NCBI GenBank assembly: GCA_950295325.1
Contig: OX485807.1
Location: forward strand, 43,678,440-43,742,439
Length of the DNA: 64,000 bases
Source of the DNA: Polytrichum commune
Lineage: Eukaryota > Streptophyta > Polytrichopsida > Polytrichales > Polytrichaceae
Direction: 5' to 3'
Below, one piece after another: positions 1 to 64,000 of the stretch. How positions within the stretch are numbered: the stretch's first letter is position 1; the number at the start of each line of letters is the position of its first letter. Below the pieces are notes generated by a model. The model was given only the letters and a program-made list of their open reading frames with translations, was not told where the DNA came from and ran no database searches. A program made the position numbers and the translations under genes.

Positions 1-1309
1 TGTGAGCTATGACTATTGGGGTGAAAGGTTGGCTGCAATTATCCACCAGGTATTCCGTATAAGTGTGATTCTTGGAGATGAAAGGGATGACTTTGAGCTT
101 CCTCCGAGGCGTTGTGGGTGTATTAGGAATACTGAGGACATCCCACAGGTCGTCGGTCAGGCGGCCAGATCGGTATCCTTGTCGTGTGATGGGTGCCGAG
201 TCCACGCTTGGTGTTTTCTGTTTGCCTTTGTCTGGTGGATGACTGTCGGTTTTCCTTCCTCATACAAATGCATGTGGTGTTCCTATTTGTGTGGGTGCTG
301 GTGACGCCGATTTGTTGCTCCCCATCCCAGGAGAGCTGAGCTGGGGAAAATTGATGTCATTGGGTTGTAGCTCGGGAATGGGGTTGTTCTCTGTGACTTG
401 GGGCGCTGGTGAGGCAATTGGCGTCGTTGGTCTAATTGTCTCAGTTGGGTTAGTGGTTTCTGTAACTATTGGTGTATGGTTTTCGATGACAGGCTGTTGG
501 GTGGGTAGTTCGGGGGTTCCTTCCTTCCTCTGTTCTGTGTCCTCCTTGTTGGGTAACTGGGTCGCCGGAGGTTGATTGCTGACGGTGTGTCTCATCTGGT
601 GATCACGACGTTGAAATTTTGTTTCCCTTCTCGGACATTGTCTGACCTGATGGTCCCTAGAACGGCATCTGCCACACTGGTGTGGCAAACCGCTGTATTC
701 CAGATTGTATTCTACGACGCCCTCTTCATCCAACCTAGGGAGAACCACAGTCTTTGGCAGATTATCTAAGTCCCTGACTAGAATGCGGATTCGGGGTCCG
801 AAGAGCTTGGCCCGGTACGCCTCCGAGTTGTCCACTGCAATGACTTGACCAATGTGTCCGCCTATTGTTCGGAGAAATGACTCCTCCCTGAGAATCTGAC
901 ACAAGTCCACTATTTGCAGCCAGATTGGGTAATCCAGCTGCGCTTGCCCTTGACGCGCTGAGGCATCAAAATGCGGTCTCCAGCTTGAAAACGTGATGTT
1001 GGCAGACTCACACACTAGCTCAGTTTGAGTAAGGGCGTGGATTCTGCCTTATGGGTTGCTAAATGAGATCTCAAACAGATTATTAGCTTTGAGGGAAATG
1101 AAATTTAGGGAATGGTGCAGATTATCCCGGGCCCAAGCTGTGAGAGCTTTGATCCCGGGGTGCTTACCTTGGATACGACCGAGCAGGGATACATTTGCTT
1201 TCTCGGCGCATGTCGTTCGAAGTGTTGCGAGGAGGTCCTCGGGTAGTGTGACCACTAACTTGTCTGTGGTTGGTGTGTGTGTAGCCTCCGTCGGTTGTTG
1301 TGCATCCAT
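1..1309 (-). pseudogene. LINE (L1-type) ORF1 relic with CCHC knuckle, 3' end outside the window
   Basis: One minus-strand reading frame can be followed from an ATG at 1309 to the window edge. It is interrupted only by a TAA near 1045 and a TGA at 260-262; translation continues sensibly in the same frame after both. The N-terminal part (around LPEDLLATLRTTCAEK and GIKALTAWARDNL) and the following part resemble the DUF4283-type nucleic-acid-binding domain of plant L1 ORF1 or gag-like proteins. It is followed by a zinc knuckle, CGRCRSRDHQVRQC, which fits CX2CX4HX4C, then a Pro/Thr-rich tail. The family's role is binding element RNA. No endonuclease or reverse transcriptase lies inside the window; they would lie to the left. 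The stops indicate a dead copy. A domesticated DUF4283 gene is less likely because of the stops. Confidence 0.75.
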
Positions 1310-1674
1310 GTTGAAGCGGTGTTGGATTGTTGGGTTGCGACTGTGGGCAGTGATTCGTCTCCGATTCGTGTACTTCGATCGAGCTGCTGGCTGGGGAGGG
1401 GGATCCGCTCCTACCTACGCGAATGATCCATGTCCTTGGGTTGTTGGGAAGTGGGCGGTTAGCCGAGTATGTTTGTCCTCCGCGGTTCTCCTTCTGAGGG
1501 GTGATAGGGCTGACAAAGATCTCTTCGGAAGCACTTGTTCTCCTGCAATCTAATAAACACTACGTCGAATCGTGCTTGTCACTTTTTTGTGCTAAAGATT
1601 ACATTCTTGTGTGTTTCCTAAAAAACCGGATCTCTTCCGGTTTATGCGGAGCTCCGGCGCCCACCCGTCGTCCA
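1310..1674 (-). other. 5' flank of the LINE relic
   Basis: No coding signal was recognised. In minus orientation this stretch joins the tRNA-like fragments to the LINE ORF1 ATG and may be the element's 5' untranslated region. It contains a short imperfect palindrome around the words ccggatct and cttccgg near 1626-1642. Confidence 0.35.
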
Positions 1675-1745
1675 ATCTTTGGCGCCTTAGACCACTCGGC
1701 CATGCTGACTAGTCCAATGTCCTGACCACTAGACTACGGGACCAG
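1675..1745 (-). repeat. tRNA-like dimer fragment, SINE-like head
   Basis: Read on the minus strand, this starts with a tRNA-Glu/Asp-like 5' part (GTAGTCTAGTGGTCAGGA). It runs directly into a tRNA-Leu-like 5' part (CATGGCCGAGTGGTCTAAGG), whose TGGCCGAGTGG matches an RNA polymerase III A box. The 3' halves of both tRNAs are missing, so it is not a functional tRNA gene. It is probably the head of a tRNA-derived SINE, or a tRNA fragment captured by a retroelement. Confidence 0.6.
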
Positions 1746-1800
1746 ATGTGTCCATGAAGGGATTCTTAGTGATCCAGAGAACTCCATTTCGTGGAAGCAG

Positions 1801-1856
1801 GGGAGCGAAACCGGAACATTGCCGTCTGGCGCCTTAGACCACTCGGCCATGCTGAC
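1801..1856 (-). repeat. tRNA-Leu-derived fragment with A box and B-box-like motif
   Basis: The minus-strand read begins GTCAGCATGGCCGAGTGGTC, the typical 5' half of a tRNA-Leu with an intact A box. About 35 bases later it has CCGGTTTCGCTCCC, which resembles a pol III B box. The anticodon arm and 3' acceptor strand are not preserved. It shares about 30 bases with the tRNA-Leu-like part of the neighbouring fragment at 1675-1745, so the two form a repeated head about 120 bp apart. Confidence 0.6.
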
Positions 1857-2039
1857 TGGATGATTAAATTGGCTTAGTGGAAGTATAGATTGCAAACTGC
1901 CACGTGGAATCTTGTTAGTATGGGTAGAAAGAAATGAGCAGGGAAAATGGTAGATCCTAGTGTGATATTAGTACACCTTGAACCCCGTAATATCAACCCC
2001 CATAATGTCATAGACTCTCTAATATCCCAAAACCCTAGG

Positions 2040-2400
2040 GAACGGATGTTCGCAGTTCAAATCTCATTCCTTATTGTCACATTTCTCTCCCTTGAATCAC
2101 GAAATTGTCATTAATGCAAACCACCAAAGAAGTCAACCCACACCCTCACATTGCACCATGTATCAACATGTGGAGTGTCACCATCTTCTTCTTCTTCTTC
2201 TTATGTCACTTGTTGAATGTTGGTGCATGCGTCTGCCACATCTCCTGGGAAGGCCAATTGGAGTGGATCACACTAGCGTAGGTGACTGGAGAACGGATTC
2301 AAATTGTCTTCACATCTCCTTTGTGTTATTTTGTAGTGTCACATGCTAAACCAATTCTATAGTATCATGCATCCATGTTAACACTACAAAACTCCGTAAT
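2040..2400 (+). repeat. Dispersed repeat F, copy 1
   Basis: Blocks of this stretch recur in inverted orientation at about 59110-59345. Shared blocks include a run around CCACCAAAGAAGTCAACCCA and another around the words gtgttattttgtagtgtca and gttaacactac. The ends are not sharp enough to define terminal repeats. It holds a CTT microsatellite near 2188-2202. No coding potential was recognised; the 1.1 kb around it is otherwise featureless. Confidence 0.5.
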
Positions 2401-2522
2401 ATCATGTGCACTTTGGTTGCTGCATGCATGATACTACAAAGTTTGGAGTGTAATTGTTGTTGGGTCACCTAGTATTTACTGTATATTGTGGGTGACAGCC
2501 GCACACTGCAAGCCAAGACTTA

Positions 2523-3018
2523 GGACCACTTCACACACGAACCAAGAGTGGTGACCATGAAATTGCGAGAGCCCAAAAGAAAGTGTCCAAAGGCCATCCC
2601 AACACACCTCCAAAATCATGTAGTGTGGTCACGGATCCTCAAGTGTAGTGTGAAGCCATATATGACTGGGCCCTCAACCAAATGCCATTTCAATGAATTT
2701 CTATTCATGCGAGGTCCTCACACATGATAAAATATAATAAGTCAACTGTTGTGAGTGTTTGGAATGCCATGATCTCCTGATTTTGTGTTAGACCTACCTC
2801 CAAGAGGTGGTTTTGAAAATAGTCCAAGTAACCATGAAACATTATTCATTTGATGCCATGTAAGAATCCATGTAGACTTTACATCCATCTTGCATTCACC
2901 TACTCCGTTGGTCCCTTGAGCTTAGTATGAAGCAAACTTGACCGGCTCCACCTTTTCCACCAATGAGAGTGCTTGAAGTGTAGTGGTCATGGGCTCTCAA
3001 TCGTGTGTGAAGTGGCCC
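2523..3018 (+). mobile_element. Tourist-like MITE (PIF/Harbinger type), copy A1
   Basis: A 496-bp non-coding element. Its ends form an inverted repeat, GGACCACTTCACACACGA on the left and TCGTGTGTGAAGTGGCCC on the right, and both sides carry TTA, the target-site duplication expected of PIF/Harbinger elements. The interior is nearly the same as the element at 9233-9732. It has no ORF and needs a transposase in trans, such as the Harbinger transposase at 36.9 kb or a relative. Confidence 0.85.
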
Positions 3019-3977
3019 TTAGACGAAGGCTCTTTTAATTTCAATGCTTGACAACTTCAAAACTTGATTCATTAGCACCATGGCAACTATATCTAGCAAA
3101 ACAATTAAGGAATTCACGTTATAACAAATGTGAACTATGCCTCGATCACATGGCCCAATTGCAATTTTTTTGTTGCACTACATAAGGTAGTCATGCCTAA
3201 TTCAAGTCATTTCTCTTAATCGGACATCCATATATTGATTGGTGTGTGGATATGTGTGTATGCAAAAACAAACCAAAAGACATGTGGTTAAAAAAAAATT
3301 GGACTACGTCCTCAAAAACAAATTTACTAGCCAATATAATTGGGAGACCTATATGATCACTTAATGGACACAAGACTCTTTTTTTTTTATCGTGAATCAA
3401 ATATCACATGAGCTCCCAAAACTGTGAGGAAAGTGGCTACAACCATGATTGGATTTGCTAACCATCTCATGCTCATTGCATGTTTCAGATCCTAGGAGAA
3501 TTGGTGTTGTTTAAAAGAAAGTGACCATTTAAGACCTCTCTACCTTTGTGCAAAGGACAAGCCATCTCGACCCCAACTTCCCACGCCCCAATTTCCCTCA
3601 CGCTTGTATAGAAAATGTGACCTCAATTTCAACGTATGTAGTTGAAGATCTATAGCTTTTTGGACATATCCAACTGTGTAGATGTTTGCAAATAGAGGTT
3701 ACTACTCATAGTCCAAATTTTAAACGTCAAAGTTTTATTATGTAGGAGATTATAATAGAATGTCCATAGTGGTCTTGAGGGGCAACAATTCATAAATTAA
3801 ATTAGGGTTGGTTTTTTGATCGAACGTCCACTAAAATCAGCTCCAAATGACAAAATGTTACCCCCCCCCCCCATTTAGAAGAGGGGTAATATACCTACTC
3901 ATATCAAAATTATCCACGTAGCATAACATCACAAACTTCAACATGAACAAGAAGAATAGTTGAAACAATAAAAAACT
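3019..3977. other. AT-rich intergenic, no gene seen
   Basis: Short ORFs only, with no recognisable product. A run of 14 C lies at about 3860-3873. Nothing else could be supported. Confidence 0.5.
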
Positions 3978-4310
3978 TGTCCAAACTACATTGAATATAA
4001 TGTTTAGTGTCATATGGTATTTTATGTCACTACAAGGATTTTTTTGGATGACACTTCTTATGAATAAGTGAACAAATGTTGTCATGGATGATGGACATTC
4101 AGATGAAAAATCACTTGGTAAGTGATAGTAATTGCAACATTGTAAATCTATAACCCCCCCCCCCCCCCCAAAAAAAATTACAATGAATGACAAATGATTT
4201 TGGGTTTACAATTAGTGTTGATGACACTACATATCGGTTTACAATTAGTACTTAGCAAAACAATTAGAATTGGTGACACTAAATATCATACTTAGTGTAG
4301 TGTCAAAGGA
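3978..4310 (+). mobile_element. MITE of the CTAAATA family, copy E1
   Basis: The left end reads around ATAATGTTTAGTGTCA and the right end around ACACTAAATATCATACTTAG, giving a degenerate inverted repeat. The interior (cattgtaaatctata and neighbouring words) matches a second copy at 11582-11965. A poly-C run at about 4154-4169 interrupts it. It is non-coding and shares its CTAAATA/TATTTAG terminal motif with the element at 27367-27672. Confidence 0.6.
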
Positions 4311-7300
4311 GTCAAAGCGAACTGTTGACGACCATATTTTGGTCGCATAGGACATTAGGGGTGAAAACATGTTGGCATCATATACATGTCCATGGGATAG
4401 ATATCTTATCTACATAAGGTGACTCTTAAGTAGGTCAGTCACGCACAACATTTTCATTGTGAAGAATCTAAGTGTTGCAATGACTAGCCTACTTAAGGGT
4501 TAACCTTCTTATCTTGAACATCTAAGTGTCATCACGGTGAATGACCTATTCAAGAGTCATTTATTCATGATTGTTATGGGCACTATCCACATTGCTATAT
4601 GCCATTATGTTGCCCTATAATAATATTTAATTGCATGTAACAAAATACAATGTAAGATTTATTACATTTTACACCGTTTTGAATATTCATTATCACAATA
4701 TCAAAATACACAAATGAATTGTTGTTGTCGATGTTGATGTTATTGTTGCTATGCAGATGAATGAACAAAATCAAAAGTTTTTCATTATTTGATTTTGACC
4801 CAAGGTAATTTCCCGGTAATTTGCATGATATGATTTCCTTGCTCATCCTTGCACCATTTGCTTGATATGTCCGTGTGGATGGTTGGTTGTTTTGGAACTT
4901 GGGAACAACAATTGCGTCAAGGCCACATGTGTCCTCACCGTTTGACCCTTCCCAAGTGCATGTTAAACACCTCTCTTCATAGGGGTAGTTTCTAGATTTG
5001 AGCAGCAATGGATTCATAGAAGCCATGTAAGTTGAAGCTAAAATATTAGGAGCCCCTCACAACTCGGGATTTGATTATAATTAGCACTAGAATTAATCAA
5101 AATTAGATGTTGAGTTGACACCAAAATCAACTTCATAAACCCCCAAATAACATGGTGGATGTTAACTCTCCCCCTACGAACTTTTAGGGGGAGGGCCTCT
5201 TCATGGATAGGGGCCAGGGCCTGCAATTTGGCACCCCATGCAACCCCCCATAAAATAATTATGAAAATTTAAGATCCCAAACTGAAAACTATTGCATACC
5301 TAACTTCAAAAACAAATTTGCCTTTGCATTCTTGAGGGTCGCTTGTCCACAAAATCCATATTGAGTGCACTTCACCTTCAAGGTCCAAAATGCTATGTAT
5401 GTATGTGTGTATGTATGTTCACTTCCACTTAGTAAATTGATTGGGGATTTCATTCCCGAAGTGTAACCATCAATAAAGCACGTAATTAAGTAGGAAGTCA
5501 AAATTATTACAAAATCCTCATGACCATTGAGGTAATAATCTTTGTAACTTACCATTTGAAAGGGTCTTTGTCATTCTAAAGTGAAACCTAGATTTTGTGT
5601 GATATGTATTATTCAATACTATTTCAGTTAATGCCTTTTTACTTTCACAAGAATTCATACACATTCACACTAATCATTATTTCTTTTTTTTGTAAACAAT
5701 GTGACGAGCAATTCAAGAAAATTATGAAGAGAAGTAACTCAACGATTAATTACCACATGTATACAAGGATTGCATGGTGGAAATGTGGCAAGGAAGCGAA
5801 GGGAAGGGAAGGAATATCCTAGAAGGATGTCCTTGATGCATGAAAAGAGTGCACAAGAGAGATGAAATATCTAATGCATGACAAATCTTGGGCCCCGTTC
5901 CTTGAATTGCAAGTGTTCCACCGTGTCTTGAACTTGTTTTCTTTCATGCGTCTATTGATTTGCACAAAGGCACGTTGTTGATGTAGATTAGGGCTTGAGG
6001 CTTCTAGAAGGTCGACGATCAACAATGGAGATGCCCCCTTTTGTGAACCTTGCAATTGTCATGATGCCTAGAAGGAAGATTGTTAGAATCTATTGAAGAT
6101 CCAATTTGTTTCTTATGTATTTTGATATAACATTATGTTCACAACAAAGACATGTTGTAATAACCGAATTTGTAATATTATTACAATGATGTTATTCTAA
6201 TACACTTTAATCTATATTGAACCGATGTTGAACCAACATGTATGATGCAATATTGATCCAATTTGCATTATGTCAATATGAAAAAACGATTGTTATTGTT
6301 CTAATATCAGTCCTAATAGTAAGTCAAAATATATTACAACAATCATCATAATAACAACATCAAGTTAATAAAGAACAATCTTTTTTCAATCTTCAAACCA
6401 ACATCACATCCATATGTATTTGTAACAACATTAGATTCATATTATTCCGCATATAACCCCATTTTGAGATGAACCTCATAAAATTGATGGTCGTTTGACT
6501 TAATATAGGATAAAATAATAACAAAATACAAGTTCTTATAAATTACTAAAAAAAAATTACTCCATGGGGTGTGAAAATTAGGGCAATCCCTCCTTCATAG
6601 ACATGATGTTCTAATATCTAAGTATGAGGAAGTCAAAGCCAAAAGCCTAAACTAAAACCCAATTATGCATTCAAAATCTATATCATTACATACTCTTTGA
6701 TTGATTCAATACATGATGAAATGTGTTTCACATATTTAAGCACATAATCATTTAAACCCTTCATCATTTAATAAAGATTGTTATCACACCATTCTAGATT
6801 GTAACAAACATGGTATTTCAAGAAGAAGAAAAATCGTGAAAATTGTCCTTTAACCTTAAATTTGCATTTAAGAATATAGACGATTTCACATTAGAATAGG
6901 ATGAGGTGCTCATGTGAGTTATTATAAATTAACATGTTCAAAATCCTACATTAACAACGAATGAAGACAAAAAAATTAAAAATTAAAATATCATCGTTGC
7001 ATAAATAAGTATTGCTTCTTCAATTTTTAGATATGTTCCCAACATGGACTGTACTAGGAAATTGTCCAAAACAAAGCATCAACCCTAGCAATATCAAACA
7101 ATCTACACATATGAACCTTGTGGCGGGACACCAATATCCCAAATAAATCGGAGCCTCCTTAACGATTGGTTTTGTGGTTGTAAGTGATCGAAAATAAAAT
7201 CTAGCTTCAAACATCAGAGCATGTACATGACGTCGAGATAGTCTCAATGCCACTTTGATCGCCTTGAATTGACCATTTTTGATGTTGACACATGCTTTAG

Positions 7301-7813
7301 GGTTTAACCGGTGTATTATGTCCCACCATAAGGTTCAGATGTGGAATGTAGTAGCTTATTGCCCAAAATTGAACTAAACTAAACTAAACTAAAATCATTC
7401 TCTTAGTATGCTTTCATAATTATGCTTTTTATTAGGTCACGAGGGATTTGGCCTTGCCCCTACGTCATCCATGGGCTTGGTTGACTCAACCTAAGCGGCA
7501 CTCACCATATCCACTCCGTTAAGTTGCAAAATTAAAATCACAAGTGAGCAATCGTGCATAAGTGAGCTTGTAATGGAGAAATAATAACCAAGACGGAAGC
7601 CAAAGAAGAGGGAGAGTGGAGAAATGGAGCAAAGCATGGCAAAGTTCACAACGCGATCCTTGGTGATAAGTGCAAGAGGGGGGGAGGGGTAGTAAATGGC
7701 TCCAATACAACCAATGATCCTAAATTCCATGCAACTCGTGCAATATATATAAATTAATGCCAACCCACTTGGATCCATGGGCCCCGTGCCAACCCCATTT
7801 GGAGCATTATTAT
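4311..7813. other. AT-rich intergenic, no gene seen
   Basis: About 3.5 kb of AT-rich DNA with only short ORFs that show no domain, splice context or codon bias. A small (AACTA)n run lies at about 7373-7392. I see no RNA gene or defined mobile element. Confidence 0.45.
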
Positions 7814-9204
7814 GGCCCCTCCCCAAATGACTTTAGGGATAAAACCATGCACTTAATACCGGCCTTCCCCACCTGGGCCGGTTTCAAGTCCCCAGCTGAG
7901 CTGGCACTGAGGTTCGTGTCACGTATTTATTGCCGAGCCTGTAGTCCTACTCCGAGGCTTCTTGCCCCCGGCTAACAATGCGGAGGGATTGTAGCATCCT
8001 TAAGCTTCGGGGAGCACGCCACCGGATTGGCCACCCTCCGGTTTTAGCTATGGTCGTTGAAAATTGAACTTTACCGGTAAAACCAGGTGAAGACCGAGGG
8101 TCCCACTGCCCGGACTTCGCGTTCGGTGCCTTCTCACAGCTGAGACAAACGGATTTTTCAATCGCCGAAACCACCGGGACGACCTCCTTCATGAAGAATT
8201 CCGCAAAATAACGGTGATTCTAACAGAATTTAAATGGAGCTTCAACGGACTTTTCAATCGCTGAAACCTGGGGCGGCCTCCTTCATAAGGATTCTTGGGT
8301 GTAACATTGCCTTCTCACCGAAATTCAATTGAGCTTCAAGGCAGGGCCTTCTCACAGAATTAAGTGTACCCACTAAACATTATGCAACCGACTTCAAGTG
8401 CTCACCGAACCCAAGTGCTTCGGCAGTCTGTGGATTTCGACGCCGACATGCAGGACCAGTATTAAGAAAAGTCACAGGCGTCGAAATGCTAGCATCTGAA
8501 GAGAGGCGCCAATGACCAGGAGGACAAAATGCTGCGAAGAAAACTCACAAGCGTAGAAATTGGAGAAATATGAAGAGAGGCGCCAACGACTAGAAGGACA
8601 ATTTTTGCAAGGAACACTCACAGGCGCCGAAATTCGACACTACTGGAGAGAGGCGCCAATGACCAGGAGGAAAATATTTGCGAAAGGGGCAACCAACAAA
8701 CACCGAGCACCCTTGTGCTCACATAATTGTGTGCATTTTGACGCCAATTCACAACTAGCTGCACCCAGAAAAATCACAGGCCCATAATTCTTGTTGATTG
8801 CGATGCAGGAATCGTTTATGAACAACCCTTTAACCCAACGGTTTCGGCAATTCACAATTCCGTTGGCCGCAAAATTTCTTGCTCTCTTGAATGGCAGTTA
8901 GACAGCCGTTACAGGCCTTGGACAAACCTGGGTTTTATATGAGTTTCCCCTCATATTTACAGGCACAATTTTACAGTGATTAAGAAGGTTGCTTGGAATG
9001 CCCAAAGGTTGGGACCCTCCCGTTAGTTTAGAGAGCAGTGAAGAAGGTTGGTAACGACTTACGTTAAGACCAACCCAGGTATTAAGCCCCAAGCTATACA
9101 AGCTTACCAAACCTAACTTTATACCCTACTACCCTATGCCCGGCACTAAAGGCGGGTTTTAGCCTTAAGACCCAGTTTTAGCTAAAGTCAGGTGGGGAGG
9201 GGCC
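7814..9204 (+). mobile_element. Non-coding TIR transposon of 1.4 kb, class uncertain
   Basis: The ends are inverted repeats. The left end starts GGCCCCTCCCCAAATGACTT; the reverse complement of the right end starts GGCCCCTCCCCACCTGACTT. A direct ATTAT flanks each side. The interior has no transposase. It contains a three-copy tandem repeat of about 74 bp (8498, 8573, 8646; shared word gaagagaggcgccaa) and two copies of a block beginning ttttcaatcgc (about 8155 and 8250). The 5-bp direct repeat could be a target duplication, but palindromic flanks make the exact boundary uncertain, so no superfamily is assigned. Confidence 0.65.
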
Positions 9205-9232
9205 ATTATCACCCTAGCATAGGATCTTTTAA

Positions 9233-9732
9233 GGGCCACTTCACACATGAGCCAAGATCTGTGACCATGAATTTGTGAGAGCCCAAAAGAAAGTGTCCAA
9301 AGGCCGTCCCAAGACATCTCCAAAAGCATGTAGTGTGTCAAGGATTCTCAAGTGTAGTGTGAAGCCATATGTGACTGGGCCCTCAACCATATGCTATTTC
9401 AATGAATTTCTATTCATGCGGATCCTCATACATGATAAAATTGAATAAATCAATGGTTGTGAGCATTTGGAATGCCATGGTCTCCTGGTTTTGTGTTAAG
9501 CCTACATCCAAAAAGATAATGTATGAAAAAAAATCCAAATGACCATGAAACATGATCCATTTGATGCCATGTAGGAATCCATGTAAACTTTACATCCATC
9601 TTGCATTCACATACTCCGTTGGTCCCTCAAGCGTAGTATGAAGCGAACTTGGACCGGTTCCACCTTTTCCACCAATGAGAGTGCTTGAAGCGTAGTGGTC
9701 ATGGGCTCTCAGTCTCATGTGTGAAGTGGCCC
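9233..9732 (+). mobile_element. Tourist-like MITE, copy A2
   Basis: A 500-bp element with inverted ends GGGCCACTTCACACATGAG and CTCATGTGTGAAGTGGCCC, flanked by TAA on both sides. The interior closely matches 2523-3018. It lies 28 bp from the end of the 1.4-kb transposon, so two insertions sit almost end to end. Confidence 0.85.
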
Positions 9733-11581
9733 TAAGTTTGTCTTATTGTCCACCTTAAACAAAGAGTTGGCAACCTAATATCTTTGCTATAATGGTTACT
9801 TACATTTTATGGGATGAACTTTCTCAACTTTATGAGATTACATGAGTGTTGCAAGTCTCTCACCCCCTTTGAGACATCTAAGGCCCCATACATGTCCGAG
9901 TCAATGCATTAGGGGTTAATAGGCCATTATGAGTCTCGAGTATTGTATGGGAGGGCTACAAATTACTTATTCAAATGTTTATAGTTACAAGTGTCGAAGT
10001 GAACATGTACAAGTTGTATTTGTTTGTCATATGCATTATTCAAATTGAGCATACATCTACATAAAATAATTTCTATGAAGAACTGAACTCACATATATGA
10101 TCTATGTTTAAATTCATAATACGCACATCAAATCACCATCGTCACATATGACAATAAGTGGTCTTAAATATGGGTTCATAACATTGAGTGAAATCTTAGA
10201 TGGATACATGTTGGAGGGGCATACCAAAAATTGTCATGTATATATCCATGTAAATACATCCTTGGGAGTCGGGACTACTTAATTACATGCATTGAGTCAT
10301 ATATGAATTGGTCCCATGTGTTTTGCTTGTATACATAATATCATCTCCTAGCTAAAGTTTACACCTTTTGTGATATTTGTTGTCGGTTCAATTTGTACAT
10401 CTTTTGTACTAAAAATTCAATACATAGAACTTCAAACTCTAGTTGAAATTTCACACCATGGTTTACATCGATGTGAACAATATGTTATTGACTCAAACTC
10501 TACCACTTCAAGTTATACTCAACACTTTCATTCCACTAATCGAAGTGTGTCTACCAGTAACTCTACACATGCATTTAAGTGTTCATGGCGTGGTTCATGG
10601 CAGTTAGCCGTTCACCAAGTTAGAAGTCATGATTAAAAAACATATCTCAAGGTATGTGGGTGTTAAATGACTTGTTGTTCTTTACTTGTTCTCCATCTTC
10701 TACAGATTAGAGTTACTTCTTCAAAATTATATTGCATTAACAATTATAAGATGAAACATCAATAAAATAAAAAAACCATATTAAGTTATGGATATTGGAA
10801 GTGCATGTGTGTTGATTCCCTAAATAAGTACACAAGTCCTTTCAATTGTGTACATTGTTGAGTGTTAAAGGCCAACCTCTTCTAAACATGTATTTTTATG
10901 TTGCTTTCATCCTATAACTTATATTTAATGTGTTGGTTGGTAGTCTACATGTAGACTTAGAGAAACACCTGAGGTCTTGGACCCAGGTTATTTCCACCCA
11001 GACTGGAAGAATTAGTGTGGTCCATGCTAAATATTTCCACACTAATTTTCCACCAAACACTAATAACAGGATTGTTTAGTGTAGTAACCTCCAGTAATCT
11101 TATGAAGTGATCTTGCCACATTTGATCGATTTGCTGTCAATGCGGGTAAGTAATTAATGTCATTATGATGTTAATTAGCTCATCAAAAGAGGGAATGATT
11201 ATCGAGGCAATCGAGGCAATTAATCGGCCTTATCAAATTAAATCATACTAACTTATGTGTGTATTGATGATTCAAGTTCACGCAAGTGAAGTGTACAACG
11301 GTGGCATTAACATGTGGGCGTCACACCCACAAAAGCTACTTAACTTAATTGACATTAGTAATTATGTTCCAGGCCCCAGCTCTACTTTCAAAATATGATC
11401 TCATGGTTTCCACTTGTTGCATGAATTAGTGTGGGCTCTAAAAAAAATTAGTGTGGCCCGCAATAATAAGACTATTTAGTATACCTATCCAAAATTAGAT
11501 AATACTTAAGTTTCCTCATATCTTACTCTGTGTCAATTCTATGATTGGTTGAGACCCACTCAAATCTGATGTGGAAACTAT
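9733..11581. other. AT-rich intergenic, no gene seen
   Basis: Only short ORFs without recognisable domains. The words gtgtggtccatgctaaatatttccac and attagtgtgg near 11010-11460 suggest further degraded MITE ends, but no element can be delimited. Confidence 0.4.
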
Positions 11582-11965
11582 AGTATCCCAATACACTAAA
11601 TATCGTGTTTAGTGTCACATGGCATTTTATGCCGTTGTGGTAACTTTTCGAACGGCACTTCTTATGAATAAGTTTACAAATACTGTCATTCCAACTTACT
11701 TGTCGGGCATCCACTTTTGGTATGTTTTGCATCTTAACACGATTCTGTAATGAAATATTGTTGTGGATGATTGAAAACTGGATGAAAGATCACTTAGTAA
11801 CAATGATTGCAACATTGTAAATCTATAGTGCCCAATTCTATGTACAAGGAATGACAAGTTTCGTTAGGTAGGTTTACATCTAGTGTTGGTGACAAATTAG
11901 TATTGAGCAAGACGAATAGAATTGGTGACACTAAATATACACTAAATATAGTGTAGTATATTCCA
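11582..11965 (+). mobile_element. MITE of the CTAAATA family, copy E2
   Basis: Left end ACACTAAATATCGTGTTTAG and right end CTAAATATAGTGTAGTAT form an imperfect inverted repeat. The interior matches the copy at 3978-4310 over words such as attgcaacattgtaaatctata. Non-coding. Confidence 0.6.
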
Positions 11966-12112
11966 CCACATAATACATTGATACTAAGTGCAATCCATGT
12001 TGAAATATGTCGTTGATTGTAAGTTGCACATTTTGTTTATAAGGTAAAACATTGATTTCTTAAATTGTTGCCATTTGAGTTTTGTCCTCTTCAAATGTGC
12101 TTGTAGGTTTAA

Positions 12113-12695
12113 GGGCTGCTTCACACTATGGCCGAAGGTCGAGAGGCCGTCGATTTCCACCAATCCTATTGCAAGAAACCAAGAATTCGGCCTCTCGACC
12201 CTTCACACTAGAGGCCTGAGTCTAAAGGTTGTCACTCTCCAAAATGCCTACATGTATGGCAATACTTTTTGACCAAGGCGACGGACTCTCAAAGGAAGTT
12301 TGGTTCAAACAGGAATGGAAACCCAAACTATGGTCGAGAGGCCATCGATTTTTTTTCATTAAAAATAAAATAAAATTGACAAGATCTTGGCCGTTAGTTT
12401 GGAGGCATTGTTTTGTACAGGGAATAAAGTGGGACTCTCTCTCTCTCTCTCTCCTCGGTCTTTGGAGGCTTCACACCATGGTGGTCCCAGTCGAGGGGCC
12501 ATGGGAGTTCATAGCCAAACATTTGAACTTTGGGCTTGGTCTTTAGAGGCTTCACACTATGCCCGACCGAAGGCTCCAAATCCTATATTTTTATTGGCTA
12601 TTTCCAGCCCATTTCTTTGGACGGACTCTCAACAAAGTTTGGCTATTCAAATCCCACGGCCTCTTGACTTGGAAGGCCATAGTGTGAAGCGGCCC
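12113..12695 (+). mobile_element. Tourist-like MITE, copy B1
   Basis: A 583-bp element with inverted ends GGGCTGCTTCACACTATGGC and GCCATAGTGTGAAGCGGCCC, flanked by TAA on both sides. Internal CTCGACC and GGTCGAG words allow extended folding. The interior matches 32792-33267. It contains a short (TC)n run at about 12436-12452. No coding content. Confidence 0.85.
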
Positions 12696-13680
12696 TAAAT
12701 GCAAAGGTACTTACTTCGTGCTTGATTACAATAAAATTATCATAACAATCCGTTGACAAGTGGAATATCTTCAAGCCATCATAACTTAAACACGGACCTA
12801 AAGGAAGCGAAAAACAGTGCAATTCAATTTACTGACAAATTGTGAATGAAAGCCCCATAATCCATCACATACCAATAAGGTGTGGAATGATAGTACATAA
12901 GCTTACTCATTAATTGAGCGCTTCCAGCATTTGAACGGAATTGAAGTATAGAAGCTGACAGACCACCTACTTCCTACCCCGGCCGCCCAGTACACCACAC
13001 GTATTGGTACCCGTTCATACCTGTCCTTATACCCGGCCATGTACCCCCAAGGGTACCTTTCAAGTTACCCGCCTTAAGCCACCGATGGCAACGGTAACAG
13101 CTCAACGTGCTAGAAGACAGACTTCGTTGAGGGAAAACGGACATCATATGTTCATGATATGTACATATGGCGTGGGTAGGTGTACGCGGTTGGTAGATTT
13201 CGGGGTAGTGCCCCTCAACAGCCTTGTTGCTAGAAAAAGAACAAGGGGGGGGGGGGGGGAACTTCGGACATTCGCAACAGAATGAATCATCAGATTGTCG
13301 GAATTCAACGGTAATCCAAACGGGAATCACTCGCTGCCGAAGTGAGCGTGGAGACAACTAGAGGTTCTCGGAGATCCGGGTTTTGGCTTCACTTGTAAGC
13401 TGTGCGAGGTTGCAATAACTGCGGAGTGGTGAGTGCATTCTGCTGTCTTGATGCAGCGAAGACAACCTCTTTTTTCTTTCTCCCGTTCTTGAGGATTCTG
13501 GTCTGTGCGTTCTCGGTGTTAGTAGAATTTGTCTTGGTTAAACGTGGTGACAAAAAGCTCCGAGTCGGTGTGATGTGCTTTAGTTTCGGATTGACTTACG
13601 TGCATCGCACTTAATTTGGAAGTGGTGAGCGGATTGTGCTGGTTTCGTGTTCATGTTGAGGAGCTTGTCTGCGTTGGGCA
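12696..13680. other. Intergenic, GC-richer toward the downstream gene
   Basis: A minus-strand ORF at 12974-13357 has GC-rich palindromic stretches built on GGTACC but no recognisable domain, and I do not call it a gene. A G run lies near 13246-13259. The 3' part leads into the tandem array and probably belongs to the upstream region of the gene starting at 15239. Confidence 0.4.
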
Positions 13681-14210
13681 GATAATTCTTCATTGACGAG
13701 GTGGCAGTAGCTCTCCTCGGTTTAGGCCGCTGTCTGGTCTTTCCAGTCGCTTTGGAGTGTCGAGTTCATTGATGTGCTGTTGTGGTTCATCATCTTCAGG
13801 ATTTAGTTTGCGCAATCGCGTTTTACAGAATATAATTCTTGATTGGCGAGGTGGCAAGACGTCTTTTCGGCTTAATCCGCTTTCTGGCCTTTCCAGTCGC
13901 TTGAGTTGCCAGCGCATTCTGCTGTTTTTTGTATATCATCTTCAGCATTTGCATTGCGCAATCGCGTTGTAAAGAGTACAATTCTTGATTGGCGTTGTGG
14001 CGAGAGCTCCGCGGCTTAATCTGCTTTCTGGCCTTTACAGTCGCTGTGGAGTGTCAAGCGCATTCTGCTGTTTCAGTTTTCAACCTAAGGAGCTTTGGTA
14101 AGCAATCGCGTTGTAGGACTTGTGATCTTTCTTGATTGACGGGGTGACACGAGCTCCTCGTTGAAACGATTGCAATGTCAATCAGACCTTATATGTTGGT
14201 CCTGTCACTG
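13681..14210 (+). repeat. Four-copy tandem repeat of about 147 bp upstream of the large gene
   Basis: Copies start at about 13681, 13831, 13977 and 14124. Each has a version of attcttgattggcgaggtgg, ctttctggcctttccagtcg, and (in most) gcgcaatcgcgtt. The copies differ by scattered substitutions, so the array is not recent. Its position 1.0-1.5 kb before the first predicted exon suggests the promoter or 5' untranslated region was multiplied. Confidence 0.8.
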
Positions 14211-15238
14211 TGTTCTCCTGATTATCCTTTAAGGCCATACTAGTAGCAGCTTCTAGTCTGCAAATCTTTGAAAACGCTCAGACTGATATCTGCATTCGTG
14301 AAATAGAGCAAGTGATCTTGACGTAATTGCTACGTGCATGTGTTCATCCCCTTCTCCAGTACCAGCCCCTGCTATTTTATATCTTGTTCGCATATCTGTG
14401 ATTTAGTAGGAATCGCAGTCGATCTGAACAAGTACTCCAATATGACAGGTGTCACTTGGTAACTCCCAATTCCAAAGCACTGAATGCTGCTTATTTTCTC
14501 TTAGATGCGACACATATTCTACCTCGTCACCTAGCTTGACTTAGTGCTCAAGATATATCGAGGACTCGATTGGCATCACCTTCACTTGTTTGACTAGGTG
14601 TTATTTGCATCCTCATCCTGCCTTCCGTTCTTCAGGAATTAGTCATCTAACTCTGTTTCATTAAGATCCGCACTTTTTTCTTCATGCTTTTCTCAAACAT
14701 GTTCCTACGCTGTCCTGTGTAGAGCGTGTAACCACATAGGTATTTTGACATTGAAACCTTTTGGTTGCGACATAGCTAGTGATTCCTCATTGTGAAAGAG
14801 AATTTCTTCTTTCCGTGGAGAACACAACAAAGACCTCAAGCGTTTACTTGCTGTTACGTACTCCTAGTCCGAATATAGTTGACTAGAATACGTCGAAGAG
14901 AGGTTGGACGTTGTCATGTCGTTGTAGCCTCTTGTAAAGGCTGGCCATGAACAACCTAATTAAGACCGAGACTGCCGCTAGAACTCTGAATTGTAAAGCA
15001 AGAACAAATTTTGTGTATTAGTTGTGTAATCTAAGCCGGCGTTAATTGGAAAGTGCAGGGAATTGGAGTTGCTGGGAGGCTATGTGAACAGCCATGCTTG
15101 AGAGAGCTAGGTCCAACGTCACAATAGAGCCATATCATTCCCGAACAAATACATCCTCTGTCAAGGACTATTCGATGCCTGGAGTGGAGACAGGTAGTCC
15201 TCTCCGAAGATTATAAGCACAACTACGCTCCTGAAGAC
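14211..15238 (+). promoter_or_regulatory. Putative promoter and 5' leader of the large gene, with an upstream ORF
   Basis: No TATA box is convincing. An upstream ORF of 40 codons plus stop runs from an ATG at 15094 to a TAA at 15214-15216, ending 22 bases before the predicted main start at 15239 and in another frame. A donor-like G|GTAGTC inside it (near 15193) leaves open that the real start is at 15094 with another short intron. Transcript data would decide. Confidence 0.35.
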
Positions 15239-18200
15239 ATGGTCCGATCCAGCTCTACGGAGTCATTCCCAGATATTAAATCGCCAAATCCGGTCATGGA
15301 AAAACTTCCAGGAGCATCATGTTACCTTTCACCATCCAAAATTCCTCTACCAAAATGTTTGGAGGAATCCCCAGTACGCATCAACAGACCTCGAAGCGAA
15401 GTCCGTAACAGGGACCTTCCGGCGGTAGAGAATCAGAAGGCGGTGATCCGGAAGGCTGCTGTGGTGTTGGCTTTTCAGGAGAATGAACAGAGTTCAGAGT
15501 GGAGGAACTCTCAATTGCATGGATTTCTGAAACCAACGAAGATGCAAGAAGAGGGGACCATCGCCGCTTTGACCCCGATTAGCGTCAATGTGCTGGTGAG
15601 TTCGCTATGGTCGCTACCTTAGAAATACACTCAGGTCTCAAGTGAAAAATTCATTACTCTGTTGAAGAAATGGTTTTATAGATTACTTGAATTCAAGGTG
15701 GTCAGACTTGTGAGTCCACAGCAGAAGACTTAAGGTGCTTAACGGAAGCATACTCTGTTGACAAGCCTTACCAGGTATTGAACAATTATGATTCAGTACA
15801 GACTTTGCTCGTAAATCCTGGTAAATTCGCACATATGTTGTTCCTGCTTTCATAACGGACCTCTGGATGTGACTATCTTCAGAGTGCGTCTGGCGGTCAA
15901 GATGGACGAGCTAGCTCAGAGAAAACTGTGGAATCTCTTCCTGCTCTGGCAGTAAAACATCTGCCCACGAATATTCTTCGCCAAAGTGATAAGCAATCAT
16001 CAAACTCAGAGGAGCTTCTCGATGCTGTGAAACTCGCAGAGAATTCTGTGCATTCTCTTCCCGCCGTGGAAATAAAGAATTTGGCGAAGAATACACCTAG
16101 CCCAAGCGATGAGCAATCCTCATCTTCAGGGGAATGTCTCGATGACGTAAAACTTGCCAGTAAGAACCAGGCACCACCTCTCTCTGACAACAGTAATACC
16201 CACCCACGCTCTCAACATAGTGCATATCCGCTCTTGTTTTTGTAAGCTCAATGTTTTCTGACAAGCGATGCCGATGATGCAATGTAAACCTCTCTGTGTC
16301 TCTAGACTTGCCATTCTGTCTGACGTCTCTCATGAAAATGCTATTCCATACGATTAGTGAAGTTTTTTTCACACTCACCATATCTTAACTATTATATTTG
16401 AATATTGACATGTACATAACACAACGTCCAAAGTGGTCATACCTTGAAAGACATCCAGATTCCATATTTTCACAACGACTTCAAAATAAATCGATGGTAT
16501 AGATTGTACTCCTAAGTTTGCAACTCCTGGGTGTTAATTAGTGTAGAGCAAGCACACAACTGGTAGATAAGTAGAATGGGAAGAGCTGCATTCACTTTAT
16601 TCAAAGTAAGATTCAAGAACATATGCTCAAGGAAGTGGAGCTACTTTCAAATACTTTCAGAGGAGTGGATCTTTCGAATTTTCTCAATTACTAATTTGGT
16701 GATCTTTTGATTGGAGTGAAGTTCTGATGTTCTTCTAACTGATCTTCCTTCCCCGCTACTCTAGAACCGCAGAGGCAGTAGTTTTGACAAGCGGCATATG
16801 TGCAGAATCGGTGGAGGATGGCGGCAGTTGTGAACTTCAAAATGTGGGGCAAACTGTGGTATGGAGCAATGCAGTCTTCTGTACAGATTTCTGTAACGAA
16901 GATAGCTCCAGCATGGAATCAATATACAGTACTCATTGTTCGCCTTCAGAATCGCAATGTGCAGCTGCGAATAGGACTCTGGACGTAACTGGTGAGTACT
17001 TCAAAACTGAGAAGGACAATGACCAGCAATTTTTGGTGCATAAGAATCAAATTCTGTGGATCAATTTTTTCGTTCTTTTTCCACGTGATGGTAAGCTAGG
17101 TCCAGGAGAAATATTCAGGATAAAAGCTCAAAGCTGACATTCATGAACGTCAATTGGCAGGGGAATTACGGAGCTTATCACTCCGTAGCTCATCGGAATT
17201 AAGTGGTCGTATTTCAAGAACTCCTCTGGAAAAGTCTTTTGGAAAAGTTTTCTCTCCGAAAGGTTTGGTGGGTAATCTTCTGGATAGCAGCATGGTGGCT
17301 CTTACAGTTAATTCAGAATTGGGCTCTGGAGATAAAGCTGAAGCGGAGCACTGCATGGGCATCTCAGATGTAAGCTGCACTATGATTGGTGGTAGTGTAA
17401 TGGATTCGGTGATCGATCGCGACAGATTGAACGAAGCACAGTGCAGGTACAGAAAACCTTTATGGTATTGTACATTCTTCTCATTGGAGTCATTGCAAAC
17501 TGGTAGAATCATAGTTTTCTAAGGGAATCTTCCAACAACAGGATGCCATGCAAGGAAGTTGATAATTGGTATAAATCACTTAGCAAGGATTTCAACTATG
17601 GTTCTTGAATAGTGGCAAGGGCCTCCAAAATAATGCTTGAGAATGTCAAAGAAATATACTTGAAGTGACTATAACGGATATCTGGTACAAGTAAGTTGAC
17701 CATGGGTCGAATTTCAGGAATACCGCAATGGATCTTGAGTTGGCGGCTATATCGATGTCTTCACCCACATTCACCATGCAGGCTGTAGATTTGAATTGCA
17801 TGCAAGAAGCAGATGTACGTGAGAACCAAGTGGACTGGACTTCAACAAAGAAAATCCTTTTTAATGCATCTCCCTTAGGAGTTGAGGATCGTGGCCTCGC
17901 GTCCGAAGCTTCTCTCCTCCAGTCATCAACTCCTGTTGCAAACGCCGGTAAGACGAGCACATCGATTGTTGAGAATCATGAACAGTTGGTCGACTTCAAA
18001 TCATCGACTCAATTTGAAGATATTCGAGAGAGTGTTGAACTTCAGGAAGCATGCACGATGACGAATCTCAGAGAGCCAAGTATAAAGGAGTCAATGCCAC
18101 AAGTCGCACTGCCTCCTGACTCACTAGTTCACCTTACTGAAGCAATAGTGGAGGCGGATCTGGAAGATGAGATCCAACTTGAAATCGAGGACGAGATTTC

Positions 18201-20727
18201 GAGAGAGATCATCGCACTGAGCCAGAAGTTGGCCAACCTACAGTCTCGCCGGAGGCGGAACTCTAAACTTCCTGCGGTTTCTAAATCTCCTGAAAAGTCT
18301 CTGCTCACTCCTCCTGTCCCTACGGTTACCAAGGAGAATTGTCATCAAAACAAAAGTGCAGCTGCGAGTACCTGCAGCGGTGGTCGTCAGAGGGGGAAGA
18401 GGGCTGTGGCTGCAAAATTCTTGCAATCGATGACACCGCGGGAAGAAGCAACGAGTAGATTAGAATCATGTTCTTCTCCCAGGATCAAGGGAAAGGCGTG
18501 CCTTGGGATGAAAGCGAAGCAGATGAGTAGCCCACACCCAGGAAAGTGGAGGATGAGCTTGGGATTAAGACTCAGTTTCGCATCGAATGGTAGCCATTCC
18601 CACAAATTCGCTCGTTCTAGCAACGATGAGCACGAAAATTCTCCACCGGAATCGAGCTCAATGCGTGAAGAAGGCACCATAAAGAGTTTGCAAAGTCCTG
18701 GAAACAAACTAACCCGGCTTGGCTTGTCATGCCCTCGAACTCAACCTAGAACAATTCGTCGTTTCGACTGGGTCAAGACCCTACGATCGGGAGAATCCGA
18801 TTTGCGGAGCAGTCCGGAGGCTAGAGTCTCTTCCCGAATGTATCATCAAAATACACCCACAGGTAGATTCCTAGCACGGGAACCTCGACCCAAGAATTTG
18901 GAAGGGGCGACAGGAAGGTGGCGACATGACTTGAATAGAACCATGGTGGAGGAGCTGGGGAATCGGCTCAACTGTGACACTGGTGCGAAGCCGGCAGATG
19001 CACACATGGGCCCAGATTTGCAAGGAAGTCGTGGTGGCCGGGTCGTCCCCAGCAGGTATGCGAGCTCATCACCGCCGGCGGACGTAAACACCAAGAGTCC
19101 CACACCCGATGGTGATGACTACTTGGGCTGGACTGCTCACCAAATACTGAAGGCGGGGTCGAGAAGGAGTCTTGCGGGGGACAAATCCCTTCGTTCAAAA
19201 CCTGGAAGACGGGTCAAATCATGCTGCCCTAATTCTCAGGGTGGGATTCGACCGAGGGGCAACTCCATGGGACCTTTGTGCGGAGGGGTGCCCGCCATGA
19301 AGGCCAATTCCTTGTCAGAATCACAAGCACAAGAGTCTCGTGGAGTTGCAAACGTCTCTCGCAAGATGTGGTTCGGAGCTCCAGAAACGTACCAAACAGA
19401 ATACGAGACATTTCTCGACGGCCCAGACAATGACAGAAATTTTGAAGAGCTCTTCAAGGCGTCAATGAGGTTGCATGAGGACATCCCTGCAAGCAGTTTC
19501 GTTTTATCCGGGGCTAAGCAGATCTTTCCAACGTTCTCTCCTCAGGAAACTTTTGAACTATCTCTACCATCTGATGCGAAGATGAAATTTATTCGTTGCA
19601 TGGAGCTGTCTGTCAGCACAAAAAAGAAGGCAGCAAGGAGATCGACCAAGGAGTCAAGTAGAAGTCCGTCAAGTTTCGAGCGAACACCGATTTGCACGTC
19701 AATGGAGAAAGTGATCTTCAGCATTCGAGGTACGGGCCAATTCTCAGGGGATATGTAAAGTTCTTCATGAAACCACATATGTTGCGACTTCGAAGAAGCC
19801 TTCCTGACGAAATTCTAATAGCTTTAATCTTAACAGCGATCCAAGATTCGACTCAATAAATTATCTTACAAAGGTATAATTTACCTGACAGGTTCGTCAT
19901 GTCAGCGTTGGGGGGACGGCGACGAGAATCGGCATGTAACAGAGCTTGTAACCACAAGCCCATTATCGGTAAAGCGTCTCTTTGTCGAGGGTTCTCCAAC
20001 GACCTCACAGACAGAAAGGCAATCGGTTAGGAAAAGCATCAAATTTCTGAGAAAAGTTTGTCGTGCGGCCAGAGATGCGATGAGCCTTCCAATAGACGAT
20101 GAAACTCCACCTGTGGTGAAACTTGTAGATATTGAAAATGGTGCGTATGAGCCTTCACTGGAAGAAGAGCAAAACAAGGCAACAACAGTGACAGTGGACC
20201 TGCTGCGAAGTATAATCTTTTCAGAAGAAACCATCAGCTCGACATATTACGATTTCTTTGGGAGCACTCCAAGTTCCTTACGAGAGTTCCCTGATGAGGA
20301 AGAACTCGTGCAAGAACCTGACACCGACTTGACCCTCGCCGTCTCTAGTTTCTCACACGAAAGAAGTCGCGAGGCAGAAGATGAAAGCGTCGGAGGAACA
20401 GAAGAACTTGTAATATCAAGCGTCACTAGAGCTAGGTGGAAGGAGTTGTTCGACGCCTTGGAAAAGGAAAGGCGCAGGTTGCCGAGAATTAGGACGAATA
20501 CGGGGCCTAAGAGGAAGCTCGCCAGTCCTCGTGATTCGGGCTGCGTAAAACGGGTCTCCGATCGCGTGAAAGTGATGGAATACTTCAGCCTGGATCGTCT
20601 TACGGCGAATGCTTTGCAGGGTAGAGGCGACGATCACCTTCGGACCTCGGATTCGCCGACAAGCATTGGTGACACACAATCACAAACGGGTCAGAAGAGC
20701 AGGTTAGTCAGAAGTCCTGCTAGTTGA
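15239..20727 (+). CDS. Unrecognised large, Ser-rich, mostly disordered protein (1381 aa, 7 exons)
   Basis: Exons: 15239-15595, 15706-15774, 15883-16241, 16765-16991, 17161-17446, 17718-19729 and 19892-20727. All introns are GT-AG and every phase joins correctly, giving 4146 nt with one open frame. I do not recognise the family. Visible parts: a 40-residue unit repeated in tandem at about residues 160-199 and 200-240 (each starting SLPA and ending in a DAVKLA- or DDVKLA-like stretch); an acidic-to-basic helical stretch likely to form a coiled coil at about 577-614 (EIEDEISREIIALSQKLANL, then RRRR); long Ser/Pro/Arg-rich segments; and a better-structured-looking C-terminal part with RARWKELFDALEKERRRLPR and SPRDSGCVKRV. 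No membrane segment or signal peptide is evident. A nuclear or cytoskeletal scaffold is possible but unproven. The start could instead be at 15094; exon 7 has a donor-like AG|GTTAGT at 20702, so the C-terminus could also differ. Confidence 0.7.
15934..16173 (+). repeat. In-frame 120-bp tandem duplication inside exon 3
   Basis: Two diverged 120-bp units begin at 15934 and 16054, each starting tctcttcc. They encode the 40-residue protein repeat of the large gene and keep the frame. Most differences are substitutions, so the duplication is old and has been tolerated. Confidence 0.8.
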
Positions 20728-22202
20728 GTCCTCCAGAAAGGAGCGCCGCCGAACCAGAACTTACTTCGCAATGGTGGACCATCAACTGGCCCCTGCAACG
20801 AGGCCCTAACTCTTCATTTGAAGAGATATGATCCTCTGGGAGCGAGGAGGACCATTGAAGCAAAGTCGTGATGATCACAATGCAAGCTTCACGATGATTT
20901 TTGAGATTGGAGGACTTACATCTTCGCAATTTTGAAGAATTAGCAGTCTGTTGGACCTGCATTCCCGCTGGATGGTTGACGGAGATGACGGGAGCAAATG
21001 GAGACAACGGGAGCAAATGTGGAAGTTGTAAATTAGCTGGTGTCTTCAGATTTCGGTGTTCAACATACTTCGTTGAGCAGTTAGGTCAGGTTCTATATTC
21101 TTTCAAGTACATACAGATCTTCGTCTCGTACTTTCTGAGTTAGACCTCGTTGTGACTTATAAGATTATCCTCAGAGCTTACCTTACTGTTGGAGCCTACT
21201 AGTCATCCTATTTATCTATTCTGATTGTATCAGAGTTTAGGAGTGTCGATGTGGTCGTAAAACCACCCGACGTGTTAAATAGTTTTCCAAACGTGCACAG
21301 CTTTCGAACCCCTTCATAGTGTATCATTTCTGTAGGTGGGTGTTGTGCTTCGTCACCCTTGATTGGTTAATTTTTTATGAATATACAGACTATCAGGCGT
21401 ATGAATATAGCGGGTCACGATTCACACCAATGCAGTGCAAGGGTTTCTGTTCTTTGCAAACTTCACAACAAGAAGTGATGATCTTTTGGAGTATGATCTA
21501 ACATGGGATTAGTGTGGGGAAAATTGCAAGTTCCATTTTAGAGGTGACTGGCATTTTTTGTACATGGGGAGCACAATCTACTCTGCAAAACTATGCCCGG
21601 TTTGATGCGAAGCTGCGCAACTCCACAATCTAAAATCCGGTGAACTTTGCCTTACCTTCCTTGATCCTCGCGAAATCCCTTCTTTATAAAATGTTTCAGA
21701 TTTTGCAACAACCAAAACTTGGAAACGTGTATGAACTCCTGCACCAGCCACTGCTAAAGATGCATCAGAGGAGATTCAGGATTTCTGAGGCGGGGAGCTG
21801 TAATAAGTGATTAGTCATTTGTTGGTTGTAGAAGTAGTAGACTGCGTGAACTGCTGTAAGTATATGATATGCGTGGTCAGGCATCTTACAAAGGTGAATG
21901 TTGAAGATGTCACCGAAAAGATGAGAGAAAGGAATCTCTGCCTTCTTCAATCCTTTGTGCGGAGAATCCTGGCCGGCATCCTGACACGGAGGCATCCCAG
22001 GCGAGCATGATTAGAACAATAAAACTTGTGGGTTTCACGAGTTGAAGTCGGGTGGATTGTTTTCTTATCTTTGACATGAAAGCTTGAGCTTTATTTAGTG
22101 GAAAGCGATCTGCGACTGCCAGAGGTGTTGTTGGGGAGCATCGGAGATTATTGCCAGGCATCGGAGATTATTGGGGTGCACTAATCAGATACGGGCAGCG
22201 GC
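20728..22202. other. 3' flank between two convergent genes
   Basis: Contains the presumed 3' untranslated region of the large gene and that of the minus-strand gag/protease gene. A short direct repeat, catcggagattattg, occurs twice near 22139-22174. No further gene is supported. Confidence 0.45.
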
Positions 22203-23627
22203 TTATGTTTCAGACTTGGGGTTGTGTGGTGGGGGATTTGCTACTGGTCCTACTGAAGATCTTTTTTCCGTCAGGAAAGAATTCGTGGCGGCTTCACAAA
22301 CACTGCAGTTACAGCATAGAGGCTCAAGAGAAGCCGAGGAGCCCATTCTAATGGGTCGGGAGCCCGGCAATCGCAGCACATCCAGGCCGTAATCGCAAAT
22401 TGCTTTGTGACGTTTGAGCCAGCTCTTGCCGAGGGTAACGTTGTAGATCTGACCAGGTAAGACGTTGAATTCCTCATAGGTCTCATGGTCGCCGATTTGC
22501 AGCGTTACCAGACACGTGCGTTCGGGGTACTTCTCAATTCGTGTGTTTGCTAGGGTGACTACCAGAGTGTCTCGGGTTAGCCAGGTTTTGAGCTTCAATT
22601 GCTGTGCGAATGTTTCAGTGATTGCTGAGATGGAAGAACCTGTGTCCAGCAGCATGGTCGTCTCTACGCCATTGACGGTACCGCAGATGATGGTCACCGA
22701 CTCATCCGATTCGGGTGTGCAAGGTTCATACGTGGAGCACATCATTTGGGTAGAATCTCGGCTATTATCACATTCGATACCTCCTTCGATTACAAGAGAG
22801 TCTTTCAGCTTCTGCGACTTGGGCATTCTAAAACGCATTTGCGCTCCTTGTCTCGCAGGGGTATGTGACGCTCCGATATTGGCCCCCTCATCTTCGGGTA
22901 ATTGGGCGCTGTGATATGGTTCCTGGAACTGTTTCTCTTGGGTCTCCCGCACCACATCAGCACCAAATCGAAAGGCGGGCTCAGCACTCGACTCGCCAGC
23001 GGTGGCTTCACTTACAGATGTTTGCGATTTAATTCTGTGCAGACTTGAATTAAAAGATGTAGAGTATGATACGTGTCTCACATTATTCCTTCGATTATGA
23101 TCATCACTTCCGCTGGAGGTAGATAATTTGTGAACATTCATCGATGAGAAGCTGGTCGACAGGGAGCTGTCATCCGAAGACCACCTCTCACATCTGTTCT
23201 CATGGCTTCTTGTTGTGCTTCCACCAGCCTTCTCCTCTCTGAAATATTTGAATCCGTTGCTGCGGTCACATTGACCACCAGTGTGCGCTGGGCTGCCACA
23301 AAGCAAACAATATCTCAACGATGCCCGATCACCTGTCACGCTTTGCACACGTCGACTTTTGCACCTCCGTGATTGCCGACCCCCAACTGGATTCACATCA
23401 CACGCTGGACCAGCTGTGCTTACACGAGCTCTCATCCCAACTTGCAGATCTGGGAGAGTGTATTCCGACCAATGCGCAGGTCCTGAATACGAAATCCCTT
23501 TCTTCTTTGAATTCCTTGATTTGCTTGTTGTGCCCTGACCTTCAGAGATTGATTCAGTTCGCTTGTTAGTTTCTTCAGATTCGCCGAGTGGTTTTGGTTC
23601 ATTCACGGAAACCTTCCTGGACGTCAT
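22203..23627 (-). CDS. Stand-alone gag-knuckle and retropepsin protein (474 aa)
   Basis: An uninterrupted intronless frame. The ATG at 23625-23627 is chosen because it is the first in-frame ATG; upstream codons in the frame are few. At residues 107-120 lies CLLCGSPAHTGGQC, a canonical CX2CX4HX4C zinc knuckle. A long Ser-rich linker follows, then a Ty3/gypsy-type aspartic protease: catalytic MLLDTGSSISA (Asp328-Thr-Gly) and, downstream, a characteristic IYNVTLGKSWLKRHKAICDY stretch. Retropepsins of this kind work as homodimers that cleave polyproteins. Reverse transcriptase, RNase H and integrase do not follow; the frame stops at 22203, about 55 residues after the protease. No LTRs were seen. 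It could be a domesticated gag-protease gene or a truncated element. Lack of stops over 474 codons favours constraint or recent origin. A TATA-like ctatttaag (plus-strand reading) lies at 23828-23836. Confidence 0.75.
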   Translation of the reverse strand: MTSRKVSVNEPKPLGESEETNKRTESISEGQGTTSKSRNSKKKGISYSGPAHWSEYTLPDLQVGMRARVSTAGPACDVNPVGGRQSRRCKSRRVQSVTGDRASLRYCLLCGSPAHTGGQCDRSNGFKYFREEKAGGSTTRSHENRCERWSSDDSSLSTSFSSMNVHKLSTSSGSDDHNRRNNVRHVSYSTSFNSSLHRIKSQTSVSEATAGESSAEPAFRFGADVVRETQEKQFQEPYHSAQLPEDEGANIGASHTPARQGAQMRFRMPKSQKLKDSLVIEGGIECDNSRDSTQMMCSTYEPCTPESDESVTIICGTVNGVETTMLLDTGSSISAITETFAQQLKLKTWLTRDTLVVTLANTRIEKYPERTCLVTLQIGDHETYEEFNVLPGQIYNVTLGKSWLKRHKAICDYGLDVLRLPGSRPIRMGSSASLEPLCCNCSVCEAATNSFLTEKRSSVGPVANPPPHNPKSET

Positions 23628-23705
23628 CTTGAAACACAAGACATGTCTGGAAATGCTTCCGATGGCACACTGGCCATCTTTTCTGACTGACTATGGCGAC
23701 GCCAT
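23624..23705 (-). promoter_or_regulatory. Two upstream ORFs before the gag/protease start
   Basis: On the minus strand, an ATG at 23703-23705 opens a 4-codon ORF. A second ATG at 23675-23677 opens a 17-codon ORF whose TGA (23624-23626) overlaps the main ATG (23625-23627) as ATGA. Such overlaps can lower or couple translation. This applies only if transcription starts upstream, for example below the TATA-like motif near 23832. Confidence 0.4.
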
Positions 23706-23837
23706 CTTCCAGACAGAAATTCTTGTCAAAGTGTACCTTCTGGCGCATTTCAGCATCAGTTTCCCAACAATCCAGTGCACATTAAAGAGGAGAGACGTAC
23801 CGCAGCATAACGGAGGCGTGATTTGCTCTATTTAAGC

Positions 23838-25734
23838 AAGAGGAGTCTATTTAGCGAAGGAAGACGAGATGGCTTAACATCGCGAGGTACTCACCATTCT
23901 TGCTTAACAGCATCCTTGCTCCCGCGATTCATCTTTGCACATGATTCGGAAGCTTTGAAACAACTTTCTTGGAATTTGGGGCTGTTTCATTAAAAAAAAT
24001 GGAAATATTAGTAGCTTGTAACCCCTGCAGACACTTTTGAACCTCCTCCACATCGCAAGAGGAGAGAGGTGACCCTCAAACTCTCGTCACAGATGGAAGA
24101 GGTGACCTATTGCGGAAGCCCAAGGGTGGTGTCGTTTCAGTTCCCCAGAGTTCTTGTAGACCAGTGGCACTTGTAACTGGCATGGAGGCGATTTGCCTAA
24201 ATTGCGGATCTCTTGACCATGTCATGGCAGCATTCTCGTGGGGGGTGAGGCTGTCGGCAGATTTTAGGTCCAAGGAACTGTACTCAGTCCACTCGAACTC
24301 ACCTCCGCAGCCTCGAACATTGTATGAGCCTTGTCCATCATACAAGGATGAAGTGACATCACCGTAACTCTTCTCTGCCGTTCCTGAAAATTATGATCAC
24401 CAAGAATCTATAAGATAACAAGATTTAAGTTGCGTAACAGAAAATATGCACTTTACAATCGCATATGTAGAGGAGCCAACAGTGAAGAACTGAGAAATTG
24501 AATGCATGAATGAACTCATCAGCTGTGCTTCACTCGACGTCGATAACTCGAAGGTAAACCTGCAATGAGAGGCCTTAGTTGCAGCAAAAGAGACCCAGGA
24601 ATCGAACAATTTGTTGAAACAGAGCCTTGTTGGTTGCAGCTAACCAGCAACAAGAATCTCAATCGGATAGGGGGATGAAAATGGCTGTGTAAATCCTGAA
24701 ACTTCAACAGAACGTGAAGACGCAAATTATAAAATTTAAAACGCGCTGTACTATACCTTCCATCATAAGCATTACATATGCAAATTAAAAACAGCCACGC
24801 ACAGCTGTCCTACTTGAATTAGGGGAGCTCTTTCCGTAATTAGTCAGTTCACATGCTGTTGCAGAAACAATCACGGGGGGACCGCATTGCAGGATCTTTG
24901 GGAACAAGTAAATCAGAAGTACAGAAGGATGAAGTATTTGAGGTGGTGAGTTTGTCTAATCTTATGGCAGTCAAAGAGACTCCTGTATAGGTTCAAGACA
25001 ATGCAATATTAATCTGCAAGGAGTCGCCAAGGAAGTGCAAAAATGAGTGATGCATGTCGATTAGTTTTGCCCTGATTTTGACTCAGAGATTAAAGGAGTT
25101 GGCTGCCAAGAGGGGGCCAAGAGTTTCATCCTCACATCCCTCAACAGTCACAACCCTCCTTTTGTCATTCTTCGTCACATTATGCATGGAACGTTATTCT
25201 ACAGGAGTTTCAGCATCAAACTGCGAAGTACAGCTCCGTTGTCAGGGAGGACCCCCCCATTTGGTGTTGGTGAGTTCCGAAGTTGATGTGAAGCATATTC
25301 GTGGCATCTTTTCGTTTTTGGTTCCATGTCTCTTTCCTCTTGCATACAAATATCCGGTTTGCTAACTCGCTCAAATTATTTGTAACCGTGTTCGTGTAGA
25401 GTTGTCCTAAGCTTGCCCTGCACATGGACAGCATGACTAATCAGAGGAATGGAAGAAGTTTAGTGTCGAACAAGAATCACATCTTCCGACGTTGCCTCTG
25501 ACTCCCATGCCCCCGCAAGAATCGATCAATTATCTATTCTATCAACATCATAACTTTTGAAAATTGCAACCACATCTCGTAGAGTATTGAACCAGCTGTT
25601 CTGCCCAATGCTGGACACATGATCTTAACAAAATTCAATCTGAGGTCGTAGTCACTTGCTAACTGTGTCTGACCAGCTATAGGACGCGAAATGTTGGACA
25701 CAGAATAAGCAATCTCTCAACTTGAGGTCGTTCT
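23838..25734 (-). other. Intergenic with possible minus-strand exon remnants
   Basis: Two minus-strand stretches have exon-like features. One follows an acceptor (cattgcag) at about 24552 and reads FTFELSTSSEAQLMSSF with a donor-like ATT|GTAAAG near 24455. The next follows tttcag at about 24384 and ends at a GAG|GTGAGT donor near 24302. They join in frame, but no third exon or family is recognised, so I do not call a gene. Plus-strand ORFs here show nothing recognisable. Confidence 0.3.
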
Positions 25735-25910
25735 TAACATTGTTAAGCAGTGTGCGTTCGTTCATGTGGGCCCTGAGAATTTAATCATGGGATGCCCCAA
25801 CCTAGTGCAGATTCAGACTTAATCTGAGTCTCCTTGCACCAGGTTGGGGCATCCCATGTTTAAATTCTCAGGGCCAACATGAACGAACGCACACTGCTTA
25901 ATAATGTTAT
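25735..25910. mobile_element. Fold-back MITE with nearly perfect 75-bp arms
   Basis: The left arm (from aacattgttaagcagtgtgc through ccctgagaattta and atgggatgccccaacc) is matched by its reverse complement on the right almost base for base; the loop is about 25 bases around ttcagacttaatctgag. A related, less perfect copy lies at 41885-42036. It is non-coding. Transcription would give a long hairpin that could be processed to small RNAs. Confidence 0.8.
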
Positions 25911-27300
25911 GGTGTCACTTATATTGTTTTACAGCAGGTCATGGTAGGGTGTGAGGAACTAGAGAAAAAATAAGGACTAAAATGGCTCTTTGCGCTTGAA
26001 GAGTATTTCTCGTTGTCCAAATCATCACTTCCAGAGTTAGCCTGCACTAATCTGCTGATTTTAAAAGAAGCTTGAATTCTTGAGATTTAAAGCAAGACAT
26101 GGTGGGATGTGAGGAGCTGAAAAAGAAGTGGGACATGAAATGCCTCTTTGAACTTGGACGAGCATTTCTCGTTGCTAAATAGAATTGACACGTCCAGAGC
26201 TAATCAGCTGCAGCGTAAGAAGCTTAAATTGTTGATTACGTCTGTGCCTCGCCACCTTTGACGCATAATGCTAATTTAAGTCCACATTGTCTGCTGATCC
26301 TAGGATTGTGCTTCCATGCACAACATGCTGCATTTTGCGCTTTATTTTGTTTTATATATTCCTTTGATGTAAAGTCATAAAATTCATTTGTGGATTCGAT
26401 ACTTTCAGCACAAATTCATTTCAAAGGATATTAAATTCCAATCTCCAGGTCAGTATGATGTTTCAAACTCTCCTGCCGAGAGTGAAAATTTGACAGGAGA
26501 GGACAGCAGAGGTTGAGGACATCAAAATCTGGGACTGGCCTGTGCTGTTGAAGCATATTTGTGAATGCAGTTCTCCATTTATTCTGTGAAAATATTCTCT
26601 GTAGCACTAAATGACATTAAACGACAAGCTATTAACTTCACTCGAGAAATTCCATGTACATAGATTGTGCATTTGTAGCAGCTCTTCTATGGAAATTAAA
26701 GCTTGTCCCGGTTTAAAGGAAAGGAAAGCTAAGCTCTAGCCACTCCAGTATGCAGGTGTAATTCAGTTCGATTTTCTTGTTCAATAGCTTCTAGTGATCA
26801 AATTTACGTCTCCAAATTCGTGTTGCATTGGCAAATCTACGACGAAACATCGACAACAGAAATAGGTTAAAATCTACACTTCTTTTGACTTAGTTGGTTA
26901 TCAGAAGTCTATTATTATTGATTTCTTATTTGAATACATGGGTCCTCCCAAATATATTCATTATTAAATATGGAGTTGTTGAGAAAACTTAAAAAACATA
27001 ATCCAAGATCTTTTCACAACAAGTGTCTTTATGGTGTTTGTTCTTTGATCTTCACTGAACCCCATACCAATCAAATATAGGTCCCCGATTATGAAAAGTA
27101 TTTATATGACACCCGCATGTACCTTAGACACTGTAACATACCTCAAGTTGTAGAGGAAACTATAGCAGGTGATTGAGGACATTTAGTTCACACTGGCAAG
27201 TCTTCAAATCATAAGCAGAGGGTATGTGAACCACAATCAATGAAAGACCTAATTATGGATAATCTATAAACCAAAAATTTCATTCTTAATAAGCAATACA
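25911..27300. other. Intergenic, no gene seen
   Basis: Two similar blocks lie at about 25935-26040 and 26090-26180 (both with catggt..ggtgtgagga and tgcctctttg.. or ggctctttgcgcttg followed by catttctcgttg), an old tandem duplication of about 160 bp. No coding signal was found. Confidence 0.45.
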
Positions 27301-27339
27301 TGAAAAGTGCCGTGATACTATAGTGCCTAGGAAGTTTTT

Positions 27340-27860
27340 GGGCATAGTCAATCAAGATCCTAGCTACGCTAAATAGGATATTTAGTGTTTGATACACTAA
27401 ATACGTCTGCATATACTAAATATCAATAACCCTATGAAAGTAAATAAAATTTAATGTAAATTCAAACACTAAATATCAACTATGGTAATATGTGGACGTT
27501 ACATGTTTGAATTTAGAATTAGTAAGGATATGAAGAAAAAGGACATAATAAGGGAGGTGGCAACAAGGAAGGTACGTAGTGGCACACTTATGTCTAGCAC
27601 TAATTATCAAGGAATTGAAAATTAGTGTTGAGCAGGGTAAGGTGGTAATAACACTAAATATCCTATTTAGTGTAGTGCTTCTAAATCCAACCGGCTACAT
27701 GTTGACATCTTCCGGTTTTGCTATATTCATTTGAGGTATATTCTATAGATTCCTTTAAAATGATCGGTAAATTTCCTGAAGTCTTGGACTTCAACTGGTT
27801 ATTTCTCGAACTTAACCGGTTCATCTGCAACTAACCGCCGGTTCTTCCCGGACATAGCAT
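27340..27860 (+). repeat. Dispersed repeat R, copy 1, split by a nested MITE
   Basis: Repeat R runs from gggcatagtcaatcaagatc through ccggctacatgttgacatct to ccggttcatctgcaac. Other copies: 35990-36215 (minus), 40535-40725 (plus), 40830-41050 (minus), and degenerate tandem copies at 28.2-29.4 kb. It is non-coding. The interruption at 27367-27672 is absent from the other copies. Confidence 0.7.
27367..27672 (+). mobile_element. 306-bp MITE inserted into repeat R, TA target
   Basis: Inverted ends CGCTAAATAGGATATTTAGTG-like on the left and CACTAAATATCCTATTTAGTG-like on the right, with TA on both sides. Uninterrupted R copies at 40535 and 35990 show the joined site (for example gagcttctagtgctccc), which supports a TA duplication as in Tc1/mariner Stowaway elements. 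No ORF. Confidence 0.7.
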
Positions 27861-27984
27861 CCTGCATTAATATAATAAATTGCCTTCCATCAGTGTGTCG
27901 CCAAGGCCATCAAGGACATTCATTTCACAGCTGCCCTGGGCAGCATCCAGGAAGACTTTTGGGCTTGACCGGTCAAGACCCTAG

Positions 27985-29440
27985 CTACACAAAATATGAT
28001 ATTTAGTGGGACTTACTATGTGGAATTTCACAATGCTACAGTATAAATGCCTACTGTGCATCTCATTTTTTACCAACCATGGTCAAATTGGTTGTTTGGA
28101 CACTGTAGAACATTAACACCTTTACTTGGTAAAAAAAAGTGCATTACTAGTAAAAATATATAGGAACATGTAATTTCGAACAGTAAGTCACACTAAATAT
28201 CTTTATTTGTGTAGTGTTTCCAAATCCCACCGGTTTACATGTTGTGATCTTTAAACTTTTCTTCATTGATTCGAGGTACGTTCCATATATTCCTCTAAAA
28301 ATGTTCCGTAAAATTTCCTACAGTCTTGAACTTCAACCGCTTATTTCTCGAACTCAACTGGTTCATTTTTTACCAACCATGGTCAAATTGGTTGTTTGGA
28401 CACTATAGAACATCAACATCTTTACTTGGTTAAAAAAAAATACATTAATAGTAAAAAGTTAGAGGAACATGTAACTCCGAACGGTAAGTCACACTAAATA
28501 TCATTATTTGTGTAGTGTTTCCCAGTCCCACCGGTTTACATGTTGTGATCTTTCAACTTTTCTTCATTGATTCGAGGTACGTACCATATATTCTTCTAAA
28601 AACGTTCCGTAAATTTGCATGCAGTCTTGAACTTCAACCGGTTATTTCTCAAACTCAACCGGTTCATTTGTAACTAGCCATCCGTAACAATACATTAAAA
28701 AGTACATTAATAATAAAAAAACATAGAAACATGTAACTCCGAACAGTAAGTCACACTAAATGTCATTATTTGTGTAGTATTTCCAAGTCCCACCGGTTCA
28801 CATGTTGTGATCTTTCAACTTTTCTTCATTGATTCGAGGTACGTTCCATATATTCCTCTAAAAATGTTCCATAAATTTTCCTGCAGTCTTGAACTTCAAC
28901 CGGTTATTTCTCAAATTTAAACCCCCCGCTAATCCGTAATAGTACATTAAAAATTACATTAATAGTAAAAAAATACATAGAAACATGTAACTCCGAACAA
29001 CAAGTCACACTAAATATCATTATTTGTGTAGTATTTCCAAGTCCCACCGGTTCACATGTTGTGATCTTTCAGCTTTTTCTTCATCGATTCAAGGTACATT
29101 CCATGCACATATTCCTCTAAAAAATGTTCCGTAAATTTTCCTGCAGTCTTGAACTTCAACCAGTTATTTCTCAAACTTAAACCCCCCGCTAGTCCGTAAT
29201 AGTACATTAAAAAGTACATTAATAGTAAAAAAAATACATAGAAACATGTAACTCCGAACAACAAGTCACACTAAATATCATTATTTGTGTAGTATTTCCA
29301 AGTCCCACCGGTTCACATGTTGTGAGCTTTCAGCTTTTCCTTCATCGATTTGAGGTACGTACGTTCCATGCACATATTCCTCTAAAAAAATGTTCCGTAA
29401 ATTTTCCTGCAGTCTTGAACTTCAACCGGTTATTTCTCAA
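27985..29440 (+). repeat. Tandem array of about 260-bp units (MITE end plus repeat R)
   Basis: Units are marked by taagtcacactaaatat-like words at about 28184, 28483, 28746, 29002 and 29263 (spacing 299, 263, 256, 261). Each unit holds a CTAAATA-type MITE right end (tttgtgtagt), then the R-like core ccaccggttyacatgttgtg and cagtcttgaacttcaacc. The array stops at a C-rich tract at about 29448-29473. Later units are more alike than the first, which suggests expansion toward the right. Confidence 0.75.
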
Positions 29441-29475
29441 ACTTAAACCACCCCCCCCCCCCCCGCCCCCCCCAA

Positions 29476-30060
29476 ATGGCGAGGCCAATTATGTCGTGCC
29501 CGAAGCCTCCCCCACCCCCGAGGACACCATTGTGTCCAAGGAGGCCACACACGGAGCCGAACTCCTTGGAACCGAGTGGGGTGACGGAGTACCGCTCCAC
29601 CATGGCCAACCCCGCCGCGTGCCACGACACTCTCACACGCCGCACTTTCGGCAAGAAGAACTGCACGGGGTTGCCGGCCCCGGACTTCCTCTACCGGGAC
29701 CAAGAGTTCCATGGGCTCGGGCCGGTCCCGTTTTGTGGCCGGTGCGCCACGGAGACGCACGCGTGCACGCACCTTGGCGTGCACGCGTGCGTCAACAACG
29801 CGATCCGGTCGCGATGCAACGGCGAGTACGTGAAGTCGTCGGACGTGATCGGGAGCAACGTCGTCGGCCGCTGCCGCTACGTCAACGACGTCAAGAAACG
29901 GGTGCCGATAACGGACGGCTGCGTCCCTGGCTTCTTCTTCCCGGGGCACCCGCGGCCACAGGAGTACTGCACCCGACCTGGCGCGCCCGGGGCGCCCAGG
30001 GGGGTGGCGTTGGGCGACCAGTTGCGGACCGTGCGGGCTGCTCTGTGGTGTAAGTATTGA
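29476..30060 (+). CDS. GC-rich, cysteine-rich ORF of unknown function (194 aa)
   Basis: An open frame of much higher GC than its surroundings. It starts either at the ATG at 29476, just after a long C tract, or more plausibly at the ATG at 29602 (153 aa). I do not recognise the family. From the second ATG there are 11 cysteines, including FCGRC, ETHAC, VHACVNNAIRSRC, VVGRC, DGCVPG and a last LWC. This spacing suggests a disulphide-bonded extracellular domain, yet no signal peptide is visible, so a 5' exon may be missing. The end reads TGGTGTAAGTATTGA: TGA may be the stop, or GTAAGT a donor with coding continuing. The 3' end is repeated twice downstream. It may be a gene fragment captured by repeats, or a transferred gene. 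Confidence 0.4.
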   Translation: MARPIMSCPKPPPPPRTPLCPRRPHTEPNSLEPSGVTEYRSTMANPAACHDTLTRRTFGKKNCTGLPAPDFLYRDQEFHGLGPVPFCGRCATETHACTHLGVHACVNNAIRSRCNGEYVKSSDVIGSNVVGRCRYVNDVKKRVPITDGCVPGFFFPGHPRPQEYCTRPGAPGAPRGVALGDQLRTVRAALWCKY

Positions 30061-30177
30061 GGTCGTGTTCGTTCAGGTGGTTCTCCGCAAGCCACGACGG
30101 ATCTTATAAACTTTTGTTTTGTAAATGACGGGAAAAAAAAAACAGTGGGGTAGTTGGGGCAAAGAATTGTTGTTCAA

Positions 30178-30416
30178 GTCAAGAAACGGGTGCCAACAGA
30201 CGGCTGTGTCCCTAGCTTCTTCTTCCTGGGGCACCCGCGGCCACAAGAGTACTGCATCGATCCGACCTGGCCTGCCCTGCCCGGGGCGCCTAGTTATGGA
30301 TAGTTAGTCGATGGTGCAGGCTACTCTATGGTGTAAGTATTGAGGTCGTGTTCGTTCAGGTGGTTCTCCGTAAGCTACGACGAATCTTGTAAACCTTCGT
30401 TTTGTAAATGACCCCA

Positions 30417-30469
<53 letters not shown>

Positions 30470-30735
30470 GGGGTAGTTGGGGCAAAGAACCCTAGCTTCT
30501 TCTTCCTGGGGCACCCGCGGCCACAAGAGTACTGCACCCGACTTGGCCTGCCCAGGGCACCCAAGGGGGTGTTGTTGGGCAACCGATTACGGACGGTGCG
30601 TGCTGCTCCATGGTGTAAGTATTGAGGTCGTGTTTGTTTAGGTGTACTCCGTAAGCTACGACAAATCTTATAAAACTTCATTTTGTAAATGATGAAAAAC
30701 AAAAAAAACAGTGGGGTGGTTGGGGCAAAGAACTG
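30178..30735 (+). repeat. Two tandem copies of the 3' end of the GC-rich ORF
   Basis: The segment from aagaaacgggtgcc through cttcttcttc, gtaagtattgaggtcgtgtt and cagtggggtagttggggcaaag recurs at about 30178 and 30485, 280-288 bp apart, after the original at about 29890. Copy 2 still reads DGCVPSFFFLGHPRPQEYC but soon stops; copy 3 has lost its first 40 bases. An (AC)n microsatellite (about 30434-30463) follows a poly-A run in copy 2. Confidence 0.8.
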
Positions 30736-32791
30736 TTATTCAAGTCAAAATGGTTAGTTTGGGCAAGAAAAATCGACTAAATGATAGTACATGTGTTCCC
30801 ATACTTGCAGTTATTATCCCCTTGTTTGTAGTCAAAGACTAGGTACATAACCTTGTCATGTATGGTAGGGTTCGCATATATGATCAATGGAATTGGTACT
30901 AAGACACCTAGGATAACAAAATGTTTTACTTGTATAAATTGGTTGCATGTTTCTCAGCACATCTCTTGTCAACAAAATTAGTGGTGCACATGAGATTTTG
31001 ATATAACTGAGATTCGGATTTGATAAACTTCCAAAAAGGTTAATTTTTTTAAGAAACTCTTTAGTCAACCCTTAAATGCTTTTGGGGACATAAAACAAAT
31101 TGTTCTCTTACAGTGATTTTTTTTTTTTTTTTTTAAATGACTCCTTTTGATTTTGGAAAAGCTAGGTGCGGTAGTGATATGCACTGTATTCTCATCAAAT
31201 CAAATCATGTGTAGATTTGTGGCCTATGGAAATTTTGGCATGTCATAGGGTTGGGCAATTCAGTTAGGCCCTTGCCTAGTCAGGCACTGCTCCAATGTGC
31301 CACCACCCATGTTGTGACATAAGTGATTCCATCTAGCAAGGTGGGTAGCAAAGCCCATCCCAAGGCCTTGGTTTGGATTAAGGGACTTGTCTTGGTAAAA
31401 CAACTTGGGAGCCATCCATGCCCCATTCGCGACCTCTTGTGTTGCCCTTTGCCCATGCATAAAAGTTGAGGCATTTAAAGTATGCATTCATTTGGTTGAA
31501 AGCCACAAGGTCATGGGAACCAACATTAGGGATAATGCATTGCAAACATCGGAAATGAATCACATAACATTACTCGGGAAGGAGCATCCGCATTGTAAGG
31601 CTAGGAATAAGGGTTGTAATACTTCCCCCTTGGTATATGAAATTCCAAGGTCAAGCAACCACTCAAGTTGTGCATTGTTGATACAATAGTATATTTCAAA
31701 AACATTTGAAGTAGACCAATTGAGAAGTGGCCACTAAGGAGTAGACAGTTGTATGCACCCTCTACATAAGATACTATATTTCAAAAAAGCATGGCCCACC
31801 TATCCTCGAGTTTACCATAAAATTATGGGCTCCAAGGCAAGGGTGCAAGTTATGCCTCTTGACAATGTTATACAAATTCAAGTGAAATAATTGCAAATTG
31901 CTTTTCGAAATACTTGGTATTGACATTATGCACAAATTCCTCTATTTTTATTTTTATTTTCAAATTTAACTAATTTAAAATGGAGTTCATCACTTTTTCC
32001 ACTCCAAAAAAACTTGCCAGAGCTAGCCATTTCATACGACCTCCTATGAAAACATCATATTCTACCTAAGGATAATACGTGGATGCCCCCCCCTCCCAAA
32101 AAAAACAAATAAAATAAAATTTGTAGACTCCAAGAAACTCACATTTGTATGATTAAATTTCTCTAAACATTTGTTGTACATGATGTGCCATCAACAAGGA
32201 GAAATTTGCGTGTCAAGCAGAATGCCTATCTTAGAAAGTTTTGGTTCTCAAGAGTCAACCATTATAATTTGACAAAAGTGTGGTGGAGACTTCAACAAAC
32301 ACTATTCTATGGTAAGTACCATAATATGGTAGAAATACATGCATGGTACCAATCAAGGACAATTTATCCTTTTCCAAACATAATCTTTCTTCACAACATT
32401 GCAAAATTTATTTCAAAATAGCATTGGACAATAAAGTCCAAGAGAACGTATCAACTCAAGCTATCATCACCTTTTCTTTGGTGACAACCGGGAGAACATG
32501 GTATTTTGACATAACCCAAAATGGAATGTGGTGGCAAATCTTGAATGCCTTGTTTTTGGTGCTTGCAATTCCCTCCTTGATTTTGGCTAATCCTAAATCC
32601 TAACCACGCCCCTTGTCACCGTGCATCAAACCTCCTTCTCGAACTTGGTCCTCTTCCAAACTCTCTTGGTGAGGATGCTCAAACTCGGACTCCGAAAGGC
32701 TCGCTTAACCTTAGCATCAAATTATGTTTGCATAAAGTAGAGGGATCGAGGGTAGCCTGAAGAGGGATTCACAACATTTGGAGACTAATAA
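30736..32791. other. AT-rich intergenic, no gene called
   Basis: Overlapping short minus-strand frames at 31260-31563 have a region reading NAYFKCLNFYAWAKG that looks vaguely protein-like, but it is broken between frames and has no recognisable domain; it may be a dead transposon gene. The rest shows only short ORFs, a T run at 31118-31134 and a C run near 32087. Confidence 0.35.
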
Positions 32792-33267
32792 GGGGCGCTT
32801 CACACTATGGCCGAAGGTCAAGAGGCCAATATCCATTTCCACCAATCATATTGCAAGAAACCCAGAGTTCGGCCTCTCGACTATTTACACTAAGGCCAAA
32901 GTCCACATGCCGTCACAATTTAAAATGCTTACTTTTTTAAGAAGGCGACAAACTCTCGAAGGAAGTTTGGGTCGGACGGGAATGGAAACCCAAACTATGG
33001 TTGAGAGGCCGACGATTTTTTTTTCATAATAAAATCAATCACTGACAAGATCTTGGCTGTTAGATTGGAGGGGTTGTTTTGGGCAAATATTAAAGTGGGA
33101 TGCTCCTTTGGACTTGGCCTTTGGAGGCTTCACACTCTGCCCGGCCGAAGGCTTTAGTTATTATATTTTATTGACTATTTTCAGCACATTTCTTTAGACT
33201 CTCAACAAAGTTTGGCCACTCAATCCCATGGCCTCTCGACTTCGACGGCCATAGTGTGAAGCGGCCC
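32792..33267 (+). mobile_element. Tourist-like MITE, copy B2
   Basis: A 476-bp copy of the 12113-12695 element, with ends GGGGCGCTTCACACTATGGC and GCCATAGTGTGAAGCGGCCC. The left flank is TAA; the right is TCA, so one target copy has mutated. Non-coding. Confidence 0.85.
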
Positions 33268-34073
33268 TCATCATGCTAGTCGGAGAGGGATTGATGAAAT
33301 TTTGAGAGGGCGACTCAACTTCAAAGAGGGATCATGTTGGTTCGGAGGGTGCCAAACAACTATAGTGAGGGATCAACAACTTCGGAGAGGGCTTCAACAA
33401 CTTAATTGGTCTTAATTGGTCACTTTTCTTACTACCTCACTACTCCTAGGATATGAAACACATGATTGTACAAGGTCGTTAGCAAATTCAAATTTGAGTC
33501 TATTGCAAGTTTCGTCATAATTTTTGGAGCTCGTATGAAAATCTTATTCATTTTCAAAGTGAAGATTCTTGACCTCGTTAAGTGGTCATGTACCCCCCCT
33601 CCGTATGTTGACTATTGCGTCTAGTATGGTTATCATACTTTGAGCAGGCAATCTATTCATGTCTTTTTGAATATGTGTTCATGGAGTCACACCTAAGGGT
33701 TGCTTACATCACGGACCATGAAGTCGTCCCTTGCTCCTCTAAAATATGTGATTGGCCATTGAACTCGTCACCAAACTATTTTGATTTACATCAAGAAAAA
33801 TAAATGTAAGAGTGATCATGGAACTTGAGATCCCCAAAAGGCCTATTTTCATACCTACATTATCCACTGTCATGGTCCAACGGGTTTTGCGGGTGAGAGA
33901 GGCAAAAGATGTTCTTGTGCTGCAAATGTCATGGGACCATGCATGGTAGAGAAATGTCATTCTTATATATATAATTTTTTAATTTTTTTAATTTTTTTAA
34001 TTTTTTTAATTTTTTTTGCCAAACATTACCGTAGTTACAAGGAAAGAAGGAGAGTAGTGTCTTACAAGAATGA

Positions 34074-34265
34074 GTGTTGTCATTATGACTATCGCAATGA
34101 ATGTTATTTTGATTGAAGTAGGTGGAATTGTTGATGTGAAAAACTATTCATTTCGATTCCTCTAGTGTAGTGTTGTCATTATGACTATCGCAATGAATGT
34201 TATTTTGATTGAAGTAGGTGGAATTGTTGATGTGGAAAACTATTCATTTCGATTCCTCTAGTGTT
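34074..34265 (+). repeat. Recent 96-bp tandem duplication
   Basis: Two 96-bp units start at 34074 and 34170 with gtgttgtcattatgactatc and differ at about one base (gtgaaaaac against gtggaaaac). The near identity marks a recent event. Confidence 0.9.
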
Positions 34266-35040
34266 ACACTAAAATTCATTTCCTTAATGCCCAATCGCAG
34301 GTTCAAAGCTCAAAAATGATTCTTCATGATTGTGCCTCCAACATTCTCAATGCATACATTTTGTGTGACACCTTGGAAGTTAAAATATGTATGGTGGAAG
34401 AAATGTCATGCTAATGCAATAATGGCCTTCAAGTGAATGCACTTTGTTTGCATTATGGTGTATTTTGTATATACATATGTATCCATATAGTTGGGTTTGA
34501 TGGGGTTTCAAATTTTTTTTTGTCACATGAGTGATTGAGGATTGCACCCTTTAGAGAGGGTCAAAGAATATGTTTGCATTATGTGGCCAACCGTCTTGCA
34601 CGTATCTACATGAATAGAATCCAAGAACTTGACCTATGTTAGGTGAGAGATATCGACACTAAGTCGGTGCAAATGTATAAGCATCTACCTCATATATAAC
34701 ATGTAGTGGTGGAGCCTTATGTGTCAACACATTGCAAAAGTGACGTGTGTTAATAGCTTTTTTAACATCATCTTTGATCTCGTGTTGAACATAAGAAAAT
34801 CAAAATGCATGTTGGATTTTATGGCTTGCATTCGAATGTCACGATAACTTTGAGTTGATGTAGACAACTTGGATGTGTATGGATAATTGACTTTGTGTTC
34901 ATTTGTGCCATGTTTTCACACTCAATTCAAGCATTGTTTGTATGTATTTGGGTTATAGGCTATTAAGTATGTCCAAGTGGGATAATTTTGTTAAAACCAT
35001 GTGAAGGCTATATAATTGAAGTATTTTCACTACATAACTT

Positions 35041-35195
35041 GGTATAGTTGATTGTCACCCAGACATAGAACATATAAGAAACATGTGGTAATTGAGTTCT
35101 TAGATTGGAGATCATTTGGTATAGTTGATTGTCACCCAAGCATAGAACATATAAGAAACATGTGGTAATTGAGTTCTTAGATTGGAGATCATTTA
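35041..35195 (+). repeat. Recent 77-bp tandem duplication
   Basis: Units start at 35041 and 35118 with ggtatagttgattgtcaccc and differ at about two bases (cccagacat against cccaagcat). Confidence 0.9.
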
Positions 35196-35754
35196 TAATA
35201 TGTTAGGGTTGTTGCCTTTCATAGAGTTTCATCTAGCATATTTTGTCTGAATAAAGCCTAAAAGATGAAATGTTTCCCTCTCTCACTTGTATGTAGCAAT
35301 TGGGCTAAGAAACAAAGATATTTCAACCACAAATCTTGATCTTTAGGTGTGGTGTAGCCACATTTTAGTAAAAGTGTGTTCTTTACTCATATCATTTGGT
35401 GTAGATTGGCTAGAGGTGATAGGTTCCTTATTGCCAATTTAAAACATCCACTACCCCATCTCACTAAGGCATGCACATTCAAAATAGTTGGGAATGCACA
35501 TTGTTGAAATAATTTCTCGGTACATTATGTTGACCTTCACATCCAATATCCCAAACAATTCCTAGCATATATGGTCCAATGGGCTTTGCGTGGGAGAGGC
35601 AAAAGAGGTGCTATGATAGAAAAAGGCAAGGGCCCATGACACAATAATGTTGTCATAGTAACTTTTGAATGAAATTATTTATGGGGAAGAGAAGATGAAG
35701 AGATGAGAATGGTCAAACTTGAATTTTTAAAAAATTGTCCTTGTTAGGCATACA

Positions 35755-35966
35755 TTAAACAAATCAACACATTCACTTTTTGTTGCATGGCCATCCTTCC
35801 TCTTGGTCCACATTCGGTATACACCTAGTGAGGGACCCCGAAGGCTTCGTAAATTGATTTTTTTAAGAAATTGGACCATGGAAGTTGGACCGTCAAGTCA
35901 GAATATGGGAAAAACCCATCTTCCATGGTCCGACTTCATGGTCCATGGTGTAAACTGGCCCTTGGG
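35755..35966 (-). repeat. Inverted copy of the Harbinger element's left end
   Basis: Words such as cctcttggtccacattcggt, acacctagtgaggg and ggtccatggtgtaaac match, in reverse complement, the stretch at about 36406-36600. The two arms of about 200 bp are separated by a 440-bp spacer that contains a minus copy of repeat R. Confidence 0.7.
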
Positions 35967-35989
35967 TTTCTTAAGTGGGAGCCCAATAT

Positions 35990-36215
35990 GGAATTGAAAC
36001 TACATCACAATTAGCACCGTTGTCTAGGGAGAACTACCAATTGGTTACAGATGAACCGGTTGAAGTTGGAGACTTCAGGAGAATGACCGATCATTTTAGA
36101 GGAATCTATAGAATATACCTCAAACGAATAAAGCAAAACCGGAAGATGTCAACATGTAACCGGCTGTATTTAGAATCACTAGGATCTTGACCGACTATGC
36201 CCACAAACTTCCCGG
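35990..36215 (-). repeat. Dispersed repeat R, minus-strand copy without the MITE
   Basis: Reverse complement matches the R copy at 27340-27860 closely (gggcatagtcggtcaagatc, ccggttacatgttgacatct) and reads straight through the TA site that holds the nested MITE there, so it serves as the empty site. Confidence 0.7.
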
Positions 36216-36910
36216 GCACTGATCATGATTCACTACACGATCATAGACAGTCGTCAGTAATGAAGTGGAAATGTTTGTAAGATTTTCCGCAGTTTGTATT
36301 GCTTTGATTGTTGGAACAATGCAATTGGTACACTACACACGCACACAAAAAAAGGACCGGAGACCAACCCTTGACACAAGGCTCCATCATCTCAGGCAAA
36401 CCTAAGGGGCGGTTTACACCATAGACCATGAACTCATCCCACGGAAGATGCCTTATTCCGCAGTACGAGTTCATGGTCCGAGTTCTTAAAAATTTGATTT
36501 ACAAAGCCGTTGGGCCCCTCACTAGGTGTAAACCGAATGTGGACCAAGAGGAATGACCATGCGGCAAGAAGTGGATGTGCTGATTTTTTTAATATAAGCC
36601 CAAAAAGGGCAGTTTAGGGAAAAAAATGAAGTTTGACCATTTTGTTGACTTAAGTTTGCCTTCACTTATTTTGTCACTTAGTTTTTTCTTCTTTTCGCCT
36701 TAAAATTCAGCAAGTATTGTCGAAATGGGAGAGAGGATGAGGAAACTAGTCGTGCTACTAGGATTGTACATATTTTTGTACATGCCATTAATGAATGTTG
36801 TGGGCATTCAAACACTGATTTTGCAAGGAGAATGGGAAAAATTTGCAATTTTGAGCGTGGTTTACGAAAGCATTGGACATAGAGAGAGGAACATATGGAG
36901 TTAAGAGAGG

Positions 36911-38050
36911 ATGTTAGGTTTTGTGGACCAGTTGCTATTGAGTTCGTGGACGGAGAAAGAATTTAGAAAGCGAACGCGAGTGACATATACGACATTTAGG
37001 TTTTTGTGTGAGAGGTTGGGTCCGTATTTAAAGAAAGAAGATATTTGTTTTAGGGTTACGGTGCCGGTGCAAGAGAGAATAGCGATGTCATTGCATCGGT
37101 TGGATAGTGGTAATGAATTGCAAACCATAGGTGATTTGTATGGAGTACATAAAAACACATTGTCCATAATAGTGAGAGAATTTTGCAGAGCCATGAGAAA
37201 ATATCTTCAACCAATTTTCGTGCAAACTCCAAGTGAATTGCAGTTTAGGGTTTTAGCTTCGAAGTTCGAACAGTTGCACGGAATACCTTACATCATAGGT
37301 GCGATAGATGGATCACATATTCATATTTTAGCTTCTATAATCGGCGGAGAAAATTATTATTGGAGGAAATCATTTCATTCAGCGATTTTGCAAGAAATTG
37401 TTGGACTAAATTGCATGTTTTGGGATTATGAAGTTGGATGGGCAAGTAATTTTCACGATTGGGCAGTATTTCAAGTGACAAAAATTAGACGTACTTGCAT
37501 TGAGGATAAATTCCAGCCATACAAGTTGATAGAAGATGCTGCATATCTGGTAAGGCCTTGGATGTATTATCCATTCAAGGGTGGAAAAACAACGCTATCT
37601 AGGAAAGAGACAAATTGCAATTTCATACAATCTTCGATGAGGATATGTGTAGAGAGAACGTTCAGGATTTTGAAAGGCAGATGGAGGTTGATAATGAAAC
37701 GACATGATGTACCTTTGAGGAATATGCCTGATATTGTAGCAGCTTATATAGTATTGCACAATATATGCATTGTCAATAAAGAAGGTATAGAAGAATAATG
37801 AATTATTGAAGCAGATAGTAAATTAGCTAGAAGAATTATCTAGGGTGAAGTAAGTGAAGGCAGTGAATTACGAGGAGAAAGAGCTGGAATTGCAGAAGTG
37901 CGAAGAAGGATTCTAGCTAAGGAAGATATGCCAATTGCAAACGAAGAAAATGATGCAGAGATAGATTTATTTTTGTTGAGAGAAATTGAGAAGGCCAATA
38001 ATCTTCTACGGGAAGCTATAACGATGCACGAAACATTGGCAAAAAATTTG
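36911..38050 (+). pseudogene. PIF/Harbinger DDE transposase, intact catalytic core, broken C-terminus
   Basis: The frame is open from the ATG at 36911 to 37795. It contains the family's hallmarks in order: FLCERLGPYL and VPVQERIAMSLHRL near the N-terminus, then IIGAIDGSHI (Asp133), FHDWAVF (Asp183) and RICVERTFRILKGRW (Glu248), which form a plausible DDE triad, ending in YIVLHNICIVNKEGIEE. A TAA and TGA at 37796-37801 stop it, but the same frame continues after another TAG at 37841 with GERAGIAEVRRRILAKEDMP up to 38050, as full-length relatives do. So about 80 C-terminal residues are cut off by point mutations. The enzyme would excise and insert the element at TWA targets. Confidence 0.85.
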
Positions 38051-38122
38051 TAGCAATACAAACTACGCAAAAAATCTAGTATTATAGAAATTTTATAGTG
38101 ATAGTGATTTAATGGATTAAAG

Positions 38123-38600
38123 CTAGAATTTAACTATAAGAGCAGCAAAATTCTTGTCCATATTCTTGAAGATAGCATTAGATTTTTGGAATGATGCAAG
38201 AAATGCCCATGAATTTCCTATAACCTGATCTAGAAGAGTTTCAATCTTCTCTTGTAACTTCTATTTCTTCTCTTGTGTTGGCAGTGCAGAAGTTGTTGTT
38301 TGAGACGGTGTAGGGGTAGAAGGAATAACATCTTCTGTCTAAGATTCTGTGACACTAGCAGAAATCTCATTGTGAACACTCGACCTACTACCATGTCATT
38401 GATCCATCTTAGTAAACCACTTGCATTCTTGTTTTCTATCACTACCTGAAATTTTATTTTCTCTCTTATCAGTTCTGTATTCATTTAAGACAGTTTTGTA
38501 TTTTTTTTACATGATAATCATGATCAATTGAATCCTTTAATTGCAGCGACCATTCGAATCTATAATTTGATCTAGAAGTTGGCACCTACAAACAACAGAA
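38123..38600 (-). pseudogene. Myb/SANT-like partner protein of the Harbinger element, decayed
   Basis: On the minus strand, a readable but interrupted frame gives EYRTDKRENKISGSDRKQEC, then WFTKMDQ, a stop, HGSRS, a Ser/Thr/Pro linker ending SALPTQEKK, a stop, and KLQEKIETLLDQVIGNSWAF up to a TAG at 38123. This is the layout of the Myb/SANT-like DNA-binding proteins that Harbinger elements encode beside the transposase. At least two in-frame stops show it is dead. The start is not preserved. Confidence 0.55.
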
Positions 38601-39248
38601 AAACACATTAAAATTGTGAAATAAAAGCTAAACAATGTTGAAATTGACGATGTAAGAAAAAAATCAGCATAAGAGACGTGTAGTATAAGGACATATGCTA
38701 TCTATGAAGACATTGAAATAGAGAGAATGACGTAGTGATAAGGAGAAACAACGAGAGAAGATTAGAAAAGAAGAGATGTGAATTCCATTCTTGACATCGG
38801 CATATTTTTACTAAACATAGTAACGAAACTCGAAGCCCCCGCCGGCCTATAGAGGAAGGGGGGACATATGGCTAAGGCGAAGGCCTTCTACGGCCTCATC
38901 ATATGGCCAACATCAAAGGTCAACATCTTTTACCAAACATTTTAAAAAATTACATTTTATAATTTATAAAATATTTTCAAATTAAACATTACAAAATATA
39001 TTGAAAAAATCCAAAAACAAATTACCTTGTTTGTTTGCTGTTTTTGTGAATTCTTTGTCCATTTTCCACGAATTGCTATTAGATGATGCACTTCGAAATC
39101 CTTTTATTTGATTATGGTCATTTCTTCTTCTTCTTCTTCCTCTTCTTCCGATTCGCCAATTTCAATAATATTCTTCTTGTCGCATATTCTTCATTTTGTT
39201 CGTTGCTTCTTTTGTGACATGCCCCCTCTTTTTTCCTGCTAGTTGGCT

Positions 39249-39744
39249 TTCAGGGAGTGCACTATTCATTAAAACCAAGCATCACGTGCGTGTATGTCCC
39301 TTATTAAAGTATCCCTGTATACATTTTATTTTTGCTAAAATCAAGCAATATACTTACAAATCTCATTGCTTCAAAATACATTTTCATACGTACACAAGGG
39401 TCCAAAAACAAATACAAAAATTGTATATAACATGTGTACAAATGTTTGGAAATGCAAAAATATGGCCCTATTATATGTATAATATCAAATCATGGATTTT
39501 TAGTTATAAAGTCGTTACTTAGTGGATGAAAAAACACATGATTCTTGGTCCATGTCTGACTTGAACGCGTAAACGCATAAACGCATACTTTACATATATT
39601 TTTCTATAGCCTCATGTATATCTACTTCTTGCTTAATAGCAATATGTCTCTTGTACGTACATTTTGTACATGCTTGTTTTAAATAATACCCCTTTTGTGC
39701 ACCCACGTGTATAAATACAGTACTTGAACAGTGCACTCCCTGGA
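39249..39744 (+). mobile_element. hAT-like MITE, 496 bp, nested in the Harbinger element
   Basis: Inverted ends TTCAGGGAGTGCACTATTCA (left) and, reverse complemented, TCCAGGGAGTGCACTGTTCA (right). The 8-bp direct repeat AGTTGGCT flanks it at 39241-39248 and 39745-39752, the duplication length typical of hAT elements. No ORF is supported. Confidence 0.75.
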
Positions 39745-40534
39745 AGTTGGCTCTTCGCTGCTCCTACGGTTTCTTCTTTTTCTTCAAACATTTTTGCTGT
39801 AACATATGAATGATGACTATCTAATTGTCCTCCTTGGCTGTAATTTGTCATTGACAAAAGTGGAGGAGGATGAAATGCATTAAAAGTACTGAGGAGCAAA
39901 TTCAAACCTTGCAACATTTAGAAAATTGAATTTTGATTCTCTCTGAAATTTGGAATTGGCACTCGTTGCATCCACTCTGAATTTTGTGACCACTCTCATT
40001 GTGACTCTCTACATGGTTCCTCGTCAACAAAATATCCTTCCATTTTTGCGAAAAAAAAACTCACTCTATCATTCTATTAAAACTATGCTGCAAGAAAAAG
40101 AAATGATAAATCCTTCTTAAAACGGCATTTTCACTGTGCCTTGAAATTAAATCGTTAGTATGTTTTAATAGTAACATGCAGCGACTTCTGTGAGGCAAAT
40201 AATAATAATAATAATATTTTTTTTTTTGGCATTTTTCTACCATGGGCCCCTGGCTGTTTTTTCCAGACCACCTCTTTTGCCCCTCTCAACGGAAAAGCCG
40301 TTGGACCATGTCAGTGGATAGAATAGGGCTTAAATATTGTTTTTTTGGGGACCTCAATATCTATGGGCTCTCTGACATTTTTTGCTTGGTGTAAACCGAA
40401 CTGCTCCCAGGACAAGTTCAACATCCAATCACAAGCTTCGGATGGCCGTGGGACAAGTTCATGGTCCATGGTGTAAACCGCCCAAGTTAAGGACTCAACA
40501 TCTTTTAGCTTGGCCCACCTCATTGTTTGGGGAG

Positions 40535-40725
40535 ATTTTTGGGCATAATCAGTCGAGCTTCTAGTGCTCCCAAGTCTAACCGGTTACATGTTGACATCTT
40601 TGAGTTTCTTTGTTTTATTGTTTTGAGGCATATTCTATTGATTTCTCTGAAATGATTGGTAATTTTTTTGAAGTCTTGAATTTTAACTGGTTCATTTGTA
40701 ACTAGGAGTCGGTTCTCCCTGTTCA
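40535..40725 (+). repeat. Dispersed repeat R, plus-strand copy
   Basis: Reads gggcataatcagtcgagctt, ccggttacatgttgacatct and gaagtcttgaattttaactgg, matching the other R copies. It follows the right end of the Harbinger element. Confidence 0.7.
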
Positions 40726-40829
40726 TTGTTGGCCCACCAAACTTGTAGGCTTGAGCTCAAACTCAAATTGTGTGTGGCAAGAGCATGATAGAGGTTTGAA
40801 AAATGGAGCTCTGCAATCAAAGAAGAGGG

Positions 40830-41050
40830 AGATCCAATCACTACAGTAGTTAAAGATGAACTGGTTGAGTTTGAGAAATAACTGGATCAAGTTCAAGAAT
40901 CTAAGAAAGTTACCAACCAGTTAAGAGAAATTTATAATATCTACCAAGTCAATTAATGAAGGAAAAGTGAAAGATGTCAATATGTAACCGGTGGAACTTG
41001 GAAACTCCAGGATCTCGACCGATTATGCCCAGAAATCTCCTTAAACATGG
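40830..41050 (-). repeat. Dispersed repeat R, second minus-strand copy
   Basis: Reverse complement reads gggcataatcggtcgagatc and ccaccggttacatattgaca, the R core. With the copy at 40535-40725 it makes an inverted pair about 100 bp apart, which could fold back. Confidence 0.65.
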
Positions 41051-41640
41051 ACACTGTCCTCAACCAAAATCAAGTCAAGCCAAGCCAAGTCAAGTCAATC
41101 CTCCTCTGCCTCCATCGATCCCCCAAAAGCGACACTCAAACACACAATTTCCTACCTTTTGACTTTCCCAAATGGTCCACACTCACCATCGGTCAAATGT
41201 GAAACAAAATATTCACATCTAACTTACAATTCAGTTTCCATGGAAATGCGAGAATGAAATGCTGACCACCTTCTCTGAGTAGGTCTTGTAATTTTAGGGA
41301 TTCATAACATGAACCTTCAGCTTTCTGCTTTGTATCATAGAAGTTGATGACATCATGCAACTAAACCCACAAGTAGACCAAAAAAAATTCAAACTTCAAT
41401 CCAACAGTCTCTGCTGGGCGTCCAGTAAACCTCTTCTCAAATCTAAGAAATCATGTAGAAACAGTGGCAAATCTACGTCCCGCCAGTAATTGGGGTCGAT
41501 TTTCTGTCTTGCCAACTCCGAGGAAAGATAAAGTGGATATTTGGCGCTGCCATTTCATGATTTTGTTGCTGCTCTCAAGTGGGCAGCAAGGGTAGTGGGA
41601 ATGTTGGCAGCGTGAAGGCGAGATCTGTGTTTCTGTAAGT
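41051..41640. other. Intergenic, no gene seen
   Basis: Only short ORFs. A small (CAAGT/CAAGC)n run lies at about 41070-41098. Confidence 0.45.
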
Positions 41641-42440
41641 AATCGATCCTTAAATCGCAGCATAACATTGTAACTTGCTATTAACTTAGGTAAGGAGTTG
41701 GGCATGCTGATCATATGCCTCTAGGAGAGTTTTGGTGAGTGGAGTTTTGGTACTCGTGAGGATTGTGCTGTTGGTTCAAGCCTGTTTTAGTGATTTATCT
41801 TGCGATATGCTGGGAAGCATAGTGACATGACACAGAGAAAGGCAAGAAATGTGCTTTGTAAGTTATCCTGAATTGCAACAGAACATAACATTACTCAGCG
41901 TGCAGCTCTTGTTCCGTGGGCCTCAGAATAAAACGGTGGGATGCTCGAATAGCTGCGCAGGATACTTAGATTCAGACTAAACTCCCAGCATCCCACTGTT
42001 ATGTTCTGAGGGCCTACGTCTCTGAGTAATGTTATGAACATTGTAATTGCCAATAGGTTAGGAGCTGCTGCGAATTTTGGTCATATGCCTCTGGGAGAGA
42101 TTTGCTGCTTGGAGTTCTGGAACCGGGAGGTTTGTGCTGTTGGGTTAGCCCTGTTTTAGTGATTTCTCTTGGGAACGTGCTGGGAAGCATGGTGACATGA
42201 CACAAAGGAATGCGAGAAATGTGATCTGTTATCGATCCTGAATTGCAACAGAGCCTTGTAATTGCCAGTAGGTGAGGAGCTGCTGAGGATTTTGATCATA
42301 TGCCTCTGGAATAGATTTGGTGAGTGGAGATTTGGTGCCGTGAGGTCTGTCCTGTTCGATCCTGATTTCGTAATTGTTGAAACGATGGATGGTGGACAGG
42401 GGAAAGGCGAGAACCTAATTTTATTTATTTATTTAAGAAA
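41641..42440 (+). repeat. Three-copy tandem repeat of about 219 bp upstream of the acyl-activating enzyme gene
   Basis: Units begin near 41641, 41861 and 42231 with atcgatcctgaattgcaaca-like words and each contains catatgcctctggrag and (first two) ctgggaagcatrgtgacatg. The second unit is longer by about 152 bp, which is exactly the fold-back element at 41885-42036. Confidence 0.75.
41885..42036. mobile_element. Fold-back MITE, second copy of the 25735 family
   Basis: Arms ataacattactcag and ctgagtaatgttat, plus gtgggcctcagaat with gttctgagggcc and gggatgc with gcatccc. The loop agattcagactaaa resembles that of the copy at 25735-25910. It interrupts the second unit of the 219-bp tandem array, so it inserted after that duplication. 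Confidence 0.7.
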
Positions 42441-42668
42441 AAAAAAAGGTTTCGAATCGGAGTAGGATGTGCATCAGGTGGCATAAGGCGAGGTGCTGGG
42501 ATGTTGGTATATATTAGCGCCTGGTAAGATTTATATAATGAGTTCCTGTTGTGTCACGTGTTCTTCGGCGTCTCGGTTTTTATGTTTTAGCGTTTAAATG
42601 TTCCTCTGGGAAACTTGTGGAATGTGGTTGCCTTGAGGTTTGTGCTGTTGGGTCATCCCATTTCGTGG

Positions 42669-43190
42669 GAAATGAATTAGGTGCCATGAGGGTAAGAAAG
42701 CTGGAAATGTTGATGATGTGAGGTTTTGGGGAAGGTATGGTACACGGATTTTTTCGCCCCAAGGTTTCTCGTGTTCGGTCAAATCCAGTGTCAGTGATTG
42801 TGCGGGTGGCGTGATGGAGCATTCTTGGAGTTGGTAATGGGTTTTGGATTTGGTGGAAAGTTTGCCAGAATATGATCCTTTCATGTGTCAGTGGAGGGTT
42901 TAACTTGCTCAGATGTTTGCCTTGTCTTGACATCCGTCTCCGATGACTACTTTGTTGCTTCAAAATCCTAGGCAGGGCCAGCAATGTCAGCATTGGAGTT
43001 GAATTGAAATGAATTAAGTGCCATTAGGGTGAGAAGCTGGGAATGTTGTTGATGTGGGGTTCTTGGAAAGGTGTCGTACGTGGTTTTGTCGCCTCAAGGT
43101 TTCTTGTGTTGGGTCATGTTTGCCTCGTCTTGACATCTGTCTCGAATGACTCCTTTGTTGCTTTGAAGATCTTGCCAAGGCCAGCATTAT
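42669..43190 (+). repeat. Two-copy tandem repeat of about 337 bp in the 5' flank of the acyl-activating enzyme gene
   Basis: Units begin gaaatgaatt at 42669 and 43006 and share gccatgagggtaagaaagct-like, gttgatgatgtgaggtt-like and tttgccttgtcttgacatcc-like words. The second unit lacks an internal stretch of roughly 100 bp. The array ends about 330 bp before the start codon, so it covers the likely promoter or leader. Confidence 0.7.
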
Positions 43191-43522
43191 CCAGATTCCG
43201 TTTTCATGTTATGTGGTAGTAGTAGACAATTGTATTTGTTCAGGCAACACAAGTGTTTTTTCCATCTGAATATTATTGGAGATTTTCCTCAGTCTTCCTC
43301 ATGGTAACCTCAGAACCAGTTGGGAGATGTGGGCTTATATCCATGTCCTTTGCGTCAACAATCTCACACGGGTGCTTTTTTTAAAAATTAAATAAAAATT
43401 AATCAATTAAGTAATTTTTAGTGTGTGCTACAGAACGGAGTTATTTGAAGCTGTAGGTTTTGTTGAATGCACGGCAAGGAGAAATATAGCTTGCGATTAG
43501 GAGGAGCAAGGAGGTGGGAATC
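43191..43522 (+). promoter_or_regulatory. Proximal upstream region of the acyl-activating enzyme gene
   Basis: An AT-rich stretch at 43380-43413 (ttaaaaattaaataaaaatt) could hold a TATA-type element about 110-140 bp before the ATG at 43523. No other motif can be supported. Confidence 0.35.
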
Positions 43523-46500
43523 ATGGATTCAGAATTGAGCATCGAGTTTGTGAAAGAAGACGACATTGTGAACGCAGGTCTGGCACAGCCAGATGCTCGT
43601 CTCTTCTATGACCAGCTGCGAATTATAATTGCCGAGACGGGCCATTCGCCACCCCAAACATGGCAGAAAATATCGCAGGAGCTTCTGCGACCCGAACACC
43701 CATACCACTTGCATCAACTTATGTACTATTCGACATACCGAACTTGGGATATTGCTACACAAGGTCCTCCACTTGCATGGATACCCACTCCGTAAGTAAT
43801 CTTTCCTTCTCTAGACTCAAGATAAATGTCATTGCCATTGTCATCTGTGTATCTTTGCAAGAATATAACCATAACTTTATATTAGCCCCTTATATTGTGT
43901 AGAAGGGCTCACATGAACAGGCTGGTAATGAAATAGCATATGTTTGAGAGCCCGGTAGCATATGTCTTTATACTACACTTAGAAGGCCCGTGACCACACA
44001 AAATTCAATTTCAATTGTCCATGGTGCCTTGTGGTTGAGTTTCAAGGGCCCTCACAGTTTCATGATCACAGCCCTTGGCCATAGTGTAAAGTGGTCTCCA
44101 ACCTCCCATAGCCGTCCATTGACATAAATGCTATTGCTATTGTCATGTGTGCTCCTTTTATGATTTTCGACCTCTGTAATGCTGTCCAATGAGTTGGATT
44201 CTTGTGACATTAGCAAATACAGAGCATCTCGTATCTTAGCCTCAAATGTTCATTTTGCATAAAGCAGAATTGAGGAACCCGTGCAACTGAAAACTTACTT
44301 TGGGCCTAGCTGAAATTTTACCTCGTCTTATCAATGTTGCAGTCCTATCCTGAAGCTCAAACATTCCTTAAGGGCATATTTTAGGCCCAAAATGGACTGT
44401 GTCCACTTTCAATGGAATTCTGTCACCTATATCTTTTATTCAAACCATGACGCAGGGAAATTGCAAGTCAAACAAATTGCGGGTGGTTAATGGAAAGAAG
44501 GGGTTACGAGCTCCTTGGACAGAAGTATCGTGACCCAATACAAAGCTTCTCAGACTTTCAGCGCTTCTCTGTGGAATATCGTGAGGTATGTTTATTTTGC
44601 ACCACACAGTTAGGTTGCCATGGAGAGGAACACAAATTTGCAATGATGTTGGTTGGTATCTAATAATAATACCATGTACAGAAGAAGCTGATGAATTCCA
44701 ATGGGATTTCCATACAGAAATATATTTCAATTGTCTTGAACGAGATGGGCGTGGTCTTCAACCAACAACCTCATTGTATCTTGGACACGAGTGACAACAA
44801 TTTACCAGGAGGGCAGTGGCTTCCAGGAGCTGTTTTTAATGTGGCTGAGTGTTTACTTGCTGCAAAACCTGGAAGACCGGACTCTAGCACTGCTATTGTA
44901 TATCGCAATGAGGGGGAGGATGACTTACCTGTGAGAAAAGTGACTTTGGGGCAACTTCGAGCTAATGTCAGGCAAGACCTAAGCCTCCCTTCAAGAGAGT
45001 TATCCTTTAACTCAATTGTACTTTCCGTTGGGAGTTGGTTCACTATGACATTTCATACATACTATAGTATGTATGGAATATAAATAACTTCTTTTTCAAT
45101 TGTGGTGAATGCTCAGAGGTAGTGTTTGCATTTAAATGTATAGCAACCTATTTCAGTGCATTGAGGGCCAAGCTCATTTTAAGCACCAACTTGGCATGCC
45201 AAAATGAGTTGGACCTTTAATGAAGTGATGCAGAATGTTCTTTGTTCAAACCTCTACACCACCTCGAAGTATGCACTGAAAACTTATCGAATATGGAAGG
45301 TGTTGTATGCAAAACAACAAACTCCCACTTGAGTTGGAGGAGAACTCTAATGTCAGTGTTATTTCTGCTACGTTCATCATTATGAGACACTAAATTTTCA
45401 TATTTGCCATTGAGAATGGAAAAAATCATCCTGAAACTGGGCATATGGCAGCATTCTTGAACTGTGATGTGAAGAGGAGACTAATATTTTGGGTTGAAAT
45501 TTCTTGTGGTGGGGCAGCCGGGTTACAAATGCTCTTGATGCACTTGGATTCCAGAAAGGGGATGCTATTGCTGTTGATATGCCAATGAATCTATATGCGG
45601 TCACTGCATATCTGGCTATTGTTTTAGGAGGTTACATTGTCGTCTCCATCGCTGATAGCTTTGTTGCAAGTGAGATTGAAGTTCGTCTTCAAGTTGCCAA
45701 AGCCAAGGCTATCTTCACACAGGTCAGATTCCAAGGACAAGAACAGAAGTTTTCCTAGTTTTACAGCTTGTTTCCCAAGGAATGAGTTTATACTGACTAG
45801 GTATGTGGTGGGTAATGTAACTTCCCAGGACGTCATATGCAGAGGAGGCAAGACTCTCCCTCTCTACAGGTTCGGTCAATTTTTTTATTACAGAATTTCT
45901 GACAACTTCATGATATGTGACCTAAGAAGTTTGTGCCACTTTCAGTTTTCTGTGGCTACAATTTGACTTTGTGCAAGTCATATTGTTGCAAAAATCTAAG
46001 ATAGATTGTGCAGCCGGGTGGTCCAGGCCCAAGCACCGAGAGCAATCATTATCCCTGCAAATGGAAAATTGTCGAGCTTAAAGCTTAGGGAAGGAGACAT
46101 GTTATGGGATGATCTTCTGGCACAAGCAAATCATCTGAGCAGGTCAGTTGTCACGAAAATCATCTAAGTAAGAATCACTCTTGCTTCATTTTGTGGAATA
46201 TAGATGCTTCTAATAGAAAGAGAAATTGAGAACTGGATGGATTACTAATAGTGCATTTCATGGCCATGCTAGTAATTTGTTGAAAGATCATGGGCATAGT
46301 GAAAAATCGTCATGATGCCTATGCATAAAAAGCTAGGCACAGGCTAATGGAGTGAATGTGGAGGCATTTGACTTTGGTCAAGAGACAGTTAAATAAAAAC
46401 AAGCTCTTTGTCGAACTTTTGAGAGCACCACTTTGGACAAAGTCAAAATGCGTCCCCTTTATTTCACCAAAATTGGGATTTCCGACATCACTTGAATGCT

Positions 46501-49500
46501 CCTTGAACATTGTAAATTGTCAAAACTGAGACGAAACTCTGCTAAATCATGAGCTTTTGAGAGACTTTAAGGTTGACTCTGTTGACTCTATTATATCCTG
46601 CTTCTTGTTCTCTTCAATAAATTATATCGCTGTATACTGTAGCCAAGATGGGAGAATCTCTTCATAGACATGTTAATTGTTAAATTATTGACAGTTCAAA
46701 TGTCCAGGCCAGATGAGTATGTAGCAGTGCTGCAACCTATTGAAGCTTTTATGAACATCCTATTCTCCTCTGGCACTACAGGTAAGGGCGGAATTTATCT
46801 GTGAGAATTGTTATTAACAACAATGACCAGAAACAATTTCTCATTGCTTTTTTATCCAAGTGCTTTTAGTGTACACTGAGCGAATTCTTGGGTTGGTGAA
46901 TCTGTTGCTCTTAAGGTTTAGAATTGTGTGTGTTTGTGATGTTTTTCATGCTCCCTGAAAGACTGCAACCTGTTATTTGAGGGGGGAAGAATGCTTCGTA
47001 AATGATTGTAGAGATTTTTCTTCTACATGTCACATGCTAGGAATGCTCAACCTAGTGATAGGTGAATAGTCACCGTTCATGACATAATCCCAGTACACTG
47101 TTCATGGTATTTAGTGTCACCCATAAGAAATTCTTGACATAAGAAATTACTCATATTGACAAATTGTGTCATGTTGACATTGATGATTAGCAGATGTGAC
47201 ATTTCTAGGCAATTTAGTGTAAATCTTTGTAAATAGTGTACGTGGCACTAAATACCACAAACAAGTGTAGTCCTTTTTGGAAGCATTTTCAAAGCTTTTA
47301 TTTGGGGTGTTTCAGGAGAACCGAAAGCAGTACCATGGACTCAACACACCCCCCTCCGGTGTGCAGTAGATGGATGGGCCCATCTTGATTTGAAATTCGG
47401 GGATGTGCTCTGTTGGCCAACTAATTTAGGCTGGATGGTTGGGCCAATGATTCTCACTGCATCCTTCATGACCGGGGCGGCCTTAGCCCTCTACAACGGC
47501 TCTCCCCTTGGCCGAGGCTTTGGAAAGTTTGTGCAGGCAAGTCAGTTCAAATATGCACCCCTTTGTCCATTCTGTCTTTAAAACTACATCCAACCGCTCT
47601 AGAGCTCCCTTTACATCTGAGATATCGAGATCTCTCAGAAAGGGGCCTTTCTTATTGGCACTGAGGAGTCTCTTACACATGCTTGTTCACTCAAATCCAC
47701 TTTACACGAGTTTTCACCTTGAGAGCTTGAACTTTTACTGGTCTTACAATGCTTAGATGGCGCCTTGATGGATCCCATGTGGAACAACTATGATGAGCTC
47801 TTGGGTCAGTTTGACAAGCTCTTGGTCAAAATCCGAGGTAGCTTAGAAATGTCGAGAGCCTGAGCTCTCATTTTGTGGGCCCCAAGCCAATGGGCTTTCA
47901 AGCATTCTTTGGCTTCTCATGACTTCTCCTTTGTTTAGTATCACTTCCCCCTTGAGCATGGGCACTTACACTTGCTCAAACTATTGAACCCTTGATTTTT
48001 GCTCAAGCTCTCAATAGTTTGAGCTTTGGATGCAAGCTTGTCAACTCCAAGTATCAAAAACCCAAAAACTGCAAGATCGAGCTCTCAACTCAAGTTCCTA
48101 GTGTAAAGGGGACCCTAGAACAATATCCAACCACTCTAAGGTCCGTACACTCAAAACCAGCACTAAACCTATAATCAACACTTAATGTTGGTTTTGGGTA
48201 TGCCTATCTTCCACCCTATACAAACTTATGGATGTTGAAATCCTCATGTCATCCTTAAAGATCAGAAGTTTTGATGTGTGATAGTAGACAATATTTGAAG
48301 AATATACTGCTTCTTGTTATGTGCGTGCAGGATGCTAAAGTCACAAGGTTGGGAACAGTTCCCAGTTTGGTGAGGACTTGGAAAGCCAGTGGTTGCATGG
48401 CCAATCTTGATTGGTCTTCCATCAGGTTTGGTTCTGTTCACTATCTTCCCATTTTACAATTGACAAAAATGAGAATCGCAAAGCTGGATGTATAGAGTGA
48501 TCTTTTGATGTCGATCTGTGTGCGAGTCATTGATAATCACAACAATTGTGGGGGGCAATATACTCTTTATCATTATTGTGGTGATTTTCTACCTACCAGA
48601 TGCCTCTTTGTGGGAACAAGGTCTATAGAACCATGAATATTGAATCCATTAAACTAATTAAATAACGAGTTCAAGTAAACTCTTTGTCAAGTATGGTCCA
48701 GTTGATGTGTCCTAGAAAAATGAACATTCAGGAGCAGTGATAGTAGAATTATCTGTACAGTCTCCCAAAGAGGAACCAAACTACGAGTTTGGTGCCTCTT
48801 TGAGGGACTTTCTTTTTAATTGAGAGTCTCGTTAGAGTTTCTTGGATCAAAGCCTAATTTGAAAAGTTGGGTGAAACTTCTTGGACCTCCACTTTCAATC
48901 CCAAAAAATTCGAGAGTACTTTAGGATCTAAATCAGGGTCTGACCCATGAGATCCACCACCCTAAAACATGGTTCAGCCTATGCAAGGCTAGTTTGGCCC
49001 ACCAATCCTAGTATGGCAACCTAGAAAGCCCTTATATATATATATAATTTCCCTTAGTGGCCCCACTCTTTTAGGATGTTAGTTTAAGCCTAGAGAAAAT
49101 TTGTCTGACTTTATGCATAAGCTCTTAAACTCACCTTTTAGTGGGCTTTCAGCCAACTCGCCTGTAGTTTGACCCAGAGACTTTGTGGACTACTCTTAAG
49201 TATTGGACTCCTGGAATACACCAAAATTGCAGGAGTTTTGGCTCAACAGGGGAGACATCCAGTGTGGACGATGATCTTTGGTTGAGTGGAAGGGCTGGCT
49301 ACAAGCCAGTTCTGGAGGCCATTGGAGGCACAGAACTAGGAGGTCTTTATTTGGGAGGCTGCATGCTCCAACCCCAAGCTTTTGCAGCTTTTAGTGTCCC
49401 AGGAATGACCATGGAATTCGTCATTCTCGATGACTCCAGCAAACCTTATGTGAGTAACTCCAAATTGATCGCCCTGTCATCAAAATTGTTGGACTATGCA

Positions 49501-52437
49501 ACGATTAGATTTGAGTAGATCCATTTTATGTGCACTCCATTCTTTACAATATCTAGTTGCCGAAAATAAAAAAGAGATAACTTTGATGTGGCCACCGGCG
49601 TGAAGTATGGTGTTGCTTCATCTTCAAGTTGGTCTAACTCCATGTAATCCCAAAATGGGCATTGTGAGAACTAGAAGGCCCTCAAAGACTACTGCTTCCT
49701 TTCAAAGTTGAACACCTTGAACAGGCAGGCACAAACAAGCTAACCTGCACATATCTTCCCCAAGGGCAAGCCCCTAATGTCCCACATGGTTGGTTGAAAA
49801 TTTTTCATTAACCTGGATACCCCCAATAGAATTGTGTGGGCTATTGTGGGGGCTATCTGGGCCCAGAAATTCAAGTGTTATGAAGGTTACCCATCCTAAC
49901 ACTATTATGACCTTAAGCAGCTTACCCTTGGAGTCTCATGGCATCTGGGTTAATGCCTTGGGTTTAAGCCACTTTAATCTATTTGCTATACTTATAGAAC
50001 AAAACCTACTTCACTCTTTGGACCAAATTGGTTTAGTATTCCTGACAGTATTCCCAGTCTCTGCAGTGTGAGGTCATGTGAGTACTGCCATGTGTCATGT
50101 ATTTAACTTTATCACAAAGTTTGTAAGCTCTACATTGTTGTTAGGGCATTTGGAATTTACCAATTTTAGCAAGAAGAGTTTGTTTGTTTAAATTATTCTT
50201 TTGCGCAATGTGCTTTACAGCCAGATGATGTTGTATGTACCGGTGAACTAGCCCTCTATCCAATATCCTTTGGAGCTTCCAGTACTCTGCTGAATGCAGA
50301 CCATGATAAAATCTACTTCAAAGGCATGCCTTACTTCAAGGGAAGGGTGAGTCCCAAGCATCTTTTTCCAAGATTTTGTTGCCCTTAGAATGGAGGTCGA
50401 TGGCTGAGTTGAAGTCTTAATTTTCTGTAGCTCTAAGACAATACACATTCCAAGTAACTTCCTTTGTCATGCATAATTTGTTTGAGACATAATTATTGGA
50501 CTTCGTATTGTGATTGGCAGCAATTGAGGCGACATGGAGATATTTTTCAGAGACTGCCTGGAGGTTTTTACAAAGCTCATGGTCGCTCTGATGATACAAT
50601 GAATCTTGGTGGGATCAAGGTGCGTCATTGATTATATAGACCCACCAATCTGAAATTTTCATATGTACTGCCACGGGTGGCCTACACGAAGGCAATTTTG
50701 TTTATATGTGTTTCTATGTGAGCAATTACCAGAGAAAGGAAAGAAACGACAACTGAAATCTACCAACAGACAGGTGATAAGCCACTAAGATTTAATCACC
50801 AATGAACTTTTGAGTATAGACATTGGTGTGTAAATCCCTTCAGCATTTAAGGTACGTGGCCGTATTGTGGGCGCTTCCAATTCCATATACATTTCTGGCC
50901 ATTGGATCGAACCGGGACTTGTCTCATCCCATTAGCAATTATGAATCACGCAGATTGTCAATTCACGTTTCATATTCGGGGTTGACATGCAAAAGTGAGA
51001 AGAGGTTAAAGGGAAGGTTTTTCGCTCTCTTCAAAATGATCACAGAGACCCTCCCAATTGTGTTACTCGTATATTTGAGCAGATAGTCCAATCTTATTGT
51101 ACTCTGTTTAACCAAATGAAGTTGCATAATTGATTCAGGCAAGCGCAATAGAGATTGAACAAGTGTGCAACAGAGCCCACGAGTGTATTCAGGAAACAGC
51201 AGCTATTGCTGTACAGCCACCCGGAGGGGGGCCTGAAGAGCTAGTGATTGCAGTTGTGTTGAAAGAGGCAATAGAGAAGCTGGACACCACTGAGCTCCGA
51301 AAAACTTTCTCTTCCATGCTCATGTCCAATCTGAATCCATTATTCAAGGTGCCCACCTCACCCTGCTTATCTTGAAGAAACACATAGTTCTTTGTCTGTT
51401 AGGTAAGGATAAATCGTGAACTCCAATGGGTACTCTCGTTAAATACAGGTTATACAAATGGGGTTAAAAGTTCCTCTGATCATCCAGGTGGTTGCAAGGT
51501 GTGCTTTGCCCAGAGCTTGTAGATGCAATCTCACCATTGTTGATTTAGGGGCACTTTACACTATGACCAAAGGCCGTGACCATGACATTGTGAGGGCCTT
51601 GAAACTCATCCACAGACCGTACTACGGAAAATTGAGCTTGAAATTTGTGTGTTCACGAACGTTCAACTCTACTGTAAAGACATGTGTGACCGGGTTCCTA
51701 ACTGAATGCTAAGTCCTTACCATCTATTCAAAATACATCTAGAGTTGTGACATTTTGAAGTGTCATGGTCTCCCAAATGTGTGAAACCCACCTCTTTGAG
51801 GTGGGCTTGATGCAAAATATGTTAGACCATGGAATAGTATCCATCGCATGCCATGGCGGACTCCATGTAGGTTTCCATCCATTCAAACTTCCTTGGTCCC
51901 TTACGATCTCAAGCTCTAGTATAAAGTGAAGTGGGACAGTCTCGGCATTTGCCACCAAAGGGAGATCTTAGAGTTATGTAGTCATGGGCCCTCAAGCTGT
52001 GCTGTAAAGTGCCCTAGTAACTCAGGAAGAAGTGACCTTGCAAAATTATGTCGTAGTTAATAGAGGGTGAAGTCCCTTCAATCTCAAATGTTGCAGATTT
52101 CATTCATTGTTGTCATTCCACCCTTTTTGAACTATTCCGAAATTTGTAATCATACAACACTGAAGGTGGAAAATCGATTGAAAGTGGCTAATATAAAGTT
52201 GTGGTAAGATTCTTGCGCATCAGGTTAAATATCAAAATATAAGCCACAATAAGAGGTCCATGTATTCTACTCCATTTTGTATGCAAATACTTAACTACGT
52301 AATCATGGGGTTTGCAGGTCCGTGGAGTGGCTGTATTTCCAGATTTTCCACGAACTGCCTCAAACAAACTTCTCAGGCGTATTTTACGAACCGAATGTGC
52401 AAAAGTGTTGTACCCTCCACGCCGATCAAGGTTGTAG
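43523..52437 (+). CDS. Peroxisomal acyl-activating enzyme, AAE17/AAE18 type (729 aa, 14 exons)
   Basis: Exons: 43523-43791, 44456-44585, 44718-44971, 45518-45722, 45829-45869, 46014-46142, 46708-46781, 47316-47536, 48331-48425, 49233-49449, 50221-50346, 50521-50619, 51139-51348, 52318-52437. All phases agree and the sum is 2190 nt. The product matches plant AAE17/AAE18 along its length, which is also about 720-730 aa. Motifs of the AMP-forming synthetase family: SSGTTGEPK (363-371), GGTE (504-507), TGE (552-554), GRSDD (608-612) and catalytic Lys707 in [11 protein letters not shown]. Such enzymes activate a carboxylic acid with ATP and load it on CoA; the natural substrate is unknown (Arabidopsis AAE18 can act on 2,4-DB). 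The C-terminus is SRL, a peroxisomal PTS1 signal. Introns 3 and 8 use GC donors (AG|GCAAGA, CAG|GCAAGT). MITEs sit in introns 8 and 13. Confidence 0.93.
44030..44100 (-). mobile_element. Degraded Tourist-like MITE end in intron 1
   Basis: The words caagggccctcacag, tcatgatcacagcccttgg and ccatagtgtaaagtgg match one end of the intron-13 element at 51548-52014 in reverse complement. Only a fragment is left. Confidence 0.5.
47600..48117 (+). mobile_element. Probable MITE in intron 8
   Basis: Ends TAGAGCTCCCTTTACA and, reverse complemented, TAGGGTCCCCTTTACA form an imperfect inverted repeat. The interior has repeated words such as gagctc, ctcaag and tttgagct. Imperfect direct copies of atccaaccgctcta lie just outside both ends (about 47588 and 48123). 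No coding content. Confidence 0.55.
51548..52014 (+). mobile_element. Tourist-like MITE (copy C) in intron 13
   Basis: Ends GGGGCACTTTACACTATGAC and CAGCACAGCTT..-type right end (gctgtaaagtgccc) form an inverted repeat. Internal words gaccatgacattgtgagggc and gtcatgggccctcaagctgt match family A. TTA is on the left but TAG on the right, so the target duplication is degraded. It lies in sense orientation with the host gene's last intron. Confidence 0.7.
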
Positions 52438-54537
52438 AGTAGACAAAATGGTGTTCAGTGAAGTAGACCAAGAAAATACCAAGCCCCATTTTAGATAGTC
52501 TGCTTAAGTAGGTTCACCTCGGTGATACTTGATTACATCATCAATGTAATCTATATACCATGGTGGTCATGGTGGTCAATGCCTCTCGACTCACCATTGT
52601 TTTTTTGCCTAAAATATTAGAAACTTTCCTGAGAAATAAGGTCACATGCCAAGGTTTTTTTCCCAAAACAAACAAAAAAGAGAAGAAACAAATGTGGGGA
52701 GGCAAGGATATGAAGTGCAAAAGGTGGGGATGATGGACATGGAGCCAAGGTAGCGGACATAGCATTGCATGGATGGTGTGTATATATGGTGGGGGTTATA
52801 TATGATGGGCATGGACATGGACATGGACATACATGTATATGACAAGTACACACAAACATGAAGGATTTATGGGCATGGGTTGCATGAATGTACAGGGTTG
52901 AGTTGACAAGGGATATTAATTTACATGCATGAGTGGAACAAGGTGGGACGGCATAGTTGCCAACTAATATCATACATGTACACAATTTTGCACCTATTTC
53001 TCTTCAACATGCACATCTCTAGAAACTTCTTGTGATAGGTTAATCCCCTATTGTAACGTGATGTAAGTTACTAAATTTACCCTATAGTAGGATGTTTGGT
53101 AGTAAGTGTAACTTATATGCAGGAGATTTAGTCATGTGACAATAGCAGTTGGAACAAAACAATCATTTTCCCTATAGTTTCAATTTAGCAATTTTCCACA
53201 TCCTAACTAAGATACTAATTCAAGGGTTGGAATTTGTCATGCATCCTTTGTGATTAGGTGAGCACTGTAGTGGCCATGAGTCATTGTAGTTTGAGAAGAA
53301 TTGAGTTTGAATGCAAGTGAATGTTGCATTCTAAAAAGAATGTGGAGTTTATTCTCACATGAAGTACGTCAAACTGAGGTCTGGCCCAAGGTTGAGATTT
53401 GCACCGTCACAAACTCCAAATGTCCAAAGTCACAACCCCAAATATGTACATGATGCACGTTTGATAGGTGCGATAGGCATTTGATGAGTTTCTAATGGGT
53501 GCAAATCTCAACATTGGGTTGGACCATAAGTTTACGCAATAGAGCTCAAAAGGGAGACATCCCTAATTCAGTTACTTAACCTTAATTAGACACTTATTTT
53601 TTAGTGGTATGTGATTAGATGTGGCTCCAAATATACCAAAAAGACTTGTCTTTACATTGGAATAAGTGTTCAAAATTCAATGACCATTCCAGGCTCAATA
53701 GTCAACATAATTTGGAGGTCCTAAATAATTGTTTAATGGGCATGCGAGGAAAGTGAGTATCGCCTCAATTTGGAATTGCTAGCCATCTTGCGTCAATCAC
53801 ATGTTTCATATCCTAGGAGAGGTGGGCTAGCTGGAAAAAGTAACCATTTAAGACCCATCTACGTTAATCAAAATCAAGTGACTTGTGAGGCTGGAGAAGG
53901 ACAAAATGTGTACCTGTACTGTTACTCATTATAAGACTTGGAGACATAACACTTAGGTGCACTGGATACTTTATCAGATTTTATGCAGCCCATGCAATAT
54001 GCACATACTTATATACAAACTTCTTAGTGTTGGACTTGAACATAAATTTGAATGCATGTCAGCTAGGAACACACCATCCAAGAAGAAATAGCTTTTCTCT
54101 CATCGAAAAACCCCAACACTAATAAGCTTCCAAGGCCATGTGGACTAAGAATTTTGTACAAGGTTGTTCCTTTGTTTTTGCATGAGAATCTTGTACACTC
54201 TTAGGCACAGGCTCTCCAAGTGCATGTAGTTTTTTGAGATTTATATACTTGCTCCAGCAATCAAGGCAACCAGTATAATGTCCACATCATCATTGTTATA
54301 TTCAAACCTTACACCAATATCACCAATTTCAAGTAGAAATGGTTCTGACGTGCAAAAAAATGAGCTGGATTTCCAGGGGAAAACACATATACTGTACATA
54401 TCTGTGGCACTAAAAACGCACAAGCATTGGCAGAGGTTTTTTGTGTTTTGTTTTTTGAGATAAAAGGCCAACAAGCCAGTGCCAAAGAAGTGCTGGCATA
54501 CTTCACACTGACAATCAGTGGATCTGCGACTGATTGC
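52438..54537. other. Intergenic between convergent genes
   Basis: Holds the 3' flank of the acyl-activating enzyme gene on the left and that of the PSB33/LIL8 gene on the right. A (GGACAT)n run lies at about 52807-52832. Short minus-strand ORFs across it are low-complexity. No third gene was found. Confidence 0.5.
53380..53540. repeat. Hairpin-forming inverted repeat, probable MITE
   Basis: The left arm aggttgagatttgcacc is matched on the right by gggtgcaaatctcaacattg in reverse complement, with further pairing of ggtctggccca against tgggttggacc. Total about 155 bp with a loop containing two gataggtgcgataggca-like words. Confidence 0.6.
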
Positions 54538-57500
54538 TCAAGGAGAGTATCCATTGAACACAAATTTGTAAAGAAAGTCTAGGAATCCAATACCTTTCAA
54601 GAAACCCTTGCCAGACACCAACTCTTGGACCACAATCATGAAGAAGCCAATCATGGCTGCCCTTCCATTGATGATCTCATTCTTTCGAGTAAAACCAAAG
54701 CCTTTCTCGTTGTCATCCACAACCATGCGCACCTGCAATAAACAACCACAAGAGGAACAACAAATATCCTTGTAAGCACCGGGGTTCAGACAACACTTTG
54801 GATGCATTAACACTAAGGACCAAGACCAAAGAAACTCCCAAACCCATCAATCCTATTGGTCAAGAGGTAATTTTGGAGATAATACACCTAATGTAGACCC
54901 ACCCTTGCAGATGAAGGAACCAGTACACCACAGAATAAGAATCAAGCAAATTGTTGGATGCTAAATGAATTGTTGCAATGCTGCAAAGCATTTGCAAAAC
55001 CGCTAGGTATTGCATCAGAGAGAGAGCCTCAATTTAACAAGCATATAAAATTCACTGTTTTTCATTTTCTTGACGTGTAAAGTTTGCCAACTGGGCATTC
55101 TGACGACATAAAAATTTAACAGGAGATAGTCACCTCATCGACATCAACATTTGTAGCCGTTTTGCCAGCCTGCGTGGTGCCACCGAAAACAATCTCAGCT
55201 GACTCTCCAGTTCTCCCTGCCACGTTGATGTAAATAGATTCCGACTCGATTTTCACGGAATATGTTTGTAGATCCCTCAATGAGGGTGTCAAAACTCTCA
55301 GTACGGGGTTTGTGGGCATCCAGTCCTTCACTTTCCCGGTCTTCAAGTCGTATGTGCTTTCTGTTGACGGGCAAACGATGCACCCATCCTGTTGCTCCAA
55401 AAACGGAAGGTCAAGGGCCTTTAGAATCAGCCATTGTCCAAAATCATAGAGGCTTGCTAGAATCTCAAACCAAAACACTAGACAACATATCAGAGAATTT
55501 CTCCATGCCAATGCAGCATCACAAACCTCTAGATCCATACATCAACGGTAATGTCACATTGATTCAATCGCATCAAACTATAACATTGAATCAATGCCTA
55601 CCAGACAAAGGGTTGCAATTTTTATCTTTTGTTTGCAATACCTAAAAGGTCAAATATATCAAAATGAGTTGAATCAATAGCTAAATGTTGAGGTAGCACT
55701 GTGAAGATATTAAGCCCCGCAGGGTATGTGACAACGCTGACTCGCATTAAATGCTGGCCACTTGCATTTTGAGATGAGGTTGCATCAGGCCCCAAGGGTA
55801 TTCCATTGGGCATTGAGGCTCTGAAGAGGGATCTCTATTCTTACAGAAATTTAATTTTTCCCTCGAATTCTGCCTAATGCCATTCCTGAATAGGCTAAGA
55901 CCACTTCAATCCCAAGTGGAAACTACATTCCGGTTTCCACATTTTGGCACTAGTAAAGATGACATAGAGTATCCTCTACGGTACTCAAAACGAGAAACAC
56001 CTGTGCACCGTTACAGAATCCAAAACTCAGCTGCATGGTTCGCGACCTCCTTGTGTACATACATCATCTGCCAATTGCACATAAGGCGAACAATCTAACC
56101 CTGACGCAGGAAGAGAATGCCATGCCAATGCAGGGTTGCAATTGGCCCTTAGAATATTCCCACGGGCATTGAAGCTCTAAAGAGGGCTCTCTGTTCGGAC
56201 ATGGAAAAAAAAAAATCCCACGTGTCGTTCCTACGTTGCCTAGAACTCATTTGAATCCCACGTGGAAACTAAATTCCGGCACGAGTAAAGATGAAATAGA
56301 GAGTCCTCTACGGTACTCGTAACGAGAGACACCTACGCACAATTACAAAATCCAAAACTCAGTTTAGTCATTCTGCAGAGTTTCTCCCACCCATACAAAT
56401 TGTCAATTGCACGAAAGAAGAACGATCTATCCCCGTCGCAGGAAGAGAAAGAATGCGAGCAGCTACTCACGGGAGTGAGGCGCAGGTTAAAGAGTCTCTT
56501 GCTGTAACCTCCTTCGGTAGGACTCTGATTCTAGATGGCTCTGATTCTAGAATGCCACATAGCATTCCAACATTGGCTCAGGCCACTGGAATCTCACTTG
56601 GATACTACGTCCAGGCAACCTACGCAAATTTACATTCTGCAGAGTCTCTCTAGCCCATACATCTGCCAATTGCACGAATGAAGGAGAATCTAACCATGAC
56701 CCAGGGACGACTACTCACAGCACTCAGGCGCGCATTGATGAGCTCCTGGCAGGAAGCCCCTTCAGCGGGGCTCTAATTCTCGACGTCTCTCTATTCCGCA
56801 CACGTACCATTCCTGCATTTGCTAAGAGACATTCGGATCCCACGTGTAAACTACATTCCGGCACTGGTAAAGATGAAAGAGAGCGTCCTCAACGGTCCTC
56901 GCAACGAAAGATACCTACGCAATTGCAGAATCCAGAAATCTCTTGAATGATTCTGCAAAGTTTCTCACACCCATACATCTGCCAATTGCACGAAGAAGAA
57001 CGAACTAAACCTGACGCAGGGAGAAGAGAGTGAGAATGCGAGAACGACAACTCACGGGAGTAAGACTCGCATTGATAAGCTCCTCGCTGTAAGCTCCTTC
57101 TGCAGGGCGCTGATTCTCTAAATAGGGGTCTCTATTCTAAATAGGGGCCAAATGCCACTCCTACATTGGCTAAGACGAATTGAATCCCAAGTGGAAACTA
57201 CATTCCTGCACTAATAAAGATGAAATACCGTGAACATAACGAGGGATACTTACGCACGAAAATACAATCCGAAACTCTGTTGTACGATTTGCGAGGCACT
57301 TATATCCACACCTCACTCTGCCAATTGCATGACAAAAGAACAATCTAAGCTAACCCTGACGCAGGAAGAGAGAGAATGCGAGAGCGAATGCTCACGGGAG
57401 TCAGACGCGCATTGACGAGCCCCTCGCTGTAAGCACCTTCGGCGGGGCTCTGATTCTCGATGGCGTACACATCGTTCTTGTACCAGAGCAGAAGCACCGT

Positions 57501-57830
57501 CTCGCCATCCTGCCTCACCAGACGCCTCTCCCCCTTGGGCAACGCGTTGACAGGGATGACGGGCACCCAGTTCCCTCCGCCAGCTTGCGCAGCAGGAGAC
57601 TCCGCCTCGCCACTCGAGACCGAAACATCGCCGCTGGAACTGCACACCACCACCACCGCAACTCCTCCTCTTCCCTGCGACCTCGATTTCTTGCTGCTTG
57701 CGCTCAAATTGCTCAATTTCCTGCTGCTTGAGCTCAGAGACGCGACGGAGCTCGAGGCTTCCGAGCTGCACGAGGCCCTCGTCGTCGGAAACGCCCCGAG
57801 CAAGGGCTGCAGGGTCGCCATGGTCGCCAT
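54538..57830 (-). CDS. PSB33: PSB33/LIL8-type chloroplast thylakoid protein (294 aa, 3 exons)
   Basis: Exons on the minus strand: 57830-57396, 55388-55134 and 54732-54538; phases are all zero and join cleanly. The start is the ATG at 57828-57830 (a second follows three codons on). Residues 1 to about 60 are Ser-rich and basic with few acids, as in a chloroplast transit peptide, ending near GGVAVVVVCSS. Next is a Rieske-like fold (NWVPVIPVNALPKGERRLV, GETVLLLWYKNDVYAIENQS, DGCIVCP) without the full Cys/His iron-sulphur ligand set, which is typical of PSB33. The C-terminus has one membrane segment with a light-harvesting-like motif, NEIINGRAAMIGF, then GKGFLKGIGFLDFLYKF. The Arabidopsis protein (At1g71500, 287 aa) helps maintain PSII-LHCII under changing light. 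Intron 1 (55389-57395) carries duplicated exon-1 ends. Confidence 0.92.
55790..57458 (-). repeat. Tandem array spanning the exon 1/intron 1 junction of PSB33/LIL8
   Basis: Units of about 340 bp are marked (plus-strand reading) by aatcccaagtggaaactaca-like words at about 55909, 56254, 56590, 56835 and 57182. Four units also contain an exon-1-end module. The real one is at 57458-57396. Copies lie at 57118-57056 (open), 56781-56719 (one stop) and 56533-56471 (first codon is a stop, the rest open). Each copy ends at a GT donor. Confidence 0.85.
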
Positions 57831-59109
57831 CGCTACCAAAACCTTAACCTAAATTTGTGCGAAACAGGATTTCGAAAACCCGGGATGGATTGCGTCTCTG
57901 TACTAAGTTACTTGAGATTCGTCGCGCGGGGAAGGCATTGGGGACGATGAGTCCCTCAAGTCCTCTAGCGTGGGGGCCCTGGGGAGCAGCCACGTGGCGA
58001 AGTGGGTGCCAGTACTCTGTTGTGGATGGGGAGCACAATCTTTCCTAATTTTCAAATGGCCAGGGCTAGATGTCTTGCTCTTTCAGCTGGGCCCCCACCA
58101 ATCTTACCTACAAAGGCTTAGTTAGATGGGCCTTATTATTTGGTTACATTTTGTTGTTTGTTTCCTTACATTACTTGGATCCAAAAGGTTGAAATTTAGA
58201 TCCATGTGGCTCGGAATTCAGCATGCATTCATATAACATTTTGGAGTTGACCTTGGATTATAATTGAATTATCAATGTTCATTGGTATTGAGCCATAGCT
58301 AGGAAGGTCACACAGATCACCCGAGTTATGTCCATTATTAAGTCTAGAATGGTTTACAAATTTTGAGCACATAGTCCAATCTCTTTTCTAGCATATATCT
58401 TTATGGTGTTCATTCTAAGATATGCACCATGCGCAATAACCACAAACCACTCAAATATAGGTGTTTGATTAAGATAAATAGCCATATTAGGCTCGCTTGT
58501 CATAAAGGTGGGTTTACGTTGAGGTTTAAGACCAAGTGAACTCTGAAGGTGGTGCATTAACATGTGCATATTAGAACTCCAAGATTTGATAATGAATATA
58601 AGCCTAGCATGCAAGCTTTGTATAAACAACACACATGGTCCACATGTATAATTTCTTTGAGCAAGCTTTCAACTATCTTCAATTTCAAGCACTATGTAAA
58701 AATCAATTAGTCCTTCCTCATAGAGTTCTCCATAAAGTAATATTGTGTTTAAGGGGAATTTGGATCCTCCAAAGTGGGTTTTGGAGGCGAGAATGAGTTA
58801 GTCTGGAAAATAAAGGACACTTTAGATAACCATATATGCAATTTGTGTATAATAAAGCATATGACTTGAATAACAAGAGGGTGGCATCTAATGAACTAGA
58901 CGGAGGGGAGGATGTCACCTTGGCCCAAATTGATGAGGGTGATGTCCATTATGCCGGATGGTTCATTAACTCAAACTTAAGACTCAGCCCAAACTGGCGG
59001 ATTATCTCTTCGGAGAGAAGTTCTCCTCAAAACTCATGCAATAATTACTCGGGCCTTTTGCCAATTCTATACACTCTACCCTCCCTAATATCATGCATGT
59101 GGCAACCAA
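57831..59109. other. Upstream region of PSB33/LIL8 and intergenic
   Basis: About 57840-58045 is GC-richer and is the likely promoter and leader of the minus-strand gene; no TATA box is evident. Beyond it the DNA turns AT-rich. A plus ORF at 58836-59126 has no recognisable domain. Confidence 0.4.
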
Positions 59110-59345
59110 AGTGCACGAGACATTAAGGAACTATGTAGTGTTAACTTGGTAGTGTGATACTAGAGAATTAACATAGCATATGACATTTTGGAATAACACA
59201 AAGTCAACATTACAATAACGACAATGATAGCAACATGATGCATGTGAGCATGTGGGTTGAATTCTTTGGTGGATTATATTAATGTCAAACCCCATGATAT
59301 ATGGGAGGAAAATGCGATAATAAGGAGGGAGGTTTACACTAAGCA
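59110..59345 (-). repeat. Dispersed repeat F, copy 2
   Basis: Reverse complement matches 2040-2400 in blocks, including ccaccaaagaattcaaccca and gttaacactacatag. Confidence 0.5.
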
Positions 59346-62300
59346 CACATGTTCCCTATGGTTTCAAGATATAAGACATAGAGTGACATTACAAAGGGTG
59401 ACACACAAAGATTAAGATATATATATATATATATAATATAATGGAAGGATTTTCATTCCAAAAACCAAAAATGTAGAAATTTAAATTCCCTTCGTTCCTA
59501 TTTTGGATGAAGTCCATTTATATGCCATCACGGAACTTTAAAAGATGAAATAGAGCACCCTCTTCATGTGTTGTCCAAAAGCTACAAGTCCTTTAACGTT
59601 TGCAATGAGGGGGCGATGAGGTTGGCCCCGAATGGTGCTTTTAGCCGAATGCTGCCAATGACCCTTGACGAAGTTGGCAATTCGATGAACCCTTGATCAA
59701 TCATGGAGCGAGGTGGGGGAGAAGAGTTCCAACTTGACTATCATGGTAGGTGTAGTGTGGTATTGTTTTCATGCGAGGAATCTTTCTTGTGTGGTCACTT
59801 TGAGGATAGTACGACACATGGATGGACACATAGGCTTAAGAAAATGGGGCAAGTTAGGGCACATTTAGACAACTACGAATGAAGACAAGTGGGCTTAAGA
59901 GGGAGACTCAACACTTGGTTCAACTACAATGATTTATTAATGTGTAGTTTGTGTGGAAATCGGTGTATTGCCGCCATTCATAGAGTGGCCGTCACGGTTT
60001 GCGATATGGCATCATGTGCCCGTGGTAAGCTAGTATAGACACTCATACGCCTATAGCGTGCAGGCAAGAATGAACACACTACAACAATACGATCAACAGC
60101 TGCATGTATGTGGGTGTAGATGATTAAGGATAAATGGCGTTCCATGTTAGCATTCATTGTGAGTTGTCCCCTATGACCCACATGTCTTTTGGAGGAATGT
60201 CAAACATAAGTTTTCAATTGTTAATCATTGGATTTGTGGTTGACGAGTGAAACTCAAGTGATTGATTTAACATTGCAAGTTTAACAGTAGCAATGGACAA
60301 GTGAATAAGTAGTGTGGCTCTCTGGGCATTGGTCAGGAGGGTCACCGTGGAATTGTGTATAGGCAAAAAAAAGATGATTGGTCGTCAGGGGCGTTTGTAG
60401 GGTTTGTGGGAGGATGACGAGGTAGCGTCTGGTGCTAAGTGTTGTTGGTTGATGGGCAAAGTGGTGGCATGCATTGGGAAATGTGGTGGGTTGATAGAGT
60501 CGGCTTGGAGAGGAGTCAACATCATGAAACTTTCTTCTACGGGAATAGCCTAAAGTGGCAATTGTGCGTTTAGAGTTGGAAAACTATTGAGTGGCACCGT
60601 CAGGCACAACAAGAAGGTGCAATATATAGGGTTTTCTTTGCGATAGAGGTATTGGGGCAGCAACTGCCTCCGGCTTCATGGTGCATCCTATAGCCAAGCT
60701 CGCAAGGTGTATCTAGGGTAGGTTCTTCCTTTCTTTTCCCTTCATGGAGCTTAAGTGGAGGGTGTTTTTTTATTAATAATATTTTTATTTTTAATTACTA
60801 CTTGTTTTTCTTGATTATGGTGCCAAGCAATTTCAATTGAATAATAGATGACAATAGATGGTTACAACATACATTTTTTTCTCCTATTGGATTGGTTGGT
60901 TAACTTTAAGTAGTTAATTATGACATTCCGCTCAGTAGAACCTACACTTGTCTCCAACCCACACAACAAAATCGTTTAATTTACAAGGGTCATTGTCTCT
61001 AGTATAACAAAACACACAATCACTACCATCATAGGTACCACATGCTCCAACAAAGAAAGGAAAATATAGACATTGGGTTTCAAATATAGAGGTGATGTAG
61101 ATATTCATAATGTCTTTCTCTCGCAATCGTTGGAAAATATTTCTTGAAAGGCTAACTTTATGGCATATATGGTGACAAGACATGGATATTTTCTTTTGGA
61201 ATGACAAACTTGATTGTCAAAAGAAATTGAAATCCTAGCACTCCTAGAGTGATGGTTTGTGCATAAACATAACATCATAATCAATCATCAAATAATCCAT
61301 TGGGTAGGAGATGAACGTGTTTTTGGAGAATATATGTATGTTTCATTGATTCATCGGCTAAGAATTTCTACATCGTTCAGATTATGCTCTTTGGTGATCA
61401 TGGTATACATCAAAGTGTCTTGCTAAATTGAATTGCATGCATGGAGTTTGGATTTTGGTTTCACATTTTTTCTACATCCCTTGATTCTACAATTCCAAAA
61501 ATTGGCCAATCTTGAAGTAATCCACTTAGTAGAGCCTCACATGTGTAGCACCTTGTTTACGGAGTTCTTGAGTAGAATATGACCATGATAAGCCACCTCG
61601 GTCCTCCACATGGAGCTCTTGGACTTGAAAGTTGAAACATAGGTGGGTCAATGAACAACACCTATCGGAATTTCTCGGTCCATTTGTAAGTACAACGTTC
61701 ATCAAACCATAGTACATTCGTGTCTGAAGAGATACCTATTCTTGACATCTAGCATCTTTTGTTGGTTGGGTAATGGACCATATATATAAATAGCAGCACA
61801 ATCCTCAATATATGAAGTAAACTGATATTGAAATAAAATTGAGAATTGTTACTTGGAACATTGATCAAGACGTTATTAGATGTTCTTGGCATCACCTTGG
61901 TATGCATGCAATTTCTATGTAATTCTTTGCATAGTTGAAAAAGGTTGCCCATATTTACCTAGTTGCTTGTTTTCTAGCATGGCAACTCTCTTGTCCACAA
62001 GAACAAATACTAGAACTTTGAAATGTTGTCATGGAGGTTTTTGGACTTCCTTGATTTTCAATTTCAAATATATGAAAATCTCGGGCAAAATGTGCTAGTT
62101 TCATGATATGACAATTCTCAATTCAAAGTAAAATTTGATGATAAAGCACTCTGGATTGGGAGCAATAAATACATTCTAAGAATGTCACGATTTGTTACAC
62201 TACCCTTCAGTAAGAAAAGAAAAAATAAACTTTGGTGTTTGTGTTACAATGTGAATGGCAAAGCTCGCTACACAATTCATATACATATTATTGTGTAAAT

Positions 62301-62479
62301 TTTGAACTTTAGCATTTGAAACTTGCAACTAGATGTTGCATAAGTGGTCTGCATTGAAATAAAATAAAAATGAAATGAAATAGATTTTAGAGTCCATGAA
62401 GCCAAAAGGCTAATGGGATTGAAAGTACATTAGGATGGTTTCATTGGAGATAGTCATTGTATGCCACACACACACACAC

Positions 62480-62527
<48 letters not shown>

Positions 62528-64000
62528 GGGCACAATACTTCAATAAGCTTAATCTACCAAAGGATTAATTTGTTTTGAATGTATGAATACAACGAGTTGC
62601 CAATACCACATTGTTATGATGTATATATGTTGTTTGATTCTTATTCAAATAAGTTAGAAAAAAATGATATGTTTTGGCTACTCTCAAATAACATTATTTA
62701 ATCGAGTGTGTACACTAGGTGGGACCGGGAATAATCCAAATCCTATTTGGGATTATGCTTTGTTTATTCTCCTCGCATAGTAAATGCAACATAATAAGCT
62801 TGAGTGAAGCAGTGTCATTGGTATTGTTACAATGTAATGACTAATAGTAGTTGAATAATGTCATGCAAGAGTTCTCAAGATACTTCCAACAAGCCATTAA
62901 GACCTTTCTCATTATTCGTCCAATGATACGAAGACACATTATATGGGTATCTGAATCTCTTTGCTTCCGGACTATCTACACTCAAAACGTACGAAGTTGG
63001 TTGTAAGATAAATGTACACCTTTAAAGAACATAGTGAAGAAGCTCTTCATTCATGCTTGCTTCCTCTTGAAGCCAACATACATTCTATTTGTGTATACCT
63101 TATCGGTTTTGATGCAAAATGTTTAGTCTCTTGACTGAAAGTGCCATGTGTCACGCAATTGTTGGTTGGAACTTGTGGAAAAAAGTTGATGTGGCACCGC
63201 AATGCATTCAACAAGCACAAGGGCCTGGTTGATAAGGCACTACGAGTATCTATCTATGTTTATGGAATATAATAATCGGTGATACCAATCTAAGGTTGCA
63301 TTGGAATTAGACATTCTAACATGATGCAACAAACCAATCTCACAAGGACAAAACCATATCACTTTTTGGAATGGCACACCAATTCATGTAACAACGTGGC
63401 TTCCTTTGGATTGGGCAAGCCACGTGGCGACCTTTCACCAAAGCTCGGGAAAGACCAAGTTGTGAAGCAAGTGTATATAGTTCACCGTGGGCCTTGTTGC
63501 CAATCTCCAAAAACTATCATTTTGGAAGACTGCGTCAAAGGAAATAGTTAATTACTTGGTAAGCATTAGATTTGGTGGGTGTTTTTTTGCCTCACATGTA
63601 GATATGAAATACTTCACATATTTTGTCCTTAATAAACGAAAACTATACAATAAACAAGAACCCATACATTTACCACTCATATAGGGAAATTTTTGAAATG
63701 CTTAAAACACTTAAAATAAGCACCACATGTGCAAGGCAGGCAACTAACCCTACTCACGTATCAAGGGGGCTCTTGAATAGGGTATATCCAACATGCTCAA
63801 TCTCACGTCAAATAAACATCGATGTTTATTGTTCTTTCCTTTTCTTGCATCACATGTGCTTACATTCGGCACTTGGTGTGGGAATGTTATCTTTTGGAGG
63901 TGACACATGAGATTTTGTAGAGGTTTTGACAAATAGAGTTATGCTAAGTGACACTTTGCTCAAGTTTTGAAACAATTTTGTTGAGCATGTTCATCACTCA
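59346..64000. other. AT-rich intergenic to the window edge, no gene seen
   Basis: Only short ORFs without domains. Simple repeats: (TA)n at about 59419-59434, and a compound (CA)n then (TA)n tract at about 62467-62526. No RNA gene, transposon end or splice-supported exon could be defended. Confidence 0.5.

Follow-up and report, generated by a model that had tools for sequence, protein, structure and literature searches.

In the potato RdRp gene, the available excerpt of PMC4974935 describes a tandem duplication of the intron/exon 2 boundary from which a new intron arose, and a passage of the same paper cites Gao and Lynch (2009) on internal tandem gene duplications that cross exon-intron boundaries. 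In Drosophila, introns are described as having arisen from tandemly duplicated proto-splice sites (excerpt of PMC2891723), and an intragenic duplication in the fish dmrt1 gene is a related case (excerpt of PMC7605655). Tandem repeats seeded by MITEs are also on record, microhomology-mediated joining being named as one route in the part of PMC9659126 available. In the open-licence literature searched, no publication on a duplicated donor array in PSB33 was found.

The array analyzed here lies in intron 1 of a PSB33/LIL8-like gene of Polytrichum commune. As in potato RdRp, the duplicated segment reaches across an exon-intron boundary and includes splice signals as well as coding sequence. On the other hand, the potato duplication, as described in the excerpt, affected the acceptor side and gave a new intron, whereas in the PSB33/LIL8-like gene it was the donor-side boundary that was multiplied, at least three times and with a MITE included, and nothing indicates a new intron. 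The Drosophila case is similar in that a splice-site sequence was duplicated inside a gene, but there, according to the excerpt, the duplicated segment is coding and becomes intron, whereas the PSB33/LIL8-like copies fell inside an existing intron. The array shares with the MITE-seeded repeats a MITE in every repeat unit; it differs from the MITE-seeded satellites of that excerpt in that the unit consists of host exon end, intron and MITE, at one locus and in five units. We regard it as a further case of tandem duplication across an exon-intron boundary, on the donor side and with several units and a MITE, in which no new intron seems to have formed.

The coordinates of the gene and of the array are given in Table 1 as positions in the window, that is, the whole stretch of 64,000 nucleotides analyzed; the gene is read on the minus strand.

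Table 1. Gene, array and element features in the window
Feature	Position	Strand	Remarks
Exon 1, PSB33/LIL8-like gene	57396..57830	-	435 nt, phase 0 at end; Pfam match spans exon 1/2 joint
Source of the copies: last 21 codons (63 nt) of exon 1	57396..57458	-	reads ENQSPAEGAYSEGLVNARLTP, followed by GTGAGC
Real donor GTGAGC	57395-57390	-	end of exon 1
Intron 1	57395-55389	-	2007 nt, contains the tandem array
Unit M1	57458-57119	-	starts with the real exon end
MITE core, unit M1	57119..57227	-	5' terminal repeat lost, internal deletion
Exon-end copy M2	57056..57118	-	reads ENQRPAEGAYSEELINASLTP; all 21 codons open; followed by GTGAGT (57055-57050)
Unit M2	57118-56782	-	starts with exon-end copy M2
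MITE copy, unit M2	56787..56896	-	3' end truncated; boundaries by eye
Exon-end copy M3	56719..56781	-	one stop, at codon 3; followed by GTGAGT
Unit M3	56781-56534	-	internal deletions
Exon-end copy M4	56471..56533	-	stop at codon 1 only; followed by GTGAGT
Unit M4	56533-56180	-	starts with exon-end copy M4
MITE copy, unit M4	56178..56315	-	both terminal repeats; boundaries within about 2 nt
GAGCTTCAATGCCC, candidate breakpoint homology	56164..56177 (also 55821-55808)	-	just past the M4 MITE; 10/14 with exon GAGAATCAGAGCCC
Unit M5	55830..56179	-	intron-start and MITE parts; no recognisable 63-nt exon copy
MITE copy, unit M5	55822..55983	-	both terminal repeats; boundaries within about 2 nt
Exon 2	55134..55388	-	joined to exon 1 via acceptor ...CAACAG/GATGGG
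Exon 3	54538..54732	-	up to stop codon 54540-54538; by eye; Chloroa_b-bind match

For the Pfam search the protein was spliced and typed manually, and it lacks one glycine present in the exon 1 translation. This single protein contained both a Rieske_2 (E 2e-20) and a Chloroa_b-bind (E 3e-6) match, supporting the assignment of the gene to PSB33/LIL8 in the original prediction. The available excerpt of PMC8003979 describes PSB33 as a transmembrane thylakoid protein in which Fe-S cluster binding is highly uncertain. The Rieske_2 match covered profile positions 1-103 of 104 and crossed the exon 1/2 joint without any of the copies, which speaks against intron gain by tandem duplication. No Rfam match that would indicate an RNA gene in the intron was obtained across 53500-58500.

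The three exon-end copies, with their coordinates, reading frames and GTGAGT donors, proved exact on re-reading. They lie in head-to-tail units that hold the exon end and the intron start, within one gene and at a single locus, so the exon-intron junction was indeed multiplied, as had been proposed. The view that every later unit contains an exon copy held for three of the four; the unit at 56179-55830 is the one without a recognisable 63-nt copy. The first 44 nt of this unit aligned to the exon with a score reached by 105 of 2000 shuffles, and the homologous stretch that follows the unit with a score reached by 844 of 2000. The start-to-start distances of the exon ends were 340, 337 and 248 bp, the third unit being short because of internal deletions, and the M3 and M4 copies extend a few nucleotides beyond the last 63 nt of exon 1. 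The copied donors were also correctly described as better than the real one, since GTGAGT fits the consensus at +6 and GTGAGC does not.

Self-matches within the array had E-values from 8e-65 to 3e-6, and in a search of the whole genome (assembly of 407.8 Mb in 64 contigs) the exon matched the copy at 57118-57056 with 86% identity (E 8e-12), indicating that the tandem copies are not due to chance. This exon-end search returned two matches, both in the PSB33/LIL8-like gene, from the one candidate region scored; a dispersed origin of the exon copies was rejected, the exon matches lying at this gene alone. The units differed by 14-52%, depending on the pair and the part compared, and the MITE parts by 24% (147 of 611 sites over the six pairs formed by the units other than the shortened third one), which makes an assembly artefact unlikely.

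A second tandem array is present in the window at 29890-30748 (+), about 27 kb from the PSB33/LIL8-like array. It repeats the end of an ORF at 29419-30060 (stop to stop) for which no Pfam match was found; its units share 73-85% identity, with copies such as VKKRVPTDGCVPSFFFLGHPRPQEYC. The multiplication of ORF or exon ends may thus not be rare in this genome, although two cases are too few to show it. The window also contains a DDE_Tnp_4 transposase-like ORF at 36908-37795 (+) and a gag-type aspartyl protease ORF at 22206-23690 (-). Elsewhere in the assembly, rbcL fragments were observed at G000 C3:14137891-14138196 and C2:70106055-70106189, in addition to a plastid-type rbcL on contig C8; the fragments outside C8 are probably plastid DNA in the nucleus.

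All five units carry a whole or partial copy of a dispersed MITE-like element, and MITE-derived sequence lies upstream of each exon-end copy. When the genome was searched with the intron part of unit M1, 42 matches were scored (from 40 of 248 candidates), four in the array and 38 elsewhere; among the matches listed, all 38 outside the array fall in query positions 169-249. The element, defined from 20 aligned loci with their flanks and three window copies, is about 130-165 bp long and has inverted ends, the column consensus beginning with TACCATAGAGGGC and closing with GCCCTCTATGGTA. A mid-element pattern matched the genome 584 times with at most two mismatches, compared with one match for the reversed control. 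Like a MITE, the element is short, dispersed, present in many copies, devoid of coding capacity and bounded by terminal inverted repeats. At the 16 loci that could be scored (20 non-array loci, of which four were dropped as the 3' or 5' end could not be placed), TA preceded the 5' repeat in 10, followed the 3' repeat in nine and did both in six; a Tc1/mariner type is only a lead.

Among the matches listed, no second element was found within 2 kb at any of the 38 places outside the array, nor did any of the 20 non-array loci retrieved have another copy nearby. The element alone therefore does not make arrays at these places, and the MITE as a general cause of arrays was not supported. As far as these lists reach, the array is particular to the PSB33/LIL8-like locus. 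At one dispersed locus (L005, 841-1398) a separate 246-bp tandem repeat of 2.3 copies lies beside, not across, a copy of the element.

The copied exon ends start at or near the 3' end of the MITE: the M1/M2 junction lies directly at the element end, the M2/M3 junction after a shortened element end, and the M3/M4 junction after a shortened element and a 16-nt stutter. Because the sequences upstream of the junctions are not identical, one breakpoint cannot account for all of them. The copies start at the exon 14-mer listed in Table 1. In the 2007 nt of the intron, six sites matched this 14-mer at nine or more positions; four are in exon copies or fragments, and the remaining two lie exactly past the M4 and M5 MITE ends, with 10 of 14 matches (chance per position 1.5e-4). 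These two sites are consistent with tandem duplication through short homology between the exon and the flank of the element. However, a second stretch of the exon is also similar to the start of M5, and alignment scores do not distinguish flank from degraded copy; what looks like breakpoint homology may instead be what is left of an exon copy.

Unit M5 starts differently from the other units, and the 14-mer CTGCATTGGCATGG occurs both at its start (56133) and 600 nt downstream at 55516 (-); the array therefore probably went through more than one round of duplication, or was patched later. AATTGCAACCCT is likewise present at 56143 and 55620 (-), and these recurrences perhaps reflect template switching. 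M2-M4 group together in the B part of the units but not in the MITE parts.

The best reading of these observations is that a segment comprising exon end, donor, intron start and MITE was duplicated in tandem and then decayed. The tandem duplication and its repetition are evident from the unit structure, and we infer the order of events. The MITE-like element would first have inserted into intron 1, after which the stretch that begins with the final 21 codons of exon 1, includes the donor and closes at the 3' end of the element would have been duplicated in tandem, repeatedly. The breakpoints may have been determined by short imperfect homology between the exon 14-mer GAGAATCAGAGCCC and the 3' flank of the element, GAGCTTCAATGCCC. 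Use of the upstream exon end and donor presumably continued, since they alone preserve the frame and lead into a normal Rieske-like domain. The downstream exon ends would have become intron and, as far as the small numbers tested suggest, drifted without coding constraint, the spliceosome most likely skipping them as weak pseudo-exons.

Divergence among the copies does not agree with the suggestion that they are recent, since the MITE parts differ by 24%; the exon-end copies look old. Plant sequences change at about 7e-9 substitutions per site per year. At this rate, the K2P distance of the MITE parts, near 0.3, corresponds to a unit age of some 20 million years, as an order of magnitude only.

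Private changes were scored as departures from the majority, limited to sites with agreement among three or more of the four exon ends. The real exon had none and the copies had 3, 6 and 10. Of these 19 changes 13 were nonsynonymous and six synonymous, compared with an expected synonymous share of 0.27 (about five; p 0.61). The proposed comparison of synonymous and nonsynonymous differences among the modules, once run, thus revealed neutral divergence. Preserved frames had been taken as a sign that some copies are used; with two of the three copies interrupted by stops, however, the fully open frames number one, compared with 2.1-2.5 of three expected under random substitution of an open frame, and this together with the ratio of nonsynonymous to synonymous changes does not bear out the suggestion. 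The copies carry no clear coding constraint in their sequence.

Exon and intron parts were also compared between units, with Fisher tests that treat dependent pairs as independent; the copies differ from each other in the exon part at least as much as in the intron. Among the copies, 57 of 189 exon sites differed compared with 72 of 367 intron-start sites (p 0.006, dependent pairs), and for M2-M4 alone the figures were 19 of 63 and 59 of 267 (p 0.19). The real exon was closer to M2 in the exon part (9 of 63 sites) than in the intron part (76 of 256; p 0.016), the codon differences being five synonymous and four nonsynonymous, whereas for M4 the values were 16 of 63 and 84 of 267 (p 0.37). The closeness of the real exon to M2 can be explained by constraint on the real exon alone, and some constraint on M2 could also be its source. 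GTGAG was retained in all three copies (chance under neutral rates 0.04-0.20), and slight retention of this motif may have occurred.

The reading frame past the real donor continues for 16 codons and stops at 57347. If exon 1 ended at one of the copied donors instead, this early in-frame stop would therefore be included, which makes it the simpler reading that splicing ignores the decoy donors. Taken with the results above, the array is very probably a passive intron scar, left by repeated tandem duplication and subsequent drift without coding constraint, with the copies most likely skipped.

That the open copy M2 (57118-57056) is a MITE-born cassette exon with its donor at 57055, giving an isoform with a repeat of 20 or 27 residues in the Rieske-like domain, appears very unlikely. 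Candidate acceptors in the MITE sequence would lie immediately after TTTGGCCCCTATTTAG, giving an 81-nt exon (27 residues), and after TATTTAGAG, giving a 60-nt exon (20 residues); both predicted exons are open, multiples of three and in frame, the donor fits the consensus at one more base than the real donor does, and the entire copy is open. However, shuffled upstream sequences all gave an in-frame open exon too, for each of the three copies, a control that was saturated because an AG inside the copy suffices. In addition, the private changes of M2 (two nonsynonymous, one synonymous) gave no sign of constraint, and the cassette would add a 20-residue repeat to a fold whose profile is matched without the insertion.

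Occasional use of the copied donors as late ends of exon 1, with the early-stop transcripts destroyed and the output of the gene thereby tuned, is also very unlikely. It would draw on three strong GTGAGT sites, each leading to the stop at 57347, but the real donor lies upstream, in a GC-rich exon (0.63, against 0.45 in the intron), and the retention of GTGAG is within neutral chance.

An intron enhancer in the repeated units is the least probable of these. About 50 intron-start columns (CTTCCTGCGTCAGGG..GTGCAATTGGCAG; 57365-57318 and copies, e.g. 56078) are alike in all five units, with 93 differences in 470 compared with 269 in 739 in the next stretch, and the longest run of columns common to at least four of the five units was 21, a length reached by 72 of 5000 column shuffles. 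These figures favour an enhancer weakly, however: the stretch is little more conserved than the MITE parts (238 of 899, the neutral yardstick) and was chosen after inspection. Its sequence is rich in pyrimidines and has an acceptor-like CAG at its end. Tandem exon duplication with alternative splicing, which likewise presents several exon-like copies in series, was rejected, as only the 3' end of the first exon (its last 63 nt, or slightly more) was copied, without a native acceptor, and the copies gave no sign of coding constraint.

The passive scar remains the reading that we prefer. What is new relative to the original prediction is the dispersed MITE-like element in every unit, with the copied exon ends at or near its 3' end, and the array shows a MITE as part of a duplication unit of exon end and donor. 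Judged from the sequence, the copies look decayed and unused, and the array is an instructive, mostly ordinary scar. Copies drifting as intron provide a good example of how such duplications can be tolerated and point to no new mechanism. With one donor and exon end multiplied at least three times inside an intron, the locus is a natural test of how splicing picks the first among several near-equal donors.
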